Assembly: GCA_029243485.1 (NCBI GenBank)
Contig: JAQWRY010000071.1
Span: 1 to 64,000, forward strand
DNA length: 64,000 nt
From: Candidatus Binatia bacterium
Lineage (GTDB): Bacteria > Desulfobacterota > Binatia > UBA12015
Reading direction: 5' to 3'
Of the stretch, positions 1 through 64,000 are shown in pieces. The position numbers and the translations under genes are program-made. Below the pieces are notes generated by a model. The model worked only from the letters and a program-made list of their open reading frames with translations. It was not told the origin of the DNA and did not search any database. How positions within the stretch are numbered: the first letter of the stretch is position 1; each line of letters opens with the position of its first letter.

Positions 1-732
1 GTCATCGACCCGAAGCGCCAGCGAACCTTCCTGTACTACCTCATGGAGTACGTCGACGGGACGACGCTGGCGGAGTGGCGCGCCAGTCGGGAGGACGTCG
101 AGATCCGTGAGGTGACCGATCTCATCGAGCAGATCGCGCAGGGCCTGCAGGCCTTCTTCCGCCGCGAAATGCTCCACCAGGATGTGAAGCCGCCCAACAT
201 CCTCGTCGGTCGCGAGGGGCGGGTGCGCATCGTCGACTTCGGCTCGTGCTGGGTCGCGGGGATCCGGGAAATCGCCGCACCGATCGAGCGCGACGTCGCA
301 CTCGGGACCGCACAGTACTCCGCGCCGGAAACGCGCTCGGGCGAAACGGCGGGCGTTCCGTCCGAGGTATTCTCACTGGCTACGGTCGCCTACGAGTTGC
401 TCACGGGTGCCCTGCCGTTCGGGGATGCGATCGAGGCCGTGCAGACCCCCAAGGACTTCGAGCGGTTGTCGTACAAGCCGAGCTACGAGCACGATCCGCT
501 GATCCCCGTCTGGCTCGATGGGGCGCTGCGGAAGGCGCTCGCGCCCCGTCCGGCAGATCGATACCGCGAGGTCTCGGAGCTGGTCTACGATCTCCGCCAC
601 CCGAACCCGAAGCTGCTCGGCCGATGGCGGCCTCGGCCGCACGGGTCGCAGGAAATCGGGTGGTGGAAGCGGGCTGTCGGCGTGTTGCTGGTCCTGCAGG
701 CCCTTACGATCGGGCTCCTGATCTTTGGCTAG
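1..732 (+). CDS. Serine/threonine protein kinase, C-terminal part (5' truncated by window edge)
   Basis: The frame is open from base 1, so the N-terminal lobe lies outside the window. Seen: hinge YYLMEYVDG, catalytic loop HQDVKPPN (Gln where Arg is usual), the DFG triad in IVDFGS, and SAPE closing the activation segment. The last 20 or so residues form one membrane helix, so the kinase domain would be tethered to the inner membrane from its C-terminus. The segment SYEHDPLIPVWLDGAL, then VYDLRHPNP and a terminal helix, resembles bacterial proteins that fuse a PP2C-type phosphatase to a kinase. I infer that the missing upstream part may hold that phosphatase. The stop codon lies in a CTAG shared with the stop of the convergent ATPase gene. 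Confidence 0.9.
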   Translation, partial: VIDPKRQRTFLYYLMEYVDGTTLAEWRASREDVEIREVTDLIEQIAQGLQAFFRREMLHQDVKPPNILVGREGRVRIVDFGSCWVAGIREIAAPIERDVALGTAQYSAPETRSGETAGVPSEVFSLATVAYELLTGALPFGDAIEAVQTPKDFERLSYKPSYEHDPLIPVWLDGALRKALAPRPADRYREVSELVYDLRHPNPKLLGRWRPRPHGSQEIGWWKRAVGVLLVLQALTIGLLIFG

Positions 733-3700
733 CGCAGGTCCCAGTCGATCGGGGAAAGCGGATCGGGGGAGTAGCCGCACAGCCGGCCCGTCCGCACGCA
801 CTTCTCGAGGTGGTCACCCAGCGCCGGATCGTTTTCGCGAATGCGCTTGATGGCGTCTCGCACCGTACGGGTGACGTTGATCCGTGCGCGCTCGGTGCCC
901 GAAGCGTGCCTGCGCGAACGCCCCCCGAGGCCCGTCGCGGCCGCCACGACTTCGGCGATACGCTCTCGCTCACCACGCAACTCTGAAGCGCGCCCCGTGT
1001 CGTTGTTCGCCTCAGCCTCCTCGATTTCACCGCGGAGCGACTCGAGCTGAGCGCGGTACTCCGCGCGCGCCCGCTCGTCGAGCACGTCGTCCTCCGACTC
1101 GCCCTGACGCGTGACGGCCTCGTGCGCCGCGGCCTCCCCGATCGCGGCCGGCCCGGCATCCTGCACCAATTCGATCGCCGTGAGGTCGTCGCCCGGGCGT
1201 GCAAGCATTCGATGCAACTGATCGAGCCCTCGCGATCCGCGGATGCGAAATGGGCTGTCGGCGGGCCCGACGGCCCACCCATCGCCGTCTCGGCGGAACG
1301 CGATACGACGCGATGGCCTGTCCTCCGACGCGCCACCTCCCACCGGGGCTCCAGTCGCGCGAGCGGCGACCTCGCTCGCAAGCTCGACGATGCGCAGCGC
1401 ACCGATCTCTCGGGCGATGCCTTCGCCCTCGGCGAGAACACGCGCCGCGCGGTCGCGATCTTGGGACGGTCCGGAGGACGCCAAGGCGTCTGCAAGCCGG
1501 ACCTTGGCATCTGCAACGAAGGGTGCCGCCCCCATTCCCTCTTCGAACTCGACGGCAGCCTCGAGGTGGCCCGCGGCGTCGGCGGAGCGACCGAGTGCCG
1601 ATGCGAGGATTCCGAGATACCGCTGAACCCCGCCGTAGTAGACCGCCGCGAGCCCGGCGAGCACGACACCACCCGCCTGCGGCGCGAGTAGATCGTACAG
1701 CACCTCGGCTCGCTTCGTATCGCCAAGTGCCGCAACCGTTTCCGCGGCGACGGCGATGGTCACCATCCAATTCCCGTCGCGGGGGACACCGGCGAACCCG
1801 TCTCCTCCGAGCGCGGCGATCTCGGCCGCCGCCTCCTCGGGCCGTTCGGTTTCGACGAGCAGCAACGCAAGGACGGCCCGCCAGGTCGGAACCCGCGGGA
1901 ACTGCGCCGCTACGCCGCGCACGATCGGTTCGAGCTCCCCGAGCCTCCGCTGCTCCCGCCGGACTACGTAGAGCTGGATGCCGGCGAACTGAACGAGGTT
2001 CTTCTCCCCCGGCCAGCGATCCGCCGCCGCGAAGGTCTCGAGGACCCTCCCTTCGGCGCCCTGGAAGTCGCCGCGCATGCAGCGCCGCATCGCGTCGAAC
2101 AGCGACAGGTAACCGGCGACCCGGGGATCGCCGATCCGGTGGGCCCTCTGTGTCAGTGCTTCGATCTCGGCGTCGGCGTCCACCGGTCGGCCTTGCTCGA
2201 GTGCCTGCATGATCCGACGCGTGCGGAACACTATGATCCGGAGGTGAAGCTCGGCCCGCTCCGCGACCTCGAGCCCCTCGCCGGCGAGCGCGACTCTTTC
2301 CTCGAGACGGCCCGGGCCCCAGAGAGCGAACAACCGAGCTTGAACCGCGGCGGCGTGAATCGCCGGATCTTGCGACCGCCGGCCGACGTCGAGCGCGGTT
2401 GCGCTGAGCTCGTCGATTCGGTGGCGCTCGTCACTGAAGTAGAGGGCGGCAACCAGCTCGCTGTCGACGAGCGCTTCGAGTGGATCACCGCTGCCCTCGA
2501 GCCCGGCGCGGGCATCTTCCAGGAGCCGCACCCGCTCCGGCTCGACGACGCCGGTTTCCGGTTCCGCGCCACTGAACGCGACGGCCGCGCGCGCCCGAAG
2601 GTGGGGATCGTCCCGCTCCTTCGCCAGCGCAGTCACGTCGCGAAGGATTCCGCGCCCCCGCTCGATCTCGCCCTGCCAGAGCAGGAGCTCGCCGAGTTCC
2701 AGGAGAAGATCACCGCGCAGATCTTGCGACTCTCTGGGAAGGTGTTCGAGCATCTCGACCGCCCGGCTGCACCACAGCACGGCGCGGTCGGCGAAGGTCT
2801 CTCGCCGCGCTCGGGCCGTTGCACGGCGCGCGAACTCGAGCGCGACCTCGGGGTCGCCCACCCCTCCCGCGGTCGTGCGGTGATGGGCGATCTCTTCCAG
2901 GTGCTCTGTCGATCCCGAGGGGAGTGACTCGAAGGCACACGCGATCGCCAGGTGGGCACGCGGACGTGCTTCGACCTCGATCTCGGCCGCGAGGGTCTCG
3001 CGCGTCAGGTCGTGGACGAAGCGATGGCGGTCGGCACCGGGTTCCAGGAGCCCCGCGTCCGCAGCGCGCGCCGCGATCTGCTCGACGCCGAGCTCGTCGA
3101 CCTCCGCCGCACGAGAGAGTGTCCTCTTGTCGAATTCCGGCCCGATGAGTGCGGCGAGGCGCAAGACCCGCCGACCAGTCTCGTCAAACGAATCGAGCCG
3201 TCGCCGAATCGCGGCGCGGACGCCGAGAGGCAGGAGACGCGACGGCAAGCGGCCGGTCTCGGGGCCAATGTCGTCGCGCGCCGCCAGGGACCGCAGCAGT
3301 TCGTCCGCAAAGAAGGCGTTCCCTGAAGTGGCCGACAAAAGTGAGTTGCGAAGCTCCGCGGAGATCGGGAAGCCGAGCCTCGACTGCGCGAGCGCCCCGA
3401 GCGCCTCGCCGTCGAGTCCGCCCACGGCGATCGTCGTGAACTCGCGCAGAAGGCCTTCGAGCGCCGGCTGCGCCTCGATGCGCTCACGGAGCTCGACCTC
3501 GCGCGAGGTCGCGATCACACACAGGGGAAGCGCGCGACACGTACGAGCGACGAACTGCAGCGCTTTGATCGAGGCCTCGTCGCTTGCGTGAAGATCGTCG
3601 AAGACGACGAGCGCGGGGCGGGTCGACGTCAGGTTGGTCATGAGCTGCGCGAGCGCCTGGTAGAGGCGGAACTGAGTACCCTGCGGATCGAGGGCCACCG

Positions 3701-4124
3701 GCTCGGGGAGGTCCGGGAGGGCGCGGCGGACTTCGGGGGTGAGCACGACCAGGTCGCCGGCGGCCCCCGAGAAGAGTTCGGTGTGCTGGTCGGCCGGAAC
3801 GGCGGCGATCACGTTGCGGACCAGCTCGATCCACGGCCACAGCGGCGGCGCCCCCTCGTCGTCCCAGGCCCGGCCCCAGACACACCGGAACCCGGCCGCG
3901 CGTTGCTCGGCCTCGGTGGCGAGACGGGTCTTGCCGGCACCCGGCTCACCGAGGGCCAGTAGGAACTGCGCCTGGCCGGAGGCGGCCGCCTCGAGCGAGG
4001 TGGCGATGTCGTGGAGTTCGGTTTCGCGACCGACGAAGACGGCAGCCCCGGCCAGACCACTCGTCACGCCGCTCTGCGCGCCCGGACCCCCTCTTTCCTC
4101 CGCAGACACTCCACCGCAGTACAT
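729..4124 (-). CDS. Large signalling ATPase (AAA_16 type) with helical repeats
   Basis: The 1131-residue protein begins with the segment VFVGRETEL that opens AAA_16 ATPase modules. Next comes a Walker A loop GEPGAGKT at about residues 59-66 and a Walker B-like LVVFDDLH at about 170-180. The long middle (about 400-900) is Ala/Leu/Glu-rich and helical, compatible with TPR-like repeats. The C-terminus (GTERARINVTRTVRDAI, then DPALGDHLEKCVRTG) matches the tail of many predicted ATPases that flank adenylate cyclases or LuxR regulators, but no LuxR helix-turn-helix or cyclase domain is present. It is cytoplasmic and probably a regulatory scaffold next to the convergent kinase; its target is unknown. 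The ATG start at 4124 is followed by about 25 poorly ordered residues. Confidence 0.85.
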   Translation of the reverse strand: MYCGGVSAEERGGPGAQSGVTSGLAGAAVFVGRETELHDIATSLEAAASGQAQFLLALGEPGAGKTRLATEAEQRAAGFRCVWGRAWDDEGAPPLWPWIELVRNVIAAVPADQHTELFSGAAGDLVVLTPEVRRALPDLPEPVALDPQGTQFRLYQALAQLMTNLTSTRPALVVFDDLHASDEASIKALQFVARTCRALPLCVIATSREVELRERIEAQPALEGLLREFTTIAVGGLDGEALGALAQSRLGFPISAELRNSLLSATSGNAFFADELLRSLAARDDIGPETGRLPSRLLPLGVRAAIRRRLDSFDETGRRVLRLAALIGPEFDKRTLSRAAEVDELGVEQIAARAADAGLLEPGADRHRFVHDLTRETLAAEIEVEARPRAHLAIACAFESLPSGSTEHLEEIAHHRTTAGGVGDPEVALEFARRATARARRETFADRAVLWCSRAVEMLEHLPRESQDLRGDLLLELGELLLWQGEIERGRGILRDVTALAKERDDPHLRARAAVAFSGAEPETGVVEPERVRLLEDARAGLEGSGDPLEALVDSELVAALYFSDERHRIDELSATALDVGRRSQDPAIHAAAVQARLFALWGPGRLEERVALAGEGLEVAERAELHLRIIVFRTRRIMQALEQGRPVDADAEIEALTQRAHRIGDPRVAGYLSLFDAMRRCMRGDFQGAEGRVLETFAAADRWPGEKNLVQFAGIQLYVVRREQRRLGELEPIVRGVAAQFPRVPTWRAVLALLLVETERPEEAAAEIAALGGDGFAGVPRDGNWMVTIAVAAETVAALGDTKRAEVLYDLLAPQAGGVVLAGLAAVYYGGVQRYLGILASALGRSADAAGHLEAAVEFEEGMGAAPFVADAKVRLADALASSGPSQDRDRAARVLAEGEGIAREIGALRIVELASEVAARATGAPVGGGASEDRPSRRIAFRRDGDGWAVGPADSPFRIRGSRGLDQLHRMLARPGDDLTAIELVQDAGPAAIGEAAAHEAVTRQGESEDDVLDERARAEYRAQLESLRGEIEEAEANNDTGRASELRGERERIAEVVAAATGLGGRSRRHASGTERARINVTRTVRDAIKRIRENDPALGDHLEKCVRTGRLCGYSPDPLSPIDWDLR

Positions 4125-4255
4125 CGCATGGGACGGGCATAGAGAACACCGTTCAAGGCCGAGCCGTCACGGCCCCAAAACGACGACCGGCCATGGCCTC
4201 CTCCCCGGATGCGGGAAGGCGACCATGGCCGGCTTGGGAGAGATGGTTCGGAGAC

Positions 4256-7200
4256 CTAGTAGCGACCCTTCGCTCGGCCCCCCTTCAGCGCCATCTCGTG
4301 GAGCAGCGTCTGGCTGTCCAGATCCAGGAGCAGCGCGCCGTCGGAGACCTGGCCCACGATGCGACCGTCGACGAGCGACATCAGGTCCGTGCCCAGGTGA
4401 TCACCGGGCTTGCCGTAGAACGGCTCACCGATGTTTCGCCCCTTGAAGTCCAGAGCGTAGATGGCGCCCGACGGGGACTTTTTCCTCGCCTTCCCCTTCA
4501 GGACGACGTTCGGCGCGCCCACCAGGATCCGCTCGGAGACGAAGTCGACGACGATCGCCGTACCGAAGTCACCCTTCTTCCGGGTCCGGCTCCAGAGCGT
4601 CGTGCCCTTTACGACGTCGCGCACCAACACCCGACCGCGCTGCTTTCCGAGGGCCAACCCGAACACCACCTCGGGCATGCCGTCGCCGGTGAGATCGGGG
4701 AGCATCGTGGCCGAGCGAATGCCGCCGACGCCGAGATCCTTCGGCGAAACGTTGAACTTCCTGTTGCCGAACTGCGCATTGAAGCGCCCACCCAGGCAGG
4801 AAGATCCGTCTTTACAGCCGCGCGTGAAGATCCGGAAGAAGTCCGGGTCGAATCCGGGGGGCGGAAGGTTGGAGAAGTCGAAATCGGGGTCGAAGTTCCC
4901 GCCCGGGCCGTTCGGGTCGAAGAGACAGATCGGCTGACCGGCGTTGCAGAGATCACACGCATCGCCGATGCCGTTGTCATTCTGGTCGCGCTGGTCCGGG
5001 TTGTCGTCGAACGGGCAGTTGTCGTCTTCGTCCGGAACACCATCGTTGTCGTCGTCGGGATCACAGTCGCTCGGGATGCCGTCGCCATCTTCGTCCGTGT
5101 TGCCACTCGAACGAGTGGGACGCTGGTCGTGGATCTCGCCGTCGCGTGGCGTGCACGAGGTGGGCACGGAATCCGGCGCGTGGTCCACCGGACGAAGTCC
5201 GAGCTCGTTCACACAGCCGTCACTGTCGATGTCACACTGGCAGTTGTTCGGGTTGTTGAAGGGATCCGGCGTCCAGGGACACAGATCACACCCGTCGCCG
5301 AAGCCGTCGAGATCGTTGTCGACCTGCTCCGGATTCACGTCGGCCGGGCAGTTGTCGTCCTCGTTCGGAACTCCGTCGAGGTCACGGTCGGGAAGGAAGC
5401 GGAACACGGCGTTCCGCTCGCCCGCCCGGCAGGCCGCCGGACGCGTCGGTGAGGGGGCGCACCAGAGCGTATCGGTGAAGCGGTAGCGACCTTCCGCATC
5501 GACCGCGTCGAGGGGACGCGTGAAGATCTCCTGAACCGTAGGAGCGGCGCTCAAGACTCCGTCGAAGAAGGCGGCCAGGTTCGGCGAGGCGGGAATCTCC
5601 TCGCTGAGCATTGCCCACAGCGCCTCCCGAGCAAGGCGATGCGCGCGACGCGCCGCGGAATCTGCACCCGGTGCGAGTGGTCGCAGCACCTCGTAGACCA
5701 CCAGGAGCAAGCCCTCCGTCAGCTGAAGATCCGTCGCCTCACAGTGCGAGGAGTCTCCGGACGGAACCACGCAGATCCCGGCCGACGTCAGATCACACGA
5801 CGCGAGCCCAGCCGGGCCACCGCACAGAGTCGTACACTGGCTGCAGAGGCTCCTGCTGGCGGGACACGCCTGGCAGGTCCCGTTCAGCACCGAAAGGTCG
5901 AGCTGCGCGCGCTTCAGACCACCGCCATCGTGGATCAGGTTGATGGTGTCGGTGCTCCAGGTGCCACCCGGGCCCGCGAGAGGAGCAAGCGAGTCACCTG
6001 CGAAGATCGAGCTCGTATCGAGCGTCAAGCCGCCCGACACCGGGATGTTCAGAAGAGGGATCTGCATGAGGCCGTCGAGAATCCGGCCCGGCATCCTACC
6101 GACCGATGCGAGCCGATCATGGATCATGCCGCGCGCGATCTCGCCGGCGGCAATGCAGGTGGCGAGCGGGACTCCCGCAGCGCCGAGCGGAGGGAAGAGG
6201 ATTGCCACTTCGACGGGCAGCGCGGGAAGGAAGCAGAGGGCACCGGGAGCGATGGAGATGTCGGTCGAAACGAGACGGGAGCGAACGTGGACGTCGAGAC
6301 CGGTTCCGCTCTCGGCCAGGTCGCGCGGCGCGCCAAGGCGGTAATCCTCGAAGATCAAGCCACGGTCGAATCGGCAGCCCGCGCCCGAACACGCAACGGG
6401 CTGGATGCGCAGTTCGAAGACCAACTGGTTCACGCCGATGTCGAGAGCCGCACCGAGCAGGTCGTTCGGGTCGAGATCGCCGGCGATCGGAAGTTCGACG
6501 ACCAGCACAGGCGCCTCACGATCCTGCTCGCTGTTCCCCGAGTCGAAGGCGTTGAAGGACGTGCACACGCCAACCGTGTCGGCGCAGACGCCCGGCTCGA
6601 GAAAGCTGCGATCGCGGCAATCGTCGTTGGTCGAGCAGAGGCGATTCCACCGACACTCGCCGGCGACGGCTTCGCCTGCGTCGTCCGTAGGACAATCATA
6701 CCCGGCGGAGCAGTTCGCGCGGACGTCGTCGCCCTCCATCGAACAGCTCCCTGTGTCCGACGGGAACTCGTACGTGTGGAAGTTCGTCCGCGGGCCGTCC
6801 CAGAAGACGTCGATGTCGTTCGAATCCACGCGGAGGTGAAGATCGTCGAACGGCACGGACTCGAGAGCTCCGAGACCGAAGCCGCCACAGACTGCGTCTG
6901 GCAGCTGGCCCTGAAGAAGCGGGCTCTCGCAGAGCGCGGCGACCTCGGCCTCCAACGTCGAGAGGGGAATCGGTGCAAAGAGGGGGCTGGCCGGCCCGAG
7001 CACGCTGGCGAACGCCTCGGGGCCCGACGCCCGGTGATCCGGGTTGCGGGGGTCGTAGATCTCGACGTCGCCGTTCGCTTCCGGCCAGAGGGCGCTCTTC
7101 ACGCTCAGCTGGCCTCCGAGATTCCGCAGAAGGTTCCGCAGCGGCCGAACCTGTCGGTTCCGGGACTCGAAGGTGCCGGCCCGGATCTCAGCGCGTGTGA

Positions 7201-7375
7201 GTTCGGGGTTCGAGCGGCCGCGAAGTACGTGGCGGTCGGCGACCATGTCGCCGCCCAGCGAGAAGTTTCTACAGCCGGTGCCGAGCATTGTGACGAACGC
7301 CAGTCCCAGCAGTGCCTTGGCCGCAAAACCCTGAGTCCAACTTCGTTCATTTGCCTGATTATTCAGCGTTTTCAT
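4256..7375 (-). CDS. Lipoprotein with thrombospondin type 3 repeats and an FG-GAP-like C-terminus
   Basis: A 1039-residue exported protein. The N-terminus has basic residues, a hydrophobic stretch and a lipobox LGTGC with Cys35 as the lipidation site. The first ~600 residues are Cys-rich with no catalytic motif I recognise. Two blocks of Asp-rich calcium-binding type 3 repeats follow (DLDGVPNEDDNCPADVNP, and later DNDGVPDEDDNCPFDDNP with DQNDNGIGDACD). The C-terminus has an FG-GAP-like segment (LPDLTGDGMPEVVFG). It is likely an outer-membrane or surface lipoprotein that needs calcium for folding. Proteins of this style are common in Myxococcota and related groups. A cluster of TTCGAA palindromes lies 70-120 bases upstream of its start. 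Confidence 0.85.
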   Translation of the reverse strand: MKTLNNQANERSWTQGFAAKALLGLAFVTMLGTGCRNFSLGGDMVADRHVLRGRSNPELTRAEIRAGTFESRNRQVRPLRNLLRNLGGQLSVKSALWPEANGDVEIYDPRNPDHRASGPEAFASVLGPASPLFAPIPLSTLEAEVAALCESPLLQGQLPDAVCGGFGLGALESVPFDDLHLRVDSNDIDVFWDGPRTNFHTYEFPSDTGSCSMEGDDVRANCSAGYDCPTDDAGEAVAGECRWNRLCSTNDDCRDRSFLEPGVCADTVGVCTSFNAFDSGNSEQDREAPVLVVELPIAGDLDPNDLLGAALDIGVNQLVFELRIQPVACSGAGCRFDRGLIFEDYRLGAPRDLAESGTGLDVHVRSRLVSTDISIAPGALCFLPALPVEVAILFPPLGAAGVPLATCIAAGEIARGMIHDRLASVGRMPGRILDGLMQIPLLNIPVSGGLTLDTSSIFAGDSLAPLAGPGGTWSTDTINLIHDGGGLKRAQLDLSVLNGTCQACPASRSLCSQCTTLCGGPAGLASCDLTSAGICVVPSGDSSHCEATDLQLTEGLLLVVYEVLRPLAPGADSAARRAHRLAREALWAMLSEEIPASPNLAAFFDGVLSAAPTVQEIFTRPLDAVDAEGRYRFTDTLWCAPSPTRPAACRAGERNAVFRFLPDRDLDGVPNEDDNCPADVNPEQVDNDLDGFGDGCDLCPWTPDPFNNPNNCQCDIDSDGCVNELGLRPVDHAPDSVPTSCTPRDGEIHDQRPTRSSGNTDEDGDGIPSDCDPDDDNDGVPDEDDNCPFDDNPDQRDQNDNGIGDACDLCNAGQPICLFDPNGPGGNFDPDFDFSNLPPPGFDPDFFRIFTRGCKDGSSCLGGRFNAQFGNRKFNVSPKDLGVGGIRSATMLPDLTGDGMPEVVFGLALGKQRGRVLVRDVVKGTTLWSRTRKKGDFGTAIVVDFVSERILVGAPNVVLKGKARKKSPSGAIYALDFKGRNIGEPFYGKPGDHLGTDLMSLVDGRIVGQVSDGALLLDLDSQTLLHEMALKGGRAKGRY

Positions 7376-7447
7376 CGTTTCTCTCCCACTTTGGAGCGGC
7401 CGGACCGGCCCGCTTCGTCGTCGTTTTGTGGAGAGGCGTTCGATCGC

Positions 7448-7493
7448 TTCGAACGATGTTCGAAGAACGGGCGAGATTGCCGTTCGAACATCG
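7448..7493. promoter_or_regulatory. TTCGAA palindrome cluster upstream of the lipoprotein gene
   Basis: TTCGAAC-GAT-GTTCGAA at 7448-7464 is a perfect palindrome around a 3-base centre. CGATGTTCGAA (7454-7464) is repeated in inverted form as TTCGAACATCG (7483-7493). Placement 73-118 bases upstream of the lipoprotein start suggests an operator or activator site. The binding factor is unknown. Confidence 0.4.
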
Positions 7494-7780
7494 GGTGAGC
7501 CGCATGCGGCGCCGGCTTCGTGTCCCGGTCAGCGGGCGCGGCGGGCCTCCTCGACCCCTAGGACGGGGAGAAAGCGGGCGCCTAGCTGCCCTGGCGTGCG
7601 GCGCAGAGCGGGCTCAAGCGGGGACTTGCTCGAAGAAATCCCCAGGTCGGCCCACCGGTGATGCCAAAGCCCGGGTGCCTTAGCTTCCGCCTGACCGTTG
7701 CGCGGGGTCGGGGCTGGTCGGTGGGCTCGCTCGACGAACCAACCGTCCCTCCCGAAACATCGACACCGTTAGGGCCCGGG

Positions 7781-7878
7781 AGTCGCTGTTGGGTCGGAGC
7801 GAGTCCCGCAGGCGCTCGTGTCACTCGGTAGAAAGCCGACCCTCCCTCGCCCAGGATCGCACCGACCCGACAGCGACT
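7781..7878. repeat. Foldback: 22-base imperfect inverted repeat
   Basis: AGTCGCTGTTGGGTCGG... at 7781-7802 pairs with the complement of 7856-7878 at 20 of 22 positions, with about 53 bases between the arms. GC-rich bases outside the arms partly extend the pairing. It lies in non-coding DNA and may be a remnant of a mobile foldback or a structured RNA. Confidence 0.5.
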
Positions 7879-7957
7879 CTCGCGCCCGGCCGAAATCAGG
7901 AAGAAGCCCCGAGAGAGATCGGGAGACGCCTCCAGCCCCCATAGGATCGGCAAAAAT

Positions 7958-7996
7958 GTAACGATTAAAGAATTCGCCGAGATTAAAGAACGTCCC
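7958..7996 (-). repeat. Intergenic repeat, CTTTAATC subfamily, solo copy
   Basis: Read on the minus strand it starts GGGACGTTCTTTAATC and contains two GATTAAAGAA-type half-sites (plus strand) 18 bases apart. It differs from the copy at 49051-49090 at only about 4 of 39 positions. It lies a few bases beyond the stop codon of the luciferase-like gene at 8001. No inverted partner is seen beside it. Confidence 0.75.
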
Positions 7997-8000
7997 CCGG

Positions 8001-8987
8001 TTAGCGGGGGGCCAGGGCTTCGAACATGGCTATGGCGCCGGCTTCGTCGCCGGTGATGGGGCTGACCATCGGGGTCGTGACCCCGGCGGCGCGGAAGGCC
8101 TCCAGCTTGTCGCGACACTCCTCGGCCGACCCGATGACCGCAATGCTGTCGATCATCTCGTCGGTGACGGACGCCCCCACCTTCGCGCGATCCTTCGCTT
8201 TCCAACCCTCGAGGATCCCCTTCGCCTCTTCCTCGTAGCCGCACCATGCGACGAAGCGGTTGTAGACGGACGTCGCGAAGTATGGGCCGAAGAAGCCGCG
8301 CATGAAGCCGCGGGCGCTCTCGGGATCGTCGGTGACGCAGACCATGAACCTCGAGACGACCTCGAAGTTCGAGAGGTCTCGACCGGCCTTCTCGGCGCCG
8401 ATCTTCACGTGCTCGAGCATCTTCGGGACGGCCCCGACGGGCATCATGTTGAGGGTGACGCCGTCGGCGATCTCTCCGGCGAGTTCGAGCATGGGCGGGC
8501 CGAGCGCGCCGACGTGGATGGGGATCGCTGGGTTCGGCGGGATCATCTGCAGGCGGTAGCCGTGCGTTTCGAGGGTGCGGCCGGAGAAGTCGCTCTTCTC
8601 GCCGGTGAGGATGCCCCGGACGGCCGTCACGGTTTCGCGGACCCGGGAGAGCGGCCGCTTGAACGGGATGCCGCTCCACTTCTGGACGATGTTCTCGCTC
8701 GACGCGCCGATGCCGAGGATGAATCGTCCGGGAGCCAGCTCCGCGCACGACGCGGCCGCGCAGGAGATGACCGGCGGCGTTCGCGTGTAGGCCGGGATCA
8801 CGGCGGTGCCGATACGCACCTTCGAGGTCACGGCGGCAGCCGCGGCGGCGACCACGAACGGGTCTGGGCCGCCGGAATCGGCGATCCAGAGGCTCTCGTA
8901 CCCGAGCTCCTCGGCGCGCTTCGCTACGCGCTGACTCGCCGGGACGCTGGGAGGGGTGGGAAGACTCGCCGCTAGAATTCCTGCCAT
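8001..8987 (-). CDS. Luciferase-like (LLM class) flavin/F420-dependent oxidoreductase
   Basis: A 328-residue protein of the bacterial luciferase superfamily (TIM barrel). Family features seen are the N-terminal strand-helix pattern with AEELGYESLWIADS, the segment KVRIGTAVIPAYTRTPPV, GRFILGIGAS, and the late IHVGALGPPMLELAGEIADG that lines the cofactor pocket. The 'ELAGEIADG' segment and overall length favour F420-dependent rather than FMNH2-dependent members, an inference only. The substrate cannot be told. The start ATG at 8987 is preceded by GAGAGGG very close to the codon and by GCTAAGC. It stands alone, with its 3' end against an intergenic repeat. Confidence 0.88.
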   Translation of the reverse strand: MAGILAASLPTPPSVPASQRVAKRAEELGYESLWIADSGGPDPFVVAAAAAAVTSKVRIGTAVIPAYTRTPPVISCAAASCAELAPGRFILGIGASSENIVQKWSGIPFKRPLSRVRETVTAVRGILTGEKSDFSGRTLETHGYRLQMIPPNPAIPIHVGALGPPMLELAGEIADGVTLNMMPVGAVPKMLEHVKIGAEKAGRDLSNFEVVSRFMVCVTDDPESARGFMRGFFGPYFATSVYNRFVAWCGYEEEAKGILEGWKAKDRAKVGASVTDEMIDSIAVIGSAEECRDKLEAFRAAGVTTPMVSPITGDEAGAIAMFEALAPR

Positions 8988-9027
8988 CCCTCTCGCTTAG
9001 CGCAAAAGGGGGCGAGCGGGGAGCCGT

Positions 9028-9138
9028 TCAGAACGCGATGAAGTAGGCGGCGACCATCGAGACCGCGAGAACGCCCCCGATGATGTACATCATCTGCGAA
9101 ATATCGTCCGTAGGCTCATGCTTCGAATCGTTCGACAT
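9028..9138 (-). CDS. Small single-span membrane protein (36 residues)
   Basis: A short open frame with a good ribosome binding site (TTAGGAGAGCGGGC before ATG). The product begins MSNDSKHEPTDDISQ, a charged head, then a hydrophobic stretch (MMYIIGGVLAVSMVAAYF) long enough for one membrane helix, and ends IAF. It looks like a short accessory subunit or regulatory membrane peptide, but no family is recognised. The start is 17 bases from the left arm of an inverted repeat pair. The ribosome site, codon pattern and clean topology make it more likely real than not. Confidence 0.55.
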   Translation of the reverse strand: MSNDSKHEPTDDISQMMYIIGGVLAVSMVAAYFIAF

Positions 9139-9155
9139 GCCCGCTCTCCTAACAA

Positions 9156-9257
9156 GGGGACGTTGGTTAGTCCCGCCCAAAACGTTTAGTCACGGCCGAC
9201 CGGCCTGCGCGGGCGGGCGGGGTTAAACAAAAAAGGCGAGACTAACCAACGTCCCTC
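9156..9257. repeat. Inverted pair of the intergenic repeat (REPIN-like, about 100 bases)
   Basis: The left arm reads GGGACGTTGGTTAGTC from 9157 on the plus strand, followed by a second TTTAGTC half-site. The right arm, read on the minus strand from 9255, has the same 16 bases and then TCGCCTTTTTTGTTTA. The arms face each other across a GC-rich centre (9192-9220). The right arm ends at the stop codon of the OsmC gene (9259). Confidence 0.8.
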
Positions 9258-9258
9258 C

Positions 9259-9711
9259 CTAGGCGTCCACGGCGACGTCGGGTTCTAGGATGAGTTCGCA
9301 GGTGACGGAGTTGGCGATGAAGCAGCCCTGGTGGGCGCGGTCGACCAGCTTTCGGGCTTTTTCGGGGTCGGCGTCGGCGGCGAGGCGGATGCGGGGGCGG
9401 AGGGTGACCGAGGTGATCCGCATCCGACGGTCGGCGATGGCCAGGGTAGCGGTCGCGCGGTCCTCGTAGGCGAGGACGTCGAGCCCCGCGTGCTGGGCCA
9501 ACGCGAGGTAGGTGAGCATCTGACAGGACAGCAGCGAGGAGAGGAAAAGTTCCTCGGGGTTCACGCAACTCGGGTCACCCTTGTACTGCGGCGCCGCCGA
9601 GACCTCGAGGTCCGGCCGCCCGTCGAATCGAACGCTGTGGTTGCCCTGGCGCTCATCCTCGGCGCCCTTCTCCCAGATCAGCTCTGCTTCGAACTCATGT
9701 GAATTCGCCAT
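9259..9711 (-). CDS. OsmC/Ohr-family thiol peroxidase-like protein
   Basis: A 150-residue OsmC-family protein, expected to reduce organic hydroperoxides or a related electrophile in the cytoplasm. The two conserved cysteines are visible: Cys63 in NPEELFLSSLLSCQMLTYL at the start of the central helix, and Cys130 in HQGCFIANS. The N-terminal beta region has the family's WxKG-like segment. It is divergent from a TetR regulator, and the shared intergenic region holds two strong palindromes, so control by that regulator is likely. The gene's 3' end abuts the right arm of a repeat pair. Confidence 0.9.
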   Translation of the reverse strand: MANSHEFEAELIWEKGAEDERQGNHSVRFDGRPDLEVSAAPQYKGDPSCVNPEELFLSSLLSCQMLTYLALAQHAGLDVLAYEDRATATLAIADRRMRITSVTLRPRIRLAADADPEKARKLVDRAHQGCFIANSVTCELILEPDVAVDA

Positions 9712-9796
9712 CTTTGCCCTCCGACGATTCGGTTGTGGCAGACGGCCGGACTGGCGGCTAGACGGGAGATGGCAAATAAACGTTTGTTTGGAGTTT

Positions 9797-9816
9797 ACTT
9801 GGAGACATCTCCAAGT
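9797..9816. promoter_or_regulatory. Palindromic operator 1 between osmC-like and tetR genes
   Basis: ACTTGGAGA-CA-TCTCCAAGT is a perfect inverted repeat with 9-base arms and a 2-base centre, in the divergent intergenic region. Size and symmetry are typical of a TetR-family operator. It shares TTGGAG/CTCCAA half-sites with the second palindrome. Confidence 0.7.
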
Positions 9817-9826
9817 GTATAGTCGA

Positions 9827-9840
9827 CTCCAAGTTTGGAG
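9827..9840. promoter_or_regulatory. Palindromic operator 2, overlapping the tetR ribosome site region
   Basis: CTCCAA-GT-TTGGAG is a perfect palindrome with the same half-site as operator 1. Its right half contains the GGAG that probably serves as ribosome binding site for the regulator, which suggests autorepression. Confidence 0.6.
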
Positions 9841-9849
9841 ATTCCTCCA

Positions 9850-10500
9850 GTGGCGACCCTACCTACACCAGCAGCATCTCTTGGCGGGCGGCGAGAACGC
9901 CGGCGGCGAGAGCTCCGCGAGAGGGTCGTCGAGTCCGCGCTGAGATTGGTCGCGGAGCAGGGGTTCGAGGCTACGACGGTCGAGCAGATCGCCGCCGCGG
10001 CGGACATCGCGCCGGCCACCTTCTTTAACCACTTCCAGAGCAAGAGCGGCCTCCTCAGTGAGATTACCGGCGACGTCGCCGAGGCCCTGGAGACCCTCAT
10101 CGGCCAGCATCTCGGTGCCGAAGGCACCGTCCGCCAGCAGGTCGAGGGTCTCGCCCTCCATGCGGCGGAAATGATCTCGGAGCACCAGAAGGTCTCCCGC
10201 GAGGTCATGCTCGAGATGCTCCGATCCGGCTCGCGTCCCGAAGACGCGGCACCGTACATGGCGAGTCTCCACCGCCCCCTGAGTACCATGCTGGCCGCCG
10301 GCCAGGACCGCGGTGAGGTCCGAGCGGACCAGGATGCAGAGTTTCTCGCCGAGATGGTTCTCGGCGCCTTTCACGCCACGGTTTCGCAGTGGCTTTCCGA
10401 CGAAAAATACCCCATCGCCGAGCGGCTTCCCCGCGCGGCGTCGTTCATTTGGGATGCCATCCGAGCGGGCTCCGCCGGAGAGGCAAGCAACGAGAAGTGA
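9850..10500 (+). CDS. TetR-family transcriptional regulator
   Basis: A regulator of about 216 residues. The N-terminal helix-turn-helix is clear: RVVESALRLVAEQGFEATTVEQIAAAADIAPATFFNHFQSK in overlapping family order, with FFNHF as the recognition-helix end. The C-terminal ligand domain has no diagnostic motif. I prefer GTG at 9850, which has GGAG nine bases upstream; a TTG at 9835 is possible but would lie inside an operator palindrome. The stop is 11 bases before the P450 gene, so the two are co-transcribed, and the divergent OsmC gene shares the operators. A likely role is sensing the P450 substrate or an electrophile. Confidence 0.88.
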   Translation: MATLPTPAASLGGRRERRRRELRERVVESALRLVAEQGFEATTVEQIAAAADIAPATFFNHFQSKSGLLSEITGDVAEALETLIGQHLGAEGTVRQQVEGLALHAAEMISEHQKVSREVMLEMLRSGSRPEDAAPYMASLHRPLSTMLAAGQDRGEVRADQDAEFLAEMVLGAFHATVSQWLSDEKYPIAERLPRAASFIWDAIRAGSAGEASNEK

Positions 10501-10511
10501 GGATCGAAATA

Positions 10512-11777
10512 ATGACTCCAGCCGATGTGAACTACGGAAAATCTGATTTCTGGACGTGGGACGAAGCGATGTACGACCGCCTGCGCTGGTTGCGCGAGAA
10601 CGATCCGGTCCACTGGTCCGAGGAGACCGGGGCGTACATCCTGAGTCGTTTCGAAGAGGTCACGTTCGCCTCCAAGAACAACGAGCTCTTCTGCTCCGGC
10701 GAAGGTGTTCTGCCTGAGAATCCGGCCAAACTCGGCCTGATCGACGAGGACGAGCCTCGCCACCAGAAGCTCCGCCGTCTCGTGAACCAGGGCTTCACGC
10801 CGCGCATGGTGAAGAAGCTCGAGGAGAGCGTTCAGGAGATCATCGAGGGCTCGCTGAATGACGTCGGTGCGAAGGGCACCTGCGACTTCGTCGACGACAT
10901 CGCCGTCCCCCTGCCGCTGCTCGTCATTGCCAAGATGATCGGGATCCGTCACGAGGACTTTGGGCGTTTCCACCATTGGTCGGACGCGATGATCCTGGCC
11001 CAAGGCAACATGCACGAGCCCGGCGTCGCCGAGGCGGCCGCCCAGGCGTTCGTCGAGTACGGCCAGTACGTGTCCGAGCTCATCGAGGATCGGCGCACGA
11101 CCCCGCAGGACGATCTCCTCAGCATCCTCGTCAGCGCGAAGGACGAGGGCATGATCGGTGAGCACGAGAACAACGGTACGCGTCCGGGCTTCAGCGAGGA
11201 GCAGAAGGAGATGGGCAACGACGAGCTCATCATGTTCTGCGTTCTCCTCATGGTGGCCGGAAACGAGACCACGCGGAACGGCCTCTCGGGCGGTATGAAG
11301 CTTCTGATCGAGAACCCGGAAGCCCGCCAGCGCCTCCTCGACGACCCGTCGTTGATCCCCGGCGCCATGGAGGAACTCCTCCGCCTCACGTCCCCGGTCG
11401 TCTCCTTCATCCGGACGGCGACGCAGGACACGGAAATCGCCGGCAAGACCATCAAGAAGGGCGAGAAGGTCCTGATGCTCTATCCCTCGGCGAACCGTGA
11501 TGCGGCCCAATTCGACCGCCCCGATGAGCTCGACATCGAGCGGAACCCGCAGCACCTCGCCTTCGGGATCGGCAACCACTTCTGCCTCGGTGCGAACCTG
11601 GCCCGGATGGAGCTCCGCGTCGCCTTCGCCGAACTCCTCAAGCGGACCCCGGACATGAACTATGCGAACGCCGGCCCGGTCATGGCGCCTTCGGCCCTGG
11701 TCCGGAGCTTCCAGCACATGGAAGTGATCTTTACGCCCGAGGCCGCCAAAGCCGCCGGGGCGGGCGCCGAGGCCTGA
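10512..11777 (+). CDS. Cytochrome P450
   Basis: A 421-residue soluble bacterial P450 that would hydroxylate a small hydrophobic substrate using electrons from a ferredoxin. Seen: oxygen-binding I-helix LMVAGNETTRNG (AGxET), the ExxR motif in EELLRLTSP, and heme loop FGIGNHFCLG with Cys358 as ligand. The order and spacing resemble the lipid- and sterol-oxidising CYP124/125/142 group, but this is impression only. No redox partner gene is nearby. The ATG at 10512 is chosen because residues before it in the open frame overlap the tetR gene and look non-coding. It is likely regulated by the upstream TetR protein. Confidence 0.92.
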   Translation: MTPADVNYGKSDFWTWDEAMYDRLRWLRENDPVHWSEETGAYILSRFEEVTFASKNNELFCSGEGVLPENPAKLGLIDEDEPRHQKLRRLVNQGFTPRMVKKLEESVQEIIEGSLNDVGAKGTCDFVDDIAVPLPLLVIAKMIGIRHEDFGRFHHWSDAMILAQGNMHEPGVAEAAAQAFVEYGQYVSELIEDRRTTPQDDLLSILVSAKDEGMIGEHENNGTRPGFSEEQKEMGNDELIMFCVLLMVAGNETTRNGLSGGMKLLIENPEARQRLLDDPSLIPGAMEELLRLTSPVVSFIRTATQDTEIAGKTIKKGEKVLMLYPSANRDAAQFDRPDELDIERNPQHLAFGIGNHFCLGANLARMELRVAFAELLKRTPDMNYANAGPVMAPSALVRSFQHMEVIFTPEAAKAAGAGAEA

Positions 11778-11853
11778 CCCTGCAGCGTCTGGGGGCCCAG
11801 GGCCCCCATGGACTACCCCACTTGCCATAGCTCCGCGCTCGGCCAATCCTGGT

Positions 11854-11883
11854 CCCCAGACGCCCCGTGAGGGGTGTCTGGGG
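11854..11883. terminator. Strong stem-loop after the P450 gene
   Basis: CCCCAGACGCCCC, loop GTGA, GGGGTGTCTGGGG forms a 13-base stem with one G-U pair. A second small hairpin (TGGGGGCCC-A-GGGCCCCCA, 11790-11808) precedes it. There is no T tract, so intrinsic termination is inferred from structure and position only. Confidence 0.5.
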
Positions 11884-12004
11884 GGATTGATTGGAAACGA
11901 TAGTCGAGGCAGAGACGGCGCAGGGTGCCACGAATACGTTATGGAGGGCCGGGGCTCGGTCCCCCGCAAGACGTGTTCTGCCCTCTAGGGCAGAGGCCCG
12001 ACCG

Positions 12005-12127
12005 ATGGTCTACGGGATCTGCGTGGTCTGCCACCAGAAGACCCCAATGGCTCTTCTCGCCGCCATCCCAGAGACGAGTCTGTGTCTGCCCTGCGCTCGC
12101 AAGGAACAGCGCTGGGCCGCGGCGTGA
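12005..12127 (+). CDS. DksA/TraR-type C4 zinc finger miniprotein or relic
   Basis: The 40-residue frame MVYGICVVCHQKTPM... carries two CxxC pairs (CVVC and CLPC) 19 residues apart. The pattern YGICxxC then P-x-x-x-L-C-x-x-C is that of the zinc finger ending DksA/TraR proteins, which bind RNA polymerase. The coiled-coil N-terminal part of DksA is missing. The frame is open back to a TTG at 11891, but those extra residues are Arg/Ala-rich and not DksA-like. It may be a stand-alone zinc finger or the 3' end of a decayed gene. No good ribosome site is seen. Confidence 0.4.
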   Translation: MVYGICVVCHQKTPMALLAAIPETSLCLPCARKEQRWAAA

Positions 12128-12153
12128 GCCGTCCCGTCCGCTTGGCGGCTCTC

Positions 12154-12196
12154 CGAAGCTAAGGAAGTGTCGCGAAGCTAAGGTCCGAAGCTAAGG
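12154..12196. repeat. Three copies of CGAAGCTAAGG
   Basis: Exact 11-base copies start at 12154, 12173 and 12186, spaced irregularly (19 and 13 bases). The last overlaps the stop codon of the LacI gene. A related CCTTAGCTTCCG occurs at 7678. Function unknown. Confidence 0.6.
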
Positions 12197-13231
12197 CGGC
12201 GGACCCGTCGAGCGCCGGATCTCCAGGCGGGGATCGAACCGGACCGTGCGAAGCGCGGGAGCCGTTGTCTCGCCTCGGGTGGTCATGAGGAGGAGGTCCA
12301 CCGCGGCAGCTCCCATCTCGTCCAGAGGTGAGACGACGGTGGTGAGCCCGGAGCGTCGGTCCCCCCGGTCGTCCCCGCCCACGAGGCTGATCCGGCCGGG
12401 TACGTCGATGCCCCCGTCCCGGAGGCCCGAGAGGAGGCCTGGTGCGAGCTCTCCTTCGAAGGCGATTGCGGCTGTCGCTCCGCTTCTGAGTAAGGCGTTC
12501 GTGAGCCCGTGACCATCGGCGAAGCTGGCCCCGCCGGCCTCCAGAGCGACGACCGAAGGGCCGCCCCCCGGCCGGCTCAGAGCCGTGTCCCGCTCCCGCT
12601 CAACCTCGGAGTCGTTCGATGGGGCGACCCAGGCGACGCGGTCATGTCCCAGTTCTCGCAGGTGCTCTATGGCGCGAAGGACCCGCACCCGCTCGTTGGC
12701 CAATACGGTCGGCAGGGGTCGGACGCGTCTGCGGGCGAGTACCACGGCCGCCGTTTCCGCGAGGACCGCGCACTCGCGGTCCAAGAGCGCGGGGGCGCAC
12801 AGGAGGAGTCCGTCGGTCCGCTGCGCCATCTCCGCGACGAGCGGCCGCACTTCGGCGGGAGAGTGGACCCAGTCCGCCACGGCCAGTGAGAACCCCTCCG
12901 TCTGGGCGCGGCGCATGGCCGCTTGTACGAAGTGCGCCTCGCCGGGGTGGGTGAGATCGGGGACGACGATTCCGAGGAGGCCGGTCGACCCGCGGGCGAG
13001 GCTCCGGGCGGCCGGGTTCGGACGGTAGCGCGCGTCTCGAGCGGCGTTCAGTACCCGCTCTCGCGTAGTCGAGCGCACGCCGCCGGCCCCCGAGAACACC
13101 CGGGAGACCGTCGCGGTCGAAACACCGGCTGCCTTGGCGACCTGGCGAATCGTGGCCCCCGGAGACCGTCGCCTGCGGTGCCCGGTGCGTTTCGGACCGG
13201 CGGCTGAGTCGGCTCCCATTGCAGCATCCAT
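12191..13231 (-). CDS. LacI-family transcriptional regulator
   Basis: A 346-residue repressor. Residues ~26-72 form the LacI DNA-binding region (TIRQVAKAAGVSTATVSRVFSG, then a hinge helix region YRPNPAARSLARG). The rest is a periplasmic-binding-protein fold beginning GLLGIVVPDLTHPGEAHFV, as in regulators that sense sugars or nucleosides. A perfect 24-base palindrome centred on TGTAAACGTTTACA lies 17 bases upstream of the start, matching the LacI operator type, so autoregulation is likely. The nearest rightward gene is a decayed CPBP protease; no sugar catabolic genes lie nearby, so the effector is unknown. Confidence 0.9.
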   Translation of the reverse strand: MDAAMGADSAAGPKRTGHRRRRSPGATIRQVAKAAGVSTATVSRVFSGAGGVRSTTRERVLNAARDARYRPNPAARSLARGSTGLLGIVVPDLTHPGEAHFVQAAMRRAQTEGFSLAVADWVHSPAEVRPLVAEMAQRTDGLLLCAPALLDRECAVLAETAAVVLARRRVRPLPTVLANERVRVLRAIEHLRELGHDRVAWVAPSNDSEVERERDTALSRPGGGPSVVALEAGGASFADGHGLTNALLRSGATAAIAFEGELAPGLLSGLRDGGIDVPGRISLVGGDDRGDRRSGLTTVVSPLDEMGAAAVDLLLMTTRGETTAPALRTVRFDPRLEIRRSTGPPP

Positions 13232-13247
13232 TCTGGCGCGAGTTCCA

Positions 13248-13271
13248 CTAGATGTAAACGTTTACATCTAG
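13248..13271. promoter_or_regulatory. LacI-type operator, perfect 24-base palindrome
   Basis: The palindrome has core TGTAAACGTTTACA and extends symmetrically to CTAG at both ends with no mismatch. It lies just upstream of the LacI gene start and faces the rightward remnant starting at 13391. The central CG with TGTAAAC half-sites is characteristic of LacI-family operators. Confidence 0.8.
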
Positions 13272-13390
13272 AGATATACCGTACGCTCTCCATCGAGCTG
13301 CCAATAGAGCCGGCCGATCTTCCGACACAGAAAGCGCTTGAAGGGCGGCACCCGGATCGCCACCGCCCATCCCATCGGAGGAGTGAACTG

Positions 13391-13646
13391 ATGAAATCGA
13401 ACCTGATTTTGTGCGCCAAGACCGGCCTCACGGCCCTCGGCATCGTGTCGGTGGCCAGCCGCTCGTCTCGGCGGAATCTGGCTCGCCTTGCGCATCATCA
13501 GGGCCGTGATCACCGTGCCGATTGCGGAGGAGCTGGCCTTCCGAACCTATCTCGCTCGCCGGGTTCAGGATCGGCAGTTCTGGAACGGGCCTCTCGCACG
13601 CTTCTTGTGGCTTACGTGCTCGTCACCGGCGAGTGGTCTGCGATGA
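13391..13646 (+). pseudogene. Remnant of a CPBP-family membrane protease
   Basis: The frame ending at 13646 encodes ALRIIRAVITVPIAEELAFRT, containing the EExxxR motif of the CPBP (CAAX protease/bacteriocin-processing) family, and continues YLARRVQDRQFW. The preceding ATG at 13391 is in another frame (MKSNLILCAKTGLTALG), so at least one frame change near 13465 separates start from motif. The upstream membrane segments and the later histidine motif are missing, so the fragment is far below the usual 200+ residues. The sequence around EELAFR resembles CPBP members linked to exosortase systems, but no exosortase is seen here. Confidence 0.6.
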
Positions 13647-13789
13647 CGTGACTTGCCGCCCCTCGACGTCCCTCGCGGCGTCATGCCGCCTCGAAAGATT
13701 GCCGACATTCCTTCGTCGCCGGTCCTCGTGAGAAATGCCTACCTGCGGCCATCCGTTGATGTCATGTCGCTTACGATGCACTAGAAGGA

Positions 13790-14734
13790 GTGTCGGGGCA
13801 GACAGGGGAGCGCGTGGTGGTCGTCGTTCCGGTGTTCGAGCGGCCGACGGCCGTCCTCGAAGCTCTGGATTCGGTCGCGGCGCAGAGCCGGCCGCCCGAC
13901 GAGCTCGTGATCGTCGACGACGGCTCGACAGACGACACTGCCGAGCGCGTGGCGAGATGGCTCGAGACGACCACGGGGTCGTTTCCGACGCAGCTCGTCC
14001 GGCAGCCCAATCGGGGTGTCTCCGCGGCGCGGAACCGTGGGGTCGAAGCCGCCGGCTCTTCGGACTGGGTGGCCTGTCTCGACTCCGACGATCTCTGGCC
14101 CCGCGAGTACCTGAAGGCCCATCTCGACGTGCTCCGGACACGCCCGTCCGCGGTCGCGTCCTCGTCGGACAAGGAGAGCACGGACGTGCCGACCGGCCGG
14201 CGGCGCCGCGTTTCTCGAAGCTGGGTAGAGCGCGATGCGACGCGTGGCATCGCGCGGCGCGGCCCCCCCGGCGTCTCGAACACGCTACTGCACGCCGGCC
14301 ATCTGGCTGCAGTGGGTGGATTTCCCGAGCACCTACGAACGGCTGAGGATCTCGACCTCATGCTGCGGCTCAGCCGCCGCGGGCCTTGGCTCTACGTTCC
14401 CGAGACGAGCGCGACCTACCGCCACCGTCTCGGGGAGGCCCGGAACGAGGCGCCGTCGCTCGGCCACGCGCACGGAGACCGGCGACGCACACGCGCTGAG
14501 GTGCTCGACGCGTTCCGCGAGGCCGTATCTTTGGAGGAGCCGACGCTCGCCCGGGAGGTTGGAGATCTCGCTGCACGGCAGTGGGCCCGGGCGGGTCGCC
14601 AGTTCGAGGCGGCCGGGCGATCCGAGGACGCGATCGATTGTTTCGATCGCGCACTCGCCGAGCGGCCGGTGGACCTCCGGTCACGTTGGTCCCGATCCCG
14701 ACTCCGGTCTCGCCTCGGGCGCGGGCCTTCTTAG
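13790..14734 (+). CDS. Family 2 glycosyltransferase
   Basis: A 314-residue GT-A fold transferase. The N-terminus has VVVPVFERPTAVLEALDSV, the nucleotide-binding VIVDDGSTDDT, then NRGVSAARNRG and the metal-binding CLDSDDLWP, all classic for family 2. The later EHLRTAEDLDLMLRLSRRG holds the acceptor-site ED. The C-terminal ~60 residues resemble one TPR unit. It would transfer a sugar to a cell-surface or secondary-metabolite acceptor, donor unknown. The GTG at 13790 lies immediately after AAGGAG, unusually close; a GTG at 13814 after CAGGGGAG is an alternative. No other glycan genes are nearby. Confidence 0.85.
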   Translation: MSGQTGERVVVVVPVFERPTAVLEALDSVAAQSRPPDELVIVDDGSTDDTAERVARWLETTTGSFPTQLVRQPNRGVSAARNRGVEAAGSSDWVACLDSDDLWPREYLKAHLDVLRTRPSAVASSSDKESTDVPTGRRRRVSRSWVERDATRGIARRGPPGVSNTLLHAGHLAAVGGFPEHLRTAEDLDLMLRLSRRGPWLYVPETSATYRHRLGEARNEAPSLGHAHGDRRRTRAEVLDAFREAVSLEEPTLAREVGDLAARQWARAGRQFEAAGRSEDAIDCFDRALAERPVDLRSRWSRSRLRSRLGRGPS

Positions 14735-14842
14735 CTTGGGCTCGCGCCTTCGCGTTCGGCTCGGGTGGGGTCGTTCTTGGCCGGAGGCCGGGGTCTTTCG
14801 TTGGGCTCCGGCCCGGGTCGTTCTCATCCCGAGGACGGCCTC

Positions 14843-16465
<1,623 letters not shown>

Positions 16466-16496
16466 GCCTCGGCTCCAGGTAAGATTGGTACGCGAC

Positions 16497-18842
16497 TCAG
16501 GCCGCCGGGTCGAGGGGAAGGGCGTACACGGAGACCTGCTCCTTGCGGCCGCGGATCGGGACTTCTCCGCGGGGTTCGAAACCGGTCGTAGCGTCACCGG
16601 CGTCGTCGAAGGTCGGGCCGTCGATTGCGACGGCAGCCTCGAGATCCCGGGTTTGGTCCTGGAGCCGAGAGGCCACATTCACCGTGTCGCCGATCGCCGT
16701 GTAGATGAGCCGTTCCTTGGTTTCGACGTTGCCGATGAACACCCGGCCGGTGGCGATCCCGACGCCGACCTGAATCGCCCGGTTTCCGCCTCCGAGCTCC
16801 AGGCGGTCGATCTCGGATACGATCGAGCAGCCGGCCTGGACGGCGGAGCGTGCGTGCGCAGGGTTGGGATTCGGGGCGCCGAACACGGCCATGACCCCGT
16901 CGCCGAGGAACTCGACGACCGTGCCGTCGTGCTGGCGGATGACGCTGGAAATCGCCTCGGTGAGTTCGTTCACGACCGAGAAGATCGCTTCGGCTTCCTT
17001 CCCTTCGGAGTACGTCGAGTACCCGCGAACGTCGGCGAACAAGACGGAGAGTTCCCGTTCTCCCCCCTCGATGTCCTCGCCGGCGGCCAGATGATCGGCG
17101 ACCGACGAGGGGACGTAGCGTCGGAACGAGTCGCGCATCGCGCGTTCCTGCTGGAGGATCTCGGCTTCGTCGAAGCGTTGTAGGACGTCGCTCGTCTTCT
17201 CGGCGACGGCTCGCAGAAGGGCCTTGTCGGTCGTGGAGTAGACGTCGCCGGAGCGCTTGGCGCCCAGCGCGAGGACGGCCGCGACGCGACCGGAGCGTCG
17301 GATTGCAAACACGAGTGTCGCGCCGAGTTCTGCGAGCGCCGCGAGATCCTCGGACTCGGCGTGGAACTTCTCCGTCAGATCGATCCCACCCTTGGCCGTC
17401 TCGAGGCTCTCGAGTGAGAACTGGGCGGGGGCGTCGCCGCCGGAGAACCGGCCTCGTTGGTAGACCGGCGCGGCGGTCTGTTCGAGGGCGCCGAAGACGA
17501 CGCAGCCCTCAGGTAGCAGGAGTGTGTACAGTCGTCGCCCGAGCAGCGGGGGGAGGGCCTCGGGGGTTTCGCAGCCGTCGAGGGCTTGCAGGAGATCGTC
17601 CACCCCTTGCTCGAGTGCGTGCCGTTCCGAGAAGAAGACCCGCTCGATGTGGGGTTTCAGAACCCTCTGCCCCGGAACGACTCCGGCAGCGAAGATGGCG
17701 GACAGCGAGATCTGGCTCTGCGTGGCACTCGTTCCCAGCACGGCGCTCGCGATTTCGGCGAGCCACGGGACGACGGTGAGCAGTCCAGCGATGAGCACGA
17801 TCGACAGGATCGAGTACGCGGTCGTCGAGAGAATGAGCCGGTCGACGTCGAAGGCGTTGAAGCGCACGATCGCGACGAAGAAGCAGATCGGTATGAGGAC
17901 AGTCGCGAGGTTCGCGACGTCGTGAAGCCACCAGAGCTCCGGTCGGACGGCGATCAGAGCGGCCGCGGCCAGCAGTGGCGCCATGCCGAGATAGAGCCCG
18001 AGTACGACCCAGCGGAGCTGTCGGCGCCCGCGAGGGCGGGCGCGGCGGTAGCCCTGGGTCAGCACGAACAGGACGGTCGCGAGCCAGACGAACGTGATGG
18101 CGAACGTCACCTGGAGCGAGAGGACCGGGGGGAATGGAATCCCGACGACCCAGCCGGTGGAAACGGGGCCGAAGATCGAGAAGACCCAGATCCAGGCGGG
18201 TACCTTTTCGGGACCGGCTTCGTTGTCGTGAAGGATCACAAATATCGGTCGCAGCATGAGCGGGTAAAGGACCACAGAGGACAGGGCGAACACTGCGAGC
18301 CACCCGTACGTCACCTCGGGGCCGCCGCCGAAGAAGAAGGTCCAGTGCAGGCCGTAGACCATCGCGGCGACGAAGAACGCCCGACCCAGGCGCGTCCCGC
18401 GGCGCCGCAACAAAACGAGCGAGCCGGCGATGACGAATCCGACGGTGACCGGGACGGCCCGCCACGGAAACGGAATCGGTGTGAGGGCGAGGGTGATCTC
18501 GCCGGGGGTGCCGTCGCGCTCGTACCGGAGCGGCACGGTGAGGTTCGCGTCTGCGACGGCGAGGGTTTGGGCGAAGACCCCGACCGGTCCTTCGTGTTCG
18601 AGCGGAACGTCGCCTACCCGCAGAAGCCGGTCTCCGACCTGAAGGCCGGATTGGGCTGCGAGGGTTCCGGGCCAGAGAGCGCGCACCACCGGCGCGTCTC
18701 CGGACTCGGTGGTTTCGACCCAGAAACCCGGCCAGGCGAGACGACCGTCCGCCACGCGGTCGACGTGTAGCGCGAAGGCTCCGATCCACAACGGGAGGAG
18801 CACGGCCGCCAGGAGGCCGTCGATCAGGTAGCTCGACTTCAC
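16497..18842 (-). CDS. PDZ-7TM-GAF class III adenylate cyclase
   Basis: A 781-residue membrane cyclase. Order: one N-terminal helix (~8-27); a PDZ-like domain (~30-120; LAAQSGLQVGDRLLRVGDVPL) on the periplasmic side; a multi-helix membrane block (~125-370); a GAF-like region (~400-560); and a class III cyclase domain (~590-765). Cyclase motifs are LFADVRGYS and FLGDGVMAVFG (metal aspartates) and TKERLIYTAIGDTVNVASRL, where the Lys and Thr favour ATP as substrate. Combining an extracytoplasmic PDZ with a receptor-like membrane block is unusual. It probably forms an operon with the downstream GAF sigma-54 activator. The start ATG at 18842 begins MKSSYL. Confidence 0.9.
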   Translation of the reverse strand: MKSSYLIDGLLAAVLLPLWIGAFALHVDRVADGRLAWPGFWVETTESGDAPVVRALWPGTLAAQSGLQVGDRLLRVGDVPLEHEGPVGVFAQTLAVADANLTVPLRYERDGTPGEITLALTPIPFPWRAVPVTVGFVIAGSLVLLRRRGTRLGRAFFVAAMVYGLHWTFFFGGGPEVTYGWLAVFALSSVVLYPLMLRPIFVILHDNEAGPEKVPAWIWVFSIFGPVSTGWVVGIPFPPVLSLQVTFAITFVWLATVLFVLTQGYRRARPRGRRQLRWVVLGLYLGMAPLLAAAALIAVRPELWWLHDVANLATVLIPICFFVAIVRFNAFDVDRLILSTTAYSILSIVLIAGLLTVVPWLAEIASAVLGTSATQSQISLSAIFAAGVVPGQRVLKPHIERVFFSERHALEQGVDDLLQALDGCETPEALPPLLGRRLYTLLLPEGCVVFGALEQTAAPVYQRGRFSGGDAPAQFSLESLETAKGGIDLTEKFHAESEDLAALAELGATLVFAIRRSGRVAAVLALGAKRSGDVYSTTDKALLRAVAEKTSDVLQRFDEAEILQQERAMRDSFRRYVPSSVADHLAAGEDIEGGERELSVLFADVRGYSTYSEGKEAEAIFSVVNELTEAISSVIRQHDGTVVEFLGDGVMAVFGAPNPNPAHARSAVQAGCSIVSEIDRLELGGGNRAIQVGVGIATGRVFIGNVETKERLIYTAIGDTVNVASRLQDQTRDLEAAVAIDGPTFDDAGDATTGFEPRGEVPIRGRKEQVSVYALPLDPAA

Positions 18843-18869
18843 CTCGCGCCGCTCATGCGGACGTCGCCT

Positions 18870-19550
18870 TTAGTCCTCGGGTGTCACGGCGACGAAGAGC
18901 TTCGCCTCGATCACCGTCGCGAGCGGGTTGTCCTCGTTGTTGGAAAAGGCCTTGATGCCGGCGGTCCTGAGCACGACGAAATCGCCCGTAGTCTTGAAGT
19001 AGTGCCGCATCGCGGCTTCCATCCGGCTGTCCGCGCGCTGGAACAGGAAGTCGTCGATGATACCGCCGTCGCGCACAGCGGCGGCGGCGAGTGCCTCGTC
19101 GAGACGGCGGTCGGAGTTCGGCAGGTCGGCGATCTCGACGCCCTGCTTCATGTTGGCGATCAGCTCCTCGGCGGTGGCGCCCTTCACGTTCATGTAGTTC
19201 TGCGCGACGATCCGCCGCTTACCCTGCGCGACGAACTGGAGCTGGATGCTCACAGTGTGGATGTCGTCTTCCTCTTCGTCCTCGTTCCACTCACCGGTCT
19301 GGTCGTCGATCACGATGGTCGCTTTGACGGTGATCGGGCGCCGGCGGGCACCGCTGCGCGTGATCTGACACCTGCCACCGGGGCAGTCGGCGCCACCGCC
19401 GCAGCTGAGCCCCGAGGAACTGCCGCCTTGGCAGAGTGCATCGAGATTCTCGATCCGACCGCCGGATCCGGGCGCGCCGGCGAGGGCCGAGTCGGCCAGG
19501 CCGACGAAGAGAGAGAGAGCAATGATGAGCGTGAGTCGAATCGTATTCAC
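18870..19550 (-). CDS. Secreted protein with Cys-rich N-terminal segment, function unknown
   Basis: A 226-residue exported protein. The GTG start at 19550 has an excellent ribosome site (AAAGGAGG, spacing 7-8). A signal peptide is evident (LTLIIALSLFVGLADSALA). Next comes a short Cys segment LCQGGSSSGLSCGGGADCPGG, a pattern repeated in many surface proteins of Deltaproteobacteria, then a charged linker EWNEDEEEDD and a mixed alpha/beta region without known motifs. It follows the start of the leftward cyclase operon by only 27 bases and could be its first gene, which would hint at a periplasmic partner for the cyclase PDZ domain; that is speculation. Confidence 0.75.
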   Translation of the reverse strand: MNTIRLTLIIALSLFVGLADSALAGAPGSGGRIENLDALCQGGSSSGLSCGGGADCPGGRCQITRSGARRRPITVKATIVIDDQTGEWNEDEEEDDIHTVSIQLQFVAQGKRRIVAQNYMNVKGATAEELIANMKQGVEIADLPNSDRRLDEALAAAAVRDGGIIDDFLFQRADSRMEAAMRHYFKTTGDFVVLRTAGIKAFSNNEDNPLATVIEAKLFVAVTPED

Positions 19551-19803
19551 TTTGAAGCCTCCTTTGTCCCATTTCTAATGGCTGGTTGCGACAGTGGGGG
19601 CAAGGCGGATCTCCGGCACATGACATGATCAGGGGACGGCTGGTTGGTGGCGATGTCGGGGGTGCTTTGGAAGATGCCACGGGCGCATCTCCGGTTGGGA
19701 CGGGAGCTTTTCGTGATCCCGGCCGAGAGCGAGTCCCGCGCCCCGGCCGTGCAGAGCGGCCCGCGTTGTCGCCTTCCGGCCGGGCGAGTTGCAGGGGGCT
19801 CGA

Positions 19804-20541
19804 TCAGACTGGGATCAGGGGTGTTCCCAGCAGCCAGCCGACCCCGTCGATCGTGAGGATCGCGCCGAGAAGGATCAAAAGCGCGATGATCAGGCCCCGT
19901 CCCCAGACGTCGAAGAATCGGGCGATTCGGGCGAAGATCGCCTCGCTCTGGGTCGGGAAGACGAACCGGATGAGGGGAATCATACAGAGGGGGAAGAGGA
20001 AGACGGCGTTGTAATACAGGAGGGCCCCGATTCCTCCGGCGATCGACAGGTCGGCCTGTAGAATCTGGTCCGCCGCCGCGAAGAAGGGTACGGCGCCCGG
20101 GAGGCCGACGAGGGTCAGGCCGGCCCCGAGAGTGAAGCCCTGGAGGGGGCTCATGACGAGGGTGGCGCCGCGCTCCCCACGGCTCTGGCGTGCGTTGGCC
20201 ATCCGGTATCCGAAGACGAGCAGGATCAGGCCGATCGCGATCTGGAGCCAGATCTCCGATGTTTCGGGCGCGCGCCACAGGCTTTCGACCCACCCGTTCA
20301 GCTGGTCGGAGACGGCGCCGAGGCCGAGGAGGACCAGGATTCCGAAACCGAAGTAGACCACGAAGATCCCCAAGAGGAGGGACGCTGCCCCGAGGTAGGG
20401 GCGCTTGCCGGCGAGCAGCGCGACGAGTGGGGCGATGCACAGGGGGACGATCGAGGTGCTGTCGAGCAAGGCGATCGACGTCAGCACGGTGAAGAGAGCC
20501 GTCACGCTCCTCGGGCTATGCGAGGGGCGCGGCTCGCGCAA
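19804..20541 (-). CDS. Multi-pass membrane protein (GAP/LysE-like)
   Basis: About 245 residues with roughly six membrane helices (LFTVLTSIALLDSTSIVPLC; LGIFVVYFGFGILVLLGLG; IWLQIAIGLILLVFGYRMA; later pairs). The arrangement, with a polar STSIVPL near the first helix and a charged middle loop, resembles the GAP/LysE-like transporter superfamily. Substrate unknown. The start is uncertain: TTG at 20541, or GTG at 20505 with AGGAG only one base away. It lies leftward, divergent from the atypical kinase at 20617. Confidence 0.65.
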   Translation of the reverse strand: MREPRPSHSPRSVTALFTVLTSIALLDSTSIVPLCIAPLVALLAGKRPYLGAASLLLGIFVVYFGFGILVLLGLGAVSDQLNGWVESLWRAPETSEIWLQIAIGLILLVFGYRMANARQSRGERGATLVMSPLQGFTLGAGLTLVGLPGAVPFFAAADQILQADLSIAGGIGALLYYNAVFLFPLCMIPLIRFVFPTQSEAIFARIARFFDVWGRGLIIALLILLGAILTIDGVGWLLGTPLIPV

Positions 20542-20616
20542 ACTCTGCCGCCCGCCCCTTGTTGCGGGCGGCTCCAGTAAGCATATTCCATCCCCGCGTC
20601 AGGGATCCGAGTTCTG

Positions 20617-21351
20617 GTGGCAACAGTTAATCGAGAGGAGTTCCGGCTACGCCACGGGCGGTTGATCGGCGGCAAGTATGTCGTCGAGGAGCCGCTCGGG
20701 ATGGGCTGGGAGGGCGAGGTTTATCGCGTGACCGAGCGCACCACCGGTGCGACGCGTGCGGTGAAGCTGTTCCATCCGCAGAGGAACCTGCGAGACCGGC
20801 GCCTGACGCGTTACGCGCAGAAGCTCGAGAAGCTTCGTCACTGCTCGATCGTCATGCAGTACCACCACTCCGAGCCCGTCCGGGTGGGTGGTGAAAAGCT
20901 GAACTGCCTCGTCAGCGAGTTCGTCGAGGGGCAGATGCTTCCCGACTACGTGAAGAGCCATCCCGGCAAGCGTCTCGAACCCTTCCGCGCGCTCCACCTG
21001 GTCCACACGCTGTCCGTCGGACTCGCGCAGATCCACGATCACGGCGAGTACCACGGCGACCTCCACGCCGAGAACATTCTCGTTCGCCAGCGCGGCGTCT
21101 TCTTCGACGTAAAAGTCCTCGACCTCTACGACTGGCGGGGCCAATCTTCCGAGGCCCGCCGCGACGACGTCGTCGACCTCGTAAAGATCCTCTACGAGGT
21201 CACCGGAGGTCGCCCCCGCTACCTCTCCCAACCCAAGGTCATCAAAGACATCGTCCGCGGCCTCCGCCGCGACCTCATCCTCCACCGCTTCCCCACCATG
21301 CACCGCCTCCGCCGCTGGCTAGAAACCTTCCCTTGGGGGGACGTTGGTTAG
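20617..21351 (+). CDS. Atypical serine/threonine protein kinase
   Basis: A 244-residue soluble kinase-fold protein. Seen: glycine loop LGMGWEGEVYRV, the ATP-contact lysine in AVKLF, and a catalytic loop HGDLHAENILV that looks more like aminoglycoside-kinase or ABC1 loops than HRDLKxxN. The metal site reads LDLYD, with DLY in place of DFG. There is no APE segment and the C-lobe is short. It may phosphorylate a small molecule or act with unusual regulation. The GTG start at 20617 lacks a strong ribosome site. The last residues GDVG and the TAG stop are encoded by an intergenic repeat arm, so the original C-terminus may have been longer. Confidence 0.8.
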   Translation: MATVNREEFRLRHGRLIGGKYVVEEPLGMGWEGEVYRVTERTTGATRAVKLFHPQRNLRDRRLTRYAQKLEKLRHCSIVMQYHHSEPVRVGGEKLNCLVSEFVEGQMLPDYVKSHPGKRLEPFRALHLVHTLSVGLAQIHDHGEYHGDLHAENILVRQRGVFFDVKVLDLYDWRGQSSEARRDDVVDLVKILYEVTGGRPRYLSQPKVIKDIVRGLRRDLILHRFPTMHRLRRWLETFPWGDVG

Positions 21352-21375
21352 TCTCGCCTTTTTTGTTTAGTCGCG
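21335..21375 (+). repeat. Intergenic repeat, left end of the RAYT element
   Basis: Contains GGGACGTTGGTTAGTC, then TCGCCTTTTTTGTTTAGTCG. It encodes the last residues and stop codon of the upstream kinase gene. Confidence 0.85.
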
Positions 21376-21471
21376 GCTCTGGTTCGGCTCGGGGCTGCGC
21401 GAGGGATTGCAGTGCACGCGGGTACGGATGACCTGCCGGAGGGCTTGAGTAGGGCTTAGCGTCTGGTGGCC

Positions 21472-22347
21472 ATGCCACGAGTCGGACGAGGGGACCAGCC
21501 GGGAGGCATCTACCACCTGTACCCGCGAGGAGTGAATCGACAGCGGATTTTCGTCGACGATCGCGATCGGTTCTATTTCCTCAAATGCCTGGTCCGAGCA
21601 TGCCGCCTCGGCGACCTGCGTGTCGTCGCGTACGTTTTGATGAGCAACCACGTGCACATCGTGGCGCTGCGCGGCTCTCTCAAACTCGGGATTGCTCTGA
21701 AGAGCCTACTCGGCCGATATGCGCAACATTTCAACCGTCGCCATCAGCGCTGCGGGCATCTCTTCCAGCAACGGTATGGTTCGAAGCTTTGCGATACGGA
21801 CGACTATCTCGTTCATTTGATTCGCTACGTGCACGCGAATCCGGTTCGAGCGGAGATGGTCGCGGCCGCGGGCGAGTATCGGCATTCTTCGCACCGTTGG
21901 TACGCTGACTCTCGCTGGCCTCGCTGGGCAGCTCCAGAGGTGGTGCAAGGGTCGTTCGGGAGTTCGACGGCGCTTCGGCGGTTCTTTGCAAAGAGCGATG
22001 TCCTTCAGGATCGTCGGCAGATCGAGGCATACGAGTCGCGCGTACTCGGCGCGCGGCTGGTTCCTGTGGAGCCCGGGGGTGCCTTGCCTGGGGAACCCTC
22101 CCTTGAGGCCTTGGCCCCCGAACCTCGCCAGCTAGTCGCGTTGCAGGCCGAAATCGAACGATACCGGGGGCTCTCGCCCGGCCAGCTTTACGGAAATCGC
22201 CCGACCGAGACGGCCGCCGCTGCACGTCGCGAGTTCGCGGTTGCCGCGGTGAAGCTCGGCGGGGTGCGCGCGGCGAGTGTGGCTCGGTTTCTCGGGATCA
22301 GCCCTGGGAGAGTGAGTCAGGTGCTCTCGGCGTGGCGCGACGACTAA
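21472..22347 (+). CDS. REP-associated tyrosine transposase (RAYT, Y1_Tnp family)
   Basis: A 291-residue single-strand-specific transposase of the HUH type. The N-terminus RGDQPGGIYHLYPRGVNRQ, the metal-binding motif HVHIV in YVLMSNHVHIVAL, and the segment DYLVHLIRYVHANPVRAEM with the candidate nucleophile tyrosine are characteristic. The C-terminal half adds a helix-turn-helix-like end (VARFLGISPGRVSQVLSAW) that could read the repeat. ATG at 21472 is preferred over GTG at 21466. The stop TAA lies inside the right repeat arm. RAYT proteins are known to be tied to dispersed REP/REPIN sequences, which fits the related repeats elsewhere in this window. Confidence 0.92.
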   Translation: MPRVGRGDQPGGIYHLYPRGVNRQRIFVDDRDRFYFLKCLVRACRLGDLRVVAYVLMSNHVHIVALRGSLKLGIALKSLLGRYAQHFNRRHQRCGHLFQQRYGSKLCDTDDYLVHLIRYVHANPVRAEMVAAAGEYRHSSHRWYADSRWPRWAAPEVVQGSFGSSTALRRFFAKSDVLQDRRQIEAYESRVLGARLVPVEPGGALPGEPSLEALAPEPRQLVALQAEIERYRGLSPGQLYGNRPTETAAAARREFAVAAVKLGGVRAASVARFLGISPGRVSQVLSAWRDD

Positions 22348-22377
22348 ACAAAAATCGGGAGACTAACCAACGTCCCT
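22341..22377 (-). repeat. Intergenic repeat, right end of the RAYT element
   Basis: On the minus strand it reads AGGGACGTTGGTTAGTC and then TCCCGATTTTTGTTTAGTCG. It supplies the stop codons of the transposase (plus strand) and of the amidohydrolase (minus strand). Confidence 0.85.
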
Positions 22378-24060
22378 ATCTCGAGTGTATGCGGTTTGGC
22401 CGTTGATGATGGTTTCTTCGACCTGGATTTGGTCGATGGTTTCGGGGGTGTCCAAGGGGGAGGAGGAGAGGATGACGAGGTCGGCGAGTTTGCCGGGTTC
22501 GAGGGAGCCTTTGGAGGCTTCTTCGAAGTGTTGGCGGGCGGCGTTGATGGTGACGCCGGCGAGGGCTTCCATCGGAGTGATGCGCTGCGCTTCGCCGATG
22601 ACGTCGCCGCCGGTGGAGATGCGGTTCACCGCGGACCAAACGATGCGCAGCGGTTCCATTGGAACCACCGGGCTGTCGGCGTGCAGGGTCGGTTGGATGC
22701 CGCGGTCGATCGCGGTGCGCGCGGGGCTCATTCGGGCCGCGCGTTCCGGGCCCATGAAGATGTCGCGGTGGCGGTCGCCCCAGTAGTACGTGTGGAGGAT
22801 GAAGAAGCTCGGTATCACGCCGAGCTCTGCCATGCGGTCGAGCTGATCCTCGCGGGCCATCTGGGAGTGGATGATGACCGGCCGCGTATCGTCGAACGGC
22901 TTTGCTTCGTTCGCGGCGTCGAAGGCATCGAGGATGTCGTCAATCGAGGCGTCCCCGTTGCCGTGCACCGCGAGCGGCAGCCCGGCCTTGTGGTAGCGAA
23001 CGACGCGCTCACGCAGTTCGTCGGATGGAATTCGCGGATAGCCTCGGAAGTTCGGGTCGTCGCCGGGCGGCACGTGATACGGCTCGCTCAAATACCCGGT
23101 GTACCCCTGGATCGACCCGTCGGCGACGATCTTGATCCTGCCGATGCGAACCCACTCTTCGTCATACGTTTCGTGGGTCGCTCCGTCGTCGAGCATTTCG
23201 TCGGCGGTCTCCATTCCCGGCCACAGGACGAGCCGGAGCGGAATCAGTCCGACGCGCGAGGCCAGCGTAAGGCCGTCCATCAGCTCCCCGGTCGCATATC
23301 CGCTCTGCGCCGTCGTGGTGCCCGACGCGACGTATCGCTGCGCCGCTTCCTTGATCATCCGCAGGCCAGCCATCGTTCCCTGCGACGTGAGGCGCTCCAT
23401 CACCGGTTCAGCGGCGGTCTCTTCCAGGACGCCGGTGGGCGACCCCGATGCATCCCGGCGGATTACGCCGCCTTTGGGGTCGGCACTGTCGCCGTCATAC
23501 CCGACCAGCGCGAGTGCCGCGGAGTTCACCGTCGCGAGGTGCGCGGAGATGTGAATCAGGCCAATTGGATGCTCGGTGGAGATTCGATCGAGGTCCTCCC
23601 GCGTCGGGTGACGCTTCTGCGCGAGGAGCGTGTCGTCGTAACTCATTCCGACCACCCACTCGCCCTTGGGCGTATCGGCGGCCTGGAGCTTCATACGCTC
23701 GACGATGTCATCGATCGTCTTCATCTCTCCGATCGGCGGCGAGTTCAGATCGGCGATCTCGACGTAGGCGCCTTCACCGGGGAAATGCCCGTGTGCGTCG
23801 ATGAACCCCGGCAGCAGCGCCTTGCCTTGAAGATCGATCACCTCGGCGTCGCCCGCGGCCCATGCAGCGACCTCTTCTTCGGTTCCGACGGCGGCTATTC
23901 GATTGCCCTGCACGCCGAGGGCCTCGACCACGCGTCGGTCCGGATCCATCGTGATCACTGGTCCGCCGCGATACATCACTCTTCGTTCGCCGCTGCGGAA
24001 CAAGACGCCCCCGAGCACGATGATCGCAAGAACCGCCAGGAGAATCCGTAGGCTTCGCAT
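22363..24060 (-). CDS. Membrane-anchored amidohydrolase (YtcJ-like, amidohydrolase family 3)
   Basis: A 565-residue metal-dependent hydrolase. An N-terminal hydrophobic segment (ILLAVLAIIVLGGVLF) suggests an anchor or uncleaved signal, so it probably acts outside the cytoplasm. Family signatures: ALGVQGNRIAAVG, then LLPGFIDAHGHFPGEG with the HxH metal site, LAVHGNGDASIDDILDAF, and IQPTLHADSPVVPMEPL near the end. This is the YtcJ/AtzC-like group acting on C-N bonds; the substrate is not predictable. The final residues DRDVG and the TAG come from the right arm of the RAYT element. The start overlaps a TAAGGGAG segment. Confidence 0.87.
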   Translation of the reverse strand: MRSLRILLAVLAIIVLGGVLFRSGERRVMYRGGPVITMDPDRRVVEALGVQGNRIAAVGTEEEVAAWAAGDAEVIDLQGKALLPGFIDAHGHFPGEGAYVEIADLNSPPIGEMKTIDDIVERMKLQAADTPKGEWVVGMSYDDTLLAQKRHPTREDLDRISTEHPIGLIHISAHLATVNSAALALVGYDGDSADPKGGVIRRDASGSPTGVLEETAAEPVMERLTSQGTMAGLRMIKEAAQRYVASGTTTAQSGYATGELMDGLTLASRVGLIPLRLVLWPGMETADEMLDDGATHETYDEEWVRIGRIKIVADGSIQGYTGYLSEPYHVPPGDDPNFRGYPRIPSDELRERVVRYHKAGLPLAVHGNGDASIDDILDAFDAANEAKPFDDTRPVIIHSQMAREDQLDRMAELGVIPSFFILHTYYWGDRHRDIFMGPERAARMSPARTAIDRGIQPTLHADSPVVPMEPLRIVWSAVNRISTGGDVIGEAQRITPMEALAGVTINAARQHFEEASKGSLEPGKLADLVILSSSPLDTPETIDQIQVEETIINGQTAYTRDRDVG

Positions 24061-24137
24061 CTCCCTTACCTGCGCGATCCAGGGTTGGAAGACAAGGCTC
24101 TACGAACGTCGTCTGCTTTTGGCCGCAGGAGTTGGGC

Positions 24138-24873
24138 ATGGGGCTGATGGCGAACACGGAGGTGCCGCGGATTCACGCGATCGTGAACCCGTTTGGAGGC
24201 AAGAAGATCGGCCTCCGACTCCTCGAGGAGGCTCGCGCGGTCTTCGACGAAGCCGGCATCCAGTTTCTGACCTACGAAACCGAGTACGCCGGGCACGCCC
24301 GCGACTATGCCCGTTCGCTCCTTGTGGAGGGGGCAGATGTTCTCTTGCCGATCGGTGGTGACGGCACGCTCTTCGAGGTGGTGAACGGCCTGCTCGCGCG
24401 ATTCTTGGCGGCGACATCCGCCAGGTCGATCTCGGCCACGTCCAATCCGAAGGCCGCGACGTACACGCGCTTTGCGCGCTTTTCTGGGGTTACGTCGCCG
24501 AACTTGCCGCTTGTGCCGAGCGTCATCGGTGGATGGGCGTGCAGCGCTGCACGGCCGCGGGTCTCCACGAGCCCTGGAAGACCGGCGCCCGTCCGGGCCG
24601 CCTCAGGATCGACGACGACGAAGTCAGCGACGATCAGTTCAGCCTCTTCCTCTGCGTGAATACCGAGTACATGGGTCGCGACAAAGTCGTTTTCCCCGAA
24701 GCGCGAATCGATGACGGCTACTGGGATCTCATCATCTGTCGTGCTCTCTCGAGGGGGAGGCGGGCGATCCGGTGAACGTCGACGGCGAGCCGAACCTGCC
24801 GATGCCGCTCCAATTTGCGGTCGAGCCGGGCGCCGTTCGCTTCGTGGCGCAATCGGCGCTCGCGCGCTATCGA
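24138..24873 (+). pseudogene. Broken diacylglycerol/sphingosine kinase-like gene
   Basis: The first frame (ATG at 24138) gives RIHAIVNPFGGKKIGLRLL and the catalytic LPIGGDGTLFEVVNGLL, the start of the DAGK catalytic domain. At about 24398 the frame changes and some 40-50 codons that should include the GTGN motif are absent. A second frame continues DIRQVDLGHVQSEG, GYVAELAACAERHRWMG and NTEYMGRDKVVFPEARIDDG, typical later DAGK segments. Near 24765 another frame change leads to NVDGEPNLPMPLQFAVEPGAV, the C-terminal end of the family. With two lesions and a lost motif it cannot encode an active lipid kinase unless the sequence is wrong. Confidence 0.8.
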
Positions 24874-24898
24874 AGTTTTCCGATAGGAGGGCCCGAAA

Positions 24899-25489
24899 AT
24901 GGACGCAACAGATCCACCCGATACGACCTTCTCGCGGATGCAGGACGCAAGCCGAGACGACTACCAGGTGATCGCGGAACACTCGATCGAGTTTTTCGTG
25001 GGCCTGCCAGACCGCGTCCTGACGCACCTCGGGCTTCTCGCCGGCGACACGGGTGGCTACGCCGTCGATCGGCTGACGCACAGCCTTCAATCCGCGACGC
25101 GCGCGCATCGCGACGGACGAGACGAAGAGTACGTCGTCTGCGCGCTGATCCACGACATCGGCGATTCGCTCGCGACATCAAACCACGCGGATCTCGCTGC
25201 GACGATTCTCGAGCCGTTCGTTTCGGAGAAGAACCACTGGGTCGTGAAGCATCACGGCATCTTCCAGGGCTACTACTTCTTCCACCACCTCGGTCTCGAT
25301 CGGAACATGCGCGATCGTTTCAAGGACAACGAGCACTTCCGGGACACGGCCGAGTTCTGTGCCAAGTACGATCAGAACTGCTTCGACGCGGAGTACGACA
25401 CGATGCCACTCGAGGAGTTCGTGCCGATGGTGCGCAACGTTTTCAACAAGCGCCCCAAGAGTATCTACATGCCCGAGAACGAGAACTAA
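24899..25489 (+). CDS. HD-domain protein (possible PhnZ/MIOX-like oxygenase or phosphohydrolase)
   Basis: A 196-residue protein with AGGAGG well placed before ATG 24899. The HD metal site is seen as THSLQSATRAHRDG, ALIHDIGDSLATSNH and WVVKHHGIFQGYYFFHH, giving an H...HD...H...H series. This resembles the HD subgroup that includes the di-iron oxygenases PhnZ and MIOX as well as small phosphohydrolases; the residues after HD (IGDSL) do not decide between them. It follows the decayed lipid kinase on the same strand and ends in a terminator shared with the convergent luciferase-like gene. Substrate unknown. Confidence 0.8.
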   Translation: MDATDPPDTTFSRMQDASRDDYQVIAEHSIEFFVGLPDRVLTHLGLLAGDTGGYAVDRLTHSLQSATRAHRDGRDEEYVVCALIHDIGDSLATSNHADLAATILEPFVSEKNHWVVKHHGIFQGYYFFHHLGLDRNMRDRFKDNEHFRDTAEFCAKYDQNCFDAEYDTMPLEEFVPMVRNVFNKRPKSIYMPENEN

Positions 25490-25492
25490 AAA

Positions 25493-25522
25493 GGGCGACC
25501 GGGTTTCCCCGGCCGCCCTTTC
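25493..25522. terminator. Bidirectional terminator between convergent genes
   Basis: GGGCGACCGGG, loop TTTC, CCCGGCCGCCC: an 11-base stem with one mismatch, preceded by AAAAA and followed by TTTC. It lies three bases after the HD gene stop and 27 bases before the stop of the leftward luciferase-like gene, so it serves both. Confidence 0.85.
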
Positions 25523-25548
25523 GAACCTTCGACCCGACGAGACGCGCT

Positions 25549-26679
25549 CTAGAAGCCGCCGCCGGTGGCGTTGTTCCGGTAGTGCGTGGTGCTGCAAACC
25601 GGGTCCTTGTCGTACTCGGGGATGACCTTCTGTCCGAAGAGCTCGAGGCACTCGTGCACTTCGTCCGGCTTCAGGTGGTTCGGCATGCCGAAGACCAGCT
25701 GGTCCATTCCGACGGCGTCGAACGCCTTGAGCTGCTCGGCAACCTCTTCCGGATTGCCGCAGAGAAGGGCGCCGGCTTCGATCGCTGCGTCGACGTCCTC
25801 GATCTTCATCTGGTTGGGCGTCTCCGGCCAAACCGGCGCGCCGGGAGGGGTCGGGAACGTGTCGTGGTAGAGGCACACGAGAGAGAAGATCAGTCCGCGG
25901 TCCGGGCGGCACGCGATCTCACGTGCGTGGTCGCGGTCCTTCATGCAGATGACCGAGTTCGTGACCATCACGTTGTTGTTCTGGTAGTCGCCGACCGGGT
26001 CGGTGCAGTTCGCGGCACCTTCCTTGTACGAATCGATCTGCGGCTTCATCGCGGCGACCGGCGAGAAGTTGAACCCGAGCGCACCGATGCCCATCTTGCC
26101 GGCCTTCTCGTACGTCTTGGGATTTCCGCAGGCGACCCACATTGCCGGATGAGCCGCTTTGTACGGCTTTGGCAGAATGTTGTGCGGCGTATCCATCTGG
26201 AAGTGGTCGCCTTGGAAGGTGTAATCCTTCTGGCGCCACATCTTGGGGATCTCCTTGATCACCTCGTCCCACTCGACCTTCGTGGACGACGTGTCGTGGA
26301 TGTTGAACGTCGCGATCTCATGCGAGCCCGCGCCGCGTCCCGTGCCGAATTCGAACCGGCCCTGCGTGAGATGGTCGAGCATCGCGACCTTCTCGGCATT
26401 GCGCACCGGGTGATTCACCCGAGGGCTCAAGTTGAAGATGCCCGAACCGAGATGGATTCGCTCGGTCTGTGCGGCGAGGTATCCGAGGTAAACGTCGTTC
26501 GCCGAAATGTGGCTGTACTCTGTGAGGCCGTGGTGCTCGGTGGCCCAGCAGTACTTCCAATTATTCTTATCGGCGGTCTTGGTGTAGGCGATTTCGTTGA
26601 AGAGAGCTTCGTGCTCCTTCTCCGGAATGTGTGCGTTTTCGCCCGTACACGTACCTTGGATGAAGATTCCGAACTCCAT
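25549..26679 (-). CDS. Luciferase-like (LLM class) flavin-dependent monooxygenase
   Basis: A 376-residue member of the bacterial luciferase superfamily, longer than the enzyme at 8001 and of a different branch. Seen: MEFGIFIQG, the active-site region [34 protein letters not shown], and [23 protein letters not shown] and GTGRG are the flavin-pocket signatures of the alkanal monooxygenase-like branch. It would need reduced flavin from a separate reductase, and none is nearby. Substrate unknown. The ATG at 26679 has GGGGAG upstream. It is a single gene, ending at a strong shared terminator. Confidence 0.9.
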
Positions 26680-26801
26680 CTGAACTCCCCTTCTCTAAGC
26701 TGACAGGTAAACGGCCGGTGACGCGCGCCGTCACCCGTTCGGGGGACTCTAGCGTCCGATTGAATGTTCGCAAGGCAGGTTTTCTGCAGGTTTTCGGAGT
26801 C

Positions 26802-27614
26802 TCAGCCCTTGGGGAACGAGCCGCCGCAGTGCGGGCAGATCGTGGCCTCGGCGCGTTGCCTCTTCAGTTCGTCGGTGAATCCGCTGGCGAGCACACCCGC
26901 CGGCAGCGCGAACATGATGAGGCCGAGGATCTGGATCCCCCCGGCAACGAGTTTCCCCATCGGGGTGACGGGCGTCGCGTCGCCGTACCCGACGGTGGTC
27001 AGCGTCGTGATGCCCCACCACATCGAGGCCGGGATGCTGGAGAAGTCCTCGGGGTTGTCCTGGTGCTCGAGGACGAACATGGTCGCGGAGGCGCAGAGGA
27101 GGAGCATCCCGCCGAGTGCCGCGGTGATCACGAGCTCTTCTCGTTTGTCGCGCAGGACACGAGCGAGGGTGTTCACCGCGCTCGAGTAGCGCCCGATCTT
27201 GAGGATGCGAAGGAGCGCGAAGAGGCGAAACACGCGGGCGGAGCGCATGGGCGTTCGCAGACCCAGCTCGACGGTGCCGATGTAGAAGGGGAGGATCGCG
27301 ACGAGATCGATGAGCCCGAACGCGCTCGTCGCGTACCGCAACCGGCCGGAGATGGGGGAGGCGAATCGTTCCTCCTCGACGCACGACCAGATTCGAAGGA
27401 GGTACTCCACCGAGAACACAGCGACCGAGAAGAACTCGAAACGCCAGAAGAGGACTCGATACTGCTGTTGGATTGTGGGGACGCTCCCCGCGATCACGAC
27501 CATCACGTTGAGTGCGATCAACACCAGGATCGCGAAGCTCACGAATTGATCCAGCCTGTTGTCGTTCTGGTCGAAGTCCAGAGCCATGTGGACCCGTTTG
27601 CGAAGTGCTCTCAT
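26802..27614 (-). CDS. Voltage-gated potassium channel with C-terminal zinc-ribbon motif
   Basis: A 270-residue six-helix channel. S4 is recognisable as [20 protein letters not shown] with regularly spaced arginines, and the pore carries the selectivity filter TTVGYGD followed by the S6 helix. The C-terminus after S6 has [14 protein letters not shown], a single CxxC knuckle that could bind zinc on oligomerisation. Length and layout match KvAP/Kch-type prokaryotic Kv channels. It would act in the inner membrane to set potential or respond to depolarisation. The ATG at 27614 fits the start of the first cytoplasmic helix. Confidence 0.93.
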
Positions 27615-27689
27615 CGGCCTCAGTCTACAACGTCGCTGGTGCGGCCAAAAGGAAATCGCGCCGAGTCTTGCCGCGAGGGGAGGGGGGCG

Positions 27690-28090
27690 CTTGCTCCCGC
27701 GGCGTCCTCTGTGGCAGCGGGGTTCCCCGAGCTCGGGATTGGGCTGCTCGGAGTCTCCTTCGCCTTCGGACTAACCGTCCTCACCATGGCCTGCTTGATC
27801 GAGCACATTTCGGGCTGCCACCTGAACCCCGCCGTCTCGATGGGGCTGTGGGGGGCGGCAGTTTCGAGGCGGGCGCGCTCGCGCCGTACATCGTTGCGCG
27901 GGTCGTCGGTGCGACGTCGGACGCCGGCCGGCTTCGCGATCGGTCTCGGCCTGGCCCTGATTTCCTGATCGGCATTCCCGTGACGAATCTCTGGGTGAAC
28001 CCCGCGTGCAGCACCGGGCCCGCCCTCTTCGTCTGCGGCTGGGCGATCGCGCAGCTCTGGCTCTTCTGGGTCGCCGCCGACGGTGCCCGG
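27690..28090 (+). pseudogene. Aquaporin Z relic
   Basis: Three frames together give a damaged Aqp[21 protein letters not shown] and [17 protein letters not shown] (first NPA) in one frame, [18 protein letters not shown] in a second after about 27850, and [39 protein letters not shown] (second NPA) from about 27965. The N-terminal helix, the middle helices and the last part are missing or unreadable. At least one frame shift and one internal deletion make it non-functional. It runs head-on into the quinoprotein relic. Confidence 0.8.
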
Positions 28091-28149
28091 GGACGTCACG
28101 TTGTATTCCCACTGGTCGAACACAGGTGCGAGTCCGTCGAGAAGGTTCA

Positions 28150-28418
28150 CGGTCCCGGTCGAGTTTGGGGTCGAAGGTCCAGAGCTCGCGACCCGTTTCG
28201 GGCTCGAGAGCGATCACCCGGTTCCTAGGGGTCGTGAAGATCAGCCGGCCGCCTGTGACGACCGGCGTCGACTCGAACGCGCTGTCCCCGTTGATCTCGA
28301 GGGGAAAGCCCCCTTCGAAGAAGTCGCCGCGGTTGTCAGTCCAAGCTACCTTGATGCTGTCGACGTTCTCTTTACTGATGTCGATGAGCGGCGATCCGAA
28401 GCGCTCTTTTCGAGGCTC
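28150..28418 (-). pseudogene. Relic of a PQQ-dependent (quinoprotein) dehydrogenase
   Basis: On the minus strand the open frame reads ISKENVDSIKVAWTDNRGDF, then [19 protein letters not shown] and [20 protein letters not shown]. These are the first beta-propeller blades of PQQ alcohol/glucose dehydrogenases, where VxALDxxTGxxxWxFDP is typical. The frame is stopped by TGA at 28419-28421 on the N-terminal side, and the reading is lost after LDRD. Only about 85 of the usual 550-800 residues remain. No PQQ synthesis gene is near. Confidence 0.7.
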
Positions 28419-28516
28419 TCATGCGCGGGTGCTTTCATCGGCATCGAAGTTGCGCTTGCACTTCGCTCTAGAAGCCACACATTGGGGCAGGACGAGACGT
28501 CCCCGAGGAGAGCACC

Positions 28517-28918
28517 ATGCAAGAGCATACGCATCTAAAATCAATTGGCTACATCCTCTGGATCTTCGGATTCACGGGCGCGCACCGCTTCTACTTCGGG
28601 AAGCCGATCTCGGGAACGATCTGGTTCCTCACCTTGGGCTTGCTTGGAATCGGTTGGCTCATCGATCTGTTTCTCATCCCGGGCATGCAGGCGGAGGCGG
28701 ATCTCCGGTTCGAAGAGGGCCCCTACGATTACAACATCGCGTGGATCTGCATGACGTTCCTCGGCCTCTTCGGTGTCCACCGAATGTACATCGGAAAGTG
28801 GATCACCGGCTTCCTCTACCTCTTCACCGGCGGCTTCTTCCTGATCGGCCTCCTCTACGACTACTGGACCCTCAACGACCAGATCGCCGCAGAAAATGCC
28901 CAATACGTAGAGGCCTGA
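28517..28918 (+). CDS. Protein with two TM2 domains
   Basis: A 133-residue membrane protein with two tandem TM2 modules. The first has GFTGAHRFYFGKPISGTIW, the second GLFGVHRMYIGKWITGFLY; each is followed by a helix ending in D (IGWLIDLF, IGLLYDYW). TM2 domains usually occur once, fused or alone, and their biochemical role is poorly known. Ribosome site GAGGAG precedes ATG 28517. The stop is seven bases before a palindromic repeat pair, opposite the convergent RidA gene. Confidence 0.85.
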   Translation: MQEHTHLKSIGYILWIFGFTGAHRFYFGKPISGTIWFLTLGLLGIGWLIDLFLIPGMQAEADLRFEEGPYDYNIAWICMTFLGLFGVHRMYIGKWITGFLYLFTGGFFLIGLLYDYWTLNDQIAAENAQYVEA

Positions 28919-28924
28919 CCGGAG

Positions 28925-28985
28925 AGGGACGTTGGTTAGTCGAGCCGAAAAAGTTTAGGCTAAACGTCGGCTAATCAACGTCCCT
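28925..28985. repeat. Palindromic pair of the intergenic repeat between convergent genes
   Basis: The left arm starts GGGACGTTGGTTAGTC and ends near TTTAG at 28958; the right arm, on the minus strand, reads AGGGACGTTGATTAGCC with GTTTAGC. The arms meet almost directly (TTTAG/GCTAAA), so a single long hairpin of about 60 bases can form. The right edge provides the TAG of the RidA gene. It may act as a bidirectional terminator. Confidence 0.85.
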
Positions 28986-29379
28986 ACCCGACGATCGCGT
29001 CGGCTTCGATTTCGACTAGGAGGTCGGGGGAGATGAGGCGCTTCACTTCGACCATCGTGGTGGCTGGGCGGATGTCGGCGAAGACTTCGCCGTGGACGCG
29101 GCCGATTGCTTCCCATTGGTCGATGTCGACGACGTAGATTCGCGTGCGTACGACGTCGCTGAGCTTTGCGCCGGCCCGTGCGAGGGCGCTCTCAATGTTG
29201 CGGAGGATCTGCCGGGTCTGGGCGGCGGGGTCGCCGACCCCCACGACCGAGCCGTCGTCCCCGGTCGCGGTGGTGCCCGACACCATCACGCGGTCTCCCA
29301 ACCGGACGGCCCTGGAGTAGCCGACGATCGACTCCCAAGTTGTGCCGGTGGACACATTGTTCCTCGTCTCGGCGCTCAT
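28984..29379 (-). CDS. RidA (YjgF/YER057c/UK114) family protein
   Basis: A 131-residue RidA-family protein, which typically hydrolyses reactive enamine/imine intermediates in the cytoplasm. Segments seen: [79 protein letters not shown]. The Arg in TRIYV is the conserved carboxylate-binding residue, and VEIEA is the usual ending. I start at ATG 29379 because residues further upstream are Pro/Arg-rich and unlike the family. Its stop codon coincides with the edge of the repeat pair. Confidence 0.9.
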
Positions 29380-29576
29380 CGCAGCCCCTGATTTCAACCA
29401 TTCCAGCCGCAGTCGCTTTACTGCAGTATGGATGATGCAGCCGCAGTCAGGCGGTTGCGTTCTGGGCCGCTCGCGGCCCGGTTTGGACGGTTTTCCAGGC
29501 TTTTGGTGGTGGCACGGGGGTTGCGGAGACATATCCCCAGACCCGCTCCACGACAACGGCGGGAGGGAAGGGACAG

Positions 29577-30920
29577 ATGGCGGCCATATTCGGCTTCATC
29601 CTCGCACTCATGCTTTTCAAACACTTCAATCGCCAAACCCGATACTACCGGCGGCGGTACGAACTCGACGACGACGAGGCACTCCGCAGTGGGAGCCTGC
29701 GTCGGCAGCGTCGCAGCTCGTTCCCGGGCACACGGGGCGGTTCATCCTCGACGCCGAGCTCGAGTCCGACCGGCGATTCGCGCGAGGCGAGCTGGCACGA
29801 GGAGTGGGAGCGTCATTGGGCGGAGAAGTTCCGTCGTCAGGAAGAACGCCGCGAGCGCTACGTCGCGCGCCATTCCAAGCGCGAGCAGAAGCGCTCGAAG
29901 AAGCGACAGAAGCAGGCGGCGAAAGCCGGCGTCGGGGAGATGCCCGCCGACGAGTTCGAAGAGGGCATCGGCGAACTCTCTGAGCAGGCGATCCTGAAGC
30001 GCGCGAAGCAGCGCGCCAACGCCGAACTCGGCTTCTACAGTCACCTCACGAGCTACCTGAGTGTCATCGCGATGCTCGCGCTCATCAACATCTTCACCAC
30101 TCGCTACCCGTGGTTCATGTGGCCGGCCCTCGGCTGGGGCATCGGCATATTCTCACACTACATGTCGGTCTTCGGGTCGCGTTCGCTGAAGGATCGCTAC
30201 TTCTACCCAGCTGTCGAACGCGAAGTCCGTCGCGAGACGATGGAGGCGCGTACCGACAAGCAGGCGAGTATCGATGAGCTCTCCGCCTCTATCGCGCACG
30301 AGATCCGCAACCCGATCGCCGCGGCGAAGAGCCTGGTGCAACAGATGGGCGAAGATCCTCGCTCGATCGAGAACGTAGAATACGCGGGCGTGGCCCTCGA
30401 CGAACTCGACCGCGTCGAGCGCAGTATCTCTCACCTTCTGAAGTACGCGAAGGAAGAGGACATCGAGTTCGCCCAGGTCAATCTCGCCGGAGTGATCGAT
30501 TCGTCGCTCTCCGAAATGCGCGCGAAGCTTGACGCCGCCAACGTGGCCGTTGCCCGCAACTACATCGGTGGCCCGACGCTGATCGCCGACGGCGAGAAGC
30601 TCCGGCAGGTCTTCACAAACATCCTAGACAACGCGATCGACGCCTTCCCCGACGAGAAGGAAGAGAAGCGAATCGATCTCCACATCGAGAACGGCATCCC
30701 GAAACGCGTCCGCGTACGCTTGCGGGACAACGGAAACGGGATCCCTCCGGAGAAGATCGACCGGATCTTCAATCCGTTCTTCACAACGAAGGACGACGGG
30801 ACAGGTCTCGGCATGGCGATCTCGAAGAAGATCGTCGAAGCCCACGAAGGAAAAATCGATGTCGTCAGCGAAGAGAGCCGTGGCACGGAGTTCGTGGTCA
30901 CGCTCCCGCTGCCGGAGTAG
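29577..30920 (+). CDS. Sensor histidine kinase with a 2TM module
   Basis: A 447-residue kinase. A short N-terminal helix ([11 protein letters not shown]) is followed by a Ser/Arg/Lys-rich, strongly charged region (~20-130). A 2TM domain (~140-200; [21 protein letters not shown], then [15 protein letters not shown]) comes next. HisKA follows with His241 in [15 protein letters not shown], then HATPase boxes [20 protein letters not shown] and [12 protein letters not shown]. The input is probably a membrane or envelope state, as there is no periplasmic domain. The ribosome site GGGAGGGAAGGGA is strong. The stop is nine bases before the NtrC-type regulator, its evident partner. Confidence 0.92.
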
Positions 30921-30929
30921 GGGCGAATC

Positions 30930-32345
30930 ATGGTTGGACGAATCCTAGTCGTCGACGACGAGAAAGCTCTGGTCCTCGCGCTGAAGGGCCTCCTTTCGAA
31001 GGAAGGCTACCAGGTCGACGTGGCCTACAGCGGCGAAGAGGCCATCGAGAAAATCGAGCCCGGCGCCTTCCACCTCATCATTACGGACCTGAGCCTCGGC
31101 GGATTGAGCGGCATGGACGTGCTCGCCCACGCCCGGGGAGTCGATGTGGCCGTCTCGGTGATCATGATCACGGCCTACGGTTCCGAGAAGATCGCGGTCG
31201 ACGCGATGAAGCTCGGTGCGTGCGACTACATCCCGAAGCCGTTCGACAACGACGAGGTTCGGGTGATGGTCCGCAAGGTGATGGAAACCGCCTTGCTGCG
31301 CAGCGACCACCAGCGACTTCTCCAGCAAGTCCAAGAGGCCTACGGCTTCGAACAAATCGTCGGGAAGAGCCCGGCGATGCAGAACATCTTTTCGATGATC
31401 GAAAAGGTCGCTGACACCGACATCACGGTTCTGGTTCGCGGGCCGAGCGGTACCGGCAAGGAACTGGTTGCGAACGCGGTCCACTACCGCTCCTCACGTC
31501 GCGCGCGAACCATGGTGAAGATGAACTGCGCGGCGCTCTCGCAGGAGTTGGTAGAGAGCGAGCTGTTCGGGCACGAGAAGGGCGCCTTCACCGGTGCCGT
31601 AGCCCGGCGCGAGGGGAAGTTCGAGGCTGCGAACGGCGGCACACTTTTCCTCGACGAGGTCGGTGACATGCCGCTCGAGACGCAGGCGAAACTTTTGCGC
31701 GCCATTCAGGAGCGGGAGTTCGAGCGCGTCGGCGGCAACCAGCCCATCAAGGTCGACGTGCGGTTGATCGCCGCGACCAACCAGGATCTGGAGGCCGGCG
31801 TCCGAGCGGGCACGTTTCGCGAGGATCTCTACTACCGGCTGAAGGTCGTCGAAGTCGTCCTGCCGGCCCTGATCGAGCGGCGCGACGACATTCCGCTTCT
31901 GATCGATTGTTTCCTGAAGACCGCCGCCGAGCGTTTCAGGCGCGATCCCAAGCCGTTCACCGGTGAGGCGTTGGGCGCCGCGCTTGCGTACGAATGGCCG
32001 GGCAACGTGCGCGAGCTCAAGTCGGCGGTAGAACAGGCGCTGCTGTTGTCTTCCGGCGCGGAGATCACGGCGGGCGACCTCCTGGGCACCGGATCGAACG
32101 GGAACGGTCACGGGTCGGTGGAAACGGTGCCGGCCGACGGTCCTCCCTCCTTCCGCGAGGCGAAGGAACGCACCGTGCAGAATTTCGAGCGCCGCTTCCT
32201 CGAGGACGCTCTCCGCCGCAGTGGCGGCAACATCACCCGGGCCGCCGAAGCCGTCGGCATGTACCGGCAAAGCTTTCAACAAAAGATGCGCGAACTCGGG
32301 CTCACCGCCGCCGAGGCGATGAACGGCGCGCAGAAAGGGGTCTGA
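30930..32345 (+). CDS. NtrC-family response regulator
   Basis: A 471-residue sigma-54 activator. The receiver (~1-120) has the acidic pair VVDDE, phospho-acceptor Asp53 in [15 protein letters not shown] and the lysine in YIPKPFD. The AAA+ domain (~145-375) has Walker A GPSGTGKE, the sigma-54 loop GAFTGA, and Walker [11 protein letters not shown] Fis-type helix-turn-helix ends the protein ([27 protein letters not shown]). It lies between the histidine kinase and the PspA-like gene, with only two bases before the latter, so it may activate a sigma-54 promoter for envelope-stress genes. Confidence 0.94.
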
Positions 32346-32347
32346 CA

Positions 32348-33094
32348 ATGAAGTTCTTTTCCCGACTGACCAATCTGATTCAGGGCACTCTCACGAACTG
32401 GATGGGACGGCGCGAGCGGCGCAATCCGGGGGCGGTATACGAAGCCGCGATCCAAGCGCGGCTCGAACAGTATGGTTCGCTGAGAGAGTCCGCCGCCGGC
32501 GTTCTCTACATGCGCGGCAAGCTCTCGGGTGAGGTCGAGCTGAAGGCCAACGCGCTGCGCTCGTTGACTCGTCAGATCGATATCGCCGTCGAGAGAGACG
32601 AAGATGACGTCGCCGTCGTTTTGATCGCACAGCGTCGCGCGCTGAAAGTCGAGGTCGACCGTGTGACCGCCGAGCTGAAAGAACTGCACACCGAGGCGGA
32701 GGCGGCGAAGAAAAACCTGGTCGCCTTTCAGAGCGATGTGATCCGTCTGCGCGAAGAGAAGGTGCACGCCATGGCGCGGCTCGCGAATGCAAAGGCCCGT
32801 CTTCGGCTTCAGGAGACGATCAAAGGGCTCACGCCGGATGCGGACGTCCAGGCGTTGGAGGAGGTGCGGGCCCACATCGATCGTCTGTCCGCCGAGGTTC
32901 AGGTGAGTCGAGAAGTTGGCGACTCCGAGCTCTCGGAGCGAATCGAAAAAGTGCATGAGGCCGAAGCGGACGCGGCAGCCCGCGGCGAGCTCGAAGAGCT
33001 GAAGCGCGTGAAGAAGCGCTCACTGGTTCGAGTCGACATTCCCGAGCCGGCGAAGGCGGCGGTCCCGCCGTCGAATGGGGCGCCCGCGTCCTGA
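32348..33094 (+). CDS. PspA/IM30-like coiled-coil protein
   Basis: A 248-residue, almost wholly helical protein. The N-terminal amphipathic start MKFFSRLTNLIQG with NPGAVYEAAIQAR matches the ESCRT-III-like PspA/Vipp1 family, followed by long heptad-rich coils (ELKELHTEAEAAKKNLVAFQ) and an Ala/Pro tail. PspA proteins bind stressed inner membranes and restrain a sigma-54 activator. Here it is encoded directly behind a two-component NtrC protein rather than PspF, with a two-base gap, so it is likely both effector and feedback element. ATG 32348 follows AAAGGGG. Confidence 0.87.
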   Translation: MKFFSRLTNLIQGTLTNWMGRRERRNPGAVYEAAIQARLEQYGSLRESAAGVLYMRGKLSGEVELKANALRSLTRQIDIAVERDEDDVAVVLIAQRRALKVEVDRVTAELKELHTEAEAAKKNLVAFQSDVIRLREEKVHAMARLANAKARLRLQETIKGLTPDADVQALEEVRAHIDRLSAEVQVSREVGDSELSERIEKVHEAEADAAARGELEELKRVKKRSLVRVDIPEPAKAAVPPSNGAPAS

Positions 33095-33130
33095 TCCGAA
33101 GCCGAATCCGATCGATTCGACGTTGAACAG

Positions 33131-33163
33131 CCGGAGCTGCCTCTTCAACGGGGGCAGCCCCGG
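33131..33163. terminator. Stem-loop between convergent pspA-like and DUF4345 genes
   Basis: CCGGAGCTGCC pairs with GGCAGCCCCGG (one mismatch) around an 11-base loop. It overlaps the 3' end of the DUF4345 gene. The T tract is weak, so activity as a terminator is inferred from position. Confidence 0.4.
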
Positions 33164-33477
33164 TTGCGTTGTATCAGCGGCCCATCGACCGCCAGACTCA
33201 CGAAGCGCCCGATGGTGAGACCGCCCATGAAGGTGAGGCCCACCCAGAGCGCCGAGCGGCGGAACGCAGGTCGCACGGCACCAGCGAGAAGCAGCATGCC
33301 GATGCCGATGTGCATCCCACCATACGCCGCACGCATCTCGTTGTGTGCGCTCACGCCCTCGACCTGAAGACCGAGAGGCGTCAAGAGGGTCTGCGGATCG
33401 ACCAGCCCCGTGATCCCAGTGGCCAGGATTGCGAGACCGGAGAGCCCGAGGGTCACGATCTCGAGTGTGCGCCTCAT
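33145..33477 (-). CDS. DUF4345-family membrane protein
   Basis: A 110-residue protein with about four short membrane helices: TLEIVTLGLSGLAILATGIT, MHIGIGMLLLAGAV, ALWVGLTFMGGLTIGRFVSL. The segment HNEMRAAYGGMHIGIG followed by GGLTIGRFVSLAVDG is the DUF4345 signature. Function of the family is unknown. The start codon overlaps the ROK gene stop by ATGA (33474-33477), so it is translationally coupled to that kinase gene. Confidence 0.8.
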   Translation of the reverse strand: MRRTLEIVTLGLSGLAILATGITGLVDPQTLLTPLGLQVEGVSAHNEMRAAYGGMHIGIGMLLLAGAVRPAFRRSALWVGLTFMGGLTIGRFVSLAVDGPLIQRNRGCPR

Positions 33478-34373
33478 CCTCGCGGAGCTTCGTCCGCGAG
33501 GAGTGCGGCGCCGATGACGCCGGCCGAATCCCCAAGCGCGTTCTTCCGGATCGGGGTGCGAAGCTCGTCGTTGAAGATGCGTGCCGCGACTTGGTCTCGG
33601 CCGCGATCGTAGAGAGCATCGAGATTCGAGACGCCCCCGCCGAGAACGATCACGGAGGGATCGAGAATCGAGATGAGGTTCGCCATCGCGCGTCCGAAGA
33701 GTGCGAGGTACGCGTCCAGGGTCGCGCTTGCGGTTGCGTCGCCGGCGGATGCGAGTGCCACGATCTCGGGGGCCCGGACGGAATCGCCACCGGCCTCGCG
33801 GTACGAGTTCTCGAGTGCCGGTCCCGACAGCAGCTTCTCGACGCAGCCGCGCTGGCCGCAGTAACAATGCGGCCCGTTCGGATCGATCGAGTGGTGCCCC
33901 CACTCACCGGCGATGTGCTGCGGGCCCGCCCAGATGCGGCCATTCACGACGATCCCGCCACCCACGCCGGTCCCGAGGATCACGCCGAAGACGACGTCGG
34001 CGTCGCGGGCCGCCCCCAGGCGCGCCTCCGCGAGCGCGAAGCAATTCGCGTCGTTCTCGATGCGAAGAGGAAACCCGAGCCGGGCCTCGAGCTCGGTCTG
34101 AAGCGGCTGCCCATTCAGACAGAGAGTGTTCGAGTTCTTGAGCGTTCCGTCCTCTGCCGAAAGGGAGCCTGGCGTGCCGATCCCCACGCGGTCGGTTCCG
34201 CCGGCGCGCCCGCGCAGCTCCTCAATGAGCCGGACGATCCGCTCAACGATGTGCTCGTAGCCGCCGTCCTGCTCCGTCGGGATGCGTTCACGTTCGACGA
34301 CCTCCCCGTCTTGGGAAAGCACCGCTCCCTCGATCTTGGTGCCGCCGAGGTCGATGCCTATCGTCGCTTTCAT
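33474..34373 (-). CDS. ROK-family sugar kinase (fructokinase/glucokinase-like)
   Basis: A 299-residue kinase of the ROK family, phosphorylating a hexose with ATP. Seen: phosphate-binding IGIDLGGTKIEGAVL, RIENDANCFALAEA with the catalytic aspartate, GVILGTGVGGGIV, and the zinc site HCYCGQRGCVEKLLSG. The ordering HHSIDPNGPHCYC is similar to E. coli Mak (fructokinase). Start ATG at 34373; the longer frame would add unrelated residues. It overlaps the downstream DUF4345 gene by four bases. It may draw on sugars from outside the window; no transporter is adjacent. Confidence 0.9.
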   Translation of the reverse strand: MKATIGIDLGGTKIEGAVLSQDGEVVERERIPTEQDGGYEHIVERIVRLIEELRGRAGGTDRVGIGTPGSLSAEDGTLKNSNTLCLNGQPLQTELEARLGFPLRIENDANCFALAEARLGAARDADVVFGVILGTGVGGGIVVNGRIWAGPQHIAGEWGHHSIDPNGPHCYCGQRGCVEKLLSGPALENSYREAGGDSVRAPEIVALASAGDATASATLDAYLALFGRAMANLISILDPSVIVLGGGVSNLDALYDRGRDQVAARIFNDELRTPIRKNALGDSAGVIGAALLADEAPRG

Positions 34374-34467
34374 GGGTGATGCAGGGGGCCCCGCTAAGCT
34401 GGTTTGCCTTGCAGGTGCACCGGAGGCAAGCGTGGCACGCCCACCCGTGCGCACCACAGACGCGGCG

Positions 34468-35487
34468 TCATGCGTGTCGCAGAGACTTCGTGAGCAGGGA
34501 AGAGCGTCCGAGCCCAGCCAGCTCGCCCGGTTCCACGACGCGCCGTTCGGCGGCTTTCTTGGACGGTTTGCCGACCAGGCGACGGAGCTCGGCGGCGGAC
34601 ACGGTCCGACTCTCGACCGTGACTTCGAAGGATCGGTGGAGAATCGCGTGTTTGAAGTCGGCGCGGTCGGGCGGCGCTCGAAGGAGCCGCACCGGGGGCA
34701 ACCAGAGGTGGTCGAGGTGTTCGAAGGCGCCGCGTTCGAGGAGGAGTCGACCGTGCCTGTCCTTCAGTATGGTGACCGAAAGCCCCAAACGCTGCGTGGC
34801 CCGCCGCGGCTTCGGCGGCGGGTGCTTTTCGACCACGCGGCGGAGATGGGCTTCGCACATCGTTTGCAGAGGACACTGGCTGCAGCGCGGCGCCCGTGGG
34901 GAGCAGAGAGTTTCGCCGAGCTCCATGACGGCCTGGTTCCAGTCTCCGGCTCGTTCGCGCGCGAGGAGTCGGTCGGCCAGAGTCGTGTGTGGCTCGCCCC
35001 GTCCGTCGGGTCGTTTCAGACACTCCAGTCGGGAGAGGACGCGGATCACGTTCCCGTCGACCGCGGCGTGTGGTGCGCCGTACGCGATCGATAGAACGGC
35101 GGCGGCCGTGTACGCGCCGACGCCGGGGAGGCTCATCGCTTCGTCCCACGTTTTCGGAAACTGCTTCTCGCCACTCTCGTTCAGCCGCTGGGCGGCGCGG
35201 TGAAGCGACCGCGCCCGGGAGTAGTAACCGAGCCCTGACCACAGAGAGAGGACTTCTTCTTCGGTCGCTCGCGCAAGGGCGGCCATGGTCGGGAACGCCT
35301 CGAGGAACCGTTTGTAGGCGGGTTCGACGACGGCGATCCGCGTCTGCTGGAGCATGACCTCGGCGACCCAGATGCGGTAGGGGTTCGGTCGCCGTCGCCA
35401 GAGAAGCGGGCGCGCATGCTCGTCGTACCAGGCCAGGAGGGACGTGCGGCGCGCTTCGTCCCGCTTGGCGTCGGTGCTCTTCGTCAC
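34468..35487 (-). CDS. mutY: A/G-specific adenine glycosylase
   Basis: A 339-residue DNA glycosylase removing adenine opposite 8-oxoguanine. Seen: catalytic Glu in WVAEVMLQQTR, helix-hairpin-helix LPGVGAYTAAAV, the Asp in AVDGNVIRVLSR, and a 4Fe-4S loop C-x6-C-x2-C-x5-C (CSPRAPRCSQCPLQTMC). The C-terminal third is the NUDIX-like domain that reads 8-oxoG. GTG at 35487 is chosen: it overlaps the pgeF stop by GTGA, the coupling used elsewhere in the window, and residues before it are not MutY-like. Confidence 0.93.
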   Translation of the reverse strand: MTKSTDAKRDEARRTSLLAWYDEHARPLLWRRRPNPYRIWVAEVMLQQTRIAVVEPAYKRFLEAFPTMAALARATEEEVLSLWSGLGYYSRARSLHRAAQRLNESGEKQFPKTWDEAMSLPGVGAYTAAAVLSIAYGAPHAAVDGNVIRVLSRLECLKRPDGRGEPHTTLADRLLARERAGDWNQAVMELGETLCSPRAPRCSQCPLQTMCEAHLRRVVEKHPPPKPRRATQRLGLSVTILKDRHGRLLLERGAFEHLDHLWLPPVRLLRAPPDRADFKHAILHRSFEVTVESRTVSAAELRRLVGKPSKKAAERRVVEPGELAGLGRSSLLTKSLRHA

Positions 35488-36158
35488 GATGCTGCGCGCA
35501 GTCCGATCCAGCTGAGTTGTCGCCCAGCGTCGGCGCCCTGCACCCGGTACGAAGCGAGATCGGCCCCGCCGCAGCTGGTGCAGGGACCGACGTGTTGGAT
35601 CGAGTCGGGCGTGAGGCCGGTGCGTCGCAGGAGAATCTCGTTGACGGTGCGTAGATCCAGCCGGCCCTTGCCGGTGCGCCCGATCGTCCACGCAGTCCAC
35701 ATCTCGGTGCCGTACTGATCGACGAACTGCTCAGCGATCGCGCGATCGACCTCGTAGCAGCAGCCGCCGATCGAAGGGCCGAGAGCCGCCTGCATCTCGG
35801 CGACGTCGACGCCAAACCGGGTGACGAACTCGGCGACGGCACGGGGCACGATCCCGGCGAGGCTTCCCCGCCAGCCGGCGTGCACCGCTGCGACGACCCG
35901 AGCCTTCGGGGCGGCGAGCAGTACCGGAACGCAGTCGGCGGTGGCGATGGCCACTGCGACGCCGGGCGATCTCGTGAGGAGTCCGTCCGCATCCCCGGCG
36001 GGGGAGGCCGTCTGGGCGTCGGCGACGATGAGTTCGGCGCCGTGGACTTGCCTCACTCGAACGAGGTGGAGATCTTGCGCGACCGCGGTCTCCTGCGGCG
36101 CGAACCCGTGCTCTAGCCCCTCGAAGTTCCACCCCGCAGCGGTGAATGCGCCCGACAT
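35484..36158 (-). CDS. pgeF: Purine nucleoside phosphorylase / laccase-domain protein (PgeF family)
   Basis: A 224-residue member of the YfiH/PgeF family, linked to peptidoglycan editing and to purine nucleoside cleavage. Copper/zinc-site residues are seen in RQVHGAELI, TADCVPVLLA and AAVHAGWRGSLAG, and the family segment GPSIGGCCYEVD follows. The start ATG at 36158 has AGGGACG upstream. The gene is first of a leftward coupled series (pgeF-mutY) and is divergent from the HEAT protein gene with about 60 bases between. Confidence 0.9.
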   Translation of the reverse strand: MSGAFTAAGWNFEGLEHGFAPQETAVAQDLHLVRVRQVHGAELIVADAQTASPAGDADGLLTRSPGVAVAIATADCVPVLLAAPKARVVAAVHAGWRGSLAGIVPRAVAEFVTRFGVDVAEMQAALGPSIGGCCYEVDRAIAEQFVDQYGTEMWTAWTIGRTGKGRLDLRTVNEILLRRTGLTPDSIQHVGPCTSCGGADLASYRVQGADAGRQLSWIGLRAAS

Positions 36159-36218
36159 TTCGTCCCTATAGCAGAGCAGGCGTGGTCTCAGCGGCGTCGG
36201 CGTTGTAGACCGGATCGG

Positions 36219-37136
36219 ATGTATCGGCTCGTCGTACTCCTGCTGGGTCTGCTCCTCGTGCCGCCGACGGCGAGAGCCGAGGATGATCCGTACCTCCTGA
36301 CCATCGATCTCGGAGAGGCGATTCGAGTGCTCGGCGACGAGGACTCGTTCGAGCGCGAGCCGCTGGAGATCCTCCTCGTCGGTCTCGGCGACCGGGCTGT
36401 CCCCGCGCTCCGAAAGGGGTTGGCGACGGAGGATGAGGCCGTTCGGATGGGCATCATCGAGGTCCTCACGGAGACCGAGGCGGAAGGAGCTTCGGCGTTG
36501 CTGCTCGAACGGGCGAAGATGGATGATTCGATCTACGTTCGCGTCGAGGCGATCTCTGGTCTCGTCTCGCGGGATGCTCCGGAAGCGGCAGAGGTCGTTT
36601 CGAGTGCCCTCGCGAGCGATGAGCCGCTGCTCTACCGCGCTGCGTTCGGCGGCTGCGGTCGCTACTGCACTTCGCCGGAGCAACTGGATCGGATCGTCGC
36701 CTTTGCCTTCAGCGAGCCGGTGGTTCAGATGGTCGGGCCGCGCGGAGCGCTCGTGCGCACGGCTGGAATCCCGGAGCACCGGGCGGCCGTCGTCGCCGCG
36801 CTCGAACGGGGGGCCGCGCCGAAACTGGTGGCGGACGACCCCGAGGTGAGGGTTCGCGCTGCGATGTTGCTCGCCGCTCTGGAGGACGAACGCGCCGCTC
36901 CGGGCCTGGAGGTGGCTCTCGACCAGGAGATCGCAACGATGCTCCGGGTCCAGGCCATCGTGGCTCTCGGAGGCGTCGGCAACGAAAGCACCGTGACGAC
37001 GGTCGGCGCCTCGCTCGCCACCCTTTCGCCCCTCATCCGGCCGGCGGCATGCAAGGCTCTGTCTATCCTTGCCTACCGTGGTGTCGAGGGTGCGTCGGCC
37101 GAGGCCGTGCAGCGAGGCTGTCCCGGCGCGAAGTGA
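36219..37136 (+). CDS. Exported HEAT-repeat protein
   Basis: A 305-residue protein with a clear signal peptide (LVVLLLGLLLVPPTARA). The mature part is a series of Ala/Leu/Glu-rich helical pairs such as DRAVPALRKGLATEDEAVR, VRVEAISGLVSRDAPEAAE and VRAAMLLAALEDERAAPGLE, typical of HEAT or PBS-lyase repeats. It likely serves as a periplasmic or surface scaffold. No enzymatic motif is visible. It precedes the NAMPT gene by about 70 bases on the same strand; a functional link is not evident. Confidence 0.8.
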   Translation: MYRLVVLLLGLLLVPPTARAEDDPYLLTIDLGEAIRVLGDEDSFEREPLEILLVGLGDRAVPALRKGLATEDEAVRMGIIEVLTETEAEGASALLLERAKMDDSIYVRVEAISGLVSRDAPEAAEVVSSALASDEPLLYRAAFGGCGRYCTSPEQLDRIVAFAFSEPVVQMVGPRGALVRTAGIPEHRAAVVAALERGAAPKLVADDPEVRVRAAMLLAALEDERAAPGLEVALDQEIATMLRVQAIVALGGVGNESTVTTVGASLATLSPLIRPAACKALSILAYRGVEGASAEAVQRGCPGAK

Positions 37137-37204
37137 GCGAACCCCCCGCACCCTTGCTCCACGAGAGCGCTCGCAGGACCGCGCCTGGATGGTAGAAGGG
37201 CCTC

Positions 37205-38596
37205 GTGATCGGCGAGAACCGCATCCTGCTCGCGGACAGCTACAAAGCCACGCACTGGCTTCAGTACCCGCCCGGCACCGAGCGCGTGTACTCGTACTTC
37301 GAGAGCCGGGGCGGTCTGTTCGACGAGATCGTGTTCTTCGGCCTCCAGTACGTGCTCGAGCGCTACCTCGCCGGGACCGTCGTGACGCGCGCCCACATCG
37401 AAGAGGCCGATGTCTTTTTCGGGGCTCACTTCGGCAACCCCGATCTGTTCCATCGCCGGGGCTGGGAGCACATCGTCGATGCACACGGGGGGCGGCTCCC
37501 GGTAGTCATCCGCGCGGTTCCCGAGGGCACTGCGGTACCGACCCGCAACGTTCTCTTCACCATCGAGAATACCGACCCCGAGTGCTTCTGGCTGACGAGC
37601 TATCTCGAAACGCTGCTCGTGCAGGTTTGGTACGGCTGCACCGTCGCGACGCTCTCGCGAGAGATGAAGCGGCTCATCGGCTCGTACCTCGAAGAGACCG
37701 GGGATCCCGCGGGGCTCGAGATGAAGCTGCAGGACTTCGGGTTCCGCGGCGTTTCGAGCGTGGAGTCGGCCGCGATCGGCGGCGCAGCGCACCTTGTGAA
37801 CTTCCAGGGCACGGACAACGTCGTGGGCGCACTGTTCGCAAAGGAGTACTACGGTGCGGACATGGCCGGTTTTTCGATCCCGGCGGCCGAGCACTCCACG
37901 CAGACGGCTTGGGGTCGCGAGGCGGAAGAGGCGGCATTCGCCCATATGCTCACGACGTTTCCCGCGGGTCTCGTCGCCGTCGTGAGCGATTCCTGGGACG
38001 TACGCAACGCCTGTCGGAACCTTTGGGGGGATCGGCTGCGCGACCGCGTTCTCGAACGCGAGGGCACGTTGGTCGTGCGACCCGACTCGGGCGACCCACA
38101 CCGCATGGTTCTGGACGTGCTCGAAATCCTCGGGGAGCGCTTTGGCACTGTGTTGAACCCGAAGGGCTACAAGCTTCTCCCGCCTCAGGTCGCGGTGATT
38201 CAGGGCGACGGCATCGACTACGACGAGACCGTTCGCATCCTTACGACGCTTCGGAAGAACGGTTGGTCGACGGAGAACATCACGCTGGGCATGGGTGGCG
38301 CACTTTTGCAGCGGCTCGATCGCGATACGCAGTCGTTCGCGTTCAAGTGCTCGGAGGTCGTGATCTCCGGTGAGCCTCGTGAAGTGTACAAGGATCCGGT
38401 GACGGACCCGGCGAAGGCGAGCAAGCGTGGACGCCTCGCGCTGATTCGTGACGAGGACGGACTCCGAACGGTCCCTGCGACGGACCCGCGCCCGGACGAG
38501 CTCGTCGAGGTCTTTCGCGACGGCGAGGTCCGACTTCGTCACTCGTGGTCGGACGTGCGCGAACGCGCTAGCTTGCCGGAGTTCGTTCGCTCGTGA
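37205..38596 (+). CDS. nadV: Nicotinamide phosphoribosyltransferase (NAMPT/NadV)
   Basis: A 463-residue enzyme making nicotinamide mononucleotide from nicotinamide and PRPP, the salvage step that bypasses nicotinamidase. It is close to vertebrate NAMPT in layout: DSYKATHWLQYPPGTERVYS at the start, AAIGGAAHLVNFQGTDNV, SIPAAEHSTQTAWG with the catalytic histidine, VVSDSWDVRNAC, and VVRPDSGDPHRMV. The GTG at 37205 has AGAAGGG upstream. Its stop overlaps the uvrA start (GTGA), so translation of the two is coupled. NadV is patchy in bacteria and often transferred. Confidence 0.93.
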   Translation: MIGENRILLADSYKATHWLQYPPGTERVYSYFESRGGLFDEIVFFGLQYVLERYLAGTVVTRAHIEEADVFFGAHFGNPDLFHRRGWEHIVDAHGGRLPVVIRAVPEGTAVPTRNVLFTIENTDPECFWLTSYLETLLVQVWYGCTVATLSREMKRLIGSYLEETGDPAGLEMKLQDFGFRGVSSVESAAIGGAAHLVNFQGTDNVVGALFAKEYYGADMAGFSIPAAEHSTQTAWGREAEEAAFAHMLTTFPAGLVAVVSDSWDVRNACRNLWGDRLRDRVLEREGTLVVRPDSGDPHRMVLDVLEILGERFGTVLNPKGYKLLPPQVAVIQGDGIDYDETVRILTTLRKNGWSTENITLGMGGALLQRLDRDTQSFAFKCSEVVISGEPREVYKDPVTDPAKASKRGRLALIRDEDGLRTVPATDPRPDELVEVFRDGEVRLRHSWSDVRERASLPEFVRS

Positions 38597-41500
38597 AGGA
38601 ACCCATCCAGATCCGCGGCGCGCGGACCCACAATCTGCGCGAAGTCACGTGCGAGTTCCCGCCCGCCGTCCTGACGGTCGTGACCGGAGTCTCGGGTTCG
38701 GGGAAGTCGAGCCTGGTTTTCGACACGCTCTACGCCGAAGGCCAGCGCCGGTTCGTCCAGTCGATGTCGACCTACTCCCGGATGTTCCTCGAGCGGATGG
38801 AGCGACCAGACGTCGATTTCATCAGCAACATCCCGCCGGCGATCGCTCTCGCCCAGAAGAACACGATCCGAAACGCGCGCTCCACGGTTGGTACGATCAC
38901 CGAGATCAACGACCACCTTCGGCTCGTCTACGCTCACGTGGGCGAGGCGACCTGTACCGCGTGTGGCGGTCGCGTCGCCCGCGACGATCCGCATACCGGT
39001 CTCCTGGACCTCGAAGCGATGGGTGAGGGAACGGCCGTGCTCGTCGTGGCGCCCGTCGAGATCGCCGATCTCCCGCTCGAGAACGTGGCGACCGGGCTCC
39101 GGAAGCAGGGGTATCGGAGGCTGTGGATCGACGGGAAGGTGATCCGGCTCGACGAGGAGTCGGACGAGATCCCCGAACTGCCGAAGGCGGCGGAGACCGC
39201 GGCGGCCTACGGCGGTCGGCAGGTTCTGCCGGTCGTGATCGATCGCCTGACGATCGGGACCACACGCCAGGCTCGCTGCCGCGAGGCTCTCGAGGCTGCG
39301 TTTGCGCTCGCGCGGGGACGAGCGCTGCTTGTTCCGCAGGACGGCGGCGACCCGCGCACGCTCGATCGACGCTTCACGTGCCGTGACTGCGGACTCGAGC
39401 GCGGCGAGCTCGTGCCACATCTCTTTTCGTTCAACAGCCCGCTCGGGGCGTGTCCCGAGTGCCAGGGATTCGGTCGCGTCGCCGGGCTGGATCTCGACAA
39501 GGTCATCCCCGATCCGCGCGTGAGTCTGGATGAGGGGGCGGTCGCGCCGTGGACGACGCCGTCGGGCGAAGAGATGTGGGAGCGGATGCTCGCGGCGGCG
39601 AAGGATCACGGCATCCGGACGAAAGTTCCGTGGAAAGAGCTTCGCGACGAAGAGAAGGCGTTCGTGCTCGACGGAGAGCCGACCGGTGGCCCGCCTCTCA
39701 AGGGACGTCGGAAACGCTTCAAGGGAGTGCACGGCTTCTTCCGCTGGCTCGAACGCAAGCGCTATCGAACTCACGTTCGCGTCCTGATCGCGCGCTACCG
39801 AGGGTACACACCGTGCGGTGTTTGTTTGGGCGCTCGGCTTCAGCCCGACGCACTCGCAGTTCGAGTCGGTGGGTGGAACATCGCCGAACTCACCGAGCGA
39901 CCGATCGCCGAAGCGCTCACGTGGGCCGACACGATCGCTGCGGACCCCCGGATCTCAGCGCGCGCGGCGACGCTCCTCTCAGAGGTCCGCAGTCGCCTCG
40001 GCTACCTGATGGAGGTAGGTCTCGACTATCTCACGCTCGGGAGGCAGGCGCGCACGCTGTCCGGGGGCGAAGCGCAGCGCATTCACCTCGCGAGTGCGCT
40101 CGGCTCGGCCCTCACCGACACGCTCTATTGCCTCGATGAGCCGACCGTCGGCCTGCATGCGCGAGACTCGGCGCGTCTCCTCGGAGTCCTCCGGGGACTG
40201 ACCGAGGCCGGCAACACTGTAGTCGTGGTCGAGCACGACCCGTCGCTCATCGAAGGGGCCGACAACGTCATCGATCTGGGCCCCGGCGGTGGTGCCGGGG
40301 GGGGGCAGGTGCTCTACGCCGGTCCGCCCGAAGGTCTGCCTAAGGACACGAGTACCACGGCACGCTTTCTCGAGGTGCGCGGAGACGACGACACGGTTCC
40401 GCAGCGCGGCGCGGGGAAGGCCGGCGTCAGGATCGAAGGGGCGCGGGAGAACAACCTCCAGAACGTGACGGTCACGATTCCCGCCAAGAGGCTCGTCTGC
40501 CTCACGGGCGTCTCGGGCTCGGGCAAGTCGTCGCTCGCAGAGCAGGTTCTCTACAACGGCCATCTGCGCGAACAGGGTGAGGGTGTCGAGGCGGGTGCTT
40601 GTGACGCGATCCGTGGTCTCGAGGCCTTCGACGAGGTCGTCTTGATGAACCAGGCACCGGCCGGACGGTCGAGTCGGTCGAACGCGGCGACCTACCTGAA
40701 AGCGTACGACGAGATCCGCAAGCTCCTCGCCGCGACCACCGCTGCGAGGCAGGAGGGAATTCCGGCCGGGCACTTCTCATTCAATTCGAATGGCGGCCGG
40801 TGCGAAGAATGCGGCGGCATGGGCACGGTCACACTCGAGATGCACTTCATGGCCGACCTCGAAGTTGCGTGCGAGCAATGCTCCGGGACGCGGTTCAAGC
40901 CGCACGTGCTCGAGGTGCGCTATCGCGGTCGCAACGTGAACGAGATCCTCGGGCTCACGATCGACGAAGCCCGGGAGTTCTTCTCGGAACGGCCGCGGAT
41001 TCGGGACCGCTTTGCGGCGCTCTCGCTCGTGGGCCTCGGCTACATCACGCTCGGGCAGGCGACGTCGACGCTATCGGGGGGTGAGGCGCAGCGCCTCAAG
41101 CTCGCGAGTTTCATCGACGCGGGTAACACGGCACAGCGGCTTCTGATCTTCGATGAACCGACAACCGGGCTTCACCTCTCCGACGTCGCCCGCCTGGTAC
41201 GCGTCCTGCACGATCTGGTGGATCGCGGGAACACGATTCTGGTCGTAGAGCATAACCTCGATTTCATAGCGGCGGCCGACTGGGTGATCGACCTGGGCCC
41301 CGGAGGTGGCGACCGCGGCGGACAGCTCGTTGGCGAGGGAACGCCGCGAGACCTCGCGTGCGGCGGTGGAACGCCGACGGCAGACGCGCTCGCGGAGATC
41401 TTCGGTACGCCGACGGTTGCCCGGGACCCGAAGCCGGCGCCGAAGACGAAGGTCGCTCGGGCGCCCAAGCCTGCGCCGAAGAAGAAGGCCGCACCGAGGA

Positions 41501-41625
41501 GGAAGCCGGCGGCAAAGAAGAAGATCACGTCCAAGCCGAAGGCGACCGCCAAGAAGAAATCTACGAGCAGCAAGAAGACCGGCAGCACCAAGGCGGCGAG
41601 TGCGAGCCGCTCGGGGGCGCAGTGA
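38593..41625 (+). CDS. uvrA: UvrA-family excinuclease ATPase with a basic C-terminal tail
   Basis: A 1010-residue DNA damage-recognition ATPase. Both ABC halves are intact: Walker [17 protein letters not shown] and [16 protein letters not shown], signatures [12 protein letters not shown] and [12 protein letters not shown], Walker [10 protein letters not shown] and FDEPTTGLH. Zinc knuckles are CTACGG, CRDCG/CPECQG and CEECGG/CEQCSG. Several stretches ([20 protein letters not shown]) differ from standard UvrA, suggesting a paralogue. The last ~75 residues are Lys/Ala/Pro repeats ([17 protein letters not shown]) like histone H1 tails and absent from ordinary UvrA. The GTG start is coupled to the NAMPT stop. 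Confidence 0.9.
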
Positions 41626-42174
41626 GAACGACTCGACTCGTTCTTTCGCTTTCCCCGCTGGTTTCGCTCGCGTTGACCAGGTGCTGAGACGACGCGACGA
41701 CGCTCACGACCGCCGGCGTGCAGACGCTCGAGTTCGCTGACGCGACGCGGGAGCGGATCATCCCGGTCGACCTGTGGTGCCCGACGCCGGATTCGTCGCC
41801 GAACCTCCTCGCTCTGGCGGGCATTTTCTTGGCGCGTGCGCGCCGTCTTTGCGATGGCGCCCGCGGTCGGGCAGGCGTTCGATCAAGAAGGACTCTCGTC
41901 GGTCGGGATTCCGGTGCACATCGTCGGTTCACGAGGCGATGAGCTCACGCGATTCGAGTTGAATGCGGCGCACTACGCGAGTGAACTACCCGCAGCGCAA
42001 CTCACGGTCGTGCACCCGGGCGGCCACTTCGTGTGCACGTCGTCCTGCAACGATCTGGGACGCGGGGTCGCTTCGCTCGTGTGTTTCGATCCGGATCCCG
42101 CGACCGATCGACGGACGGTGCACGAGCAAATCGCCGCGGAGGGGGTGCGCTTCTTTCGACGCGAGCTGGACTAG
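41622..42174 (+). pseudogene. Decayed lipoprotein hydrolase (dienelactone hydrolase/PAF-acetylhydrolase-like)
   Basis: GTG at 41622 overlaps the uvrA stop and opens a lipoprotein-like signal ending LALTRC, but the next codon is TGA (41685-41687). The same frame then continues DDATTLTTAGVQTLEFADAT, IIPVDLWCPTP, the usual start of this hydrolase family. After about 41800 the frame changes; the third frame from 41836 gives RAVFAMAPAVGQAFDQEGL, VGIPVHIVGSRGDELTRFELN and HPGGHFVCTSSC, its C-terminal end with the histidine. The central part with the nucleophile is missing. Confidence 0.7.
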
Positions 42175-42183
42175 CGGGCCGCG

Positions 42184-42345
42184 CTAGGCGTCGGTCGCGC
42201 GAAGGCAGAGGGTCGTGATGTCGTCTGTCTGCGGCGACGTTTTCCGGTGGGAACAAATCTCTGCGCGTAGGCGTTCCTCGCCGAACTGCTCGCCGGTAGG
42301 ATTCTCTGATGCGGTCATCCCACAAGCCGGAATCGAGGTAGCCGT
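42184..42345 (-). pseudogene. C-terminal scrap of a SpoIIE/PP2C-type phosphatase
   Basis: On the minus strand one frame reads ASENPTGEQFGEERLRAEI and ends TDDITTLCLRATDA before TAG. This is the end of RsbU/SpoIIE phosphatases (YTDG..EA.N..GE.FG, then DDITLLxLR). The preceding YLDSGLWDD is in the neighbouring frame, so a frame shift lies at about 42312. The rest of the domain is not found upstream. Confidence 0.5.
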
Positions 42346-42521
42346 ACGCGCCGAGTCGCTTGCTTAGCGTGGTCCCGGCCGTGCGTGCCGGGGTACGGAA
42401 TCGTCACGATGGGACCCGGAGACATCGAGCGCTGCCTCGCTGCCGTCGATCGAGCCGCTTGAACCAAACGCGAGTAAAAGCTGGCGTTGTATGGCCAGGT
42501 AAAGCAGCGTCCCGGTCCATG

Positions 42522-42805
42522 CCGGGAAAGCCCGCCACCACCCTTCGGAAGCGATCGCGTCAGGCGCGTTCATGCGCGCTGGTCGACGCTGTCCTCGAAG
42601 CCGCGGCGCGGGTGCTCGTCGAACAGGGCTACGAGTACGCGACGACGAATCGGACCTCGCGAGCTTCATCGTGTCGAGATCCTTGGAATCACTGACACAC
42701 GGTGCCGTGCTCCATCACTCGCCTCTGTTGCAGGAGCTCGAACTCGCCGAAGAGATGACCGAACTACTATTTCGATACCTGGAGCGCGGAGCGCGATCAG
42801 GCCAT
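42522..42805 (+). pseudogene. Decayed TetR-family regulator
   Basis: The first frame starts MPGKPATTLRKRSRQARSC and runs through VDAVLEAAARVLVEQGYEYATTN, the first helices of a TetR DNA-binding domain. The recognition helix is missing. In another frame DLASFIVSRSLESLTHGAVL and ELELAEEMTELLFRYLERG match TetR C-terminal helices. About 90 residues have been lost at about 42650. The end collides with the 3' end of the deaminase gene. Confidence 0.65.
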
Positions 42806-43252
42806 CTCGACCTGGTGCAGCTCGACGCCGGTGTGATGGATGATGTCTTCGACGGTCGTGAGCTTGTACGGCTTCTCGAAGTAGATCGCGCGGATGCCGG
42901 TATTCACCAGGGTCTTCAGGCAGTGGATGCAGGGCGAATGGGTGATGTAGATCGCCGCGTCCTTGATCGACGTCCCATTCTTTGCCGCCTGTGCGATCGC
43001 GTTGATCTCGGCGTGAATTGTCCGGTAACAGTTCTCTTCCATGTCGCCGGTCGGCGTCTCGGACTTGTAGATGAGACACCCGAGTTCGTGGCAGTGCGGC
43101 ATCCCGGAGGGTGCCCCATTGTAGCCGGTAGCGAGGATGCTCTTGTCGCGAACGATGGTCGCCCCGACCTTGGCCCGCGTGCACGTCGATCGCTCGGCGA
43201 CGTCTCGGGTGATGGTCAGGAAGTACTGGTCCCAGCTCAGGCGGTCACTCAC
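42797..43252 (-). CDS. dCMP deaminase family protein
   Basis: A 151-residue zinc deaminase. The zinc site is seen as TIHAEINAIAQAA and SPCIHCLKTLVNTG; the N-terminal part has TCTRAKVGATIVRDKSI and GYNGAPSGMPHC, the dCMP deaminase/ComEB pattern including the allosteric-type segment. It would convert dCMP to dUMP for thymidylate synthesis. The GTG start at 43252 overlaps the stop of the site-2 protease gene by GTGA; no ATG fits. It is the last gene of a leftward series. Confidence 0.9.
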   Translation of the reverse strand: MSDRLSWDQYFLTITRDVAERSTCTRAKVGATIVRDKSILATGYNGAPSGMPHCHELGCLIYKSETPTGDMEENCYRTIHAEINAIAQAAKNGTSIKDAAIYITHSPCIHCLKTLVNTGIRAIYFEKPYKLTTVEDIIHHTGVELHQVEMA

Positions 43253-44322
43253 GTGGAGGTTGGTACAACAGCCGGCTCCTGGATGGAAACGTCTACGGAC
43301 TGCAGGCTCGAAGAGGTCGGAGCGCGCTCCCTCGGGTGCCGCTGCTCCTGAGGCGCGCGGTCGCCGGCGAAGTCCTCTGCGGTGACGAAGTCCAGAGGGA
43401 TGGGCATGAATGTGAGTACGAACATCGCGATCGTCGCCCACGCGGCTTTCCGCCGGAAGGGGTCGAGTGGCGTGTTGGCGTCGACGGTGTCGGGATGGTC
43501 GACCTTCAGGATGAACGCCAGCATGAAGGCCCAGAGGAGCCAGCCCTCCCAGCCGTAGAACCCGAGGCCGATCACGCCGACCAGCACCGCGCGCGAGATG
43601 GTGCGGTGGCGCTTGCCGCAGAGCGCGTAAACTACGTGGCCGCCATCGAGCTGGCCTACCGGCAACAGGTTCAAGAACGTCACGAACAGCCCGAACCAAC
43701 CGGCAAGCGCGATCGGATGCAGGATGACGGTGACGCTATCGGGGTCGACGCCGAGCACCAGGCGGCTCAGGAACTCGAACAAGAGCGAGTTGCCGAAGGT
43801 GATTCCGACGCTCATCTCGTCGGGGATGGGCAAGGCGCCGGGCATGGGTCGCACCTCGGAAAGAGCGAGGCCCACCACGACGGCCGGAACCGCGACCACC
43901 ATCCCGGCCCACGGCCCGGCCGCGCCGACGTCGAACAGGGCCCTTCGCGAGCGCGGCATGCCATGCATCCGGATGAACGCGCCGAACGTTCCGACGAGGA
44001 TCGGCGGTCCCGGAATGAAGAACGGAAGGCTCGTCGGAATGCCATGCCACCGGGCGAGGAAATAGTGGCCGAACTCGTGGCTCAGAAGGATTGCGAGCAG
44101 GGTCAGCGAGAACGGGAAGCCCGCCGTGAAGGCCCATGGGGAGGAGAAGGGGTCGACTCCGGCGTCGAAAGAGCCCGCGAGAGTCGTCGTCGCGAGCGTG
44201 GCGCCGAACAGGATCAGGTTCCAGCGCGGCGAGCGCTTCTGTGCACTCACGACGTCGAGGGGTCGCTCGATTTCGGCTTCGGTCGGCTCCGGCCGTGGGC
44301 TCTGAAATTGGGAGGGGTCCAT
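43249..44322 (-). CDS. Site-2 protease family membrane metalloprotease (M50)
   Basis: A 357-residue intramembrane protease. The zinc motif HEFGH lies in the second membrane helix (ILLSHEFGHYFLARWHG), and the third metal ligand segment is NLLPVGQLDGGH. About six membrane helices are visible. The N-terminus is a hydrophilic Pro/Glu-rich leader and the C-terminus a polar tail. Such enzymes cleave membrane-bound regulators or remnant signal peptides. It is coupled to the dCMP deaminase gene by a GTGA overlap; no anti-sigma factor is nearby to suggest a substrate. Confidence 0.9.
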   Translation of the reverse strand: MDPSQFQSPRPEPTEAEIERPLDVVSAQKRSPRWNLILFGATLATTTLAGSFDAGVDPFSSPWAFTAGFPFSLTLLAILLSHEFGHYFLARWHGIPTSLPFFIPGPPILVGTFGAFIRMHGMPRSRRALFDVGAAGPWAGMVVAVPAVVVGLALSEVRPMPGALPIPDEMSVGITFGNSLLFEFLSRLVLGVDPDSVTVILHPIALAGWFGLFVTFLNLLPVGQLDGGHVVYALCGKRHRTISRAVLVGVIGLGFYGWEGWLLWAFMLAFILKVDHPDTVDANTPLDPFRRKAAWATIAMFVLTFMPIPLDFVTAEDFAGDRAPQEQRHPRERAPTSSSLQSVDVSIQEPAVVPTST

Positions 44323-44426
44323 GACGGTGGTTCTTCAACGGTACGCGCGAGTCGGGGGCCAAGGAATCGGGGATCTGCCAAGCGGCCCCCGGGGGCGTGA
44401 GAGGCTGATCCTTGTGCCCGAACGGA

Positions 44427-45413
44427 TCAGCGCCGGGATTTCTTGGTCGATTCCGCTTCGAGCCGCTCGAGGATCGCGCCCGCCAGGAGCGGGAAGAGTA
44501 GCTCGTGGTGGCCGGTAATCCGCAGTCCCTTGCCTCCGGCGGCGGTCGGCCGGGAGACCACGTTTACACCCGGGCGGTAGTGGCGCAGGAAGTCGAGGTC
44601 GAGCGTGACGAGAGGGCGGACTTTGTGGCCGAGATTGCGGGCGAGGTTCAGTGCCTTCACGAAGACCTCGGGCAGGACGACGGCGGAGCCGAGATTCACG
44701 TACACGCCGCCCGCGAGACCGGCGACGACCTCGGCGAGTCGGTGGAAGTCCCGCAAGCTGGTTTTGCCGATCGCCGCACCGTCGGCGCCGGGGTGCATGT
44801 GAATGATGTCCGTTCCGATGGCGACGTGGACCGTCACGGGGACCTCCAGGCGTGCACCCGCCGCGAGGATGCTCAGTTCGCGGTGCGGGTAGCGCCCCTT
44901 CTGGATGTGCTCGCCAATCGCCTCGCCGAGCCCGCGGTTCGCCTTCGCGCCCTGTCGGATCACTTTGTTGAGCACGGCGCCCGTCTCGCGGGCCATGCCG
45001 AACTTGCCCTTGTCGAGACCCGGTCCTACGTCCTCGGACGTCTTGCCGACCGCGGCGAGCTCGAAGTCGTGAATGATCCCGGCGCCGTTCATGGCGACCG
45101 AAGTGATCACGCCGCGCTCCATTAGGTCGATGATCATCGGAGACAGGCCCACCTTGATCGGGTGGGCGCCCATTCCGAGGGCGACGCCCCGACCTTTTAG
45201 GCGAGACTTGGTGATCGCGTCGACGGCGTAGCGCAGATCCTCGCCGGCGAGGATGTTGGGGATGCGGTCCAACCACTCGGCGAACGAGAGGCCGGGTTCC
45301 AGTTTCCGCCCGACTTCGCCCGCGGCGACCTTGCTCGGGCGCCCGCCGAGCGGGTAGGTCTTCGCTCGCTTCACATCGAGCTTCGGTCGGGCGGGTGGCT
45401 TGAGGGCCTTCAC
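44427..45413 (-). CDS. Conserved protein of unassigned function, encoded with GmhA
   Basis: A 328-residue cytoplasmic protein with strongly conserved-looking motifs: ALGMGAHPIKVGLSPMIIDL, SVAMNGAGIIHDFELAAVG, TVHVAIGTDIIHMHPGADG, NLGSAVVLPEVFVKAL and RITGHHELLFPLL. The Gly- and His-rich loops suggest a nucleotide- or metal-binding enzyme, possibly related to the deoxyhypusine synthase fold, but I cannot confirm a family. The GTG start at 45413 overlaps the gmhA stop (GTGA), so it is co-translated with GmhA and may act on a sugar phosphate or nucleotide sugar. Confidence 0.75.
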   Translation of the reverse strand: MKALKPPARPKLDVKRAKTYPLGGRPSKVAAGEVGRKLEPGLSFAEWLDRIPNILAGEDLRYAVDAITKSRLKGRGVALGMGAHPIKVGLSPMIIDLMERGVITSVAMNGAGIIHDFELAAVGKTSEDVGPGLDKGKFGMARETGAVLNKVIRQGAKANRGLGEAIGEHIQKGRYPHRELSILAAGARLEVPVTVHVAIGTDIIHMHPGADGAAIGKTSLRDFHRLAEVVAGLAGGVYVNLGSAVVLPEVFVKALNLARNLGHKVRPLVTLDLDFLRHYRPGVNVVSRPTAAGGKGLRITGHHELLFPLLAGAILERLEAESTKKSRR

Positions 45414-46009
45414 GCGTGTCCGCCCTTGTCGTACTCGGCGGGGAAGAGCTGCCGATCGACGAGATCGCAGAGGACGTGCGACGCGAGAATGTGGCACTCC
45501 TGAATGCGAGGGACCTCGCGTGTTGCGGATACGTTGAGGAGGAAGTCGACCTGGTCGCGCATCGCGCCACCGTCACCGCCGGTCATCCCCACGACGAAGA
45601 GACCGACCTTTCCGCAGGCGTCGATCGCTCGTAGGACGTTCTTGGACCCGCCGCTCGTCGAGATTGCGATGGCGACGTCGCCGGCCTGGCCGAGAGCCTC
45701 GATCTGCTTGGAGAAGATCTCGTCGAAGCTGTAGTCGTTGCCGATCGCAGTGATCGCGGACGTGTCCGTCGTGAGCGCGATCGCCGGCAGTGGGCGTCGC
45801 TCGATCATGAAGCGGTTCGTGAACTCAGCGGCGATGTGTTGAGCGTCCGCCGCGCTGCCGCCGTTGCCGAAGAGGAAGACCTTGTGGCCCTGATTGATCG
45901 TGTCGGCGATCAGCCGAGCGACTTTGGCAAGGTTTGCTTCGTGTTCCGCCAGAAATTGCTCCTTGGCGCGAATCGACTCGGCAAACGAGCGACGGATGAC
46001 TGCTTCCAT
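45410..46009 (-). CDS. gmhA: Phosphoheptose isomerase-like SIS-domain protein
   Basis: A 199-residue SIS-domain isomerase converting sedoheptulose 7-phosphate to D-glycero-D-manno-heptose 7-phosphate, first step of heptose synthesis for lipopolysaccharide. Seen: VFLFGNGGSAADAQHIAAEF, ALTTDTSAITAIGNDY, ISTSGGSKNVLRAI and the C-terminal ECHILASHVLCDLVDR. Length fits GmhA. It starts a leftward coupled pair with the unassigned protein. No other heptose gene is seen in the window. It is divergent from the enoyl-CoA hydratase gene. Confidence 0.88.
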   Translation of the reverse strand: MEAVIRRSFAESIRAKEQFLAEHEANLAKVARLIADTINQGHKVFLFGNGGSAADAQHIAAEFTNRFMIERRPLPAIALTTDTSAITAIGNDYSFDEIFSKQIEALGQAGDVAIAISTSGGSKNVLRAIDACGKVGLFVVGMTGGDGGAMRDQVDFLLNVSATREVPRIQECHILASHVLCDLVDRQLFPAEYDKGGHA

Positions 46010-46122
46010 CGTCTGATCTTACGGGCTCTCGGGCCAGGCTGCCACTCGCCGGGGTCGCGTCGCGAAGCGGCATTGACGCGCCTTCTCCTCTAGCCGTAGT
46101 CTCGAACGAGGAGGATGAGGTC

Positions 46123-46992
46123 ATGACTGCGTTCGATGGTTTCGAGGCTCTTCGCGTAAACGTCGTCCATGGGGTGGCTTGGGTCACGCTAGACCACCCA
46201 CCGATCAATCTCCTCGATGAGATCCTGTTCGCCGACTTGTCCCGATTGGTCGGCGAGCTCGAGCAGGACTCTGCGATTCGCGTGCTGGTCTTCCAGAGCG
46301 CCGACCCCGACTTCTTCATCGCGCACGCCGATGTGGAGTGGATCCTCCGCTTCCCCGACGCGTCTTCGGAACAGGCCACCAAGCCGAATCCCTTCGTGCA
46401 GCTGATGGAGAGGATTCGCCGCATGCCGAAGATCTCGATCGGGATGGTCGCGGGCATCGCGCGTGGCGGCGGCTCGGAGTTCCTCCTGTCGCTCGACATG
46501 CGATTCGCCGCTCGCTCCAAGGCGCTCTTGAGCCAGCCCGAGGGCGCTCTGGGGATCATCCCCGGCGGCGGCGGCACGCAGCGGCTCGCCGAACTGGTCG
46601 GACGCGCCCGCGCCCTCGAGATCGTGCTCGGTTGCGGCGATATAGACGCGGAGGAGGCCGCGCAGATCGGCTACGTGAACAAGGTCTTTGCCGACGACGA
46701 TCTACTGCCGTTCGTTCGCTCCTTGTCGGAGCGCATCTCGGCTCTGTCGCCGTCGGTCGTCCGGCTGACGAAGGAAGCCGTGGATGCAGCGAAGCCGGCT
46801 CCGACATCTGGATTGGTCGCGGAGACGAACTTGTTCAACCAGGTCGTGGCATTGCCTGAAGCCCGCAACAGCATGGCCGCCTTTCTCGAGGCGGGCGGGC
46901 AGACACGCGAGATGGAGCTGCGTCTGGGCGCTCGGATCGCGGACCTCAGCCGACAGCCGCTCGTTCGTACCCGCGCAAAGCGAGCATCCTGA
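46123..46992 (+). CDS. Enoyl-CoA hydratase/isomerase family protein
   Basis: A 289-residue crotonase-fold protein. Seen: VAWVTLDHPPINLLDEI, the oxyanion-hole segments FFIAHADVEWIL and IARGGGSEFLLSLDMRFAA, and GALGIIPGGGGTQRLAELVGR. The first catalytic Glu of classic hydratases appears as E in PEGALGIIPGGG, while the second position is Gly-rich, so hydration activity is uncertain. The ATG at 46123 has GAGGAGGATGAGG upstream. The stop is two bases before the thioesterase start, and the quinone reductase gene follows: a short acyl-CoA-linked operon. Confidence 0.9.
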   Translation: MTAFDGFEALRVNVVHGVAWVTLDHPPINLLDEILFADLSRLVGELEQDSAIRVLVFQSADPDFFIAHADVEWILRFPDASSEQATKPNPFVQLMERIRRMPKISIGMVAGIARGGGSEFLLSLDMRFAARSKALLSQPEGALGIIPGGGGTQRLAELVGRARALEIVLGCGDIDAEEAAQIGYVNKVFADDDLLPFVRSLSERISALSPSVVRLTKEAVDAAKPAPTSGLVAETNLFNQVVALPEARNSMAAFLEAGGQTREMELRLGARIADLSRQPLVRTRAKRAS

Positions 46993-46993
46993 G

Positions 46994-47839
46994 TTGTCTG
47001 ACTCCGAGCGGTCGCCGATCTCGGCTCTGATCGGTCGCCTGGAGGTCGAGGCTCTCGACTCCGACCTCTTCCTCGGCAAGCAGGCAAAGGGTGAGGGGCG
47101 TCTCTTCGGTGGATTCGTTGCGGCGCAGGCAACCGTTGCGGCGGGGCGCACGGTGGAAGACTCGCACCTGCATTCGCTGCACGCGTACTTCCTTCGGCCG
47201 GGGTCGTACGGCAAGCCGATTCGCTACGTCGTCGATCGCATTCGCGACGGGCGCACCTACACCACCCGCCGGGTGGTTGCGCTGCAGAACGGCGAGGCGA
47301 TCTTCAATTTGTCGGCAAGCTTCACGAAGCCCGAGGGGGGGATCTCGCATCAAGACCCGATCCCTGACGTACCGCCCCCCGATGATCTCCCGGACTGGGA
47401 GGACCTACGCGAAGAGCGAATGGGCGTCCGCGGTGGTCAGGCCGCTTTGGAAGTGCGGCCGTGCGATCCGGACGACGAGTTCAGGCCGGGAGTGCCGCGC
47501 ATCGCACGAAGGCGGATCTGGATGCGCCCAAACGGTGTGGTGCCCGACGATCCGATCCTGCACGCCGCTATGTTCGTGTACGCGAGCGACCGAACGCTGC
47601 TGAGCACCGCCGGATTGCCACATGGCCTTGTCATGGGTCGTATGGTGGGCGCGAGTCTCGACCACGCGATGCATCTGCATCGTCCCGAGCTCTTTGAGGG
47701 CTGGATCCTGTACGCGGCTGAAAGTCCGGCGGCGCACGGCGCGCGTGGGCTCACGCGCGGTGCGATGTACTCCCAGGCCGGCATCCGCATCGCTTCGGTC
47801 ACGCAAGAAGGATTGATTCGCGAACCGAAGGCCGATTGA
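46994..47839 (+). CDS. Acyl-CoA thioesterase II (TesB-like)
   Basis: A 281-residue double hot-dog thioesterase. Seen: GEGRLFGGFVAAQATVAAG, LHSLHAYFLRPGSYGKPI, DGRTYTTRRVVALQNGEAIF, HAAMFVYASDRTLLST, ASLDHAMHLHRP and RGLTRGAMYSQAGIRIASV, the TesB order with Asp, Thr/Ser and Gln of the active site. I take TTG at 46994, two bases after the upstream stop, because it gives the usual family length; no ATG or GTG precedes the conserved region. It would hydrolyse medium or long acyl-CoAs. Confidence 0.88.
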   Translation: MSDSERSPISALIGRLEVEALDSDLFLGKQAKGEGRLFGGFVAAQATVAAGRTVEDSHLHSLHAYFLRPGSYGKPIRYVVDRIRDGRTYTTRRVVALQNGEAIFNLSASFTKPEGGISHQDPIPDVPPPDDLPDWEDLREERMGVRGGQAALEVRPCDPDDEFRPGVPRIARRRIWMRPNGVVPDDPILHAAMFVYASDRTLLSTAGLPHGLVMGRMVGASLDHAMHLHRPELFEGWILYAAESPAAHGARGLTRGAMYSQAGIRIASVTQEGLIREPKAD

Positions 47840-47853
47840 TCTAAGGTCCGAGC

Positions 47854-48834
47854 ATGCGTGCCTGGCAAGTTGGGAAGGCGGGGGAGCCGCGTGAAGTGCT
47901 CTCCCTCGAAGACGTTGATCCGCCCGAGCTGGTGCCGGGCATGCTGCACGTTCGGGTCGAGGCCGCGGGCGTCGGTCTGCCGGATGTGCTCATGTGCCGC
48001 GGTTCGTATCCGCTGACTCCGCCGTATCCCTTCACGCCCGGGCAGGAGCTGGTGGGCAAGGTCCTCGCGGTCGGCGAGGGGGCGCAGGCAAAGGTCGGAG
48101 ACCGGGTGATGGCAGTGTCCGGGTTCTACCTCGGTCGCGGGAGTTTTGCGCAGGAGTGCCTCGCGCAAGGCGACTTCGCCTTGTCCGTTCCCGACGAGAT
48201 GCCGCCCGAGCAGGCGGCGGCCTTCGTGATCCCCTTTCACACCGCGTGGGCCGGGTTGTCGCGCCGCGGGGCGTTGCAGAAGGGCGAGACTCTTCTGGTG
48301 CTCGGTGCCGCCGGCGGGACCGGTTCTGCCGCCGTGCAACTCGGGAAGGCGATGGGCGCTCGTGTGATCGCGACTGCTGGTGGTCCCGCGAAGGTGAAGT
48401 TCTGTCGTGAGCTCGGCGCCGACGTCGTCATCGACTATCGCACACAAGACATCGCCGAAGGGGTTCGGGAGGCAACCGGCGGTCGTGGTGCGGATGTCGC
48501 GTACGATCCGGTTGGAGGGGAGGCGTACAAGGCCGCCGCATCGGTCATGGCCCCCGAGGGGCGTCTTCTCTTGATCGGATTCGCGGAAGGAGAGTGGGGG
48601 CGTCCCTCCGCCGCACACATGGTCGGTGGGAATTATTCGGTGGTCGGTGTGATGCCCTCGCACTTCGGATTCGACGTGCGGGCGCGGGCGCAGCAAGAGA
48701 TGCTCCGGTTCTGGCGCGAGGGAGCGCTGCAGGTCCCGGTTTGGCGCGTATTCGAGTTCGATCAGACTGTGGAGGCGGTGGAAGAGCTCGCGTCCGGCCG
48801 CGCTCAGGGGAAGATCGCCGTTCGGGTTTCGTAG
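47854..48834 (+). CDS. NADPH:quinone oxidoreductase-like MDR protein
   Basis: A 326-residue zinc-free medium-chain dehydrogenase/reductase. The GroES-like N-terminal half has VRVEAAGVGLPDVLMCRGSY and FTPGQELVGKVLAVGEG; the Rossmann half has LLVLGAAGGTGSAAVQLGKA and GARVIATAGGPAKV, then DVAYDPVGGEAYKAAASVM. Catalytic and structural zinc ligands are lacking, as in the QOR group that reduces quinones or enoyl groups with NADPH. It lies 14 bases after the thioesterase stop and completes the acyl-CoA-associated operon. Confidence 0.92.
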   Translation: MRAWQVGKAGEPREVLSLEDVDPPELVPGMLHVRVEAAGVGLPDVLMCRGSYPLTPPYPFTPGQELVGKVLAVGEGAQAKVGDRVMAVSGFYLGRGSFAQECLAQGDFALSVPDEMPPEQAAAFVIPFHTAWAGLSRRGALQKGETLLVLGAAGGTGSAAVQLGKAMGARVIATAGGPAKVKFCRELGADVVIDYRTQDIAEGVREATGGRGADVAYDPVGGEAYKAAASVMAPEGRLLLIGFAEGEWGRPSAAHMVGGNYSVVGVMPSHFGFDVRARAQQEMLRFWREGALQVPVWRVFEFDQTVEAVEELASGRAQGKIAVRVS

Positions 48835-48938
48835 TTCGGGCCCGACTCGGCCGCCCTGACGCCTAGGCGCGGGCTGATGCGCGCAGTAAGCCTCTGGACC
48901 GGAAATGGGGAGTACCGCCTCAAGAAGGAGGCGACCTT

Positions 48939-49061
48939 GTGAACACCGGTGGCCCCGACTCCCGCGTCCGGCCGAAACCACGAGAAGCTCCCGTGCCCGC
49001 GGGAGATCAAGACGAACCACCGAAGGCTCCGCCGACGAGGCGCGGCGAGAGTGACGATTAA
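48939..49061 (+). CDS. Possible 40-residue Pro/Arg-rich peptide
   Basis: GTG at 48939 is preceded by an excellent ribosome site (AAGGAGG, spacing 7). The product begins MNTGGPDSRVRPKPREAP and is Pro-, Arg- and Asp-rich, with no hydrophobic core, so it would be disordered. The stop TAA is made by the intergenic repeat at 49051. The ribosome site is the only strong evidence. The rest of 48835-49173 shows no other gene. Confidence 0.35.
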   Translation: MNTGGPDSRVRPKPREAPVPAGDQDEPPKAPPTRRGESDD

Positions 49062-49090
49062 AGAAACCGCCGAGACTAAAGAACGTCCCT
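49051..49090 (-). repeat. Intergenic repeat, CTTTAGTC subfamily, solo copy
   Basis: On the minus strand it reads AGGGACGTTCTTTAGTC, then TCGGCGGTTTCTTTAATCG. It is a close relative of the copy at 7958-7996. It holds the stop of the short frame at 48939 and lies 83 bases from the end of the DUF748 gene. Confidence 0.8.
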
Positions 49091-49173
49091 ACTTCGGAAG
49101 CCGATTACGATCTCGCTTTCAGAAAAATTGCTGTCTGAGACTCGCGCAATCGTGGGAATTTACGCCACGGGCC

Positions 49174-52100
49174 TCACGCTCGCGCGAGGAGATTTACGGC
49201 GACCTGGGAGCCGTCTTCGTCGCGGGTGACGATCGGTTCGCCGACCGAGACTTGATCCGCCGGCACGCCGTCGTCTTCCGTGAAGATTTTGAAGAGGCGC
49301 TCGGCGCGCCGATTCGCGAGCGCGGTGAGATCGGCGTCGGTCACGGACTTCTCGGCCACCATTTCATCGAGCTCGGCCGCGTCGTCCTTGTTGAGAGAGG
49401 CGACGTCGTCGTCTTGAAGCGCTTTTCGGATCGCCTTCCGGGTACCCCCACTCGCGAGGTTGCGCAGGCCCCCGAGGAAGCCGCTCTCGCCGGCGAGGGC
49501 GGCGAGGACGGCGGCTTCCTTCAACCCGCGGACGTCGTCCGAACCGGCTTGGCCGACCAACTCGATCTTGATTGCGGGGGACGACGACAGGACGCTGCTG
49601 ACGCGCTCGACCTTGTCCTGCGCGTCCTTCGAGATCTCGTCCGAGCCGGCACGAAAGGAGACCGGTGACGGTGTGATCTCGGCGACTTTGCCGCCGATCA
49701 TCGTGATCGCGCCCAGCATCTTGAGCGGAGACATGATCGCACCCAAGATGGCCTTGGTGAGGGCCTGCTCGACGACCGAGCCGATGCCGATCTCGGTGCC
49801 CTCGGTCGTGCCGCTCACCGGAATCCCCAGGTCGATCTTCCCGGTGATGTCGCTCAGGAGCGCGAGGGCAGCGGAGATCGAGATTCCGAAGTAGTCCTTG
49901 AAGAGTGAGCCGCCCTTGGCGTTGCCTACGTCGAGCGCGCTCAGCGTGATGTCGGTGTCCGAATCGTAGCGGTCCTTCGCCCACAACACCGTGGACTCCA
50001 CGGTCGCGGCGCCTGCGAGCACCGTGTATCCCGCGGCTTGCTGTACGTAGGGGTTGAACTGGGAGAGGGGGAGCTTCTCGACGTTCGCGTCGATGCGAAC
50101 GCCCTGCGCTGCGGTTCCGGCGCGCACCTTCACGAGAGCATCGCCCGGCGCTCTCAGGTCGAGCGACATCTTCTCGAAGACCGTTTCCGAAGGCGGCACG
50201 TCGGCCGGAAGCGCGACGCCGGAGATGTCGAAATGGAAGTCCGTGACTTTCCCGCGGTAGGTCGGCTTCACCGCTCGGTCGACGACACGGAACTCACCGT
50301 TCTGGATGCGGAGGCGATCGACGACGAGGCCGATCGGGAGGTTGGCGGCGGGTTCGGCGAACTTCGCGATCTCGTCGACGCCGACCGCCTCGGTCTGGGC
50401 GACGAGGCCGCTGCGGATCACCGCATCGTGCGGTTGGTCGGCGTCGGCGGTCTCGGTGGCGGAAGCGTCTTGTAGTTCCGGTTCGCCCGCTGCCGGGGCA
50501 CCACTGTCCTCCGCGAGTGCTCCGGCTGCGGCCGCGTCCACGCGAACCGTCGGCAAGACGATGCCGTCGGCGGTCAGAGTCGCGCGAATCTTCGGCCCGG
50601 TCAGGTGGAAATCGGCAAGCTCCAGGCTCATTGGCGCTTCGGGTTCGGCGACGTTCGCGTGGAACGACCGGATGTCGATTGCCAGCGTCTCCCAGGCGAC
50701 TGCGAAGTCCTGTTTGCCGTCCTGCGTGAGCACTTGCAGGTCCTCCAGGGCGATCTGGCCCGAGAGATTCGCGTCGTCGCCCGCGACGTCGATCGCGAGC
50801 GCCGCCTGCAACGTGCCGGTCGGCATGTGGACGGGTGACATACCGCTCAGATCCGCGTACCGCCCGAGGGCGACGTTCTCGAGATTGAGCTTTGCCTGCA
50901 CGGATTGTGGTTCGAGCACGACGTCGGCGTCGACGTCGATGACGGCACTATCTTCCTTGATCCGGCCGACGATCTTGAGTGGCGAGGCCGGGTTGCTCGT
51001 GAGGCCCGTGACCGTGAGTGTCGGAATCTCGATGTGCGTGTCGCCGGTTCGGAGCGAGGCCTTCGCGGAGCCGTCGACGAGATCGACCGAGCCCACCTTC
51101 CACGTCGTGGGAGTCGCATCGATCCCGGTGACGGTGAGCTTTCCGATGTGCGCGTGCCCCGGGCGCCTGTCGGCGACGATGTCGGCGCCGCTGTCGGTGA
51201 TCTCGACGGTCGCGACCGCGATCGTCCAATCCGTGGGCGGGGCGTCGTCGGCGGGACCGGCCGGAGGTTCGACCGCGATTCCTTCGCTCTGTTCGGCGGT
51301 GTTCGATGTGACGGCAGTCGTCTCCCCGACGTCCACAGCAGTAGATTCGAGATCGGCTCCGGTGATCTCTGAGGTGGCCTCGGCCGACGGCTCTGTCGAC
51401 GCGACGACGTCCGCTGTCGCGACCGCATGGGTATCCGGCTCGTCGGTCGCGGCAGGTGCCGGTTCCTCGTCCGTCGGACCCACGGCATTGGTCGTGTCCG
51501 CAGACTCGATCATCGCCGCCGGCGGCATCACGGGAAGTGGAGGCTGTTGCATCGGGCGGAGCAGGACGTTCGCGCCATCGAGCGAGATGAGCTCTAGGTC
51601 GACTCGTTGTTGCGCCACGTCGATCTGATCAATTTTCACGCCGAGTCGACGCCACGCGAGTCCGGGCTTCTGCTCGCCGCGGACGTCGATGCTCAGGCCG
51701 GAAACGGCAACGTTGCCCGAAACGAGAATGCGCGCCTGGGGATCGACGGTCAGGTGCACCGATGTTTCGAGCCGCCCCTTCGATCCGGTCCAGCCCAAGC
51801 TGGGCTCGTGGACGTGCAGCTGATCGAGAGGGAGATTCGCAATGTCGATCTGAGCCTCGGTGAGAAAGCCGTCGTCTCGCTCGGAGATGTTGGTATCGAT
51901 GCGAAGCGTGCCGTCGCCGAGGCTGGCCTGCACGACGATGCGTCCCGGAGCCGTCGCTTCGGGGTCGTTGATCGCGAGCCCTTTCACTTCAACGGATGGA
52001 AGCTCCAGTTCGCGGTAGGTCGGCTTGCCGGGGACGTCGTCGCGGACCCGCAGCCGCGCGCTCAAGAGAGCGGCCCGGTCGATCAGGACGCCGAAAGGTT

Positions 52101-52587
52101 CGGAGTCGTCCTCGGGTTCTTCTTCCTCTTCTTCGGGGAGGTCGCGGAGGTCGGGGATCACCAGCGTCCCGTCCTGGAGCCGGGCGACGTTCACGCTGAG
52201 CTCGTCGAGTTCGAAGTCCTCGATGTTCGCGATCTTGCTCAAGAGAGGCATCCAACGGATGTTGACGTAAGCGCGCTTCCAGGCCACGAGCGCCGTGTCG
52301 TTCGGCGTCTCGCCCTCTTTGGGAGCCGCACCGTCGGGCCAGAGCGCGACGTCCTCGAGGGCCACCGCCCCCGAGAGGAGCCAGAGGTCGACGTCCCCGA
52401 CCGAGACTTCTCCTTCGAGGTATTCGTTGCCCTGCGAGACGATGACCTTCTGCACGATCGTCGGAAGGGTGATGCGGACCAGGAGCAGGAAGCCGACGAT
52501 GCCGACGAGGATCCATCCCCGCCGGGAAGCGGGCCAGAATCGCCGGAGAAACGACGAGGAGTTTTCAATGCCTTCGGCCACGCCCAC
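49174..52587 (-). CDS. Large AsmA-like DUF748 envelope protein
   Basis: About 1137 residues. One N-terminal membrane helix (GWILVGIVGFLLLVRITLP) anchors a very long, beta-rich periplasmic region typical of AsmA-like proteins, interrupted at ~330-450 by a low-complexity Thr/Ala/Glu/Pro linker. The C-terminal part holds DUF748 hallmarks: LPLSQFNPYVQQAAGYTVLAG, GISISAALALLSDITGKIDL and a domain with VSFRAGSDEISKDAQDKVER resembling the last part of OmpA-like modules. Such proteins are thought to move phospholipids or affect outer-membrane assembly. The start may be GTG 52587 or 52581; an ATG at 52656 extends the frame but the extra residues look unrelated. Confidence 0.82.
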   Translation of the reverse strand: MGVAEGIENSSSFLRRFWPASRRGWILVGIVGFLLLVRITLPTIVQKVIVSQGNEYLEGEVSVGDVDLWLLSGAVALEDVALWPDGAAPKEGETPNDTALVAWKRAYVNIRWMPLLSKIANIEDFELDELSVNVARLQDGTLVIPDLRDLPEEEEEEPEDDSEPFGVLIDRAALLSARLRVRDDVPGKPTYRELELPSVEVKGLAINDPEATAPGRIVVQASLGDGTLRIDTNISERDDGFLTEAQIDIANLPLDQLHVHEPSLGWTGSKGRLETSVHLTVDPQARILVSGNVAVSGLSIDVRGEQKPGLAWRRLGVKIDQIDVAQQRVDLELISLDGANVLLRPMQQPPLPVMPPAAMIESADTTNAVGPTDEEPAPAATDEPDTHAVATADVVASTEPSAEATSEITGADLESTAVDVGETTAVTSNTAEQSEGIAVEPPAGPADDAPPTDWTIAVATVEITDSGADIVADRRPGHAHIGKLTVTGIDATPTTWKVGSVDLVDGSAKASLRTGDTHIEIPTLTVTGLTSNPASPLKIVGRIKEDSAVIDVDADVVLEPQSVQAKLNLENVALGRYADLSGMSPVHMPTGTLQAALAIDVAGDDANLSGQIALEDLQVLTQDGKQDFAVAWETLAIDIRSFHANVAEPEAPMSLELADFHLTGPKIRATLTADGIVLPTVRVDAAAAGALAEDSGAPAAGEPELQDASATETADADQPHDAVIRSGLVAQTEAVGVDEIAKFAEPAANLPIGLVVDRLRIQNGEFRVVDRAVKPTYRGKVTDFHFDISGVALPADVPPSETVFEKMSLDLRAPGDALVKVRAGTAAQGVRIDANVEKLPLSQFNPYVQQAAGYTVLAGAATVESTVLWAKDRYDSDTDITLSALDVGNAKGGSLFKDYFGISISAALALLSDITGKIDLGIPVSGTTEGTEIGIGSVVEQALTKAILGAIMSPLKMLGAITMIGGKVAEITPSPVSFRAGSDEISKDAQDKVERVSSVLSSSPAIKIELVGQAGSDDVRGLKEAAVLAALAGESGFLGGLRNLASGGTRKAIRKALQDDDVASLNKDDAAELDEMVAEKSVTDADLTALANRRAERLFKIFTEDDGVPADQVSVGEPIVTRDEDGSQVAVNLLARA

Positions 52588-53077
52588 TAACGTAGCGTGC
52601 GATCCGCTGCGGGCGAAGCCCCGCCGCGGCGCGGAATCATCGGAATCACCTTGCATTCATCGGGGAGTGGGCGGCCTGGCTCCGGATCTTGATCCGCTCG
52701 GAGCATTCGCCGCGGCCTGCGCGCTCGCCATCGAGACTGCGACGTCAGCGAGCCCGACCGGAACTGAACCGGGTTCGCGATGCTGCCCAATGGCGAGGTC
52801 GGCTCGCCGATCTACAATTCGCCGAGCCTCCCGGTTGCAGGCGGCCCTCGCTCTCAGGACTGTGTGGTCGCCCTCGTGGCCGCGTCCCGCGGTAATGCCG
52901 CCGGCGAAAAGAAGCTCGCCGCCTCCGTCGTACAGAAGGGTCTGGCCGGGCGTGGCGGACCCGAAGCGACTCGCTAGGGCGTTCCCTGCCGGGCCCGTCC
53001 GAGATCCTGCAACAATCGGGCGCCGGCTCGACCAAGTTGACCGGCGGAGGCGGTGTGATTAAGAGCGGGTGAACCAC

Positions 53078-53149
53078 GCGGGTGTAATTCAGTGGTAGAA
53101 TGTCAGCTTCCCAAGCTGGACGTCGCCGGTTCGATCCCGGTCACCCGCT
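53078..53149 (+). tRNA. tRNA-Gly (anticodon CCC)
   Basis: Cloverleaf: acceptor GCGGGTG/CACCCGC, D arm ATTC...GAAT, anticodon stem TCAGC/GCTGG with loop TTCCCAA (anticodon CCC at 53110-53112, reading GGG), T arm CCGG-TTCGATC-CCGG, discriminator T. The 3' CCA is not encoded. A near copy of its 5' third lies inverted about 100 bases downstream. Confidence 0.93.
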
Positions 53150-53247
53150 CTCTCTTGTCCCTAAAGGGTTTTTCGTTCGACCTCTGAGTCACCCGAGAGC
53201 GCCTGACTGAGGGGGTTCCCGGCGGGTTCCCGGTTTTCAGAATTCGG

Positions 53248-53281
53248 GGGACATTCTCCCACTGAATTACACCCGCGTGTT
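53248..53281 (-). repeat. Inverted partial copy of the tRNA-Gly 5' region
   Basis: On the minus strand ACGCGGGTGTAATTCAGTGG, then AGAATGTC one base later, matches the start of the tRNA gene with one mismatch over about 29 bases. The rest of the tRNA is absent. It is consistent with a rearrangement or decayed integration near the tRNA. Confidence 0.75.
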
Positions 53282-53349
53282 GGGTCTCCGCTCGCGGGCA
53301 TGCGCGATTCTCGGTCGAGCTTCGAGGCGAGATCTCACTCAGCGAATTG

Positions 53350-53432
53350 CTCGCCTCGTCGGGCAGTCCTTCGAGGACGATTCGGGTCTTCTCTTCCGCC
53401 GGAAAACGGCGTCGTGTCTTGCGCTGAATGTC
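53350..53432 (-). pseudogene. Scrap of an IS3-family orfA transposase gene
   Basis: The minus-strand frame gives QRKTRRRFPAEEKTRIVLEG, which is the start of the helix-turn-helix protein OrfA of IS3 elements (usually xxRRRFSAEEKxRIVLEGLRGE). The next residues are lost by a frame change. No orfB or terminal repeats are seen, so only a fragment remains. Confidence 0.6.
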
Positions 53433-53524
53433 GCAGACCTCCTTCGCCGCTCGTGGAGACACTGGCGGCAGACGCGCTTGTCTCGGGGGCGCGGTCGGAC
53501 GTAGACAGAGACAGGAGGTGACTT

Positions 53525-53908
53525 ATGCTGGGCCGAGTCGAAGAACTTCATCACATTCAGCTCGCCATGCCGCGGGGGCGCGAGGCGGAAGCGATCCGCT
53601 TCTACGAGGGCCTCCTCGGAATTCCGCACCTACCCAAACCACCGGGGTTGGATGCTGCCGGGGCCTGGTTCGAGTCTGGAGCCCTGCGGGTTCACCTGGG
53701 GGTCGACGCGAAGTTCACCGCCGCGAAGAAGGCCCATCCGGGGCTCCTCGTCACGGGTTTGGACGATCTCGCAGATAGACTCACCGATGCCGGAGGATCG
53801 GTCGTGTGGGACGACCGGCTCGTTGGGTTCCGGCGCGTATATGTGACGGACCCGTTCGGGAACCGAATCGAGTTGTTGGAGCCGTCGGACGGAACCCAGG
53901 AGGTCTAA
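53525..53908 (+). CDS. VOC-superfamily (glyoxalase-like) protein
   Basis: A 127-residue single-domain VOC protein with a very good ribosome site (AGGAGG, spacing 7). Metal-ligand positions are visible in ELHHIQLAMPRG (His), GALRVHLGV (His) and DPFGNRIELLEP (Glu), and the fold's two beta-alpha-beta-beta-beta repeats are clear (EAIRFYEGLLG; LADRLTDAGGSVVWDD). It could be an isomerase, dioxygenase or binding protein. The stop is directly followed by the ATG of the next gene, so the two are co-expressed. Confidence 0.88.
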   Translation: MLGRVEELHHIQLAMPRGREAEAIRFYEGLLGIPHLPKPPGLDAAGAWFESGALRVHLGVDAKFTAAKKAHPGLLVTGLDDLADRLTDAGGSVVWDDRLVGFRRVYVTDPFGNRIELLEPSDGTQEV

Positions 53909-54631
53909 ATGAGCCTTGCAGACGATGCGGATCGCCGTTGGTTCGACGTTCAGCTCGGTGAGGCAGCGATCGTAACCGAGATCTACCTCCCGAAGAAGTA
54001 CGCCGACAGCTCGCTCGTCCGCGCGACGCTCCTGAACTCGCTCTTCCCCGATCGCATTCTCGCTCATTTCCAGAATGCGAGTCCGGAAGTGAAGAAACGC
54101 ATCCTGAGCGTCCTGCCCGGCAAGCTCTCCGGGTACGACGCGCTCGTGGGCTCTCTCGAGCGCTCGAAGCGGCGATTCACGGGCTTCTCCGTCTACGACG
54201 TCGAAGGCACGTTCAGTCACGAGATCGACGAGTCGACGGGACAGCCGGGAGCAATCTTCGACGACAGCAGCCGCTGCATCCGCATCATCGATCGTCCCGA
54301 GTTCGTGCAGTTCCTCGACCTTCCTGAAGACCGATTCGTCGACGATGAAGAGAGTCGAGAGCAGTTCCAGAGCGTCGTGCGACTATATCTCTTCTCCGGA
54401 CAGCGGGCGGACCGGTTGAAGGCACAGGTCGAGAGCCTGCCGGACGTCGATACGCCGATCGGTCTGTCGCTGCTGGACGCACTCGGACAGTGGGCCGACC
54501 AGGGATCGTTCGTTCTCTACGGCTTCATCGGCTACTGGCTCGGCGTGGCCGCACAGGAGGAGAAGGAAATCTGGATGACGTCGCAACCGACGGTCATCAA
54601 CCGGTTCACCGAAGGCTCACGCGGTCGCTAG
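53909..54631 (+). CDS. Protein of unknown function, co-expressed with the VOC protein
   Basis: A 240-residue soluble protein I do not recognise. It begins MSLADDADRRWFDVQLGEAA and has mixed alpha/beta composition with acidic helices (EDRFVDDEESREQFQSVV). One hydrophobic stretch late on (GSFVLYGFIGYWLGVAA) may be a buried helix rather than a membrane span. There are no cysteines that suggest metal sites. Its ATG is directly after the VOC stop, with the ribosome site AGGAGG inside the VOC gene end. Confidence 0.75.
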   Translation: MSLADDADRRWFDVQLGEAAIVTEIYLPKKYADSSLVRATLLNSLFPDRILAHFQNASPEVKKRILSVLPGKLSGYDALVGSLERSKRRFTGFSVYDVEGTFSHEIDESTGQPGAIFDDSSRCIRIIDRPEFVQFLDLPEDRFVDDEESREQFQSVVRLYLFSGQRADRLKAQVESLPDVDTPIGLSLLDALGQWADQGSFVLYGFIGYWLGVAAQEEKEIWMTSQPTVINRFTEGSRGR

Positions 54632-54762
54632 TGCACCACCAGGGACACAGGGTTCAGCGGCTCCACGCTCATGGAACCGCAATCCATTCAATCCCTCGGC
54701 GGCCCGTGCGAGCATGAACTCATGCTTCGCTACCTCGAATTCCAGAGCGACTTCGCGTGTCC

Positions 54763-55416
54763 ATGAAGCCGAAGATCGCCCGCTCGAGCTCTCGCCTCCC
54801 CGACGAAGCGGCCACCCGCTGGTGGTGGGTCCGGCACGCGCCGGTGCCGCACCTCCGCCACGAGATCTACGGGAACCGCGATGTCGACTGCGACACGTCG
54901 GACAGCGACACCTTCGCGTCGCTCGCCGAGCGGCTCCCAAAAGACGCCGTGTGGCACGTGAGTCACCTCAAGAGGACGCACCAGACCGCGCAGGCGATCG
55001 CGGACCAGGGATACCCCATCCCGGAGTTGCAGCCGTCCAATAGAATCGGCGAACAGGATTTCGGAGATCTGCACGGCCGTCGGCACGACGAGCACGCGGC
55101 GGCGCGGACGGATCCGTTCGTCGGCTTCTGGCCGAACTCTCCGATGGACACCGTCCCCGGTGGGGAGCACTTCGATGATCTCTGCGCGCGGGTGCACGAG
55201 TTCATCCGCGCGGGCAACGCGAAGTACCCAGGGCGGGACGTTGTTTGCGTCGCACACTTCGGGCCGATCATCGCGGCCCTGCGACTCGCGCTCGATTTGA
55301 ACCCGACCTCCTCGGTCGCGTTCTCGATTCCCAATCTCTCCGTGACGCGAATTCACCACTACGCGTCGGCCCCGGCGGGTGCGCCGCCGTATCGCGTCTA
55401 CGCGGTCGGGGGGTAG
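54763..55416 (+). CDS. Histidine phosphatase superfamily protein
   Basis: A 217-residue phosphoglycerate mutase-like phosphatase. The catalytic motif is RHA in WWWVRHAPVPH (RHG in most members), with the second histidine in VVCVAHFGPIIAALR. The segments HVSHLKRTHQTAQAIADQG and NRIGEQDFGDLHGR are conserved family regions. The substrate may be a cobalamin, sugar or nucleotide phosphate; nothing nearby decides. ATG 54763 is preferred over GTG 54757. The 3' end overlaps the convergent PBP gene by 19 bases. Confidence 0.87.
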   Translation: MKPKIARSSSRLPDEAATRWWWVRHAPVPHLRHEIYGNRDVDCDTSDSDTFASLAERLPKDAVWHVSHLKRTHQTAQAIADQGYPIPELQPSNRIGEQDFGDLHGRRHDEHAAARTDPFVGFWPNSPMDTVPGGEHFDDLCARVHEFIRAGNAKYPGRDVVCVAHFGPIIAALRLALDLNPTSSVAFSIPNLSVTRIHHYASAPAGAPPYRVYAVGG

Positions 55417-57662
55417 GCCTGCGGGCGGTCTTGGGTAGGCCGGTCTCGGGTCGGACGCTGCTTGGCGGGCACCGGCGGCGCGGTGGGTGCTCCGGTCGCC
55501 GGCTCGATGTCCGCGCTCATCGTCGGCGCCAGTTCCGGCGGCGTGAACTCGCGGATCTCCCGACCTTCGAGCACCTGTGCCATGTATTTCGTCCACAGCG
55601 GCGCCGCGGCGCCGCCGCCGGTCACGCGCCTGCCAAGAGGGCGGCTGCCGTCGTATCCAACCCAGACGACTGTCACGAGATCCGGGGTGAAGCCCGCGAA
55701 CCAGACGTCCTTCGAATCGTTCGTCGTACCCGTCTTGCCGGCGGCGGGGCGCTCGAGCTTCTTGGCGGCTCGGCCGGTTCCCTCCTGGACGACCGTCGTG
55801 AGCATGTCGGTCATGGTGCGCGCCGTCTCGGGCTGCATCACGGGCAGGAATCGCGCGTGCGCGCCCGGGAAGTCGATGGGGTTGCCGTCGGAATCGGTGA
55901 TGCCGGTGATGAAGATCGGTTCGAACCGGCGGCCTTCGGTCGCGAACACGCCGTAGGCGCGAGCCAACTCGAGAGGCGTGACCTCACTACTTCCCAGGAC
56001 GATCGACGCGTGCCGCGCGAAGCGCGCCTGGAAGCCGAAGATGTCGAGGTAGTCGCGCAGCGGGTCGATTCCGAGATTCCCGACGAGGCGCACGGTCACC
56101 GAGTTCAGTGACTTCGCGAGCGCCTTCCGGAGCGGCACGGCGCCGTAGTATTTGTCGCCGAAGTTCCTCGGGCTCCAGAGGCCGCGCGCGCCGTTGGGGA
56201 GCGAGATCGGTGCGTCCATGAATATCGAGTCGGGGCTGAAGCCTTGGTCGATCGCGGCGGCGAATACGAACGGTTTGAAGATCGAGCCCGGCTGACGCTG
56301 GGCGAGAACCGCGCGGTTGAACTGGCTGCGTGCGTAGTCGACGCCGCCGACCATTGCTTTCACGAGCCCAGTGTCGGGTTCGATCGAGACGAGAGCTCCT
56401 TCGACCTGGGGGTCGGGGTCGAGCGCAAACCGAGCCGTTCCGTCCTCGGCTCGGCCGATCGGATCCACGGCGATTGCGTCTCCAGGACGGAAGAAGCCCG
56501 GCTTCAACTTGCCGCGCGCCGCCACCAGGTTCTCGCTGTCCACGCCCCCCTTTTCCCACGGCGTCTGCAGGCGGAGTCCGGCTTCTTCTCCTTTGGTCAC
56601 GACGGCAGTCACGATCGCGTTCTGCGGGTTGCCGAGCGGGTGCGTTCCTCGCTGGCGGTTGAGGTACGCCTCGAACTCGTCCGGTTTGAGGCGGTCGAGG
56701 GTGACGCGCAGTCGGTAGCGGCGCTCGATGTCGCCGAGGCCGGTGTGCAGCGTGCTCACCGCGGCTGCCTGCATCGCGGGGTCCATTGCTGTGTGCACGC
56801 GCAGTCCGCGACTCGTGAAGTTCGCGCCGAAGTGCGCCTCGAGAAGCCGGCGCACGTGTTCGACGTACCAGGGCGCGATTGAGTACGTACCGATTCGGTA
56901 GCCGTCGAAGGTAGAGGGCTCCGCCGTCGCCTCGCGGAACTCCTCGGGGGTGATCAGGTCTTCATCGAGCATGCGTCGCAATACGTAGCGTTGGCGCTCG
57001 ATAGCCCTCTCGGGGTTGGTCTGCGGGTTGTAACGACTCGGCGCTTTCGCGAGCCCGGCGAGGAGCGCGGACTGCGCGATTGTCAGGTCCTGCACTCCGA
57101 CACCGAAGTAGGTCTCGGAGGCCGCGACGATGCCGTAGGAGCCGGCACCGAAGTAGATCTCGTTTAGGTAGAGCTCGAGGATCTTTTCCTTGCGCAGTTT
57201 GGACTCCAACTGCGTCGCGAGAATGATCTCTTTGAGTTTCCGCTCGTAGCTGCGCTCCGGCGAGAGCAGGAGCTGCTTCACCACCTGTTGCGTGATCGTG
57301 CTTGCTCCCTGAACGATCGTGTCGCGTTGCCAGTTGGCGAGGAACGCGCGCACCATGGCCTGGAAGTCGACGCCGCGATGCGCGTGGAACTCGGTGTCTT
57401 CCGCGGCGAGGAACGCGTCCTTCACATGGCGCGGGACCTCGAAGATCGACACGGGGTAGCGTCGTTCCTCGAAGAACTCGCCGATGAGGCTGCCGTCGGC
57501 GGCGTAGACCAGGGTCGCCGCCGGAGGTCGGTACCGCAGAAGCTCTTCCACGGGGGGAAGGTCCTGCGAGAGTTCTCTCCAGAGTACGAAGGCGACGAGC
57601 CCGGCCGCGACGACGGTGAGCGTCACGGTCCAGAAGAAGAAGCGGAAGATCCGTCTCAGCAC
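55398..57662 (-). CDS. mrcA: Penicillin-binding protein 1A (bifunctional)
   Basis: A 754-residue class A PBP. Order: N-terminal membrane helix; transglycosylase GT51 domain with AAEDTEFHAHRGVD, STITQQVVKQLLL and ELYLNEIYFG; linker and OB-like insert; transpeptidase with SIFK in QPGSIFKPFVFAAA, SLNSV (SxN) and KTGTTND; and a Pro/Arg-rich tail. It polymerises and cross-links peptidoglycan at the inner membrane. It lies 16 bases after the upstream DUF748 gene on the same strand, so the two are probably one operon, coupling wall synthesis with an envelope protein. Confidence 0.95.
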   Translation of the reverse strand: MLRRIFRFFFWTVTLTVVAAGLVAFVLWRELSQDLPPVEELLRYRPPAATLVYAADGSLIGEFFEERRYPVSIFEVPRHVKDAFLAAEDTEFHAHRGVDFQAMVRAFLANWQRDTIVQGASTITQQVVKQLLLSPERSYERKLKEIILATQLESKLRKEKILELYLNEIYFGAGSYGIVAASETYFGVGVQDLTIAQSALLAGLAKAPSRYNPQTNPERAIERQRYVLRRMLDEDLITPEEFREATAEPSTFDGYRIGTYSIAPWYVEHVRRLLEAHFGANFTSRGLRVHTAMDPAMQAAAVSTLHTGLGDIERRYRLRVTLDRLKPDEFEAYLNRQRGTHPLGNPQNAIVTAVVTKGEEAGLRLQTPWEKGGVDSENLVAARGKLKPGFFRPGDAIAVDPIGRAEDGTARFALDPDPQVEGALVSIEPDTGLVKAMVGGVDYARSQFNRAVLAQRQPGSIFKPFVFAAAIDQGFSPDSIFMDAPISLPNGARGLWSPRNFGDKYYGAVPLRKALAKSLNSVTVRLVGNLGIDPLRDYLDIFGFQARFARHASIVLGSSEVTPLELARAYGVFATEGRRFEPIFITGITDSDGNPIDFPGAHARFLPVMQPETARTMTDMLTTVVQEGTGRAAKKLERPAAGKTGTTNDSKDVWFAGFTPDLVTVVWVGYDGSRPLGRRVTGGGAAAPLWTKYMAQVLEGREIREFTPPELAPTMSADIEPATGAPTAPPVPAKQRPTRDRPTQDRPQAYPPTA

Positions 57663-57678
57663 GGGTGGGGCCTCTGGC

Positions 57679-60600
57679 TCATACGTCGTCGTCCGGTGCA
57701 GGCAAGCTTCGTGTCACGGTCGGTCGGGCCGGAGCCCGCACAGTGACGAGAACTGCGGCGAGCGTCGTCCGTCCGTCGCCCGTGACTTCGCGACGGGCGA
57801 GTCGGCCGTACGGGATGCCTTCTTGCAAAAACAGCTTCTCGATTGCGGAGAGCCGACGGCCGGCCAAGGCGCGTATGTCGCGCGGACTGGCGGGCGGTTG
57901 CTGCGAGAGCAGCTCCTGTAGGACTTCCTCCTCGTAGGACTCGAGGTACCAGGATTTCCCTCCTACCCGTGCTTGGAGCGCGCGCCGGATCCGCTCTTTC
58001 TCGTCGGTGGCGCCGAGCAGGCGCAGGGCGCCCATCAACCCACCCCGTTCGTCCAGACTCGTGAGCACGGCTCGTTCGCGGAACCAGCGGAGGTCCTGAA
58101 GCGACATGGGTGCGGCGAGTTCTATGCGCAGCCGAGGCTGCGACGCGACGAGTCGCGCGATCGACCGGAGTCGGGATCGCGATACCGGCTTGAGGTCACT
58201 CTGGCCCGGCGCGAAGCCCACCGTCGTCGGGGTCAATGCACCGCCGGAGCTCGGCGCCTGGTGCGCGCCCTGAATCGCGTCGTAGACCGCGACGTCAAAC
58301 TGCTCTTCGAGATTGGCGAGGCTGGGGACGCGGATGCGGACGTCGCCGTTCTGATCGCGCAGAAGTCGGAACGCCGAAGCGAGGGGCATTCCGAGCTTGT
58401 CGTGGGGAACGGTCGCCTCGGTCCACCGATCGACGTCGGGTTGGTTCAGTACGAGCAGAGTGTCGGCCGTCCAGCCGTCGGGCTCGTGTCGGAGTTCCGA
58501 CACGAAGGAACCCATCCCACCGCTGAAACGGTAGGGCACGCCGAGCCGCTCCAGGTAGGGCCCGGCGAGGTACAACGGGATCTCCTCACCGGCGACTTCG
58601 AGGCCGTTCCATTCGGTCGCTTCGTTGCCCCGGATCTCCAGGAGGCCCAGGTCGGCTCCGTAGCCTTGCAGGAAGAGTTCCTGCGCCTCGAACGGAGACG
58701 GTTCCAACTCGGTGGCGGTGCCACTGATCTCATCCACATCGATCACGAGCGGCGGCTCCGCGGATTCATCGGTGAGGCGTATGTGGCCGGAAACGACGGC
58801 GAGGCGCCCGATCGTGACGGGGCGGAGGAGCTCGGAGAGTGGGACGGGCGACGGCCGCGTCGCGGCGTTCCCGGCTGCGGCGAGCGCACCTGCGTCGGCA
58901 TTCGTGTCCGCGGATGCCTCGAGTTTTTCCTCTTCCGGCGCTCCGAGCGACGGGAGGACCCAGCCGTCTTCATCGCGCGCGACGTGGAGATACGGTCGGG
59001 TCAGCGTCGCGTCGAAGTGCCAGAGGCGCTCCGGCTGTGGGCCGCGCGTGCGCTTCTCGGGAGCCGGTGTGTTCACGGCAATGTCGATCCGCGCCGCGCC
59101 GAGTGCGAAGGTCTCGAGAAGGTCGACCTCCTCTTCGCCCGGCAGGCCGAGTCGCGGGCCGATCGCGTTCTGGAATTCCGATCGAACGGGAACTGCCGGA
59201 GCGACGGGGGCCGGGGCTCCGGCCTCGTGTGCTCCGGTTGCCGTCTCCGGTTTTGGTGGCGGCTCCGGAGGGCGGCCGACGACCGACGGGCCGATCACGG
59301 AGATGATCCCGTTCAGTCCGAAGCCGGCGGAGCCCGGTTCGAGAAGCACGTCGACGTTCGCGGAGATGCGTCCGCTTCGGATGAGATTCGCGCCGTTGAG
59401 ACCGACTTCGTGTGCGAACGCGGGGAGGTCGACCTCCTTCGCCGACAGTTGGCCCTCGAGGCGCGGCTCCTCGTAGGAGGTGCGCACGGAGCCGACGAAC
59501 TCGGCGCTCCCGAGTCCGTGCCGGAAGGTAGCATGCACCGGCGACCAGTGGGAGCGCGGGCCTAGGTTCTCACCGCGGATCGTTGCGACGACGTCGAACT
59601 CTTCGTCGGCCGGCCCCGGAACCCGCAGCTGTGCGCCCGTTGCGTCGAAGCGATCGACGGACCAACGCCATGCCGGAACCGTGGGGGCGTTCTTTCGTCC
59701 GCGCAGGGTCCGGCCGCGGCGTTCGTCCTTCAACGAGGAGAGTATCGTGGCGCCGAGCTGCGATTCCGGCTGCAGTGTTGTTCCCCGTAGGACGAGCGAT
59801 CGGACGTGCACGCGGCGCCGCCGAAGATCGAGTGCCGCGATGTCGGCGATGGCGTTGCGGACTTCGGCGGAGGGCTCTTCGGCCCCGGGCAGGTGGATCT
59901 TCGCGTCGCGCATGCGCGCCCACCCGGTGAGCATGTTGCGGTGGTCGGGCTCGAGCACGTACCGCATTTCCGCTTCGAGCCGACCTGACAGAGAGTCGTT
60001 GTCGATTTGCGGGAGATGCTGGAGGACGCGGTCGACGGGGACATCCGAAGCGCGGACGTCGGCCATCACGGCAAGTCCATCGTCGCGCAGAGAGTAGTGG
60101 CCTTCGGCGCGAAGGTTGCCGCCTTCGAAGCTGGCGTCGAGCTTCAAGTTCTTGGCGGCGCCCAACTGGCTCGTCCGCCGGCGCATGGCGGTGACTTCCG
60201 CTTCGTGCACGGAGATTGTCAGAGGCTCGGTCCCAGTGCTGAGTGAGCGCAGTTTCAGGGTGCTGTCCCGCAGAGCGACCCGGTCCACTTGCACCGTCCA
60301 TCCGTCGGGAAGGGTCTTCGGCCTCGCGGGCGCGCCGAGCGTTTCGAGACTCGGCACGAGATTGGGCGCCTCGTCCAGTGTGATCACTGCGCCCTCGAGC
60401 GTGAACTCGCGGACCTGGAGACGCTTGTGTACCAGAGGGAACCACTGCAGGTCGATGCGGGCGCGCTCGGCGACGATCGGAGGGCCTAGGGCGTTCCCTT
60501 CCGAGGGAAGGCGGGTGACGAGGCCTTCGAGGGTGATGACGGCGTCGATCGGGTCGAAGCCGACGCGGACGACTTTCACGGGGGAGCCAAGAGTGCGCGA

Positions 60601-60762
60601 CAGCCACGATTGCGCCGCGGGGCGCACGCTATACGACGCGATCCAGTAGCCGGCGGTGACCAAAAGCCCGAGGATGAGCCAGCGCACCACGTGAATGCGC
60701 CGGGGGCGTCGGCGAGCCTCGGAAGGCACCGGTTCCGGCGCGGCCGCCTCGTCGTCGTGCAT
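57679..60762 (-). CDS. Second AsmA-like DUF748 envelope protein, upstream of PBP1A
   Basis: About 1027 residues. An N-terminal membrane helix (VRWLILGLLVTAGYWIASY) is followed by a long beta-rich region with DUF748 traits (SPVKVVRVGFDPIDAVITLE, LNGANLIRSGRISANVDVLL) and a C-terminal part (GFAPGQSDLKPVSRSRL, AGRRLSAIEKLFLQEGIPYG) parallel to the end of the other DUF748 protein. ATG 60762 (MHDDEAAAPEP) is chosen; the open frame reaches 60909 but would overlap the divergent gene. It likely acts in the periplasm on lipid or outer-membrane homeostasis, next to a wall-synthesis gene. Confidence 0.83.
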   Translation of the reverse strand: MHDDEAAAPEPVPSEARRRPRRIHVVRWLILGLLVTAGYWIASYSVRPAAQSWLSRTLGSPVKVVRVGFDPIDAVITLEGLVTRLPSEGNALGPPIVAERARIDLQWFPLVHKRLQVREFTLEGAVITLDEAPNLVPSLETLGAPARPKTLPDGWTVQVDRVALRDSTLKLRSLSTGTEPLTISVHEAEVTAMRRRTSQLGAAKNLKLDASFEGGNLRAEGHYSLRDDGLAVMADVRASDVPVDRVLQHLPQIDNDSLSGRLEAEMRYVLEPDHRNMLTGWARMRDAKIHLPGAEEPSAEVRNAIADIAALDLRRRRVHVRSLVLRGTTLQPESQLGATILSSLKDERRGRTLRGRKNAPTVPAWRWSVDRFDATGAQLRVPGPADEEFDVVATIRGENLGPRSHWSPVHATFRHGLGSAEFVGSVRTSYEEPRLEGQLSAKEVDLPAFAHEVGLNGANLIRSGRISANVDVLLEPGSAGFGLNGIISVIGPSVVGRPPEPPPKPETATGAHEAGAPAPVAPAVPVRSEFQNAIGPRLGLPGEEEVDLLETFALGAARIDIAVNTPAPEKRTRGPQPERLWHFDATLTRPYLHVARDEDGWVLPSLGAPEEEKLEASADTNADAGALAAAGNAATRPSPVPLSELLRPVTIGRLAVVSGHIRLTDESAEPPLVIDVDEISGTATELEPSPFEAQELFLQGYGADLGLLEIRGNEATEWNGLEVAGEEIPLYLAGPYLERLGVPYRFSGGMGSFVSELRHEPDGWTADTLLVLNQPDVDRWTEATVPHDKLGMPLASAFRLLRDQNGDVRIRVPSLANLEEQFDVAVYDAIQGAHQAPSSGGALTPTTVGFAPGQSDLKPVSRSRLRSIARLVASQPRLRIELAAPMSLQDLRWFRERAVLTSLDERGGLMGALRLLGATDEKERIRRALQARVGGKSWYLESYEEEVLQELLSQQPPASPRDIRALAGRRLSAIEKLFLQEGIPYGRLARREVTGDGRTTLAAVLVTVRAPARPTVTRSLPAPDDDV

Positions 60763-60903
60763 GGTCAACTGAACCGTTCCTGATCCGGGGTGTCGAGTCC
60801 AGAATTGTCCGCGGACCCCTGGCACGTCAACCGATAGGCGGTAGCCTCGGAGCCCTTCCAGGCGGGGCGCGGGTCGCCCGCCGCAGTCTGCAAGGCTACA
60901 TCC

Positions 60904-62172
60904 ATGCATATGTCGGATGACCGCTATGATTTCACTCTCTTCGGCGCCACTGGATTTACGGGTAGAGAGGCGCTCCGGTACCTGGTCGAGAAGCCGCCCG
61001 CGGCGCTCGGGCGGTGGGCTATCGCGGGGCGGGATCGCCGGAAGCTGGAAGCGCTACTGCGTGACGTCGCGCCGGGACGCGAGGACATCGCGATCGTCGT
61101 CGCGGACAGCACCGATCCGGAGTCCGTCGATGCGCTCGTCGCAGGAACCCGCGCTCTCATCCACCTTGCGGGACCGTACGCACGATACGGCGAACTCTAC
61201 ATTCGGGCCTGCGTCGACCACGGAACGCACTACGTAGATCTCACGGGTGAGATCCCATGGGTGCGGCGAATGGTAGACGCCTACCACGAGCGCGCCGCCG
61301 AACGTCGCGTGAAGCTCGTGTTCACTGCCGGATACGAGGCGCTTCCGTTCGATCTCGTGACGCTGCTCGCGGCACAGACGATGCGCGAGCGACATCAGGT
61401 CGGATGTCGACGCGTCGACATCGTGGCGCACGCGACGGTGCCGTCGGGAACGGGAGCCGGTGACATGCTGAGCGGTGGGACCGTGAACACGCTACGCGAG
61501 GCCCTCCGCGAGGGGCCGGAAGAAGGTGCGGACGACCCGGCGGCGCTCATCGCAGGCGACGCGGAAGCGACGGCGGTGCGCGACCGCAGTCCGATCGTCG
61601 TCGCGCCTTGGCACGACGACGAGCTCGGCGGGTACATCGGGCCGGTCTTTCCCGCGCCGTTCATCAATCCTCCGATCGTCCTGCGGAGTGCCGCGTTGTT
61701 CGCGGAAGCGGGGGCGCCGTACGGAGACGAATTCGCCTATCGCGAGGGAACGCTCGTCGGTCCCTCGGCGGGGCATCGCGTCGCGGCCGAGATGCTGTGT
61801 CTCGCCATCCGGGGCATGTCGGGGGTGCTCGCCGGAGGCAACTGGCTGCGCCAGGGGGTCCTCGGAGTTCTCGACCGTGTCGGGCCGAAATCGGGCGAGG
61901 GCCCGAGCGAAAAAGCCTTGGCGGAGACGGACTACGGCCTCCGTGCGCGAGGTCTCGGCCCGGCGGGGGAAGAGGTGTTCGTCTCCCTGCGGGCGAAGGG
62001 ACACCCGGGGTATCGCTCGACGGCGCGGATGATCGCCGAGGCGGGGCTCGCCCTGGCGTTCGACCAAGAGCAGCTGCCGGAGATCTACGGCGCGGTCACT
62101 CCGGCGACCGGCGTGGGCGTCGCGGTCCTCGGCCGGCTGCGCGATGCGGGAGTCGAGTTCGAGGTCGAATGA
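60904..62172 (+). CDS. Saccharopine dehydrogenase-like NAD(P)-binding protein
   Basis: A 422-residue oxidoreductase with an N-terminal Rossmann domain (FTLFGATGFTGREALRYL, AIAGRDRRKLEALL, ALIHLAGPYARYG) and the family segment HYVDLTGEIPWVRRM. The C-terminal domain has AGYEALPFDLVTLLAA. This group includes fungal and animal saccharopine dehydrogenase-like proteins and bacterial trans-acting enoyl reductases. Which activity applies here is open. The start can be ATG 60904 or 60910. It is divergent from the DUF748 gene and convergent with the epimerase gene. Confidence 0.85.
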   Translation: MHMSDDRYDFTLFGATGFTGREALRYLVEKPPAALGRWAIAGRDRRKLEALLRDVAPGREDIAIVVADSTDPESVDALVAGTRALIHLAGPYARYGELYIRACVDHGTHYVDLTGEIPWVRRMVDAYHERAAERRVKLVFTAGYEALPFDLVTLLAAQTMRERHQVGCRRVDIVAHATVPSGTGAGDMLSGGTVNTLREALREGPEEGADDPAALIAGDAEATAVRDRSPIVVAPWHDDELGGYIGPVFPAPFINPPIVLRSAALFAEAGAPYGDEFAYREGTLVGPSAGHRVAAEMLCLAIRGMSGVLAGGNWLRQGVLGVLDRVGPKSGEGPSEKALAETDYGLRARGLGPAGEEVFVSLRAKGHPGYRSTARMIAEAGLALAFDQEQLPEIYGAVTPATGVGVAVLGRLRDAGVEFEVE

Positions 62173-62211
62173 CGTCACTCGTGGCGACGCGGCGCGCCTC
62201 GCGACGTCGCC

Positions 62212-63291
62212 TCACTTGAGCTTGGGTTCGATGAGGCCGAGGTCGATCAGGGTTCGACCGGTCTCGCGCAGCGTGTCTTCGATGGGATGGGTTTTTAGAC
62301 CGAGGTTCGTGCGTGCCTTGTCGCAGTGCGCGCGCGGCGCGTCGTAGACCTTCCCGTACTTCTCGATCATCTTCGCCATGGCTGCAGGCGCGCCTCCCAC
62401 ATCGATCTGTGGGAATGACTTCGCGAGATGCGCCTGGAGACGGTTGCAGTCGATCTCGCCGGACTCGTCGGTTGCCGAGAGCTGGTAGCGGTCGCCGTTG
62501 CGACACGCGTCGCTTTCGATGGCGAGCACGTGAGCTTCTGCAACGTCGCGCACGTCGACTACGTTCCAGAGATGCTGCCAGCCGCGCTCGCAATCCTTGC
62601 CGCGCAGCATGCGACCGAGGAACCACTGCCAGGAGAACACGAGGTCGTGCGCCTTGCCGAGAAGCGGACCGAGAACGACGATCGGATTGATCGATACGGA
62701 CTCGAACCGCCCGTCCTCTTCGGCGATGCGGTAGACGATGCGCTCGGTCTCCACCTTCGCCATCGCGTAGCCGGTCTCGCCCTTGTCGTTCAGGTTCTCG
62801 AGGCTCCAGTTGGGGTCGTTCTCGCGATTGTCTGACGCCCAGTCCGCCTCGGTGTACTGATAGCCCGGCGGCCTGGGGTTCATGATCGCGGCGAACGAGC
62901 TCGTGTAGACGAAGCGCTTGAGGTCGGTTTTTCGGGCCGACCGCATGACGTTTTTGGTGCCGTTGACGGCGCCGTCGTACACCTGCTGCGGATTGTTTGC
63001 GCCGCCGTAAGCCATCGCGGTGCCCACGTGGAGGATGGCGGAGCACCCGGAGAAGGGCTCGTCGTAGCTGCTCTCTTCGAGGAGGTTCGCCTTGTGGAGA
63101 GCGACGCGGCCCGGATGCCCCGCGTCGTTCATAGCGAGAACGTGGTCCGCTTTCTCGGGATTGGTCGGATCCGTGATGCAGGCGCGGACTTGGTAGCCGC
63201 GCCGGAGAAGCGTCGCGACGACGTGGGAGCCGATGAAGCCGGAGGCGCCGGTGACGGCGACCGGGCCATCGTTCGGGGAGACCGAGGGCAT
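62212..63291 (-). CDS. NAD(P)-dependent epimerase/reductase (extended SDR)
   Basis: A 359-residue extended short-chain dehydrogenase. Seen: cofactor loop VTGASGFIGSHV, the DAxx-type acidic loop, HVGTAMAYGG, and the catalytic YxxxK as YAMAK in GETGYAMAKVETERI. SINPIVVLGPLL is typical of dihydroflavonol reductase/cinnamoyl-CoA reductase-like members. The substrate is probably an aldehyde, ketone or acyl-CoA of the lipid or terpenoid kind, given the neighbouring P450. The 3' end is 39 bases from the convergent gene. Confidence 0.88.
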   Translation of the reverse strand: MPSVSPNDGPVAVTGASGFIGSHVVATLLRRGYQVRACITDPTNPEKADHVLAMNDAGHPGRVALHKANLLEESSYDEPFSGCSAILHVGTAMAYGGANNPQQVYDGAVNGTKNVMRSARKTDLKRFVYTSSFAAIMNPRPPGYQYTEADWASDNRENDPNWSLENLNDKGETGYAMAKVETERIVYRIAEEDGRFESVSINPIVVLGPLLGKAHDLVFSWQWFLGRMLRGKDCERGWQHLWNVVDVRDVAEAHVLAIESDACRNGDRYQLSATDESGEIDCNRLQAHLAKSFPQIDVGGAPAAMAKMIEKYGKVYDAPRAHCDKARTNLGLKTHPIEDTLRETGRTLIDLGLIEPKLK

Positions 63292-63351
63292 GTTCGTTCC
63301 TTTCGTTCTATCCGCGCAGAATCGGTGGAATTGTCGCGACGTCGTGCTGCG

Positions 63352-64000
63352 CTAGCCCAAGGCGACCGGAAGGCTCTCGTAGCGATGCCATCCGGGGAGG
63401 GCTTGCAGGCGAAGCCGGCCGGGATCTACCGCGAGGCGAAGGTTCGGGTTGCGCTCGAGCAGGTTTCGGAGCGCGATCTGGGTCTCGAGGCGGGCGAGCT
63501 GGGCGCCGAGGCAGAAGTGGGTGCCGTGTCCGAAGCCGAGATGGTGGTTGGGGTCGCGCGCGATGTCGAAAGTCTGGGGGTCGTCGAACGCGTCCGGGTC
63601 GTGGTTGGCGGCGGCGTACACCGGCAGGACACCGGTCCCCTTCTTGATCGTCACGCCGTGCCACGTGACGTCCTCCGCGGCATAGGTGGGTTTGGAGCTG
63701 TGCACCGGGCCGCGAAAACGCTGGATCTCCTCTACGGCTGTGCCCATCAGGCTGGGGTCGGCACGAAGTCGCTCCAGCTGATCGGGATGCTGTAGAAGCG
63801 TGAGCACCGCGTTCGTGATCAGGTGCGACGTCGTCTCGTATCCGGCGATGATGAGGAGCAAGCACATCGCGACGAGTTCATCTTCGGTCAGTCGGTCGCC
63901 TTCCTCCTCGGCGTGAATCAGGCTCGTGAGGATGTCGTCCTGCGGGTCGGAGCGTTTGCGCTCGATCATCTCGCGCGTGAACCCGATCGTCCGCGGCATG
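63352..64000 (-). CDS. Cytochrome P450, C-terminal part (5' end beyond window)
   Basis: The last ~216 residues of a bacterial P450. I-helix CLLLIIAGYETTSHL (AGYET), ExxR as EEIQRF, the meander, and the heme loop FGHGTHFCLGAQLARLE with the cysteine ligand are intact. The gene continues past base 64000. It differs clearly from the P450 at 10512 (FGHGTHFCLG against FGIGNHFCLG), so the genome has several families. It is followed on the same strand by the epimerase gene, 60 bases downstream of its stop, suggesting a joint pathway. Confidence 0.9.
   Translation of the reverse strand, partial: MPRTIGFTREMIERKRSDPQDDILTSLIHAEEEGDRLTEDELVAMCLLLIIAGYETTSHLITNAVLTLLQHPDQLERLRADPSLMGTAVEEIQRFRGPVHSSKPTYAAEDVTWHGVTIKKGTGVLPVYAAANHDPDAFDDPQTFDIARDPNHHLGFGHGTHFCLGAQLARLETQIALRNLLERNPNLRLAVDPGRLRLQALPGWHRYESLPVALG

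Follow-up and report, generated by a model that had tools for sequence, protein, structure and literature searches.

An HUH/Y1 transposase gene between inverted copies of a dispersed repeat, in an arrangement that fits a TIRtron, in a Candidatus Binatia genome

Described systems and the place of the unit

Transposase genes of the REP-associated tyrosine (RAYT) type that lie between inverted REPs were already reported in 2010 (Nunvar 2010, PMC2817692). A second arrangement, the TIRtron, was described by Di Nocera et al. (2013; PMC3733652) and corresponds to subclass 2.1 of the TnpA-Y1 proteins of Quentin et al. (2018; PMC6006769): its gene, termed TIRYT, encodes a Y1 transposase with a C-terminal helix-turn-helix (HTH) and is associated with terminal inverted repeats (TIRs). 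In the 2018 survey, subclass 2.1 is found in 14.9% of strains and no REP-like sequences are recorded beside its genes; REPtrons, according to the same paper, do not transpose as whole units (PMC6006769). The repeat consensus given for TIRYTs, GGGGWSAS, is common to some or most of them and is not strictly defining.

In the stretch of 64,000 nucleotides analysed here (the window), a unit of 1039 bp from arm to arm, at 21338-22376, fits a TIRtron, a known type, its placement in subclass 2.1 resting on domain make-up. Like the published TIRtrons, it has a RAYT-like HUH/Y1 protein of approximately 300 aa with a C-terminal HTH (PMC3733652, PMC6006769), flanking inverted repeats that begin GGGG and may overlap the gene end, an arrangement labelled 3'ov (PMC3733652), and further copies of that repeat, dimers included, spread over the genome in moderate number. 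Unlike them, its end tag, GGGGACGT, departs from GGGGWSAS at letters 7 and 8, so that the motif is not found in full in the arms and the left arm fits letters 1 to 6 only; furthermore, each arm carries paired direct repeats, a feature absent from the published description in its accessible parts. On that footing, the paired-site design of the arm ends is apparently new and undescribed.

The unit shares with the RAYT/TnpA-REP REPtrons a single-copy Y1 gene between inverted repeats, dispersed cognate doublets in trans and matching of gene and repeat (PMC2817692; Bertels 2011, PMC3116915), and the nearest solved structure to its protein is one of a TnpA-REP; unlike those systems, its arm has no GTAG plus hairpin, and its protein has an extra DNA-binding domain. 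The HUH/Y1 catalytic fold and the lack of target duplication are reminiscent of the IS200/IS605 elements (IS608, ISDra2), which differ in that their hairpins are subterminal and terminal inverted repeats are lacking, whereas the arms here are long and hairpin-free. Short two-armed nonautonomous elements also recall the MITEs of DDE insertion sequences, from which the present elements differ in that no target duplications were found and the cognate enzyme is of the HUH/Y1 kind. The initial annotation had drawn attention to a gene wrapped in its own repeat; the wrapping is real, but it is no mark of special status, being the norm in the literature and in the distant relatives scanned, where flanking inverted arms exceeded those of shuffles in 61 of 80. 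The arms of these relatives mostly begin GGGGTCAG and, in some, GGGGACGTT.

The unit and its dispersed relatives

The transposase gene, of the TIRYT type, occupies 21466-22347 on the plus strand and encodes 293 aa from a GTG start; a Pfam Y1_Tnp match (PF01797, E = 6.8e-8) and the HVH motif bear out its initial identification as a tyrosine transposase gene. The residues H62, H64, Y121 and N125 are invariant across 39 relatives; the HUH motif codons (H62-V63-H64) lie at 21649-21657, and that of the presumed catalytic tyrosine, Y121, at 21826-21828. Single-strand cleavage and strand transfer by this tyrosine are presumed by analogy. An AlphaFold2 model of the protein (pLDDT 85.5) has as its nearest solved structure 4er8, in which the Escherichia coli TnpA-REP is in complex with a REP hairpin (E = 7.9e-8). 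The C-terminal part, approximately residues 248-293 (22207-22344), is an HTH: the signal is weak for this protein itself (HTH_23/HTH_28, E 0.026 to 0.032) and clear for the family and the model. Among the 39 relatives, 19 match Bac_DnaA_C and 11 match HTH_23, the family profile matches DnaA domain IV (1j1v, 3pvp), and the predicted helices span residues 248-264, 269-276 and 280-292.

The initial annotation had described inverted arms whose outer 18 bases match. The 18-mer GGGACGTTGGTTAGTCTC is indeed exact at both ends, at 21338-21355 (plus) and 22359-22376 (minus), but the true arms are longer, at 36 nt, and are 92% complementary. The left arm (21338-21373, plus) starts GGGGACGT and consists of the end tag GGGACGTT followed by two direct repeats, GGTTAGTC at 21346-21353 and GTTTAGTC at 21365-21372, in which TTAGTC recurs at a spacing of 19 nt; the right arm (22341-22376, minus) starts AGGGACGT and carries the same two repeats at 22361-22368 and 22342-22349, respectively, both on the minus strand. 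The right arm overlaps the last codons of the transposase gene and its TAA stop, and the left arm provides the stop codon of an upstream serine-threonine-kinase-like gene (20617-21351), a few terminal residues of which differ in congeners. With up to three mismatches allowed, the 18-mer occurs at 7 sites in the window against 0.05 expected, a count that no shuffle reached. A literature search for the arm strings returned nothing relevant.

The repeat is dispersed, as had been claimed. In the source genome, which comprises 6.5 Mb in 88 contigs, the arm core, GGGACGTTNNTTARTC, is present at 104 sites that divide evenly between the strands (52 each); a reversed control pattern had no matches there. 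Many arm copies pair into fold-back elements (MITEs) of about 110 bp: at least 26 complete inverted pairs of 51 to 151 bp were found, mostly of 108 to 113 bp. The claims that the same arms occur without the gene elsewhere in the window, and that nonautonomous relatives exist, are borne out by a 99-bp two-armed MITE at 9157-9255, by a 59-bp inverted pair of arms at 28926-28984, and by two solo arms of a second, more degenerate subfamily, both on the minus strand, at 7958-7996 (GGGACGTTCTTTAATC...) and 49051-49089.

The arms of the MITEs equal those of the unit, and folding of whole elements yields long hairpins, with z scores of -6.3 (9157-9255) to -14.9, three near-perfect pairs reaching about -13 to -15. 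Within a variable 11-nt stretch, the arms of one element match at 82%, against 57% with shuffled partners (0 of 5000 shuffles); therefore, the two arms of an element change together, as would be expected if elements passed through a single-stranded fold-back stage or if selection acted on the palindrome. A search of 26 elements for target duplications of 3 to 5 bp found none. The outer flank of the arms is weakly G-rich (GGRG), its letters being weakly conserved (0.1 to 1.2 bits), and the eight elements checked tend to fall outside long open frames, which is no more than suggestive.

Several further observations were made. The second subfamily, GGGACGTTCKTTARTC..., has 25 copies in the source genome, mostly solo and more degenerate; it often follows GTA and has a longer common tail (...CTTCGGTGGTT...GCGGGAG...GGCCGAGTT) with no visible second arm, and it may be what is left of an older element or of one with different ends. 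The smallest member of the main family seen is a 51-bp near-perfect palindrome of two arms alone (C88:331975-332025), in which the spacing of the direct repeats is cut from 19 to 11 nt; it may serve as a natural experiment on spacing. At the ends of contigs C2, C3, C11, C13, C18, C22, C30, C48, C49, C52, C63, C72, C79, C86 and C88, many arm copies are found within approximately 150 bases. The assembly was probably interrupted by near-identical elements, so that the true copy number is likely to be higher. Elsewhere in the window, an Rfam search returned a tRNA only; its gene (53078-53149) is followed by an inverted copy of its 5' part (30 nt, 53250-53279, 97% complementary; region 53075-53279), and a pair of 114-nt direct repeats, 76% identical, lies at 4947-5060 and 5280-5393 with a spacing of 333.

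Distribution among related genomes and the nature of the unit

In a comparison of 14 genomes of the family, a close homologue of the transposase was found in three: the source genome (G000), G002 (51% identity) and G007 (56%). The three homologues form a supported clade (100/100), and each is enclosed by its own pair of inverted arms (G002, GGGGACGTTCGTTACCTTTTC...; G007, GGGGACGTGCGTTTAATTTTC...), with the stop codon inside the right arm in every case. Each arm is dispersed in its own genome: that of G000 has 104 sites there and none in 57 relatives, that of G002 (GGGACGTTCGTTACC) has 60 sites and that of G007 (GGGACGTKCGTTTAA) has 57, the latter two being confined to their own genome among those of the family. 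The 11 family genomes without the gene hold 0 or 1 match to the arm patterns each. Repeat and gene therefore co-occur strictly within the 14-genome family, and the link between them that had been proposed survives from both sides, as family members carrying the gene without arms were not seen (all three homologues have their own) and neither was abundance of the repeat in a genome lacking the gene. G003, one of the 11 genomes without the gene, yields 13 matches to Y1 transposases of a different type and none of such repeats; one of these matches sits in an 885-aa open frame on a contig syntenic with the window (C66:15174-15518).

G001, G002 and G003 all lack the unit in the orthologous gap, and the MITEs at 9157-9255 and 28926-28984 are missing at the orthologous sites in G001. 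The comparison of loci with and without the unit that the initial annotation had proposed thus yielded empty sites, but no precise boundaries, because the congeners are approximately 20% diverged and the alignment gives no base-exact junctions. Where G001 lacks MITE 9157, its sequence reads GGGCGACGTTTAG, which may be a coincidence. The G002 unit lies at a different place (G002:C285:20305-21327), in an intergenic gap that is occupied in G000 by a 110-bp MITE (C72:145898-146007), in G001 by repeat sequence of another sort and in G003 by tandem repeats; this gap may be an insertion hot spot or the site of the remains of an ancestral unit.

The transposase very probably spreads the repeat, given co-occurrence and empty sites, which are strong but correlative evidence. 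We consider it likely that the locus is a TIRtron in which one TIRYT gene between its TIRs serves, in trans, short two-armed fold-back elements that share its ends. This reading is directly supported by the co-occurrence of gene and repeat, the lineage-specific matching arms, the presence and absence of elements at orthologous sites, the lack of 3- to 5-bp duplications and the joint change of the two arms. The TIRYT protein would most likely act in trans on short elements with cognate ends; by analogy with E. coli TnpA-REP, a single-strand nuclease (PMC8266576), the element may move as a single-stranded hairpin and the HUH/tyrosine domain may cut near the terminal GGGGACG tag.

An alternative explanation is that the 1039-bp unit transposes as an autonomous insertion sequence, the short elements being its internal-deletion derivatives. 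The complete ends, the lack of the unit at the orthologous position in three congeners, the different location of the G002 unit and the identity of MITE arms and unit arms are all in keeping with this explanation; however, there is one full-length gene copy of this kind in G000 against about 100 arm copies, G002 and G007 also have one copy each, and the positional differences could also stem from horizontal transfer. We regard it as unlikely. The interpretation of the unit as a multicopy insertion sequence was dropped on the basis of the one gene copy in G000, which likewise gives no sign of movement of the unit itself within the genome. The suggestion of the initial annotation that the locus is a complete autonomous unit is therefore unproven, and REPtrons are, in the 2018 survey, said to be immobile as units (PMC6006769).

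The label RAYT that the locus was first given does not hold in the strict sense of the RAYT/REP family. If the system were a canonical RAYT/REPIN pair, recognition by the protein would depend on a REP hairpin in single-stranded form, tagged 5' with GTAG/GGAG, and the direct repeats would play no part. The protein does match the NCBIfam model REP_Tyr_transpos (E = 1.2e-18), its nearest structure is that of TnpA-REP, the doublets are REPIN-like and the G-rich outer flank adjoins the arms; nevertheless, the NCBIfam score of 67.4 bits lies below the curated cutoff of 80, in none of the three family members does a single arm form a stable hairpin (DNA fold z -1.3, 0.2, 1.2 and 0.2), the flank letters are weakly conserved, the family has a C-terminal DNA-binding domain, and Quentin et al. 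saw no REP-like sequences beside subclass 2.1 genes (PMC6006769). An arm without a hairpin, combined with a score below the cutoff, indicates that this is not a canonical RAYT/REP pair, and we hold that reading to be improbable. A single-arm hairpin, GGGAC...GTCTC, was considered as a REP and rejected, being weak and not conserved in relatives.

It is similarly doubtful that the transposase is domesticated, a reading in which a host function maintains the gene and the repeats are by-products or have a regulatory role, for instance at the ends of genes. Its single copy, the tendency of the elements to fall outside long frames and the stop codon that the left arm lends to the kinase-like gene would suit such a role, but its patchy occurrence, in 3 of 14 family genomes and at nonorthologous places, is unlike that of a long-retained host gene. 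Chance, an artefact of assembly and a MITE family of the DDE type beside which a Y1 gene merely happened to insert can all be set aside with near certainty, since the many copies at contig ends are not strong evidence and stand against the excess of matches in the window, the same architecture in two independent assemblies, the lack of 3- to 5-bp target duplications and the genome-specific dispersal of the G002 and G007 arms.

Paired direct repeats and recognition of the ends

Under the TIRtron reading, there is also the question of how the end is located. In all three family members, two direct repeats follow the end tag of each arm: TTAGTC at 19 nt in G000, and GTTACCTTTT at 17 nt and GTTTAATTTT at 19 nt in the other two. 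Arms of HTH-bearing proteins show a near-constant end tag, GGGG[T/A]C, and then two short direct repeats. Paired direct repeats with p < 0.05 were found in 14 of 32 arms accompanying proteins of at least 275 aa, versus 0 of 22 accompanying short ones (Mann-Whitney p = 1.3e-4), a contrast in which protein length serves as a stand-in for the HTH and which amounts to approximately one deep split of the tree (four changes, partly truncated genes). In a second, class-level set, the counts were 7 of 20 for long proteins and 0 of 7 for short ones. When the sets were pooled, in a short window that cannot hold a spacing of 17 to 19 nt, direct repeats favoured long proteins (p = 1.5e-5) and hairpins were enriched in the arms of short proteins (p = 6e-6). 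Significant spacings cluster at 7 to 9 nt outside the G000/G002/G007 clade and at 17 to 19 nt within it, the latter being confined to this clade among the relatives examined. The direct repeats of the G000 arm itself have p = 0.03 and are not significant in the shorter window, which is too short for their 19-nt spacing.

These data suggest, tentatively, that the HTH may read the paired direct repeats of the arm, although the evidence of arm-letter covariation does not separate the HTH (partial Mantel r 0.10) from the catalytic domain (r 0.15). With less certainty than the other steps, the HTH would locate the end by binding both repeats in duplex DNA. Rather speculatively, it can be envisioned that the Y1 branch with a fused DnaA-like/HTH domain has exchanged hairpin recognition for duplex binding of paired direct repeats beside a constant cleavage tag, the repeats being 7 to 9 bp (about one helical turn) or 17 to 19 bp (about two) apart.

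TIRYTs are common yet little studied, and the role of the HTH and the finding of the ends are left open by Quentin et al. (2018). The matched sets of gene and repeat in G000, G002 and G007, together with the pattern of tag and paired sites, make both questions testable by half-site swaps. If the paired-site reading is true, new repeat families would arise through changed paired sites while the tag stays constant, and this would show how a transposase can switch to another target family and leave its cleavage signal as it is.
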